A DNA stretch of 26,294 nucleotides. Source: a virus. This document shows positions 1 through 26,294 of the stretch, piece after piece. Position numbers and translations under genes: made by a program. Position 1 is the stretch's first letter. Every line of letters begins with the position of its first letter. The notes below the pieces were generated by a model that was given only the letters and a program-made list of their open reading frames with translations, was not told where the DNA came from and searched no databases. The stretch spans positions 1 to 26,294 of the IMG/VR virus record IMGVR_UViG_3300025890_000132. One strand, given 5' to 3'.

Positions 1-605
1 GCGATACTGGTCAGATTACCAGTAAGAGTTGAGTGGACTACGTTGCCGTTGGTCCAGTCAGGAGCTGCGGCACCTGTAGCGGGACCGGTGATGGGAGTAA
101 AATACTGTTGCTTTGTCCAGGCGCGGGTAACATTGGTCTTGGCTGTGTTCGCGTCGAACGCCTGCACGGTCACGCCCAGGTCGCCGGTATCCAAGTGCCC
201 AGAGTGAGGCGACGCGGCCGCGAGGTGCGTGTCGTAGCTCGCGTGATTGAACGTCGACTCGTGCCCGGTTACCGGGTTCGGAATTGTGACGTCCGTTGAG
301 TCGGTGCCCGCGTTGTCGGTGGCAGTGACGCCGGCGCCGGTGAAATTGATATTCGTCCGCTGCGTGAGCGAAACGGTCTCGTCCTTCACGACGTGCGCCG
401 AACTGCCGGCGATTGCCGACCACGCGTTGTTTTTCCGCCCGTAGGTCGAGCCGTCGGCCGGCGCGTCCGAAAGGAACGTCGCGCTCAGATAGGTGCGCAA
501 CGCGGACATCAAAAACTTGAAGTTCGCCGAGCCGCGCTGCAACACGCCCTCGTCGGTATCGACCGGCGTCGTTGTGGTCAGCTCCGTGATTTTTTGATCG
601 GCCAT
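1..605 (-). CDS. Tail fibre protein, N-terminal part (runs off left edge)
   Basis: An ATG at 605 opens a frame that stays open for 201 codons to base 1, so the 3' end lies outside the window or, if the genome is circular, at the right end. The start overlaps the stop of the preceding 49-residue gene (TAATG). The N-terminus (MADQKITELTTTTPVDTDEG) is of the kind that links a fibre to the tail. A histidine-rich stretch follows (HESTFNHASYDTHLAASPHS), common in phage fibre stalks, and then WTKQQYF and W-x-NGNVV-x-STLTGN, typical of mosaic phage fibre modules. From about base 119 toward base 1 the codons become AT-richer (GGT, GCT, ACT, CTT), unlike the rest of the gene. The right-edge fibre ORF continues this frame exactly. 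A role as receptor-binding fibre is inferred. Confidence 0.8.
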   Translation of the reverse strand, partial: MADQKITELTTTTPVDTDEGVLQRGSANFKFLMSALRTYLSATFLSDAPADGSTYGRKNNAWSAIAGSSAHVVKDETVSLTQRTNINFTGAGVTATDNAGTDSTDVTIPNPVTGHESTFNHASYDTHLAAASPHSGHLDTGDLGVTVQAFDANTAKTNVTRAWTKQQYFTPITGPATGAAAPDWTNGNVVHSTLTGNLTSI

Positions 606-754
606 TACGTTACCTCGCCCCCTGGTTCGTCAGTCCACGAGCTGGCACTCGCGCCTTGCTCGACCCAGTTGTCGCCGCTCGAGCCGAGCACGATGCGCCC
701 GCCGTGCTCAAGCAACAGAAAATCGCCGCTTTCGAGAAGCAGGTACTCGTCCAT
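605..754 (-). CDS. Small fibre-associated protein, 49 aa
   Basis: A 49-residue ORF fits exactly between the collar-fibre gene and the next fibre gene. Its ATG overlaps the upstream stop (TGATG) and its TAA overlaps the next ATG (TAATG), which is strong positional evidence that it is translated. The first half carries a repeated Leu/Glu/Gly pattern (LLLESGD, LLLEHGG, IVLG), a short beta-type motif seen in small proteins and fibre segments of many phages. The second half is Gly/Ser/Asp/Glu-rich. No specific function is known. It may be a structural spacer or accessory of the fibre complex. Confidence 0.65.
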   Translation of the reverse strand: MDEYLLLESGDFLLLEHGGRIVLGSSGDNWVEQGASASSWTDEPGGEVT

Positions 755-1710
755 CACACCACCCCGGTATAGATGATTTTATTGAGCACGATGGTCGGCT
801 GCACGTTGGTGTGCGCCTCACCGAGCAGGCCGTCGGCCGAACCGTCGCCGGTGTTGGTCGCCGAGTTGTTGTTGACGTAGTCGCCGCCGCCGCCCTCTGC
901 GTTGTTGAACTGCTGCGCGCCCTGGTTCTCGGTATGAACGTGCGGCTGCATTTCCGCCTTTGTGATGGCGTGCTCTTCGACGCCACCAGCTGCACCGAGA
1001 ATCGTGCCATTGAGAGCGGGTTTCGCGGCCGCAGTGAGCCTCGAGGCCGCAATGCCGCCCATGTCGTCCTTACCGGCGACCACGCGGCCGCGGAGGTCGG
1101 GAACGTTGAACGTCGTCGAGCCGTCGCCGGCGCCGAACGTCGTGCCCACGACGCCGAAAAGCACCGAGTACGTTGTGCGCGAAATGGCCGCTCCGTCGCA
1201 CAAGACGAACTTGGACGGCGCCGCGCTGCCCGCGTAGTCGTGCACGGTGCCGACCGGCACGAGCGCATCGAGGAGCGCTTGCAACCCGGCGACCGACTGA
1301 GTCGAGGCGGCCGGATTGTCCGCCGGCAGACCGATAAAGCATTTCAGATCGCTATCGGCTTGGATGGTCCCGGAGTCGAGCGTAACCGTTACGAGAAACG
1401 ATCCGGCCGTGCTCGCGATTGTCCCGTAAATCGTGCCAGTGAGCGTCCCGGTTAGCTTTACGCGCCGGTTGGCGTAATACCGAGCTGAGAGCGTACCGGT
1501 GCCGCTGGCGTTGAAACTGTTCGCGCTCGCCCTCGAGACGCTGTCGCCAAAGTCTAGCCAGGGAATGTCCTCGGCAAGCCGGCGAACGCCGCCCATAACC
1601 GCGCGACCGCTGTCGTTCAGCTTCCCGGCCTGCATTCCTTCCGGGTAGCCGTCCGGCGCCGTCGCGTTGTTGCTCGCGTCGGTCGAGCTCCAGTGTCTAA
1701 CGTCGCTCAT
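754..1710 (-). CDS. Tail fibre with phage tail-collar domain
   Basis: A 318-residue protein. The C-terminal half (about residues 150-318) matches the phage tail collar family. It has a core of the form FVLCDGAAISRTTYSVLF, followed by GTTFGAGDGSTTFNVPDLRG, RVVAGKDDMGG, a HVHTEN histidine pair, and a C-terminal end with QPTIVLNKIIYTG. These are the hallmark blocks of collar-domain fibres in T4 gp12-like and many other phages. The N-terminal 140 residues are beta-rich and unassigned, and presumably attach to the virion. The ATG at 1710 overlaps the stop of the large ejection-protein gene (ATGA), so it belongs to the leftward late operon. It probably acts in receptor binding or fibre trimerisation. 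Confidence 0.88.
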   Translation of the reverse strand: MSDVRHWSSTDASNNATAPDGYPEGMQAGKLNDSGRAVMGGVRRLAEDIPWLDFGDSVSRASANSFNASGTGTLSARYYANRRVKLTGTLTGTIYGTIASTAGSFLVTVTLDSGTIQADSDLKCFIGLPADNPAASTQSVAGLQALLDALVPVGTVHDYAGSAAPSKFVLCDGAAISRTTYSVLFGVVGTTFGAGDGSTTFNVPDLRGRVVAGKDDMGGIAASRLTAAAKPALNGTILGAAGGVEEHAITKAEMQPHVHTENQGAQQFNNAEGGGGDYVNNNSATNTGDGSADGLLGEAHTNVQPTIVLNKIIYTGVV

Positions 1711-3680
1711 TGTCCGCCCCCCTGTTGTCCTGCAATGAGAGCCGGCAGCACGGCCGCCGGCGGAATCAGTCGAGCGCCGGCGCCCGTCGAGCTCGGCATT
1801 TCCGCGCTCTGCAACAGCTCGTCGAGTATGCGCCGCTGCTGTGCCGGGTCCGACTCGAGGAGCATCGCGCCCACCCGATCACGAACCGGGCCGCGCCCGC
1901 TCGGAGACGCCCGCAAGGCGAGAGCCAGAGCTCGCTTGTAAAGCTCGCCCATGTTACCGGTCGCCGCGTCCACAACCGCGGCTCGAGCTTCGTTCCCGAG
2001 CTCGCCTTGCCGGGCCTGCCTCGAGGCCGTTTGCGACCCGCGGAGCGTTTGGTTCATGGTCGCCTGTTGCTCGGTCAGTTGGTCGATACGCTCAAAAAAC
2101 TCGTCGGCCTCGGCTCGAGAGTCGAATAGCTCTCGAAAGCGTTTCTCGATACCGCGCTTGCGGAAGTGCTTCGCGCTGTCGTGCGTCCATCCGTCCGAGT
2201 CGAGCTTGTCCGTTATCGCTTGGCGCACGCCTTGGCGATACGCTACCTTGTCCGCGTCCGACATCCTCGAGAGCTTCGCGCCGAGCTCGTCGGCCGAGGT
2301 CCGAAAGAACGCTTGCCCGTCCTCGATCGCCTCGCGGAAGTTTTCGCCACTCGCCCAATACTGGCGAGCCTCGCGGAGCTTTGGGTTTGCCGCCGAGACT
2401 GCGTCCATCACGCGCTTGCGCAGAGAGGCAACGCTCCGTGCGTCTCCCGGCGCCGTCCGGGACAGGTTCGCGTAACTGCGGTCCAGATCGCGAATTATGT
2501 AGTCCCATCCCATGGTCGACGGTTCGGCACTGTCAAACAGGCCGCGGTCGAACGGTAATCCCTCGTCCTCGGCTAAATCCTCGGCCCGATCACGGAATGC
2601 CCTGTCCTGCCAGATTTTCTGCACGCGACGAGACTTCCAGAGCTCCTCGAGCTCCTTTGTCATTGGCGTATCGGCTGCGTAGGCCTCGCCGTACAGTCTC
2701 GGCGCCTCCTGGCTGCGCTGGCGCGCGAGACCGTCCATTGTGGCGGCCTTGCTGCCTGGACCGCCGACCGCGGCCTCGATTTCGTCCGCCTGAGCTCGAG
2801 AGCGCGGGTAAAGCGTGTCCTCGGCGAGCTGCCGAGTCGCGCCCGGTTGCTGTACGACGCCCTCGAGCTCGCCGCGCGGGCCGGCGCCAACGTCAGCGAG
2901 AACGGATCCGCGATTAGCGGCGAGAGCTGCTTTCGCGTCGTCAGGCGAGAGCCCGCTCTCCTCGAGCGCCGCGGCAACGCGACGGCTTGCCAGCACGTCC
3001 GGATCGATAGCGCCTCGAAGCGCCTGGACGCCGGACGCGACGCCGTCGACGACCGGGCCGAGAGCTGCTCCGGCAACTCCGCCGATTGCTGCACCTTTGA
3101 GCGACTCGCCCAGGACGTCCTCGAGCTCCTTCGCGTCGCCGGCGCCCTGGAGAGCTCCGCCGGTCGCTCCCGACGCTGCACCGGTGCCGGAAAGCAAGGC
3201 GAGACGCTTTTTCGTCGGTGCGGCTGCGATGCTTTGCACGACCCTCGAGCCGACGTTCGTCGCTCCCGCTCGAGCTGCTCCGGCGCCGCCAGTGACAAGG
3301 CCGCCGACCAGCTCGCCAGCGAAAGCCGTTTTCGGGTTTTCGTCCTTGTAACGAGCGTAGGCGTCCCGCTCTCCGTCGCGGTAAGCCTCATAACCTCGGA
3401 CCTTGTCCGCGTCGAACTCGAAATTCTCGTTCTCCATTCCCGGAACCGGCAAGCCGATCGCGTCGAAACCCTCGCCAGCCATGCCGCGGAGCTCGTCGAG
3501 AAATCCGAACGTTGCGCCCTGAGCGACGGCGGTCGCGGCTGTCGCGGAGGTCGGTCGGCTGTCGATGTTGAACGACGGATCGAGCCCGAGCTCCGTCTCG
3601 AGGCGCGCAATCATCGGTTGATTGCCTTCGCTCTTTGCTTGAGCGAGCGCGCCTTCGAGTTGTTCCTTCGTGTACTTCAC
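1707..3680 (-). CDS. Large putative DNA ejection (pilot) protein, 657 aa
   Basis: Starts at a GTG (3680) preceded by a GAGGTGA ribosome site five bases upstream. It begins just after the stop of the 347-aa gene. Residues about 120-220 hold several glycine/alanine-rich hydrophobic segments (GELVGGLVTGGAG, GTGAASGATGGAL, GAAIGGVAGAALGPVV), a glycine-zipper pattern typical of phage ejection proteins that insert in membranes. The rest is charged and alpha-helical. The C-terminus is again hydrophobic and Gln/Gly-rich (PPAAVLPALIAGQQGGGQ). Size, position between tail and fibre genes and composition fit the P22 gp16/gp20 or T7 inner-core type of virion protein that is injected with DNA. No lysozyme motif is seen. 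The assignment rests on composition and context rather than a clear homologue. Confidence 0.7.
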   Translation of the reverse strand: MKYTKEQLEGALAQAKSEGNQPMIARLETELGLDPSFNIDSRPTSATAATAVAQGATFGFLDELRGMAGEGFDAIGLPVPGMENENFEFDADKVRGYEAYRDGERDAYARYKDENPKTAFAGELVGGLVTGGAGAARAGATNVGSRVVQSIAAAPTKKRLALLSGTGAASGATGGALQGAGDAKELEDVLGESLKGAAIGGVAGAALGPVVDGVASGVQALRGAIDPDVLASRRVAAALEESGLSPDDAKAALAANRGSVLADVGAGPRGELEGVVQQPGATRQLAEDTLYPRSRAQADEIEAAVGGPGSKAATMDGLARQRSQEAPRLYGEAYAADTPMTKELEELWKSRRVQKIWQDRAFRDRAEDLAEDEGLPFDRGLFDSAEPSTMGWDYIIRDLDRSYANLSRTAPGDARSVASLRKRVMDAVSAANPKLREARQYWASGENFREAIEDGQAFFRTSADELGAKLSRMSDADKVAYRQGVRQAITDKLDSDGWTHDSAKHFRKRGIEKRFRELFDSRAEADEFFERIDQLTEQQATMNQTLRGSQTASRQARQGELGNEARAAVVDAATGNMGELYKRALALALRASPSGRGPVRDRVGAMLLESDPAQQRRILDELLQSAEMPSSTGAGARLIPPAAVLPALIAGQQGGGQ

Positions 3681-3684
3681 GCGA

Positions 3685-4728
3685 TCACCTCGTCACTTGC
3701 AGGCCGTTTATGAGTCCAGGTAGCCCGGGCATACGCCGGCGAGCCGGCTCCTTCGTCGGCGCTATGGCTAGCGCCTGCGCAGCCGTTGGCGTCTTTATGT
3801 ACGCATCGAGGGCCGCGTCGCTTACGTCCGTCGTCGTCGGCTTTTTAGTCGGTTTTTTCGGAGGCTGCCAGCCGCCGTACAACTTCCCGAGTGAGCCGAG
3901 CCGCGTCTCGAAATCGCCAATAAGCGCGCCCGGTGTCGGAATCGAGTCAAGCTCGATCTTTATGTCGTTGTCCGTGAGAATCCCGCTCGGTTGCTTGATG
4001 CGCGCTATCTTTTGCGCGAGGTCCCGCCGGCGTTGCTCCCATTCGACTTTTTTGTCCGAATCGTTCCACACGATGCGGTTGGCGCTTTGTGCGCTCGCGT
4101 GGTAGTCCGTCATTGCCTGTTTAACGTCGGCGAGCGCTTGAGCTTTCGCGTCCGCCTCCGTCGCTGCTTTCGTCGTCGCGGCGTTCGGCACGAAATGCGC
4201 TTTCAGCAACGCCGGCGTGCGAGCCGTTACGGCCGCCTTGCCCGGAGGCATTCCGCCGGCGATAAGTTCGGCCTCGAGCGCTGCAATACGCTGTTGCTCG
4301 GCGGCTCGTTGCCCGGCGGCGGCGTTCGCGCTGCTCGAGCGGAGGTTGTAGTCGCGATTGGACGTCAACACGCCGCGGTCGTACTCGCGCGTGCGCTGCT
4401 CCTGGTTGAACAGGTCGAGATTTTTGCGGTACTCGTGAGAGCGGTTCAGGTTGCCTTGGTCGCGACCGGCCTCCGAGCTGCGCCAGTTGTTGTCCTCGAC
4501 TCGGTTCGCCTGTTGCTGCTTAAGTCTCCAGAGCTGGAGCTCGTTCCCGAACTGGTCTTGTCTCGAGGCGTCGACGGCGCCCAGGCCGGACGCAAACCCG
4601 CCGGCGAACGTGTCGTCGCCAGAGAGCGCAGTGCCGGCGGCGCCGATCAACAACGGGATCAAGCCGGAGCCCGCTCGAGGAGCGGTCGGCATGCCAGGAA
4701 CAATTGGCGGCGTGCTTGCTTTCCACAT
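3685..4728 (-). CDS. Putative internal virion / ejection protein, 347 aa
   Basis: A 347-residue protein between two other candidate ejection proteins. A short hydrophobic glycine/alanine segment near the N-terminus (GLIPLLIGAAGTAL and GGFASGLGAV, about residues 22-52) is followed by a long Gln/Arg/Glu-rich helical region, likely coiled coil (about residues 55-160). A Lys/Pro/Thr-rich hinge (PPKKPTKKPTTTD) lies near residue 295. The start at 4728 lies 12 bases past the previous stop. Membrane-active N-terminus, helical body and neighbours support a role in DNA delivery across the envelope. There is no enzymatic motif, and a tail-assembly or structural role is an alternative. Confidence 0.6.
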   Translation of the reverse strand: MWKASTPPIVPGMPTAPRAGSGLIPLLIGAAGTALSGDDTFAGGFASGLGAVDASRQDQFGNELQLWRLKQQQANRVEDNNWRSSEAGRDQGNLNRSHEYRKNLDLFNQEQRTREYDRGVLTSNRDYNLRSSSANAAAGQRAAEQQRIAALEAELIAGGMPPGKAAVTARTPALLKAHFVPNAATTKAATEADAKAQALADVKQAMTDYHASAQSANRIVWNDSDKKVEWEQRRRDLAQKIARIKQPSGILTDNDIKIELDSIPTPGALIGDFETRLGSLGKLYGGWQPPKKPTKKPTTTDVSDAALDAYIKTPTAAQALAIAPTKEPARRRMPGLPGLINGLQVTR

Positions 4729-4740
4729 GGTTGCGGGTCC

Positions 4741-5592
4741 TTACGTTGCGAATGCGTGAGTGCCGAGCCCGGTCGGAACGCCAATCGTCGACGGGAAAAT
4801 ACCGCCGCCGCCGCTCCCGCCGCCGAACATTCCGCCGAGAGACGCGCCCAGCGAAGCGCCGGCTGGACCTCCGAGCGCAGTGCCGGCAGCTATGCCGAGG
4901 AGGCGACCTATGCCGGAGCTCGAGCTCGGTTGCGTGCTGGTTGTCGTCCCGCCGAGAGACGGAGCGAAGCCGCGCACAATCCCGGAGTAGCGCTCGAGGT
5001 CCATCCACGGCGCCTGCTGCTCGAACTGGTGCCGAGCGATGTTCTCGTCTATGCCTCGCTGCTCGAGGCCCATTTCGACGTTTCCGATCCGCGCGAGGTT
5101 CGCGCCCGGCGAATACTGCAAGGCGTCGATGCTTGGCATCATGCCTAGCGCCTGCATTTGGCGAGAGCGCTCGGCGTTGATCACGTTGCCGAGCTCCGAG
5201 GTCGCGCCTCGAGCGGCTGCCTCCGCGGTCAGCGAGCCGCCGGAGCCGCCGGAGAGCATGGCGTTCGAGTTGACCTGCGACGCGACCCGGTCGAGGCCCG
5301 GTTGCGCTAACTGCATGAGGTTATCGGGATTCAGGAAGTCGCCCGAAACGGTCTGGTTCCACAGGTCGAAACCCGGCTGCATGAACGCCCCGGAGCCGGC
5401 CGCCGCATCCGCCTGCATGCCGAGCCCGGCCGTCAGGTTTGCCGACGGGTCCGCGTAAGTCTGGCCCGGGAAGAACGTGCGCCCCTGGTCGAGCAACTGC
5501 CCGCCCGCCGTGATCGCCTTATTCGCGCCGGCGACGATAGTCGGATCGGCTTGAAACGATTGCGTTGCTTGCTTTGGTTTCTTTCCAAACAT
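4741..5592 (-). CDS. Putative DNA ejection / internal virion protein, 283 aa
   Basis: The ATG at 5592 overlaps the preceding TAA (TAATG), so this start is preferred to a longer frame reaching 5649. The protein begins with a basic MFGKKPKQ, has a long Ala/Gln/Asn-rich region, and ends in a Gly/Ser/Ala-rich hydrophobic tract (about residues 220-265: GIGRLLGIAAGTALGGPAGA and a GGGSGGGG run). That tract looks like a glycine-zipper membrane segment. Such proteins are common directly downstream of tail-tube or hub genes in podoviruses and are usually annotated as tail or injection proteins. Together with its two downstream neighbours it would form a three-protein ejection set. Function is inferred from context and composition. 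Confidence 0.65.
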   Translation of the reverse strand: MFGKKPKQATQSFQADPTIVAGANKAITAGGQLLDQGRTFFPGQTYADPSANLTAGLGMQADAAAGSGAFMQPGFDLWNQTVSGDFLNPDNLMQLAQPGLDRVASQVNSNAMLSGGSGGSLTAEAAARGATSELGNVINAERSRQMQALGMMPSIDALQYSPGANLARIGNVEMGLEQRGIDENIARHQFEQQAPWMDLERYSGIVRGFAPSLGGTTTSTQPSSSSGIGRLLGIAAGTALGGPAGASLGASLGGMFGGGSGGGGIFPSTIGVPTGLGTHAFAT

Positions 5593-6038
5593 TAGCCGCG
5601 CCACTCCATAACGTGAGCGAGCTCGCCGTAGCCGAGCCGCTGTAACCACTTACCCATTCCCGGTCGCGCAATCGCTCGAATCGAGTCGGCGCCGTGCTCT
5701 CTCGCCATGTCCTCGAGCGCTCTTTGAACAGTCCCGGACCATTCCCAGAACGATTCGCCACCAACCGCGAATACGGTCAGAGCGGTTCGGCCTTGTCCGT
5801 TCTCCTCGCGCCATTGCTCGAGGCCGACGGCGAGCGTCGCGACGAGTGTGTCGAGGTCGTCCGCCTCGTATACGAGCATCAGGACGCCGCCCAGCATGTC
5901 GTCGACGTCCGCTCCGCCGACATGCTCGAGCGCTCGCCCGATTTGCGCGCGAGCCTTTGCGAGCACGCTCTCGGGGAGCTGCCCGGCTCGAAACTGTCCT
6001 ATTACAAAGCTCGGCTGGCTTTCCGCGACTGCGTTCAA
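5592..6038 (-). CDS. GNAT-like internal virion protein (T7 gp13-like), 148 aa
   Basis: The best start is a TTG at 6038 that overlaps the preceding TGA (TTGA) with a GGAG ribosome site eight bases upstream. Longer in-frame starts would run through the previous gene. The protein contains GRTALTVFAVGG, then helical segments and GADSIRAIARPGMGKWLQRLGYGE. This resembles the C-terminal half of acetyltransferase-fold proteins that podoviruses carry near their ejection genes, such as the T7 gp13 type (A-x-GA-x-SI-x-A-x-x-RPGM-x-x-x-L-x-x-x-GY). Location just upstream of the ejection proteins fits an assembly or ejection role. An active acetyltransferase is less likely, because no clear acetyl-CoA binding loop is seen. 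Confidence 0.6.
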   Translation of the reverse strand: MNAVAESQPSFVIGQFRAGQLPESVLAKARAQIGRALEHVGGADVDDMLGGVLMLVYEADDLDTLVATLAVGLEQWREENGQGRTALTVFAVGGESFWEWSGTVQRALEDMAREHGADSIRAIARPGMGKWLQRLGYGELAHVMEWRG

Positions 6039-6337
6039 GGTATTTGCTCCAGTAGATAGCGGGATAGCCCGGCCATTCGTCGGTTGAGCTCCTGCCAGTC
6101 CGAGAGCTGGTTCGGCACGCGAGGCGCGTCTCCTGCTCCGCTGACGGCCTCGAGGACGGAGCTCGAGAACGACGCGCAACGTCGGTTGAGCTCGAGCCAA
6201 GACGCGGCCGGGTATGGGATAACGAGAGCATCCGCGCCCGTCTCCGCAATAGCGTCGCGGCTGAATTGCCAGCAACGCCGGTTGAGCTCCTGCCAGGAGC
6301 TGAGGCCCATCGGGATACCGAGAGTTTTTAGCGGCAC
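6035..6337 (-). CDS. Unknown protein with three W-x-ELNRR repeats, 100 aa
   Basis: Starts at a GTG (6337) eight bases after a GGAGG ribosome site and overlaps the next gene by TTGA. The protein holds three copies of a short motif: W15QELNRRCWQFSR, W47LELNRRCASFSS and W81QELNRRMAGLSR, spaced 32 and 34 residues apart. DNA at 6081-6098 and 6279-6296 is identical over 18 bases, so at least two copies look like recent duplications. I do not recognise the family. Position between the tail hub and the ejection genes suggests a small virion or assembly component. Each unit could be a helix that packs through Trp and Leu and exposes an Arg pair. Confidence 0.65.
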   Translation of the reverse strand: MPLKTLGIPMGLSSWQELNRRCWQFSRDAIAETGADALVIPYPAASWLELNRRCASFSSSVLEAVSGAGDAPRVPNQLSDWQELNRRMAGLSRYLLEQIP

Positions 6338-6338
6338 C

Positions 6339-7820
6339 TTATCGCCCTCCGCTCGGGCGTCCTTTCGGCTCGACGCCGAACGCCGACGACCAGGGAGGCC
6401 GGACCGTCACCCGGTAGCGCAGATAACGAGAGTCGACACGCGACTCGCATTCTCCGACGCTGTTCGGTTGTGTTGGCGGTTTGAACGTAACCGCGCCGGA
6501 CTGGCTCTCTCGGAAACCTATCTCGAGGTCGAGGTCGCCGCCTTCGATAACCGGGCGCACGGTGTCGATGTACGTGTTCCCGCCGCGCGTGTGCTGCATT
6601 TCCGCGGTTTCGAATACGGCCGTCCGCGCCTCTCCCGTAAAGAATGCCGCTTTCCCGTCGGCGTCGATGGCGCCAGATTGCAGGCCGCCGCCCTTCCAGA
6701 CTGGGTCGTCGAGCGACCCGGGAACGTCCTCGAGCGTCGCGTAAAGCGCGTCCAGGTCCTCGAGCGTGGTAAACGGCGTGCGCGACTCGGTCAGCAAGTG
6801 CACGGCCTCCTCGCCGAGCGCCCACTTCCGCGCGTTGATGTTGTACAGCGCGAGCTTGTTCGCCACTCCGCCGACGTTGCCCGAGCCCGGGTAACTGAAA
6901 ACGAGCGTTTGTTGGTCTTGCAGCACGGTCGCGGAGATGCTCTCCGGAAAGTCCTCGTCGAAGTCGGTTAACACTTCCTGGTCGATGCGCTCCTCGCCGA
7001 ATGGCTCCGACTGCCCGCCGGCCGTGACGCGGAAGCCGTCCTCGGACAAGTACCAGACTTTCCCGGCGTGCCGAAGAATGCCGCCCGGTGCGATCGTGCG
7101 AATGCCCTGCTCGACCTCGTCTATTTGGTAGGCCTGCGCGCTGTCACCGGTGAACGTCGCGCGCCAGATTGACCGATCGAGAAATACGATCGCGAACTCG
7201 CCGCCGACGACGCGCAGAATCTTCCCGCCTGTCGTGCTCTCGAGCTGCGTAAAGCCGGCCAGAGTCGACGCGCTCGGCGTCCAGTCGTCCGCGTCGCCAA
7301 CTGCGCACCAGCGGAGCCGGTTCGGCGTATGCCCGTCCGAATCGTTCACGTCGCCAACTAGGACCTGATTCCCGCGCACGACGGCAATGCTCGAGGCCTT
7401 AAGCGTGGAAACCAGATCGACCGCGTTCGCCGCTCCGAGCGTCCAGGCCTGCAAGTCGTTGGCGAGAGATGCTGCGAGAGCTCGTTGCCCGAACTGGACG
7501 AACTCCCAGCGAGCCGCGGACGCATACGCCGGCGTGCTGCGTGAAATGTCATTCCAGGAGCCGGAGCTCGCCAGATACAGGTTTCCGGCCGTCCCGACGA
7601 CGTTGTACGCCGTATCGCCGGCGGCCTTGAACGACGCCGCGCCCAGAGCTCGAGCGGAGCTCGGCAACGCGTCGGAGTAAACGACGAGCTCGGGCAGCGG
7701 GTCGTAGCCGCGGAGCCGCGGAATTACGTTCCGAGCAACTTCCATATGTTGCCCGGCAATGTCGGGAAGGTCCGGCGCTAGAGTGCCGAACTCGATCACG
7801 CCGAGCGACTCGTTCCTCAC
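6339..7820 (-). CDS. Tail hub / DNA-stabilisation-like protein, 493 aa
   Basis: The GTG at 7820 overlaps the adaptor stop (GTGA), so this start is preferred to a longer frame reaching 7931. The N-terminus (GVIEFGTLAPDLPDIAGQH, then EVARNVIPRLRGYDPLPEL) and a series of WD-like beta blocks (YNVVGTAGNLYLASSGSWND, FVQFGQRALAAS, AIVFLDRSIWRATFTGD, VWYLSEDGFRVTAGG, LALYNINARKWALGEEAV) match a widespread podophage tail family. Its architecture resembles the P22 gp10 packaged-DNA stabilisation / tail hub beta-propeller. It follows the adaptor gene, as expected for a protein closing the tail below the portal. The tail assignment is firm; equivalence to gp10 is inferred from order and architecture. Confidence 0.72.
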   Translation of the reverse strand: MRNESLGVIEFGTLAPDLPDIAGQHMEVARNVIPRLRGYDPLPELVVYSDALPSSARALGAASFKAAGDTAYNVVGTAGNLYLASSGSWNDISRSTPAYASAARWEFVQFGQRALAASLANDLQAWTLGAANAVDLVSTLKASSIAVVRGNQVLVGDVNDSDGHTPNRLRWCAVGDADDWTPSASTLAGFTQLESTTGGKILRVVGGEFAIVFLDRSIWRATFTGDSAQAYQIDEVEQGIRTIAPGGILRHAGKVWYLSEDGFRVTAGGQSEPFGEERIDQEVLTDFDEDFPESISATVLQDQQTLVFSYPGSGNVGGVANKLALYNINARKWALGEEAVHLLTESRTPFTTLEDLDALYATLEDVPGSLDDPVWKGGGLQSGAIDADGKAAFFTGEARTAVFETAEMQHTRGGNTYIDTVRPVIEGGDLDLEIGFRESQSGAVTFKPPTQPNSVGECESRVDSRYLRYRVTVRPPWSSAFGVEPKGRPSGGR

Positions 7821-8434
7821 GGTGTCACGCCTCCTCGAGTCATGGAAAGCGCTCGACCGCCTCGAGAGCGCCGGGCGCGCTTGTCGGCCTCGTTCACTGC
7901 GTCGACGGCGCCGAGGTAGCCGTTCGCCCAAGTGTCGATCCGGTCGTCGTTCTTCAAGTAGGGCTCGGCCTGCATCAGCGCGCCGTATAGATAGACGTCC
8001 TCCGCGTTTTCCGAAAGCCAGTTAGTCGACGCTGTCGCGAGCGATTCGAAAGGCCCGTAATAAACCATTTCGATAGACGTTGTCCGCGGTACAACGGCGT
8101 CGAACTCGAGCTCCCGGTGCACGCAATAGCTCGTCGGGTTTCCGCCCGACGTGCTGCGGACCGAGAGCGAGTCCGGCTCGGTTTCGTCAAGCGGGATCGG
8201 CTCTCCGCTGTCGTTCACGAGCCTGAGCGTCCGGAGCTCGAGGTAGTCGTTCGGCAGTGAGATAAAGCGCGTCGCCTCGCCTGTCGTCCGGGCGCGCTTG
8301 CTCATTTGACGGATGCGGACGTCGCGACGAATGCGAACCTCGGCGAGACGGATAAACGACGGGATAACGGCCGTGAGAGAGTCTTTCGCCAGCCATGCCG
8401 CAACGTCCGCCTGGAGCGTCGTGTAGTCGGTCAT
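7817..8434 (-). CDS. Head-tail adaptor protein (SU10-adaptor-like), 205 aa
   Basis: The ATG at 8434 overlaps the preceding stop (ATGA); a longer frame to 8530 lies inside the upstream gene. The N-terminus, DYTTLQADVAAWLAKDSLTA then VIPSFIRLAEVRIRRDVRIR, is the signature of the phage adaptor family found in SU10-like and other podophages (W-L near residue 14, IP-x-FI-x-LAE-x-RI-x-R). A conserved FISLPNDYLELRTLRL block and an Asn/Glu/Asp segment (NWLSENAEDVYLYGALMQAE) follow, also typical. The adaptor ring binds beneath the portal and connects to the tail hub encoded directly downstream. The Arg/Gly-rich C-terminus (RSRGGRALSMTRGG) is probably flexible. Confidence 0.82.
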   Translation of the reverse strand: MTDYTTLQADVAAWLAKDSLTAVIPSFIRLAEVRIRRDVRIRQMSKRARTTGEATRFISLPNDYLELRTLRLVNDSGEPIPLDETEPDSLSVRSTSGGNPTSYCVHRELEFDAVVPRTTSIEMVYYGPFESLATASTNWLSENAEDVYLYGALMQAEPYLKNDDRIDTWANGYLGAVDAVNEADKRARRSRGGRALSMTRGGVTP

Positions 8435-8814
8435 AGTTCCCGCCTGAGCTCGGGGAGCTTGCGTTGATTGTCGATGCGGAGATAGCGGTACTCGCTCGAG
8501 TTGAGCTTGGCTATCACGAAGAGACGCCACTCCTCGCGGACGGCCTTCCGGATCGGGCCAGAGACGCGCTGCGGATGGTGCCCGTGCTTAGCCTCGAACT
8601 CCTTGGGCCAGTCGATGTAATACAGGTGAGGAGGTACGCGGGCGCCTATGCGCGTCTTGCCGCGCTGCTCCTGCGTGTTGAGTCGCTTGTTCTCCGCGAT
8701 AAGCGCGTCATTCGGCGACTTGTAGTGAAAGAACGTCTTACCGTCTTCCTTTACGAGACGGGTTTGCGTTCCGGAGACCGGGTCGGTCCCTACCTCAAAC
8801 GTCCACTCCGGCAT
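8431..8814 (-). CDS. Conserved-looking virion-region protein, 127 aa
   Basis: The ATG at 8814 is preceded by an AAGGAG ribosome site about ten bases upstream, which decides this start over the longer frame. It lies between a small post-capsid gene and the adaptor gene and overlaps the latter by ATGA. The sequence is mixed alpha/beta: PEWTFEVGTDPVSGTQTRLV, a helix with ENKRLNTQEQRGK, RVPPHLYYIDWPKEFEAKHG and SSEYRYLRIDNQRKLPELRR. I see no enzyme motif. Position suggests a head-completion or structural accessory protein. Function is unknown. Confidence 0.7.
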   Translation of the reverse strand: MPEWTFEVGTDPVSGTQTRLVKEDGKTFFHYKSPNDALIAENKRLNTQEQRGKTRIGARVPPHLYYIDWPKEFEAKHGHHPQRVSGPIRKAVREEWRLFVIAKLNSSEYRYLRIDNQRKLPELRREL

Positions 8815-9007
8815 TGTTGGCGAGCTCCTTACGAGGTCGTCCGCCTTTGTTGCGGACAACTGCGCCGGTGTTCAGCAAGTATTCTGCTGTTTTGCCCGGC
8901 AAGATTTCGAAAGGTTCGCCCGGAGCGACGCGACCGACTTGCGGCACGTAGATCGGGCCTCGAGACTGACTTCGCAGCTTGAGCGGCTTTTGCATTTTGG
9001 CTGGCAT
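8795..9007 (-). CDS. Small post-capsid protein with basic GRPRK tail, 70 aa
   Basis: A 70-residue ORF directly downstream of the major capsid gene with an AGGA ribosome site about nine bases before the ATG at 9007; a second ATG at 8995 is possible. The middle (PIYVPQVGRVAPGEPFEILP, AEYLLNTGAVV) looks like a compact beta domain often found after capsid genes. The C-terminal NKGGRPRKEL contains a GRPRK core similar to an AT-hook, suggesting contact with nucleic acid, although such a short motif also arises by chance. It could be a head decoration or connector accessory. Confidence 0.6.
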   Translation of the reverse strand: MPAKMQKPLKLRSQSRGPIYVPQVGRVAPGEPFEILPGKTAEYLLNTGAVVRNKGGRPRKELANNAGVDV

Positions 9008-9076
9008 CAGTCTCGTTCCTGGTTAGAGAGCCCGCCGGCGGGCGCCGGCGAACTCATAGGCGCGGAGTATACCCGC
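9008..9076 (-). promoter_or_regulatory. Intergenic region after capsid gene with GC-rich palindrome
   Basis: This 69-base gap is one of the few non-coding stretches in the late operon. It contains a perfect 14-base palindrome (GCCCGCCGGCGGGC, 9030-9043), which could fold as a 5-bp stem. Read leftward it is followed by TCTCT rather than a T run, so it would be at best a weak terminator or an mRNA-stabilising hairpin. A TATACT box flanked by GCGG and CCGC lies just after the capsid stop, but I find no matching -35 box. Attenuation between the abundant capsid transcript and the tail genes is plausible but unproven. Confidence 0.3.
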
Positions 9077-10138
9077 TTAAGCGACCATCGCCGTCGCTTG
9101 GTTCACGTCAGCGTAAACGCCGAGCGTATAACGGTTACGGACCTTCAACGCGAAGTCGGCAAGGACCATACGAGAATCCGTGTCGGAGTCTTTGGCCATT
9201 GCGTCAGTCGAGATCGGATCGAAGTAGCAAAGCTCGATGTAGTCGAAGTTAACGAAAACCGCGTCGCGCTCACGCTGGAAGCGGTCCGGAACAACGTCCA
9301 CGACTGCATAGTCCGTTACCCATACATCGACGGCGCCGACGACGCGAACGCCGCCCCGAGGCGTCTTGCCCTGGTCTTGATGCTGCGTCGCGATGCGGGC
9401 AGAGCTCGAGAACATGTAGTTCGAGAACTTCTGCTTTGCAACGGTGCCGAGCATCAGTGCATCGGGCATTTCTTGCGAGTCGATATGGATTCCGGCAACG
9501 ACGCCCAGTAGAGCCGCCTCGCCGAGAGCTCGGATCGTGCCGTCGGTTGCCGCGGTCGAGCCAGTCGTAACCGGGTCAGCACCCGAGCCGCCGCGGTCGG
9601 TACGACCGGACGAGTTGAGGTCCTTGATCCAGGTCAGGAGCGAGCCGGTCTTCGGAGCGACCGAGCCGTTATCCGCAACCGCGGCCGTGTTGCTCATGCA
9701 TACGGCCTCAATATCGCGCTTGAGCTCGCGACCCTTGCGCACCGTCTGCCGAGCGACCTCGTCGGTTTGGCCGGTTTTCGCCAACTTGCGAGCGCGGCGA
9801 GAGATGCGGAAGTCTTTCCGCACAATCTGACATTCGTTAGTCAGCTTGACCGGGGGCGTTACGGCCTGCGCCGCGAATACGTCGCCGTCAATCCAAGCGT
9901 TAGTCGCGTCGGCCGCGTCGAGCTCGTCCTCGGTCCAATCCACGGTAGTGTTCGACGCGGAGCCTTTGGCGCCGTTTTGCACCAACGGGCACTCGGTCGG
10001 AGACGTGTCGTAAATGAGCGGAGAAATGTCCTCGAGCTCGTTCGTCACGTCCGAGCGCTGGTACGAGTTTGACGGAGCCGCGTATAGCGCGACTTTCGGG
10101 ATCAGTAAAGCGGCCGCAAGGCCGAATAGGTGTTTCAT
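9077..10138 (-). CDS. Major capsid protein, SU10 / DUF5309-like, 353 aa
   Basis: The capsid block is clear: YQRSDVTNELEDISPLIYDT then SPTECPLVQNGAKGSASNTT and VDWTEDEL, followed by NECQIVRKDFRISRRARKLA and a C-terminal VLADFALKVRNRYTLGVYAD. These match the HK97-fold capsid family represented by phage SU10 (DUF5309). It lies directly after the scaffold gene, with its ATG overlapping the scaffold stop (ATGA), and before the adaptor. Unusually, the first about 21 residues (MKHLFGLAAALLIPKVALYA) resemble a secretion signal peptide, and no alternative ATG, GTG or TTG start lies between them and the capsid block. Length is normal for the family. Confidence 0.85.
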   Translation of the reverse strand: MKHLFGLAAALLIPKVALYAAPSNSYQRSDVTNELEDISPLIYDTSPTECPLVQNGAKGSASNTTVDWTEDELDAADATNAWIDGDVFAAQAVTPPVKLTNECQIVRKDFRISRRARKLAKTGQTDEVARQTVRKGRELKRDIEAVCMSNTAAVADNGSVAPKTGSLLTWIKDLNSSGRTDRGGSGADPVTTGSTAATDGTIRALGEAALLGVVAGIHIDSQEMPDALMLGTVAKQKFSNYMFSSSARIATQHQDQGKTPRGGVRVVGAVDVWVTDYAVVDVVPDRFQRERDAVFVNFDYIELCYFDPISTDAMAKDSDTDSRMVLADFALKVRNRYTLGVYADVNQATAMVA

Positions 10139-11307
10139 CTGTTAGCCCATCGTTGAGAGAGTGCGGCGGTCGCATCTTCCTGCCGGCCCGTTTCCCGGAG
10201 TCGTTGATCGGCATCGTTCACGCGTCGAGCCTGAGCTCGGCGCCGGCGGAATTGCGGCGACTGTTGCCGCCCTGGCTGAGCCGGTTTCGCCCCTCCTGCC
10301 CGGTTGTTTTCCCGGGCCTCCGTGGCTGCCGCACGTAGCTTGTGCAACTGCCAGGAGTCGTAAGCGAGGCGGAGTGCACGCGGGTCGAGAATGCTTTGTA
10401 CGTCCTCGTCCGACGCGCCGAACTCGGCTGCAAGATACGCCGAGAGCTCCGTACCTTCCGCGTGGGCGACTTTCGGATCCGACCAAGAGGGTATGAGCTT
10501 CGGCAGCTCCCGTTGCCCCCTCTCGATCGCTTCCTTCCGTTGCGTCTCGCGTGCGGCGTTGAGCTCGTGAACCGTTGTCGCGATCTGGTGCTCCGTCTGT
10601 TGCCGGCGCTCGGCTGCGCCTCGGAGAGCCGATTCGTACTCCTGTCGCCTTGCGGCGAACTCGGCCGGATTGCTTATTCGAAGCTGCGCCCAGTCAACAG
10701 TCGAATACTGTTGATTGACCGCGTCGATCTCGAGTTGCTGTTGCGACGCCGCCATTTGAAGCGCCGCGTTAACTTGAGTCTCGACCGCATCGAGTCGTTG
10801 AGTCCGTGCCTGCACGTCGGCGTTGAATGCTTCCCGCTCACGAGTGAGCGTTTGCATTGCTGTCTCATGCTCCCGGCCGCGCTGGTAGCCCATAACGAGC
10901 TCGTGCATGCCGACTTCTCGCTCGTCGTCTCCGCTCCGTACCGAGTGCCGCAAAACCTGCATCAATTGGTTTTTATCGATGCCGTAATCTGCCGCGATCG
11001 TGTCGAAGTCGAGACTCTCTAGAGTCGCCGAGTCGGTTTGCTGCTCGTCGTCGGGTCCGCCTTCCGGGCGTTCCTCGTCGGTTGCGCCCGCGTCGTCGTC
11101 TTTCGACAGCAACGCGTCGCGGAGCTCGTCATCCTCCGAGCGCTCCTGGTTGTCCAGGTCGGCGCGTGAGGAGTCGAGCTCCTGTCGGCCGGCATCGTTG
11201 CCGGCGTCGTCATCTGCTTCCGGGCCTCGAGCGTTCCAGCGCTCCGCGAGCTGTGCGGTCGCACTGGTCAGGTTCAAGCCTTGATCGGATCCAGATACTT
11301 CACTCAT
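10135..11307 (-). CDS. Scaffolding protein-like, 390 aa
   Basis: A 390-residue, highly charged and mostly helical protein between portal and capsid genes. The N-terminal third is acidic and low-complexity (long Asp/Glu/Gln/Ser runs). A conserved-looking block follows (LDFDTIAADYGIDKNQLMQV, GMHELVMGYQRGREHE), then a long Gln/Ala/Glu/Arg coiled coil (about residues 155-265), a LIPSWSDPKVAHAEGTELSA segment and a basic C-terminal tail (PQFRRRRAQARR). Acidic N-terminus, coiled coil and a basic C-terminus that could bind coat are the usual properties of podophage scaffolds. The ATG at 11307 overlaps the preceding stop. No protease motif is visible. Confidence 0.78.
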   Translation of the reverse strand: MSEVSGSDQGLNLTSATAQLAERWNARGPEADDDAGNDAGRQELDSSRADLDNQERSEDDELRDALLSKDDDAGATDEERPEGGPDDEQQTDSATLESLDFDTIAADYGIDKNQLMQVLRHSVRSGDDEREVGMHELVMGYQRGREHETAMQTLTREREAFNADVQARTQRLDAVETQVNAALQMAASQQQLEIDAVNQQYSTVDWAQLRISNPAEFAARRQEYESALRGAAERRQQTEHQIATTVHELNAARETQRKEAIERGQRELPKLIPSWSDPKVAHAEGTELSAYLAAEFGASDEDVQSILDPRALRLAYDSWQLHKLRAAATEARENNRAGGAKPAQPGRQQSPQFRRRRAQARRVNDADQRLRETGRQEDATAALSQRWANR

Positions 11308-11537
11308 GCGAGGGTACTCACTTGTCGAGGTTCACGCTCCGCGGCTTCGCGGTTCGCGTGCTGCTCCAAAGAATCGAAAAGCCTTTCGAGTGCAACCGCG
11401 TCGCGTGCTGCGTGCTCGAGCTCCTCGGTCGAGTCGGCCTTGGTCAAGCGGAGTCGGGCGTCGGCCCGTAGCTCCTCAACAACCGGCGGCCATGTCGACG
11501 AGTGCAATAGGCGCCTGAGCGTGTCGCGGTTTGACAT
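11304..11537 (-). CDS. Small protein between portal and scaffold, 77 aa
   Basis: A 77-residue helical protein (SNRDTLRRLLHSSTWPPVVE, LRADARLRLTKADSTEELEH, AVALERLFDSLEQHANREAA). Its start overlaps the portal stop (TGATG) and its stop overlaps the scaffold start (ATGA). A small helical gene at exactly this place is common in podophages with this portal type, but its role is not known to me. An assembly factor or portal-associated protein is possible. It is probably soluble, as it has no hydrophobic segment. Confidence 0.68.
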   Translation of the reverse strand: MSNRDTLRRLLHSSTWPPVVEELRADARLRLTKADSTEELEHAARDAVALERLFDSLEQHANREAAEREPRQVSTLA

Positions 11538-13672
11538 CAGATTCCGTCGAATTCTGGTTTCGGGTTGGCGCTCGGAAATGCGACGACGTCGCTACCGGAT
11601 ACGCCCTTGCCGAGTACGTCCACCGCTGCACCTAGCTCCATTTCCGCCCACTTGCGCTCATCTTCGGCCGCGAATTTATCACGGTCGAGCCCAAGTTTCG
11701 CCATTTGCTCCGCAAACCTCGCCTCGATTTGTTTCACTTGCACGGAAACCTGTTGCTCGACCATCGCTTGCATTCTGGCTTGCTCTTGCGCCTGTCCGGC
11801 CTGGATGCGCTGTTGCGCCTGCATCCCTTCCGGCGAGCTCGGATCGATGAAATAGGCCTCGGCGTCGTGTTTACCAAGCGCCGCCGCCAGCTCTCCGAGC
11901 GTCGTGTAAATGCGCGAATAGTCGCTCAACCCGTACTGAATCGCCTCGACCTGCTTCGCGAGAATCGTCTCGGCAGCCATGGCGCGCTCACGCGTCGAAC
12001 CGTTGCCGGTGCCGACCGACGGAACGATGTTCGTTCGCTTCTTCCACTCGCGCGGGTTGAGCGGGACCCATTGCCCGTCGACTTCGGCCTCCTCCTCGAT
12101 GTTCTGATGCTTGCGCAGTAGCGCGTGCACCTTGCGCACCATTTGAGCGAAGCCGAGCTCGGCAATGCAGCGAATGACCAGCTCGAGTCGCTGGGAGCTC
12201 GCGCCGGACGCCTCGAGGTATGCCCCGAGCGTCGACTTCGCGAGGACGTCAGAGTCGAGCCCCATCGAATGCTTACTGATGCCTGTCCGGGATTGGAGGC
12301 GGTCGTCCTGGTACTGCATCCACGGCAAGATATGTTGCACCGCAACAGGGACGATCTCGGGCGCGTAATCCGCCGGGTTTCCCTCGACGCCGGCGTGCGG
12401 CTGGTAGTTGTCCCACTGCTCGCGGTTGATGCTGCGGCCGAGAATGGCTCGAGGTCGGTTCGTCCGGTAAAGGTTGTCCAGGCCTTGTCGCGTAAGCGCG
12501 GAGTTTTCCCGCTGGATTTTCATCGCGACCGAGCCGAGCGATAGGCCGACGTGTCGATGCGGTTGCAGGATCGACACCAGCGTACAGAACGGCTGAAACT
12601 CGCAGTAAGTCGACTCGAGGAGATGGTCGTCGGCAATGCAGAGCTTGCGGTATTCCGCGTATCCGTCGCCGTCTTGGTCAATTCGACCGTACGCCTCGAC
12701 ATAATCGACGCGCTCCATCATTTCGACCTCGGTTAGCGACGAGAGCCCCGAGTTTTCGTCTATCGTCGCGCGGCGTGCAGATCGCTCCGTGCTGCCGAGG
12801 TCGTCCGACTTCGCTTTCAGCGACATTACGAGGTCGTAGTCGTAGCCCATCGCGATCAGGTCGGAGCGTGTAACGTCCGTCGGCTCGTGCACGACGAAAT
12901 CGGCTTTGTCCAGGTCGTTTCCCGTGAAGTTGCTGGAAACGAGAACCTCCTCCGGAGGAACCGCGGCGAGCATCAGACGCGATTCGAACTCCTCGACGCG
13001 CAGCACCAGCGACGCGACCGGCATCTTGACCGTTATCGGCTGCCCGTCGGGTCCGGCGACGACCATCTCGCGGACCTCGGTCTCGAGCTCCATAACCTCG
13101 CCGTCCATCGCAAGGCCGTTAACCTGCTCCTCGGTCAAACCCTCGTATTCCTCGAACGTGTACGCCTGCCGCTCGTCCCACCACACTTTGAGATACGCGT
13201 TCGGGTACAAAAGGCAGTCTTTGAACCAGGAGACGAGCTCGAAAAAAGCGTCGTCATGGTTGCGTATCTTCCAGTTGACGAGTTTCGTCTCCTGTAGCGC
13301 GGCCTTGGCGTCCTCGGAACCGACGCCTCGGAACTGGACCGCATTGCCACCGAGGAACGTTCGCACGATAGACGGGAGCGCCCACTCGACCGTTTCCAGT
13401 ACCTCCGCGGTCACGGCCGACGAGTAACCCTCCTCCTCGTCTCCGTATGGCTCCATGCGGTAATAATCGAGGACCTGCTCGCGCTCCTCCGAGAGCTCGT
13501 CCTCGTCCTCGTTGATCGCGTTCGTGCGCCAGTCTTCGACGGTCTTTACGATCTCGCTTTCTTCCATCGCCTGCGGGCCAGACTCCTCGAGCTCGTCCGC
13601 GTCGTCGGTCATGCCGTCAGCATCGCGCGGCTCGAATTTCAGGTTCGCGTAATTGCGCTCGTTTTTTGCCAT
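11537..13672 (-). CDS. Portal protein (P22-portal-like), 711 aa
   Basis: A 711-residue protein starting one base after the terminase stop. The N-terminal region has LDYYRMEPYGDEEEGYSSAV then TAEVLETVEWALPSIVRTFL, and residues about 130-170 read KIRNHDDAFFELVSWFKDCL then LYPNAYLKVWW. These blocks are characteristic of the large podophage portals related to P22 gp1. Further blocks (EYRKLCIADDHLLESTYCEF, FCTLVSILQPHRHVGLSLGS, QDDRLQSRTGISKHSMGLDS) support this. The C-terminal part is a long Gln/Glu/Met coiled coil (about residues 615-690), as in the P22 barrel. It forms the dodecameric DNA channel and docks TerL, which is encoded directly upstream. Confidence 0.9.
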   Translation of the reverse strand: MAKNERNYANLKFEPRDADGMTDDADELEESGPQAMEESEIVKTVEDWRTNAINEDEDELSEEREQVLDYYRMEPYGDEEEGYSSAVTAEVLETVEWALPSIVRTFLGGNAVQFRGVGSEDAKAALQETKLVNWKIRNHDDAFFELVSWFKDCLLYPNAYLKVWWDERQAYTFEEYEGLTEEQVNGLAMDGEVMELETEVREMVVAGPDGQPITVKMPVASLVLRVEEFESRLMLAAVPPEEVLVSSNFTGNDLDKADFVVHEPTDVTRSDLIAMGYDYDLVMSLKAKSDDLGSTERSARRATIDENSGLSSLTEVEMMERVDYVEAYGRIDQDGDGYAEYRKLCIADDHLLESTYCEFQPFCTLVSILQPHRHVGLSLGSVAMKIQRENSALTRQGLDNLYRTNRPRAILGRSINREQWDNYQPHAGVEGNPADYAPEIVPVAVQHILPWMQYQDDRLQSRTGISKHSMGLDSDVLAKSTLGAYLEASGASSQRLELVIRCIAELGFAQMVRKVHALLRKHQNIEEEAEVDGQWVPLNPREWKKRTNIVPSVGTGNGSTRERAMAAETILAKQVEAIQYGLSDYSRIYTTLGELAAALGKHDAEAYFIDPSSPEGMQAQQRIQAGQAQEQARMQAMVEQQVSVQVKQIEARFAEQMAKLGLDRDKFAAEDERKWAEMELGAAVDVLGKGVSGSDVVAFPSANPKPEFDGI

Positions 13673-13673
13673 G

Positions 13674-15176
13674 TCACACTATCCCTCGGCCGCCTTTGCG
13701 ACCTGTTCGGTTTGCCCGGACGCCTTCGCGGCGGTAACTTCTGGCGTGTATGCGCCGAACCGCCGCGAAACGGTGATAACGCGTAAGTATGAACGCGTCC
13801 GCAAGGTCGGGCGACTGGCCGTTCTGGCCGAGCCGCTTTTTTACCTCGTCTTTTGACTCGATCTGAATCTTGCCGCTCGAGTGCATTCGGTAAGTCGGCA
13901 AGGTGAGCTCGGCTATGAGCTCGCCGGTCGATGCGAGGTTGTACGCGCGTGTTGCGTCGACCTCCGCACGCTCCTGGTTGAAAATGTAGCAGTCGCGCGC
14001 CTCGAGCCAGTCCCGGACCGCCCACCACAGCTCATCACGCAAGCGCATGAATTGCGGCTTGTTCGACGGCGACTCCGCAACGTTCACGCCAACGGCCGGC
14101 AAGCCGCGCTCTAGGAGTCGGTCGACGACGCCGGCGCCGAGCCCGATCACGTCGACATAGATCGCGGTTGGTTGCTCCGGCTCCGGAATAGCGTCGAACT
14201 CCGAGACGATAATCCCGGCCGTCTCCATTGTGTCCTTGTGCCCCCACCACTTGACCGGCTCTATAAGCGCGTTTTGTGTCGCCTTGCAGAGCGTCGAGCG
14301 GTCGTCTCCAAAGCGCGCGACGTCGACGCCCCAGGCTATATCGCCAAACTGCGACACCTGTCTGTCGACGGCCGCCTCGGCGAGCTCGAGAGAGATAACG
14401 GCGTTATCCGCCGCGGTTGGGAACTCGCCGAGCACGCGAACGCGAAAGACGTTCGACTCCCGGCCGTACTTTGCCGCCATGTCCTCGACGTACTCGTCCG
14501 AGACGCGGCTCGAGTCGTCCGCGCCGACCTTGATGCAGTACCAGCGCGCCCGCATCCGATGGAAGGCGTCGAAGAAATAGCCGCTCGTCCGCGTCGGGTT
14601 GCCGAGCATCAGGACCTTCGCGCCCTCCTCGGACAACGCGCCCTCGCCGACCTCGAATATTGCTTGATGAACGCCCGAGGCCTCGTCTATCACGAACAAC
14701 ATGTTCTCGTTGTGAAAACCCTGAAGCGCCTCGGGCGCCTCTGGCCGGGCCGTCCTGGCAACCGCGAACGCCTCCTCGGGTTCGTCGAGGAGCTCGAGCC
14801 GCTCGGTCGTCAACCGGAACATTGCTCGCAGTCCTGGCTGGCGTTCCTTCATCCGGTTAAGCCACTTCCCGAGCTCCGACCACAGAACGTCGCGCAACTG
14901 TGAGGCCGTCGGCGCCGTGCACGGAATGCGCGCGGGAAAGTGAGACAGGAGAAACAAGAGAATCGCCCAGGCCGCGAGCGCCGTTTTGCCTGGACCGTGG
15001 CAGGCGCGAATAGCGACTCGGCCGTGTCCGAACAAACCCCCTAGCGCTTCTATCTGCCACCCGTCCGGCTCAACGCCGAATGCGTCAGTGACGAACGTTG
15101 CCGGGTCCTGGAGCCATCCCCGTATCACTTGCTTGAATAGCTGTATCTGTTTCTCCGGATCGTCCACGTCTTGCAC
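13674..15176 (-). CDS. terL: Terminase large subunit
   Basis: A 500-residue ATPase/nuclease that drives DNA packaging. The ATPase half shows an FVTDAFGVEPDGWQIEAL entry block, a Walker A loop CHGPGKTA (about residues 59-66), Walker B LFVIDEASG (about 160-168) and the GNPTRTSGYFFDAFH coupling block (about 192-206). The RNase H-type nuclease half has its acidic residues at GVDVARFG (D285), YVDVIGLG (D342) and SPDLADAF (D457/D460). The start at 15176 overlaps the small subunit gene by 92 bases; a later GTG is possible but would cut close to the conserved entry block. The C-terminus is basic (RREGVRANRTGRKGGRG). The 500-aa length is usual for this group. Confidence 0.93.
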   Translation of the reverse strand: MQDVDDPEKQIQLFKQVIRGWLQDPATFVTDAFGVEPDGWQIEALGGLFGHGRVAIRACHGPGKTALAAWAILLFLLSHFPARIPCTAPTASQLRDVLWSELGKWLNRMKERQPGLRAMFRLTTERLELLDEPEEAFAVARTARPEAPEALQGFHNENMLFVIDEASGVHQAIFEVGEGALSEEGAKVLMLGNPTRTSGYFFDAFHRMRARWYCIKVGADDSSRVSDEYVEDMAAKYGRESNVFRVRVLGEFPTAADNAVISLELAEAAVDRQVSQFGDIAWGVDVARFGDDRSTLCKATQNALIEPVKWWGHKDTMETAGIIVSEFDAIPEPEQPTAIYVDVIGLGAGVVDRLLERGLPAVGVNVAESPSNKPQFMRLRDELWWAVRDWLEARDCYIFNQERAEVDATRAYNLASTGELIAELTLPTYRMHSSGKIQIESKDEVKKRLGQNGQSPDLADAFILTRYHRFAAVRRIHARSYRREGVRANRTGRKGGRGIV

Positions 15177-15621
15177 TGTTGATCTCTCGCATTGCTTGGA
15201 TGAAGTTTTCGGATGTGTTGGCCGTCAAGTTGACGTCTTTCGGGACCCATTTCGACAGCGCATCGAGCGTCTTAAGCGGCTCGACCAACAACGAACGCGC
15301 CAGGAGTTGCGGCAAGGTGATGCCCTCCTGCTCCTCGAGGAGCTCGAGCGCCTCGCGGGCCGCCTCGCGAATGATTGGAGCTAGATCGGGACCGCGGACG
15401 CGACGCCCTGGCGCCTTCCCGGTCGCGCCTCGAGTGCCCGGGCCGTTACCACTACCGCCGACGACTAAGGCGCCGGAACGCGGCTCGGAGCTCGGCTTTC
15501 GTGAGGATCGCTTCTTCGCGACCTTCTTTTTCGTGACCTTCTTTTTTGCGACGGGCGCGGCCTTTTTTACTGGCGCCTCTTTCCGCGTCGCCCGCTTTTT
15601 GCGAGTCGTCGGAGTAGCCAT
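15085..15621 (-). CDS. terS: Terminase small subunit (probable), with lysine-rich N-terminal tail
   Basis: A 178-residue protein directly before the large subunit gene. The ATG at 15621 follows a GGGTAAGAG ribosome site. The first about 45 residues are a histone H1-like tail of Lys, Ala, Val and Arg (KKAAPVAKKKVTKKKVAKKR). The central part is helical (PDLAPIIREAAREALELLEE, LPQLLARSLLVEPLKTLDAL, SKWVPKDVNLTANTSENFIQ), compatible with the oligomerisation region of small terminases. TerS recognises the packaging site and recruits TerL. The call rests mainly on position and charge, since small subunits diverge quickly. The 5' end lies inside the upstream nuclease gene in another frame for 170 bases. 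Confidence 0.68.
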   Translation of the reverse strand: MATPTTRKKRATRKEAPVKKAAPVAKKKVTKKKVAKKRSSRKPSSEPRSGALVVGGSGNGPGTRGATGKAPGRRVRGPDLAPIIREAAREALELLEEQEGITLPQLLARSLLVEPLKTLDALSKWVPKDVNLTANTSENFIQAMREINSARRGRSGETDTAIQASDTGMAPGPGNVRH

Positions 15622-16039
15622 CTCTTACCCTTGCAGTTGTTATGCCCGGGACCACTTCCCGAGCAACTGTCTCGCCGTTGAGGAGAGCCAGGACAAGGCC
15701 TATCGCCTCGCCCGAGCGGACCATTTTCGGGGTGACGCGCAAAACCCTCCAGCCGAGCAGCATTGCGGCGGCGTATTTCCGGCAGTCCTCCTCGAAACCC
15801 TCCGGGCGTTGATGCCGACCGGTCTCTCGCGTAAGGCCTTCGACCTCGACGGCGAGCCGTTCCACATGAAACGCGAAGTCGAATCGCCACTTGCGATCGG
15901 AATGAAACTCGAACTCCTCCTCGGGATAGAGCTCCTCCGCTCGACAGTGAAGCGCGAACTCGGCCTCCGCTTTCGACCTTACCCTGGATTGAAGCGCAGC
16001 CAGGACGGCCGCGCCATTCACTTGTCGCTGGTTTGGCAT
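15452..16039 (-). CDS. PD-(D/E)XK nuclease, Vsr/DUF559-like, 195 aa
   Basis: The ATG at 16039 overlaps the stop of the Acb2-like gene (TGATG). The core (residues about 22-110) reads SKAEAEFALHCRAEELYPEE then KWRFDFAFHVERLAVEVEGL, followed by RHQRPEGFEEDCRKYAAAML, LGWRVLRVTP and KMVRSGEA. This is the pattern of Vsr-like / DUF559 nucleases: D54 in RFDFAF, E65 and E67 in AVEVEG, D85 and K88, and GW-x-V-x-R-V-T. Such phage enzymes may act as a junction resolvase or nicking nuclease during replication, recombination or packaging. The last about 55 residues are a basic extension (KKGRARRKKEG, AAFRRLSRRR) that overlaps terS in another frame. Confidence 0.72.
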   Translation of the reverse strand: MPNQRQVNGAAVLAALQSRVRSKAEAEFALHCRAEELYPEEEFEFHSDRKWRFDFAFHVERLAVEVEGLTRETGRHQRPEGFEEDCRKYAAAMLLGWRVLRVTPKMVRSGEAIGLVLALLNGETVAREVVPGITTARVRDGYSDDSQKAGDAERGASKKGRARRKKEGHEKEGREEAILTKAELRAAFRRLSRRR

Positions 16040-16263
16040 CAGAGCTTGTCGTGATTCCGGGCGATAGCGGCGTTCGACCACATGAGCGCTTCTTCGGCTT
16101 TCGTTACCGCGAGAGCGGCTTCTCGACTGTCCGGCGCATGCTCCTGCATCGCGTAAAGGAAATTGCGAGCCGCCGCCCGCATACCCTGATGCGCAGCCAC
16201 TGCCGCCGGCGTGGGCGCGTGATGCTCGATCCGACGGTCGATTTCGTCGTCGGTTATTTTCAT
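16039..16263 (-). CDS. acb2: Acb2/Tad1-hairpin-like anti-CBASS protein, 74 aa
   Basis: The ATG at 16263 is chosen because it follows the previous stop closely and begins the conserved block; a longer frame lies within that gene. The 74 residues form two helices: ITDDEIDRRIEHHAPTPAAV then AAHQGMRAAARNFLYAMQEH, and DSREAALAVTKAEEALMWSN ending in AAIARN. The second block (P-x-SRE-x-x-LA-x-TK-x-EEA-x-MW-x-NAAIARN) is the signature of the small helical-hairpin family of Acb2, including T4 Vs.4. Acb2 oligomers bind cyclic di- and trinucleotides and so blind host CBASS effectors. Recognition here is from memory of the motif, not a search. Binding specificity cannot be read from sequence. Confidence 0.72.
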   Translation of the reverse strand: MKITDDEIDRRIEHHAPTPAAVAAHQGMRAAARNFLYAMQEHAPDSREAALAVTKAEEALMWSNAAIARNHDKL

Positions 16264-16553
16264 GCCGGCGGCATTCCCGTTAGCGGGTCGACCTCGGTAT
16301 AACCTCCCTCGAACGCCTCCGGAGGAGACGCGGACGCGTAACCGTCCTCGTAAAGCACGTAATACCAATTGCGATCTATGTCGTGCTTCTGATACCAGGA
16401 GCGAGCGACTTCGATCTCGTGCGGCGTCGGCTGCTCCCCTTCGGGCGCATCGGTCGGTGTTTCGCCGACCAGCACAAAAAAGCCCTTATTCTCGCGGACG
16501 TCGGCAATTTTCATTGCCTGCACGACCTTGTGCGAGCGGTACATTTTCAACAT
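16260..16553 (-). CDS. Unknown protein, 97 aa
   Basis: The ATG at 16553 overlaps the preceding stop, so it is preferred over a longer frame. The protein reads MLKMYRSHKVVQAMKIADVR, then GFFVLVGETPTDAPEGEQPT and WYQKHDIDRNWYYVLYEDGY, and ends in an acidic/aromatic tail. N-terminal beta strands followed by aromatic segments suggest a small alpha/beta fold. I do not recognise a family. It sits in a run of five small leftward genes between replication and packaging, a location where phages often keep host-interaction or anti-defence genes, and directly precedes the Acb2-like gene. Confidence 0.6.
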   Translation of the reverse strand: MLKMYRSHKVVQAMKIADVRENKGFFVLVGETPTDAPEGEQPTPHEIEVARSWYQKHDIDRNWYYVLYEDGYASASPPEAFEGGYTEVDPLTGMPPA

Positions 16554-16741
16554 TCGATAACCTCGCAACGGTCCAATCGGACCCAAGTTAGAGCGGACCC
16601 GAGACGGATCCGCACGTTGATGTAACTCGATCCTTTTTCGACTCGAGTCCCGTTAGCGACGGCGGTTTTGTACCTGCCTCGCCGCACCTTGTCGACGACA
16701 TGCTCGCGCCCGTCGTAACGGACGCGGTCGCCTGCCTTCAT
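16547..16741 (-). CDS. Small basic protein with KOW-like start, 64 aa
   Basis: The ATG at 16741 overlaps the previous stop (ATGA), and the frame upstream of it is only a shadow of neighbouring genes. The protein begins MKAGDRVRYDGREHVVDKVR then RGRYKTAVANGTRVEKGSSY and ends with an SALTWVRLDRCEVIEC segment. GDRVRYDGREHVV resembles the first strands of an SH3/KOW-type barrel, which can bind nucleic acid or protein. It is short, basic and probably cytoplasmic. No function is assigned. Confidence 0.6.
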   Translation of the reverse strand: MKAGDRVRYDGREHVVDKVRRGRYKTAVANGTRVEKGSSYINVRIRLGSALTWVRLDRCEVIEC

Positions 16742-16995
16742 TTCGCCACCTTCGGCGTACAGGCCTGGAAGGACAGCAAAGCAACCAGCAAGTTTCGGTA
16801 ACGAGCGTTTGCGCCGGGTTGCTGCAACTCGAGCTGAATGCAACTCATGAGGTCCGGAATAATGTGCGAAACCACCTTTTCGCCGTCCTCGAGCTCGACG
16901 GCGACGTGTATCACTGGGAAGTTGTCCGGAACCGGCAACGGTGCGCCCATTTTCATCTCGGCCGGGTCGTGTGCTTGTACGTCGGTACTCTTCAT
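16738..16995 (-). CDS. Unknown small protein, 85 aa
   Basis: The ATG at 16995 overlaps the stop of the preceding gene (ATGA). The 85 residues (AEMKMGAPLPVPDNFPVIHV, AVELEDGEKVVSHIIPDLMS, CIQLELQQPGANARYRNLLV) look like a short beta region followed by a helix. No known domain or enzyme motif is seen, and the family is unrecognised. Coupled overlaps on both sides make translation likely. It belongs to the same small-gene block as the KOW-like and Acb2-like proteins. Confidence 0.58.
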   Translation of the reverse strand: MKSTDVQAHDPAEMKMGAPLPVPDNFPVIHVAVELEDGEKVVSHIIPDLMSCIQLELQQPGANARYRNLLVALLSFQACTPKVAK

Positions 16996-17309
16996 TGCAT
17001 CGGCCCCTTGTGGTCTGGAGTGATAATCCGCGCCGTTTCCGGCGGCGGGCCGAGTCGATGAACCTGCGCCGGTCGCCCGGGAATCTGCGGCAACGGGATA
17101 GCCATCCAACGGAAGCACGGCCGATCGTCGCCGGGCGTTGCCGGCATTCCGTGCTGCTCCGGAGCTCCGCCGTAATCTCCGACCCAGAGCGACTCGCGAC
17201 CTTCGTCGTCAGCGATAACGACGAGGAGAGTCTCGGAAGCCGAGTCGGTCGCTCCGTCGCTGCTCCCGTGCCAATTCTGTACGGCGGCAAGGTGTTTAAC
17301 AGTCGGCAT
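16992..17309 (-). CDS. Unknown protein, 105 aa
   Basis: A 105-residue ORF starting at 17309 inside the end of the preceding gene and ending in an ATGA overlap with the next. The N-terminal half has a beta pattern (VKHLAAVQNWHGSSDGATDS, ETLLVVIADDEGRESLWVGD). The C-terminal half is rich in Pro, Gly and Arg and probably disordered. I do not recognise it. Translational coupling to its neighbours supports that it is real, but nothing indicates its activity. Confidence 0.55.
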   Translation of the reverse strand: MPTVKHLAAVQNWHGSSDGATDSASETLLVVIADDEGRESLWVGDYGGAPEQHGMPATPGDDRPCFRWMAIPLPQIPGRPAQVHRLGPPPETARIITPDHKGPMQ

Positions 17310-17547
17310 CGTTGGCCCCTCCGCGTTGCGCGCGCTCCGAGAGCTCGGCGTTCAGCGCCTCGAGAAGCTCGTCGGTCAGCTCGCGAGCCTCGCCGATTTC
17401 ATCCGCTAAGCGCGTGAGCTCGATAGGCTGCACCTCCGACTCGACGTGCTCATAGCACGCGCCACCGCGGCCGACGAGCAACTCCGGAAGCAAGTCTCGT
17501 GCGGCTGCACACTTGTCGCGCAATGCGACCAATTCGGTTCGTTTCAT
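17296..17547 (-). CDS. Unknown helical protein, 83 aa
   Basis: The ATG at 17547 (MKRTELVALRDKCAAARDLL) is preferred over the longer frame to 17613, whose extra residues are Arg/Thr-rich and out of character. The rest (ELTRLADEIGEARELTDELL, EALNAELSERAQRGGANDAD) is a charged helical protein, possibly a coiled-coil dimer, with two cysteines in the first half. It follows a 69-base gap after the DUF6475 gene, one of the larger gaps in the operon, and it begins the small-gene block. Function unknown. Confidence 0.58.
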   Translation of the reverse strand: MKRTELVALRDKCAAARDLLPELLVGRGGACYEHVESEVQPIELTRLADEIGEARELTDELLEALNAELSERAQRGGANDADC

Positions 17548-17616
17548 AGTTTCGATTCTCTGCCGGGTAGTTGTTGAACGCCGCCAGCGCGTCCCGGCAA
17601 CGCGCCGCGGCAAAGG

Positions 17617-18252
17617 TCACTGCGATAGGCGCTCGAGCAGAGTTTGCGCGGCGCCTTCGGCCGTCAGCATGGCGTGGACCGCGGCCGCCGGCTCGGAGCC
17701 GTTCTCGAGGACCCAGGCGACGCCGTCGGGTCCGCCTATGCGCCGAACATGCTGCTCGTTAAACGCGGAGCGCGGGTCGCTCTCGATCAAGCCGGGAAGG
17801 TGGGAAGGAAATACGGGAACGCGCCTAGACACCTGGTGCCCGCGGTAACGCTTCACGAACTCGTTACGCCGAAACGGCGTCTCCTCGAGCGTCCATCCGC
17901 AAACCTCGAGCCAGCCGCCCATTTCGACGACGCACGCGTGTATCAGCGGGTCATCAAACGCGACGGAGTCATATCGGCCGACGCGCTGCATAGTGAGCTC
18001 GAGTTTCGTCCAGGCCGTGAGCGCCCGAGAATCCGGGTCGCCTTCGATAAGCTCCGCGATCTGACCTGGAACGGCAACGAACCGCGAGCCGTTGCTCGCG
18101 TAGACGCCGAGAGCGCGCTGCACGTCCTCGAGGTCGAAGCGTTTCAGCACGGACCACCACAGGCGCAACGCGCCCGGTGTAACTTCGTGCCGGTAGAGAG
18201 AGGAAAAGTCGCTCACGGACTGAGCGAAGGCGCGCTTGTCTGCGTCATTCAT
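17617..18252 (-). CDS. DUF6475-like protein, putative helicase loader / replication protein P, 211 aa
   Basis: A 211-residue protein translated from the ATG at 18252, overlapping the end of the O-like gene; a GTG one codon earlier is possible. The N-terminus (KRAFAQSVSDFSSLYRHEVT, PGALRLWWSVLKRFDLEDVQ, RALGVYASNGSRFVAVPGQI) matches a phage family of the DUF6475 type, marked by L-x-x-WW-x-x-L and a terminal G-x-F/RF-x-P block. These proteins are found directly after replisome organisers and are thought to load the host helicase, like lambda P. Residues 80-130 carry a Trp/Cys-rich segment (EMGGWLEVCGWTLEE). Loader function is inferred from gene order and family habit. Confidence 0.7.
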   Translation of the reverse strand: MNDADKRAFAQSVSDFSSLYRHEVTPGALRLWWSVLKRFDLEDVQRALGVYASNGSRFVAVPGQIAELIEGDPDSRALTAWTKLELTMQRVGRYDSVAFDDPLIHACVVEMGGWLEVCGWTLEETPFRRNEFVKRYRGHQVSRRVPVFPSHLPGLIESDPRSAFNEQHVRRIGGPDGVAWVLENGSEPAAAVHAMLTAEGAAQTLLERLSQ

Positions 18253-19069
18253 CACGGGCGAATGCCTCCGCGGCTTGCTGGTTGTTCGATTCGATTGCGG
18301 CCGAGCCGCGCGGTCTCACTGTCTTTGCAGCGAGTACCCAGTTCTCGAGATAGCCTTGCTTTTGCGGTCCGAGGAACGAGGATAGTTGCATCACTTTCTC
18401 GGTGTTGGCAATACCGGCTCGTTCGCAGTAGTCCCGATAAGCCTCGACGGCGTGACGTACGCGGGTAACGTTCCAGTCGGGTTCGGAGTCGATAAGCGTG
18501 CGAAGCGCGGAGCACGCCGCCGGGTTCGGGTCACTGCCGGCGCGCTTTGGGTATTCCTCGCGAATCTGCACGAACGCGGCCGGGTAGTCGCCAGGGTAGC
18601 TAAGCCGGCCTTTCGCCTTCCGCGATTGCGATCTGTCCTCCTCTCCACTCCACTCCTTTTCCACTCCACTCCACTCCGCCCGGGAGCGCTCCTCGGTCGG
18701 TGCCGTATCGTTCCGGGAACTGTCCTGGACTGGTTCCGGAGGCTCCGCGAGCATCTCCGGAATCTTCGACGGCTGCGGCTTGCTCGGTTTCTGGTGCGAG
18801 CTCCAGGTCGGTATGCACAAATACGCCTTGCGGCTAACGGTGTACGATACGATCAAGCCTTCTTCCTCGAGCTCCTCGAGCAAGCCGACGACGTCAACGT
18901 CGTCTGACGGGAATACTTGCGCCTTTATCTGCATCGGGGAGAACGTCCGGCGCCCGTGGTCGTCGCAGAAATTCCACAGGCCGATAAAGAGCAACCGCGC
19001 GTCGCGGCTCACGTTAAGGACCTGCTCGCTCGTCCAGAACTCGGGTTTGATGCTTCGGATTCTTGCCAT
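18245..19069 (-). CDS. O-like replisome organiser / replication initiator, 274 aa
   Basis: A 274-residue protein with a classic phage N-terminal domain (residues 1-95): MARIRSIKPEFWTSEQVLNV, SRDARLLFIGLWNFCDDHGR, MQIKAQVFPSDDVDVV, LLEELEEEGLIVSY, YLCIPTWSSHQKPSKP. This winged-helix domain binds origin iterons in lambda O-like proteins. A low-complexity Pro/Ser/Glu linker (about 95-150) contains two EWSG units encoded by pentamer repeats, the usual location of an O-type origin. The C-terminal part (WNVTRVRHAVEAYRDYCERA, MQLSSFLGPQKQGYLENWVL) is helical and probably contacts the loader encoded next. It follows the regulator and a small unknown gene in the leftward operon. Confidence 0.8.
   Translation of the reverse strand: MARIRSIKPEFWTSEQVLNVSRDARLLFIGLWNFCDDHGRRTFSPMQIKAQVFPSDDVDVVGLLEELEEEGLIVSYTVSRKAYLCIPTWSSHQKPSKPQPSKIPEMLAEPPEPVQDSSRNDTAPTEERSRAEWSGVEKEWSGEEDRSQSRKAKGRLSYPGDYPAAFVQIREEYPKRAGSDPNPAACSALRTLIDSEPDWNVTRVRHAVEAYRDYCERAGIANTEKVMQLSSFLGPQKQGYLENWVLAAKTVRPRGSAAIESNNQQAAEAFARDE
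18636..18677 (-). repeat. GGAGT pentamer repeats inside the O-like gene (candidate origin iterons)
   Basis: Read on the minus strand, the linker of the O-like gene contains GGAGT x3, then GGAAAA, GGAGT x2, GGAGA and GGAGG in succession. The repeats are directly adjacent and encode the repeated EWSG units. In lambdoid phages the origin lies in the same place, the middle of gene O, and consists of short direct repeats bound by O. Here the unit is shorter than lambda iterons and a neighbouring AT-rich melting region is not obvious, so simple low complexity is an alternative. Confidence 0.4.
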
Positions 19070-19127
19070 TTGTTACTATCGCCTCGCGACTGCCCGCCAT
19101 CACGGCGGAACGTTGGTATTTCGATTC

Positions 19128-19367
19128 TTACTTGCCGGCGGCCTCGCGCCGCCGGTCTTTTTCCCGAGTGATTCGGATCCGCATGTCGCGGAGCCATTCT
19201 TTCGAACGCTGCTTCCGCCCGGGAACGCTCCAGCTTACCCACATCTCCCGCCCGGCCTCCTGGTTGTCGAGGAACCAGCGCACCAGCGCGTCGCGCTTCT
19301 CTTCCTCCCAGCGTTCCTTGCGCTCGATGTCGGCCGACGACATCAGGTCGAATAGCCGCTCCCTCAC
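19128..19367 (-). CDS. Unknown basic helical protein, 79 aa
   Basis: The ATG at 19367 overlaps the stop of the regulator gene (ATGA). The protein is highly charged: MRERLFDLMSSADIERKERW, then EEEKRDALVRWFLDNQEAGR and SVPGRKQRSKEWLRDMRIRI, ending in a basic EKDRRREAAGK tail. It looks helical and soluble, with no hydrophobic segment and no known motif. Second place in the early leftward operon, between regulator and replication initiator, suggests an early regulatory or host-interaction role, but nothing in the sequence shows this. Confidence 0.6.
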   Translation of the reverse strand: MRERLFDLMSSADIERKERWEEEKRDALVRWFLDNQEAGREMWVSWSVPGRKQRSKEWLRDMRIRITREKDRRREAAGK

Positions 19368-19582
19368 CCGAACAAATCCGGGCGCACCTCAGCGCGCGTC
19401 ACGACGTCGTCGGGAGTGTGAGAGCGGGTCGCGTCCTCGAGCGCCTTGCAGCGTGCCGCGCTCGCCGTCTTGTGCCCGCCGGCGACCTGGTGCAGCCACA
19501 GCACCGCGCACCCGACATCGCCGCAAACACGCGCTCGAGTGTCGTTGTCTTTGTGCTTGCGAAGCCAGTCGTTCAGTTGCAT
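19364..19582 (-). CDS. YdaS/Cro-like transcription regulator, 72 aa
   Basis: A 72-residue protein with the plan of YdaS-type Cro regulators: MQLNDWLRKHKDNDTRARVC then GCAVLWLHQVAGGHKTASAA and RCKALEDATRSHTPDDVVTR, ending in RAEVRPDLFG. The LHQVAGGHKTAS segment fits the second and third helices of the helix-turn-helix, and the terminal V-x-x-x-E-x-RPDLF is typical of the family. It lies at the head of the leftward unit and faces the rightward operon across a 92-base control region, so it probably binds there and sets the timing of both. In some hosts YdaS proteins are described as antitoxins, but no toxin partner is visible. Confidence 0.75.
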   Translation of the reverse strand: MQLNDWLRKHKDNDTRARVCGDVGCAVLWLHQVAGGHKTASAARCKALEDATRSHTPDDVVTRAEVRPDLFG

Positions 19583-19674
19583 AAATGTTTCCCGTTGTCG
19601 GATTGTGCGGAGCGTTCCATTATGAGACTATTTCCCTTCGCCGGAAACCCCGGCGCAGGCAACGGAGTCAACAA
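19583..19674. promoter_or_regulatory. Divergent control region with overlapping promoters
   Basis: The only divergent junction in the window. For the plus strand, TTGTCG (19595-19600) and CATTAT (19618-19623) are separated by 17 bases, a reasonable sigma70-type pair (4/6 each). On the minus strand CATAAT in the same place can serve as the -10 for the regulator gene, with a weak -35. Rightward transcripts would start near 19,630. The regulator gene has a GGGAAAC-type ribosome site before its ATG. Overlap of the two -10 boxes suggests mutually exclusive use. Promoter calls rest on sequence inspection only. Confidence 0.5.
19639..19655 (+). promoter_or_regulatory. Inverted repeat CGCCGG-AAACC-CCGGCG, candidate operator or leader hairpin
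   Basis: A perfect 6-bp inverted repeat with a 5-base centre lies in the leader of the rightward operon, 20 bases before the first ATG and downstream of the predicted -10 box. It could be the regulator's operator or an RNA hairpin. A related element with GGAAACC and CGCCGG sits before the exonuclease gene at 20,553-20,575, which favours a shared regulatory function. Confidence 0.4.
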
Positions 19675-19875
19675 ATGAGCCACAACCCTTTCGGCTGGTC
19701 TTACCCGGCCGGCGCTGAGCACGACCCCAAAGCGCCTTGGAATCAAGAGGACATGCCCGAGGACTGGTGCGACATGTGCGAATGCCAGACCGGATACATC
19801 GGCAAGTTATGGGATCCGAAAGACGGCTGCGGCTCGATTCAGGTTTGCCCGGAATGCCTGGAGGACCTGTTTTGA
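19675..19875 (+). CDS. Small cysteine-rich (zinc-binding) protein, 66 aa
   Basis: The ATG at 19675 follows a GGAG ribosome site seven bases upstream; a longer frame from 19585 would begin within the promoter. The protein reads MSHNPFGWSYPAGAEHDPKA, then WCDMCECQTGYIGKLWDPKD and GSIQVCPECLEDLF. Cys pairs C-x-x-C-x-C and C-x-x-C separated by about 20 residues form a plausible zinc ribbon. It is the first gene of the rightward operon and overlaps the next by TTGA. Small zinc proteins in early phage operons often modify host transcription, but that is only a possibility here. Confidence 0.65.
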   Translation: MSHNPFGWSYPAGAEHDPKAPWNQEDMPEDWCDMCECQTGYIGKLWDPKDGCGSIQVCPECLEDLF

Positions 19876-20054
19876 ACGCGACGACTTACGAATGGGACGT
19901 CGAGACGCTCGACGAATGGGCCGACGTCCGGGAGCACGACCACTCGGACGCATTCCTCGCGGTCGCGTTTTACGTGGTCGTCGGCGGCTGGCTATGCAGC
20001 GACGAGACGCGCGGGCGCGTTTGCTGCGGAATCCCTGGAGACAAACAACGATGA
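19872..20054 (+). CDS. Small unknown protein with TTG start, 60 aa
   Basis: The TTG at 19872 overlaps the preceding stop (TTGA) and has a GGAGG ribosome site seven bases upstream; no ATG start fits. The product reads MNATTYEWDVETLDEWADVR, then EHDHSDAFLAVAFYVVVGGW and LCSDETRGRVCCGIPGDKQR. It is acidic at the N-terminus with a short hydrophobic middle and three cysteines near the end. Its stop overlaps the next ATG (ATGA), so it is flanked by coupled genes. The hydrophobic part is too short for a confident membrane segment. Function unknown. Confidence 0.6.
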   Translation: MNATTYEWDVETLDEWADVREHDHSDAFLAVAFYVVVGGWLCSDETRGRVCCGIPGDKQR

Positions 20055-20530
20055 ACGACAAAACGTACGTGCGGCCGACGCCGCGCCAACTTAATAAGGC
20101 TGATTTATTGGGCTTGACTTCCGAGGAGCTGCTCGAGCACGTCGCGACATTGCGCCGCGTCGACCCGGTAACTACCGCCCTCGCGAACAAGCTCCGCAAC
20201 TCGCGCCTGATAATCGGCCATATCCGCAAGCTGCTCGAGAACATGAACGCGAACAACGCGCACGACGACCGCTTCAGTCTCGACGCCTCGGCGGTCGACC
20301 GGTGCTGCGATTGCGCGCACTACAACCTGCCGAGGAGCGAATGCACGCTCCTGGACATCGATATTCGCACGTCGACGGTGTCGCGATGCCCGCTGCACCA
20401 AACCCTCGACGAGCCGAGCGAGCCGATCGACGAGCAGGTCGTCGTCGTATGCGCGTCCTGTTACGTCAGCTACAACCGCAATCGCGACGGAATCTGTCCG
20501 AAATGCAAAACCGAGGAGGTCTTGCCGTAA
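20051..20530 (+). CDS. Zinc-ribbon protein, 159 aa
   Basis: The ATG at 20051 overlaps the previous stop and has a GGAG site about ten bases upstream. The N-terminal 65 residues form a helical region (LNKADLLGLTSEELLEHVAT, KLRNSRLIIGHIRKLLENMN). A cysteine/histidine cluster follows (C85, C86, C88, H90, C98, C113, H116) with CDCAHYNLPRSEC and CPLHQ, and a second C-x-x-C pair of pairs ends the protein (CASC at 134-137 and CPKC at 149-152), a typical zinc ribbon. Two zinc sites suggest nucleic-acid or protein binding. It precedes the exonuclease gene, so a role in recombination or early regulation is possible. Confidence 0.7.
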   Translation: MNDKTYVRPTPRQLNKADLLGLTSEELLEHVATLRRVDPVTTALANKLRNSRLIIGHIRKLLENMNANNAHDDRFSLDASAVDRCCDCAHYNLPRSECTLLDIDIRTSTVSRCPLHQTLDEPSEPIDEQVVVVCASCYVSYNRNRDGICPKCKTEEVLP

Positions 20531-20552
20531 CCGGCGAGCTCCCCTAATCTAT

Positions 20553-20575
20553 CCGGCGGCGGGAAACCTCGCCGG
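20553..20575 (+). promoter_or_regulatory. Hairpin CCGGCG...CGCCGG in exonuclease leader
   Basis: In the 69-base gap before the exonuclease gene, CCGGCG and CGCCGG form a 6-bp inverted repeat around an 11-base loop that contains GGGAAACC. No T run follows, so it is not a standard terminator. It resembles the element at 19,639-19,655 by sequence and location, which suggests a shared operator or RNA element. An AAAAAGGAA ribosome site follows before the ATG at 20,600. Confidence 0.35.
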
Positions 20576-20599
20576 CACAACAAAAAGGAATCGAAAACC

Positions 20600-21514
20600 A
20601 TGCTTACAGAACAACAACGCATCGACCGACATAGCGGACTAGGTGGCTCCGACGCCGCTTCCGCGCTCGGGCTATCGCCCTGGACCTCGCCGCTCGAGCT
20701 GTACTTGCAAAAGCGCGGCGAGCTCGAGGAGGAAGGCGAAACGACGTCCTGGCAACGCTGGGGACATTTGCTCGAGGACCTTATCGCCGAGGAGGCGGCC
20801 GAGCAGCTCGGCGTAAAGGTCGCTCGGCGTAACTCGACGCTCGCGCACAAGGCGCACCCGTTCATGCGGGCAAACATCGACCGGCGCGTATTGAAGGAGC
20901 GCGCGCTCATGGAGTGCAAGTCGAGCGGCTTTCGCGACGAGTCGTGGGGAGAGCCAGGAACGGACGAGATTCCCGTTTATTATGCGACGCAAGTGCACCA
21001 TTACCTCGAAGTGACCGACCTCGAGCGCTGTTACGTTCCGGTGCTATTCCTGCTGAATCGCACGATCGACGTTTACATCGTTGAGCGGGACCGCGAGCTC
21101 GGCGCCCGCCTTATTGCGGCGGAGGCTAAGTTCTGGAATGAGCACGTTATCGCCGGTGTGCCTCCTGAGCCTCGCTCTATCGCCGAGGTCCGGCAACTTT
21201 GGGGAGGACGTAGCGAGCTCGAGGTTATTGCGACGGACGAGGTCGACGACTGGCACCAGGAGCTCGAGGAGGTAAAGGCGTCGATAAAAGTCGGCGAGGA
21301 GCGCAAAGACAAGCTCGTATTTGAGATCGGGAAGTTCATGCAGGAGGCGTCTATCCTTATGCCCGCCGCCGGCGACAAGCCGCTCGCAACGCACAAGCCG
21401 AGCGTGTCGCGCGGTATCGACCAAACGAAGTTGAAAACCGACTATCCGGACGTTTACAGTAATTGCTTGACCGAGCGCAAGACTCGGCGATTCCTAAGTA
21501 AGAAACGAGGTTAA
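20600..21514 (+). CDS. YqaJ-type viral recombinase exonuclease, 304 aa
   Basis: A 304-residue nuclease with the YqaJ/lambda-Exo-like motifs in order: GGSDAASALGLSPWTSPLEL (15-34), WQRWGHLLEDLIAEEAAEQL (51-70), FMRANIDRRV with D94 (88-97), ECKSSGF with E105 and K107 (105-111), and VYYATQVHHYLEVTDLERCY (126-145). D94, E105 and K107 are the expected metal-binding and catalytic residues of this PD-(D/E)XK fold. Such enzymes resect double-stranded ends to produce single strands for annealing. The gene is followed at once by a probable partner protein. The C-terminal third (about 200-304) is a coiled-coil extension (DDWHQELEEVKASIKVGEER) as in other YqaJ proteins. Confidence 0.88.
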   Translation: MLTEQQRIDRHSGLGGSDAASALGLSPWTSPLELYLQKRGELEEEGETTSWQRWGHLLEDLIAEEAAEQLGVKVARRNSTLAHKAHPFMRANIDRRVLKERALMECKSSGFRDESWGEPGTDEIPVYYATQVHHYLEVTDLERCYVPVLFLLNRTIDVYIVERDRELGARLIAAEAKFWNEHVIAGVPPEPRSIAEVRQLWGGRSELEVIATDEVDDWHQELEEVKASIKVGEERKDKLVFEIGKFMQEASILMPAAGDKPLATHKPSVSRGIDQTKLKTDYPDVYSNCLTERKTRRFLSKKRG

Positions 21515-21519
21515 CCAAC

Positions 21520-22452
21520 ATGTCAGAGCAACAGGCGACGACCGTCGTCGCGAACCCATTTGAAACCAGCAACACGCCGACCCAGGCCGGCTCGAACAAT
21601 CTTGCCGTTGAGGCGCAACGCGTTGTTGCAGAGATACACGGCGCCATCACGGCCGCCCGCGCATATCCACGCGACCAGAAATTCGCAATGGATAGGATCA
21701 TCATGGAATGCACCCGACCCGGTCTTGCGGAGGCCGCGGTTTATGCGTACCCGCGAGGCGGGGAGATGGTCTCGGGTCCGAGCATCCGTCTCGCCGAGGC
21801 CGTCGCCCGCCAATGGGGAAACATTCAATTCGGCATAAACGAGCTCGCCAGCAACCCGGAAGAGACGCTAATGCAGGCGTTTGCATGGGACCTCGAGACA
21901 AACGTTCGCGAGGTTCGGACGTTCTCCGTCCCGAAGTTTCGCCACTCGCGCAAAGGCAAAACCCGCCTCGAGGACCCGCGCGACATTTACGAGCAAAACG
22001 CCAATATGGGCGCCCGGCGTATGCGCGGATGCATTCTTGCCGTAATCCCTGGCGACGTCGTCGAGCAGGCCGTGCAACAGTGCATGCTGACCCAGCAAAA
22101 CAGCGTCGGAGCACCGGGGGAGGTTCTCGGGCGCATGGTCGAGGCGTTCGAGTCTGAATTCAGCGTTTCGGCCGGCGCCGTCGCAAAGCGTCTCGGGCAT
22201 CGCCTGGACGCGACGACAACCGCCGAGGTCCTGGCTCTAAAGCGCATTTACCAGTCGCTCCGGGACGGCATGGCGAGCCCAGGCGACTATTTCGACCTGG
22301 AGGCCGGCAACGGAAACGGCCAGAATCGCTCGAAATCGTCCGCAGACGCCCTCGGAGCTGCTTTAGGCGGCGACGATAAGGCCGAGGACAGCACAAGCGA
22401 GCCAGCGAGCCAGGAGGCGGCAAAGCCTCGAGGCCGCGGTCGCGCAAAGTAG
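21520..22452 (+). CDS. Putative recombination partner (ssDNA-annealing type), 310 aa
   Basis: A 310-residue protein starting five bases after the exonuclease stop. It has a strongly patterned central part: YPRDQKFAMDRIIMECTRPG (49-68), AEAAVYAYPRGGEMVSGPSI (70-89), RLAEAVARQWGNIQFGINEL, FAWDLETNVREVRTFSVPKF, DIYEQNANMGARRMRGCILA and VIPGDVVEQAVQQC. I recall this family next to phage YqaJ genes, where the partner is normally a RecT-, Erf- or Rad52-like annealing protein, but I cannot place it in one of those named families. The C-terminus is low-complexity and ends in a basic RGRGR. Function is inferred from pairing. Confidence 0.6.
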   Translation: MSEQQATTVVANPFETSNTPTQAGSNNLAVEAQRVVAEIHGAITAARAYPRDQKFAMDRIIMECTRPGLAEAAVYAYPRGGEMVSGPSIRLAEAVARQWGNIQFGINELASNPEETLMQAFAWDLETNVREVRTFSVPKFRHSRKGKTRLEDPRDIYEQNANMGARRMRGCILAVIPGDVVEQAVQQCMLTQQNSVGAPGEVLGRMVEAFESEFSVSAGAVAKRLGHRLDATTTAEVLALKRIYQSLRDGMASPGDYFDLEAGNGNGQNRSKSSADALGAALGGDDKAEDSTSEPASQEAAKPRGRGRAK

Positions 22453-22462
22453 GGTCGCAAAG

Positions 22463-22693
22463 ATGAAAACGCAAAAGGCGGCCGTTCAGGCCGCCTCATA
22501 CTGGGGTCAGGTTTGCTCGGTCGGGTTTACGCTTGGGCTGGTATACGTCCTGGCGTCGTCTGTCGTTGGTCCCATTGCAGCGCTCGTTGCCGTCGGTCTC
22601 GCAGGATTGCTGCCGACGTCGGTTCTCGTCCTGCCAGGAGCTCCCGTCGGCGCTGCTGTCGTTTGGCTCGTGCTCGTCGCTTCGTGGCGTTAA
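22463..22693 (+). CDS. Small membrane protein, 76 aa
   Basis: An ATG ten bases after the previous stop opens a 76-residue hydrophobic protein with three likely membrane segments (about 16-34, 37-57 and 60-75: CSVGFTLGLVYVLASSVVG, IAALVAVGLAGLLPTSVLVL, GAAVVWLVLVASW). It is the last gene of the rightward operon. The ribosome site is weak (AAAG), and a terminator hairpin for the opposite strand lies in its first codons, so it may be poorly expressed or not real. If made, it could act in superinfection exclusion, host-membrane modification or holin-like pore formation. Confidence 0.45.
   Translation: MKTQKAAVQAASYWGQVCSVGFTLGLVYVLASSVVGPIAALVAVGLAGLLPTSVLVLPGAPVGAAVVWLVLVASWR
22470..22495 (-). 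terminator. Intrinsic terminator for the leftward late/lysis operon
   Basis: Read leftward, GGCGGCC-TGAAC-GGCCGCC (22,495 to 22,477) forms a perfect 7-bp GC-rich stem with a 5-base loop, followed by TTTTGCGTTTT. This is a textbook rho-independent terminator. It lies 264 bases past the endolysin stop, so it would end the leftward unit. On the plus strand the same hairpin is followed by TCATACT, much weaker. It falls within the first codons of the membrane-protein ORF. Confidence 0.75.
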
Positions 22694-22704
22694 GCCGCTC
22701 TCGT

Positions 22705-22721
22705 CGCCGAGCTCGTCGGCG
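22705..22721. terminator. Weak hairpin at the convergent junction
   Basis: Between the membrane-protein stop and the endolysin stop, CGCCGA-GCTCG-TCGGCG forms a 6-bp stem with a 5-base loop. On the plus strand it is followed by CTCTTT, so it might terminate rightward transcripts weakly. No strong T run is present on either strand, and GC-rich hairpins of this size occur by chance in this genome. Confidence 0.3.
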
Positions 22722-22758
22722 CTCTTTGAAGACGTAACACGACCGGGTCGGGTCCACG

Positions 22759-23367
22759 CTACCTGAGCCGGTGCTCGATCCACCCGTTAAAAAACCGCTC
22801 CTGTCCTGGAGAGGTCAGCACAATTTCACGATAGCGCACGTACTGCTCGCCGTTCAGCACCACGACCAGGCGCTCGGCCGTGTTGACCTCGATGCACTTG
22901 CGAACGGCGCCGAGAGTGCGCGGCCCGATGGCACCGTCGACCATGATGTCGGGATACGAGCGCGCGTTGCGGTTCATCAGGTTGACTGCGGCTTGCAGGA
23001 TGCGCCCGGCCGTGCCGGTGCCCATGTTTACGCCGGTGTCGTAGACCTCAAGCGCGACGGCCGCGGACAGCTCCGCGAGCTGGTTACCGCAAACAGGCTT
23101 CCAGTAACGCTCGAAATACGCGAACTTGACGTTCACCCACAGCTCGGCATCGTCGCGCAGCTGCTTGTCGAGCTTGTCACTACGTTTTTGCGTCGGCTGC
23201 ACGCGCAAGCGTCGCTTGTAGTCGTCGACGCGGTCCCAGAGCGCCGGGTCGGGATTGTCGCGCCTGGTAATGCCGGCGTACGTTTCGCCGCCGCGGTCCT
23301 CCGGGTCGTTGACCCAACCGCCTTCGACCGCCGCGGTCGCCTCGAATGCAGATTGCCACGCGTCCAT
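22759..23367 (-). CDS. Endolysin, glycosyl hydrolase 108-type, 202 aa
   Basis: The ATG at 23367 has a GGGAG ribosome site six bases upstream and is preferred to a GTG at 23403. Near the N-terminus the catalytic block reads VEGGWVNDPEDRGGETYAGI, the E-GG-x-x-x-DP-x-D-x-GG-x-T-x-x-GIT motif of GH108 muramidases, with E15 the likely catalytic acid. The C-terminal part (GRILQAAVNLMNRNARSYPD, IMVDGAIGPRTLGAVRKCIE) matches the predicted peptidoglycan-binding domain paired with GH108. It hydrolyses murein at lysis. It is the last gene of the leftward unit. No signal peptide is seen, so it needs a holin for export. Confidence 0.88.
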   Translation of the reverse strand: MDAWQSAFEATAAVEGGWVNDPEDRGGETYAGITRRDNPDPALWDRVDDYKRRLRVQPTQKRSDKLDKQLRDDAELWVNVKFAYFERYWKPVCGNQLAELSAAVALEVYDTGVNMGTGTAGRILQAAVNLMNRNARSYPDIMVDGAIGPRTLGAVRKCIEVNTAERLVVVLNGEQYVRYREIVLTSPGQERFFNGWIEHRLR

Positions 23368-23414
23368 CACGTTCTCCCAGTTATATCCGGCAACGATGTT
23401 CACTTGCGTTATTC

Positions 23415-23603
23415 TTACTTTTTCATGATTTCGACCATTTCCCTCACGCCGGCGAGCCCGCCGTTCTTCTCGAGCGTGGCGCCGATTTGGGTCGTCGCAT
23501 AAACGTCCCGTGCCTCAGCCTCGCGGAGTTTCTTTAGCGTGTCGGTCTTCGGCTGGCGCCGATTCAAGATGACGTCCATCAGCAAGCGAACGCATCTATC
23601 CAT
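23415..23603 (-). CDS. Small lysis-region protein, 62 aa
   Basis: The ATG at 23603 lies within the last codons of the holin candidate, so this start is chosen over a longer frame from 23675. The protein is MDRCVRLLMDVILNRRQPKT, then DTLKKLREAEARDVYATTQI and GATLEKNGGLAGVREMVEIM. It is basic and helical with no clear membrane segment. Overlapping a holin candidate and preceding the endolysin, it may be a lysis accessory, such as a regulator or antiholin, but I recognise no family. Confidence 0.55.
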   Translation of the reverse strand: MDRCVRLLMDVILNRRQPKTDTLKKLREAEARDVYATTQIGATLEKNGGLAGVREMVEIMKK

Positions 23604-23793
23604 CGTCGCCCCGTGCCGCTTCCTCGAGCGCTCGCGCGACGCGCTCGTTGTTGGTCGCGGCTCGGTCAATAACACCGAGTAAGGTATCCATGATGAACCG
23701 CACTATCTTGTAGTTCGCAAAAAGCGAGATAGCGAGCAGCAAGCCTAATACTCCGTGCTTGGCCAGCTGCTCGAGGAATGTTGCCTCTAACAT
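23596..23793 (-). CDS. Holin candidate, 65 aa
   Basis: A 65-residue protein with one strong membrane segment (about 13-30: HGVLGLLLAISLFANYKIV) and a second amphipathic or weakly hydrophobic helix (RFIMDTLLGVI), followed by a charged C-terminal tail (AATNNERVARALEEAARGDD). Small size, N-terminal membrane segment, charged tail and position two genes before the endolysin fit a single-span holin or pinholin-like protein. Holins form membrane lesions that let the endolysin out. Sequence alone does not prove this; a general membrane protein is possible. Confidence 0.6.
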   Translation of the reverse strand: MLEATFLEQLAKHGVLGLLLAISLFANYKIVRFIMDTLLGVIDRAATNNERVARALEEAARGDDG

Positions 23794-23814
23794 TACTGCC
23801 TGCCCAGCTGCCAG

Positions 23815-24231
23815 TTATGACAGGTCTGTTCGTTCCCACCTCGGACCACCCAGGCGAACCGCCCAGTACATTTTCACGACGTCGGCCCAGTCGACCAGGT
23901 AGCGCGCGCACATGCGCCGGAAGTGCCGCGCAGCATGAATGCTATTGATGCCGACGGACGCGTAGCCGTTGCGCCGGTCGCATAAGTCATCATGCTCAAG
24001 GGACGGAACGACCATTTTCCAGTGTGACGACGGCAGCACGAAAACTGCGCGGTCGTGCCATGGCTTCGAAGCGCCGTCCCATCGATAGCCGGCTTTGATG
24101 ACGCAATGCACCTCTGGGTGCTCGCCGTCCTTATCCGGTCGCACCGTGTAGTGCCAATCCTGCTTCAGCTCCCAGCGGCACGACTCGCTCTCGGCTTCGA
24201 CGATAGCGCGCATCAGCGGCGTTCTAAGCAC
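23815..24231 (-). CDS. DUF1353 family protein, 138 aa
   Basis: The GTG at 24231 shares its first base with the preceding TAG (TAGTG) and follows a GGAGGA ribosome site; a longer frame to 24297 would run through the lipoprotein gene. The motif pair AGYRWDGASKPWHDRAVFVL (47-66) and LEHDDLCDRRNGY (78-90) is the DUF1353 signature, with a W-DGAS-P loop and an H-DLCD segment. DUF1353 proteins are common in phage lysis or tail-end regions and resemble metal-binding hydrolase folds, but their role is not established. Here it sits between the lipoprotein and holin genes, suggesting a lysis function. Confidence 0.75.
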   Translation of the reverse strand: MLRTPLMRAIVEAESESCRWELKQDWHYTVRPDKDGEHPEVHCVIKAGYRWDGASKPWHDRAVFVLPSSHWKMVVPSLEHDDLCDRRNGYASVGINSIHAARHFRRMCARYLVDWADVVKMYWAVRLGGPRWERTDLS

Positions 24232-24602
24232 TATTCGTCCTCCGCGTTCGGCTCGGCCGCCGGGGGCGTGAACCGGTGTTTGCAAAGCGCCGCCCACTCG
24301 TCAAGCTCGGCGCCGAATTGCAGGTAGAGCTGCGACACCGACATACGCTCGCATATCTGCCGGCGGGCCCGCGTGGTTCGAACGGCGTCGATGTCGTCGT
24401 CGAGTTTCTCGACGCGGTCGATACTCTGCGTCGCCTTTGCGCGCACCTCTTCGGCCCGTTCGGTGATCGAGCAGCCAGAAAGCGCCAGAAAAACGCACAA
24501 GCAAAAACAGGCAATTGCGGGCCCTCGAGGCGCCTGGTCGGCGGAGTTGGCGAACACGTGCCCTCGACGCTCATAGGTGGTGACATGTGTGATGTCCGTC
24601 AT
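24231..24602 (-). CDS. Lipoprotein, possible outer-membrane lysis accessory, 123 aa
   Basis: The ATG at 24602 overlaps the stop of the fibre-assembly gene (ATGA). A hydrophobic stretch ends in a lipobox (CFCLCVFLALSGCS, Cys44), so the mature protein would be lipid-anchored. An in-frame GTG at residue 16 would give a more normal signal length and may be the real start. After the Cys come a helical, likely coiled-coil segment (TERAEEVRAKATQSIDRVEK) and a compact domain with two further cysteines. Location in the lysis cassette suggests an o-spanin or related envelope protein, but it is longer than most o-spanins and no inner-membrane spanin partner is found. Confidence 0.6.
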   Translation of the reverse strand: MTDITHVTTYERRGHVFANSADQAPRGPAIACFCLCVFLALSGCSITERAEEVRAKATQSIDRVEKLDDDIDAVRTTRARRQICERMSVSQLYLQFGAELDEWAALCKHRFTPPAAEPNAEDE

Positions 24603-25243
24603 TTGGGCCACTTCGCTTCGATTTGGGGGCGAAGCCTCTCCAGGTTCTTGTAAATGTCTGGTTTGTTTGCCAACCCGTCCACCTGTAGATTTGCCCAGTC
24701 CACCACCTCAGTGATGAGGGCACCCATGGAATGCCACGCAGCTGCCTTGGTGCTCCACTCAGCAGCCACTTCTTCAAGGGTCGTGCCGGTGACACGCACC
24801 CGAGCCTCGGCAAAGGGGAGACCACTGGTGGCGCCAGCGACAATCTTCTGTGCCTCAACCTGCTTAGTGAGGTACTCCATAATTTTCCCTGGACCATCAC
24901 TGTCGATAATTGAGCGGCGCAGGGTCTCTGCATGGTCGCGCACTTCTCGCATGAATTTGCGCTTCGCCCCCAGCGCCTTCTTCCTAACTATCTCAGGCTC
25001 GACCTCATTGAACGACACCTGCTCTGCCACCCGGTCACCAATGCGTACCAACGTCAACTTAGCCGTCTGGAACTCTGAAGGCTCCGGGCCCTTCTCGACG
25101 CGATACACACCAAAGTGCGCGAGGCGCTCATCTGTCTCTGTTCGAAGGATGGATGGCGAGTTTTTCCCTGGCAATAAATTCAGGCATGCTTTTGGGGAAG
25201 CGTAGACAAGCTCCCCAACTTGGTTTTCGATTGCGAATTTCAT
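24599..25243 (-). CDS. Putative tail-fibre assembly protein, 214 aa
   Basis: A 214-residue protein starting three bases after the tail-fibre stop. The N-terminal half is beta-rich (MKFAIENQVGELVYASPKAC, DERLAHFGVYRVEKGPEPSE, FQTAKLTLVRIGDRVAEQVS), resembling the entry region of phage fibre-assembly proteins, where a short GVY motif and a Pro-rich link precede a helical domain. The C-terminal half is helical (LEEVAAEWSTKAAAWHSMGA) with an AEWSTKAAAWHSMG Trp motif. Position directly after a fibre gene is typical of a fibre chaperone that aids folding or attachment. The gene lacks CTCGAG and GAGCTC, like the fibre but unlike the rest of the genome, implying it moved together with the fibre. Confidence 0.55.
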   Translation of the reverse strand: MKFAIENQVGELVYASPKACLNLLPGKNSPSILRTETDERLAHFGVYRVEKGPEPSEFQTAKLTLVRIGDRVAEQVSFNEVEPEIVRKKALGAKRKFMREVRDHAETLRRSIIDSDGPGKIMEYLTKQVEAQKIVAGATSGLPFAEARVRVTGTTLEEVAAEWSTKAAAWHSMGALITEVVDWANLQVDGLANKPDIYKNLERLRPQIEAKWPK

Positions 25244-25246
25244 GTG

Positions 25247-26294
25247 TTACCTGCCTGGTACTGGTGGTAGACCTTCGCCCGCTGCAACATCGGCCATAGA
25301 TAAAAAATAGTAGTCAACGCCGGAACCGTTGATGGTGCTGGAGCTAGTTCTCGGTTTAAACCCATGCGCCAGTATGTCAAACGGTTTGAACGATCCGCCA
25401 CCGACGGATTCTCCCGCGTTCGATTCAGCGGTAACGTAAGTGTCAGCAGGGTTGTGCGGACTGCGAACAGTGTCGTACATCGGCCACTCTTGAGCACCTA
25501 CGTTTCCCTTGACAAGTAGGCTTCGGATTCTATTTCCGGTGAGAATTAGAGGCCCATCAGCAGCGCCATTGCCTTTGTACTGCGCCACAGTGCATACGCC
25601 GGGTTTGTTGCGGAAGCAGAACGCAATCATGTTGTCCCCGCTGCCGTTGGTGTCGTTGTGTGCGCCGACTTTAAACACAGCCGCAGATGGTGCCCCGTTC
25701 CATTGAGTGCTGTGCGCTGCCAAGCCGCCAAGGCCGTCGAGCACTAGGTACTGCGTCCACCCCCACATATCCGAGCCGACAATCCAACTCGCGGAATCTG
25801 TGCGGTTCTTGACAATAACGAGGTCGGGCTTAGCATCCATGCCGTGCCCGAGTGTTGCGTTGCCTGCGGTGCCGGTCCACTGAACAATAGACATGTGCCC
25901 TGCCTCGGCAACCTGTACCGTAGTGGCAACACTGCCGTCGCTGTTGCTCGCGGTCGTGCCACCGTTCAGTTTCCATAGCCAAAGCAGATACGTGGCGGCA
26001 CTGTCGTTGGCGTTGTTGGCGTTGTCTACGCGCACTCCGTCTGAGCGCATCGAGTCGATGCCTGTCTCTGCTGCCTCGGCATTTGGCACATCGGGATATA
26101 GAATGTTACCTACGCCACGCGACGAGTCGAACAGCTTGTGGCTCAGTACCGCGCTGCGCTTCTTGTGCCAGCCTAAGTCAGGTTGGAAGTTGGCCCCCAG
26201 TACATCCTTATTATTGGTTGCGTCACCTGTAAACAGCACTGCATTAAAATGGTCTATACCTTGCGCGCTAGGTGCGGGAAAATTTTCTAGTCGG
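25247..26294 (-). CDS. Tail fibre / receptor-binding protein, C-terminal part (open at right edge)
   Basis: The frame is open from the window edge (first full codon at 26293) to a stop at 25247, so the 5' end is missing. The protein reads RLENFPAPSAQGIDHFNAVL then FTGDATNNKDVLGANFQPDL, WHKKRSAVLSHKLFDSSRGV and several blocks of the form KPDLVIVKNRTDSASWIVGS and NMIAFCFRNKPGVCTVAQYK. This is a mosaic tail-fibre domain widespread in marine and aquatic phages (DUF7483-type), typically the distal receptor-binding end. Joined to the left-edge fibre it continues that frame exactly, giving a 550-residue fibre. A GTG at 26239 could be read as a start but would truncate the conserved block. Confidence 0.82.
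   Translation of the reverse strand, partial: RLENFPAPSAQGIDHFNAVLFTGDATNNKDVLGANFQPDLGWHKKRSAVLSHKLFDSSRGVGNILYPDVPNAEAAETGIDSMRSDGVRVDNANNANDSAATYLLWLWKLNGGTTASNSDGSVATTVQVAEAGHMSIVQWTGTAGNATLGHGMDAKPDLVIVKNRTDSASWIVGSDMWGWTQYLVLDGLGGLAAHSTQWNGAPSAAVFKVGAHNDTNGSGDNMIAFCFRNKPGVCTVAQYKGNGAADGPLILTGNRIRSLLVKGNVGAQEWPMYDTVRSPHNPADTYVTAESNAGESVGGGSFKPFDILAHGFKPRTSSSTINGSGVDYYFLSMADVAAGEGLPPVPGR

Follow-up and report, generated by a model that had tools for sequence, protein, structure and literature searches.

The window analysed here is the whole stretch of IMG/VR virus record IMGVR_UViG_3300025890_000132, 26,294 bases with zero N, and the backbone of the phage carries a portal (E 3.8e-145) and a capsid (E 4e-60) of SU10 type. 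For this backbone, close relatives were found neither with 1707-3680 as query nor by megablast in phage records, and the capsid detected one relative at 42%; a near relative bearing a different tip did not turn up in these searches, which counts against an exchange. The features discussed below, including those matched by L002, the end of a contig from another phage, are as follows.

157-605, minus strand: N-terminal part of a fibre gene, native to the window phage; ATG at 605, GC 0.634 (153-605)
151-167, minus strand: seam in the fibre hinge GVTVQAFDANTAK; identity with L002 begins inside it, change point 148
1-156, minus strand: distal fibre part, putatively incoming, cut by the left end of the record; 154/156 identical to L002 8318-8473
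20600-21514, plus strand: YqaJ/RecE-like exonuclease; phrog_434 E 1.4e-75, PF09588 E 2.8e-29
24231-24611, minus strand: first gene outside the island, lipoprotein-like, a possible spanin; GTG start listed, in-frame ATG at 24602
24570-24602, minus strand: right edge of the island; change point 24,570, TGA of the orphan gene overlapping the ATG of the next gene (ATGA)
24599-25243, minus strand: 214-aa orphan gene that probably belongs to the cassette, a possible fibre helper; GC 0.553, GC3 0.63, log-odds +0.080
25247-26294, minus strand: DUF7483 tip, putatively incoming, probably the C-terminal part of a LamG-type gene; PF24299 E 5.9e-77

The two ends of the record form a compositional island, in which GC, GC3 and tetranucleotides all shift at the same places. 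GC is 0.556 at 24,599-26,294, 0.529 at 1-119 and 0.546 at 1-152, and it is 0.634 at 153-605 and 0.613 in the lysis region at 22,759-24,598, both outside the island. The GC3 values of 0.63 (24599-25243), 0.60 (tip, 25,247-26,294) and 0.59 (fibre, 3-170) lie below those of 22 of the 24 other ORFs or ORF parts listed, which range from 0.65 to 0.84; the remaining two have 0.55 and 0.58. Change points by tetranucleotide log-odds fall at 24,570 and 148, and these data bear out two claims of the preliminary description, that codons are AT-richer from about 24,600 rightward and that the last 119 or so bases of the left-edge fibre have the same style. A composition within the normal range is ruled out by the tetranucleotide scan and by windowed GC: windows of 1,696 bp avoiding the island have a mean of 0.627, an sd of 0.017 and a minimum of 0.597, and the z of the island, about -4.3, is descriptive because these backbone windows overlap.

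The island is also devoid of two hexamers that are abundant elsewhere in the window. There are 91 CTCGAG and 73 GAGCTC (164 sites) in the whole record, with starts spanning 678 to 24,524 and none outside this range, so that the absence of both from about 24,600 to the right edge holds as had been described, as does the repeated occurrence of CTCGAG in the lysis genes to the left (four in 22,759-24,598, at 23469, 23623, 23770 and 24524). The largest circular gap, from 24,524 to 678, is 2,448 bp, about threefold the next of the 164 gaps (760 bp). Under uniform placement, any gap of at least 2,448 bp has a probability of about 4e-5 and the absence of sites from the 1,864-bp island one of about 9e-6, both of which are rough because real sites are not uniformly placed. 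The base composition of the island predicts only about 0.4 of each hexamer, so the absence is expected from the island's own composition and the striking side is the excess in the backbone. At 169-24598 the 91 CTCGAG and 73 GAGCTC stand against 16.3 and 13.0 expected from dinucleotides, about 5.6 times as many, and from a fifth-order model 67.6 and 70.7 would be expected. In the 16 ORFs counted, 45 of 71 CTCGAG and 38 of 57 GAGCTC are in codon phase, and the usage of CTC for Leu and GAG for Glu thus accounts for much of the backbone excess.

A search with the DUF7483 tip gave one relative, L002, which is the end of an 18,886-bp contig of a T7-like podovirus encoding a T7-type connector, scaffold, capsid, tube, nozzle, gp14 and fibre N-terminus, together with further tail, internal-virion and nucleotide genes. 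When the window was compared with this whole contig at E 1e-3, only two DNA matches appeared. One is window 167-1, with 161 of 167 bases identical (96.4%), of which 1-156 has 154 of 156 and corresponds to L002 8318-8473; the other is window 26,294-26,196, with 99 of 99 identical (100%), ending at the end of the L002 contig. The contig stops 99 bp into the tip, and the comparison therefore reaches the tip only at 26,196-26,294, leaving 25,247-26,195 and the orphan gene outside it. In protein frames two extra weak matches of 29 and 21 residues were seen (E 0.003 and 0.007). Near-identical DNA is thus present within two phages that are otherwise unlike and differ in head and tail types, as expected of an exchanged receptor-binding module. 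Close matches of the fibre tip in unrelated phages, proposed earlier as a check, accordingly exist in one T7-like phage, over 1-156 and 26,196-26,294, the stretches that could be compared. An exact search with a 49-base pattern for other carriers of the cassette gave L002 alone; the second gene of L002 as query matched only its own contig, and its fibre end matched its own contig and L033 at 36%.

The left limit of the identity can be placed within a few codons inside the hinge motif of the fibre. Mismatches to L002 lie at 165, 160, 159 and 157, four in eleven bases, and then only at 129 and 99 down to position 1, which indicates that the hinge GVTVQAFDANTAK starts as the window phage's own and continues as sequence common with L002. 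Identity stops at about 156, in the hinge motif, as expected of breakpoints at gene or domain boundaries, and no DNA match to L002 was found beyond window 167. The fibre upstream (169-605) scores -0.082 per base, on the backbone side, in log-odds of an L002 model, trained without the shared part of L002, over a backbone model. Matches of 3-605 to tail-fibre and whisker families of PHROGs are weak (best E 0.0013), and short matches to the N-terminal part occur in 13 contigs, of which those at least 6,500 bases long served as composition controls. Hinge-like sequences occur in tail genes of 7 other phage records, with weak matches (E 0.03-0.2), and on this basis short homology at the hinge may have directed the crossover on the left.

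In the same log-odds the right segment scores +0.053 per base, 24,599-25,243 +0.080, the tip +0.036 and 1-168 +0.037, where backbone blocks are at or below -0.052 and the own blocks of L002 have a mean of +0.070 and a minimum of +0.047. The tip alone thus scores under the lowest L002 block, which counts against an exchange. The L002 contig is uniform, with GC 0.553 overall and 0.538-0.568 over 1,864-bp windows, and has 0 CTCGAG and 0 GAGCTC where 6.5 and 7.1 are expected. When 23 training sources were compared, a contig of GC 0.544 that carries the 42% relative of the window's capsid protein (L025) ranked above L002 for the right segment (+0.0525 vs +0.0483) and was the best fit to the island among the sources tried. 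Composition therefore points only to some phage of about 55% GC, and it is the DNA identity that tells which one; we rejected composition as proof of the donor, as the right segment is fitted no worse by L025 than by L002. As a separate observation, at least ten palindromic hexamers, including CTGCAG, CACGTG, CTCGAG and GAGCTC, are at zero in the L002 contig (L031 plus L007) though dinucleotides predict 4 or more each, as if many restriction sites were avoided.

The tip matches PF24299 with 259.4 bits against a curated cut-off of 27, over positions 4-328 of the 330 of the profile, and it can be assigned to DUF7483. Matches to this domain were found in 65 phage records, with a best identity below 60% in each and at most 36.3% among the 40 rows listed; these records are mainly of Pelagibacter and Synechococcus phages, with Roseobacter, Vibrio and Methylophilales also represented, so that hosts are mostly marine. 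DUF7483 forms the end of a much longer protein in 6 of the 8 phage records examined and a stand-alone gene in 2. Of the 1,227 positions of phrog_19943, the window tip covers 889-1218 and gene 8690 of L002 covers 446-915; these adjoining parts indicate that the tip lacks its front in the window and support a missing stretch between fibre and tip. In L002 the second gene carries the LamG-type PF13385, and 1,526 bp lie between the two stretches that match the window. At the window ends the sequence is identical over 98 bases, followed by a mismatch, and over 99 bases, followed by the L002 contig end, which fits a break of a de Bruijn assembly at a k of about 99 within a stretch common to two genomes; the assembler and k are deduced from these lengths. 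We infer that the window phage probably has the 1.5 kb too, and that the fibre gene ends and the LamG-type gene starts inside it. The fibre (605-1) and the DUF7483 tip (26,294-25,247) are therefore probably two genes and not one fusion.

The preliminary description had suggested that, if the genome is circular, the two ends are one continuous segment, and this was not confirmed, in view of the 1,526 bp present in L002 and the lack of any terminal repeat of 10-199 bases in the 26,294-base record. Across the record ends the frame 605-1-26294-25247 stays open over 550 aa, and one explanation would be a complete circular genome that truly lost the 1,526 bp, so that fibre and DUF7483 became fused. 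We consider that very unlikely: the record ends would have to land by chance exactly at the deletion point, an open join arises by chance once in three, the terminal repeat is absent, and DUF7483 ends a much longer protein, or has a gene of its own, in the records examined. The open frame is most likely an artefact, by chance, of closing an incomplete contig, and the circular fused fibre was rejected on this ground, together with the adjoining parts of phrog_19943.

The 214-aa orphan gene next to the tip had been described as an assembly gene or chaperone. It shares the composition of the island and, judged by that composition only, probably travelled with the cassette, but as a chaperone it is at most a candidate. 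No family of Pfam or NCBIfam was matched at E up to 10, including tail-fibre chaperone families, and no match in phage records at E 0.01; a single row was obtained in PHROGs (E 0.46), and of 67 stretches in genome contigs that fitted a search pattern 0 were confirmed as relatives. The gene as a known chaperone was rejected accordingly. A motif of 32 residues near its N-terminus is identical at 15 positions to a protein of L003 that carries PF16778 and is encoded right after a long ORF (E 0.016, under the phmmer inclusion threshold), and may weakly link the orphan gene to tail-assembly chaperones. Four viral contigs have this motif alone in common with the gene, and three of them, searched whole, gave no match at E 0.001. 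The single-sequence structure prediction had a mean pLDDT of 40.9, too poor for fold comparison.

The right breakpoint, as placed by composition alone, lies beside the gene boundary at 24,599-24,602. The gene beyond it (24231-24611) has a lipobox, read by eye, has no Pfam match, and scores -0.078 per base (24231-24598), on the backbone side. Among the lysis genes outside the island, the ORF at 23815-24297 matches phrog_1158, annotated as tail assembly chaperone (E 1e-13), and has a sub-threshold match to DUF1353 (E 0.0019).

On the whole we consider it likely, with good confidence, that the island is what can be seen of a host-recognition cassette, acquired recently by the SU10-type podovirus of the window from an L002-like T7-like lineage, or by both of them from a close intermediate. 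Its contents would be the distal fibre (156 to 1, and beyond), a LamG-type gene that begins in the missing stretch of about 1.5 kb and stops at 25,247 with the DUF7483 tip, and next to it the 214-aa gene at 25,243-24,599. One crossover would have occurred inside the fibre hinge, keeping the frame and the window phage's own N-terminal part that attaches to the virion, and the other at a gene boundary next to the lysis genes; the phage-coded YqaJ/RecE-like exonuclease could aid such recombination. Composition points to the window phage as the recipient, and the presence of the 1,526 bp in its genome is likewise deduced. The swap would give the window phage the donor's receptor-binding end, and a change of host range or receptor may be expected from the role of such tips. 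A recent exchange of the receptor-binding end, earlier proposed from composition, thus gains support from near-identical DNA in a phage of a different lineage; the direct join of the ends and the single fusion are the parts to be corrected, and the small gene is a candidate chaperone at most.

Two other readings bear on this conclusion. The window and L002 may come from one assembly, and the window may hence be a chimeric contig, which counts against an exchange: the AT-richer ends would belong to an L002-type phage wrongly joined to the window backbone, consistent with the island having the composition of L002 and with both contig ends sitting at stretches common with it. However, two separate wrong joins would be needed, of which the left keeps strand and frame inside the hinge and the right falls at the ATGA gene overlap, in a record without N, and two silent-looking differences from L002 (129 and 99) are present; we regard a chimera as unlikely. 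Alternatively, the receptor-binding genes of the window lineage may be locally AT-richer by vertical inheritance, L002 having taken the cassette from the window phage. The good fit of the right segment to L025, with its related capsid and GC of 0.544, agrees with this, as does the lack of a relative showing the pre-exchange state, but the composition changes inside the fibre exactly where L002 identity begins, and L002 is uniform over 1,864-bp windows, which makes inheritance of this kind quite unlikely.

When distant phage families exchange receptor-binding modules, the event usually comes to light much later, as weakly similar proteins. Such exchange is already known among phages, and what is notable in the exchange proposed here is the near-zero divergence together with a visible breakpoint inside the fibre hinge. 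According to PMC10579305, the Alteromonas phages A5, V22 and P24, otherwise without similarity, have in common across distant families a host-recognition module of fibre and chaperone, in which a small gene follows the fibre gene. The window resembles this module, as described there, in that a fibre and a small gene would have been exchanged between distant phages; it differs in that its tip belongs to a different family, in that those modules have diverged (58.8% similarity; PMC10579305) whereas window and L002 DNA are 99-100% identical where seen, and in that the chaperones of V22 and A5 carry DUF4376 (same paper) whereas the small gene of the window has neither DUF4376 nor another match. 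With PF16778 chaperones the likeness is the 32-residue motif (15/32), and for the orphan gene itself Pfam gave nothing at E up to 10. With the DUF7483 virion proteins of marine phages (PF24299, phrog_19943) the window tip shares nearly the full profile, at identities of at most 36.3% among the matches listed. In the literature searched, a limited search mostly by general terms, no report of the window-L002 pair was found, nor DUF7483 by name.

If confirmed, the window would represent an almost fresh recombination product, provide a test of hinges as common seams and offer a candidate for a new fibre helper gene. A further lesson is that a contig broken inside a shared receptor-binding cassette can mimic a circular genome with a fused fibre. 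The hinge motif G-T/V-x-V-Q-x-Y/F-D/S-A was found in 6 contexts among 37 loci scanned, which gives no rate because L034-L036 were chosen for the motif and several loci overlap. It is a tentative and rather doubtful idea that this motif, recurrent in tail fibres of unrelated phages, is a common seam at which T7-like and SU10-type podoviruses of the same community pass on, in frame, a whole cassette (fibre end, LamG-type DUF7483 adhesin and its own helper from a family not yet described), aided by phage-coded YqaJ/RecE recombination. A groundwater podovirus (MW202481.1, ctXG6705) has both a relative of the window portal (33%) and a DUF7483 protein (35.5%), indicating that a portal of the window type and DUF7483 can also co-occur at larger distance.
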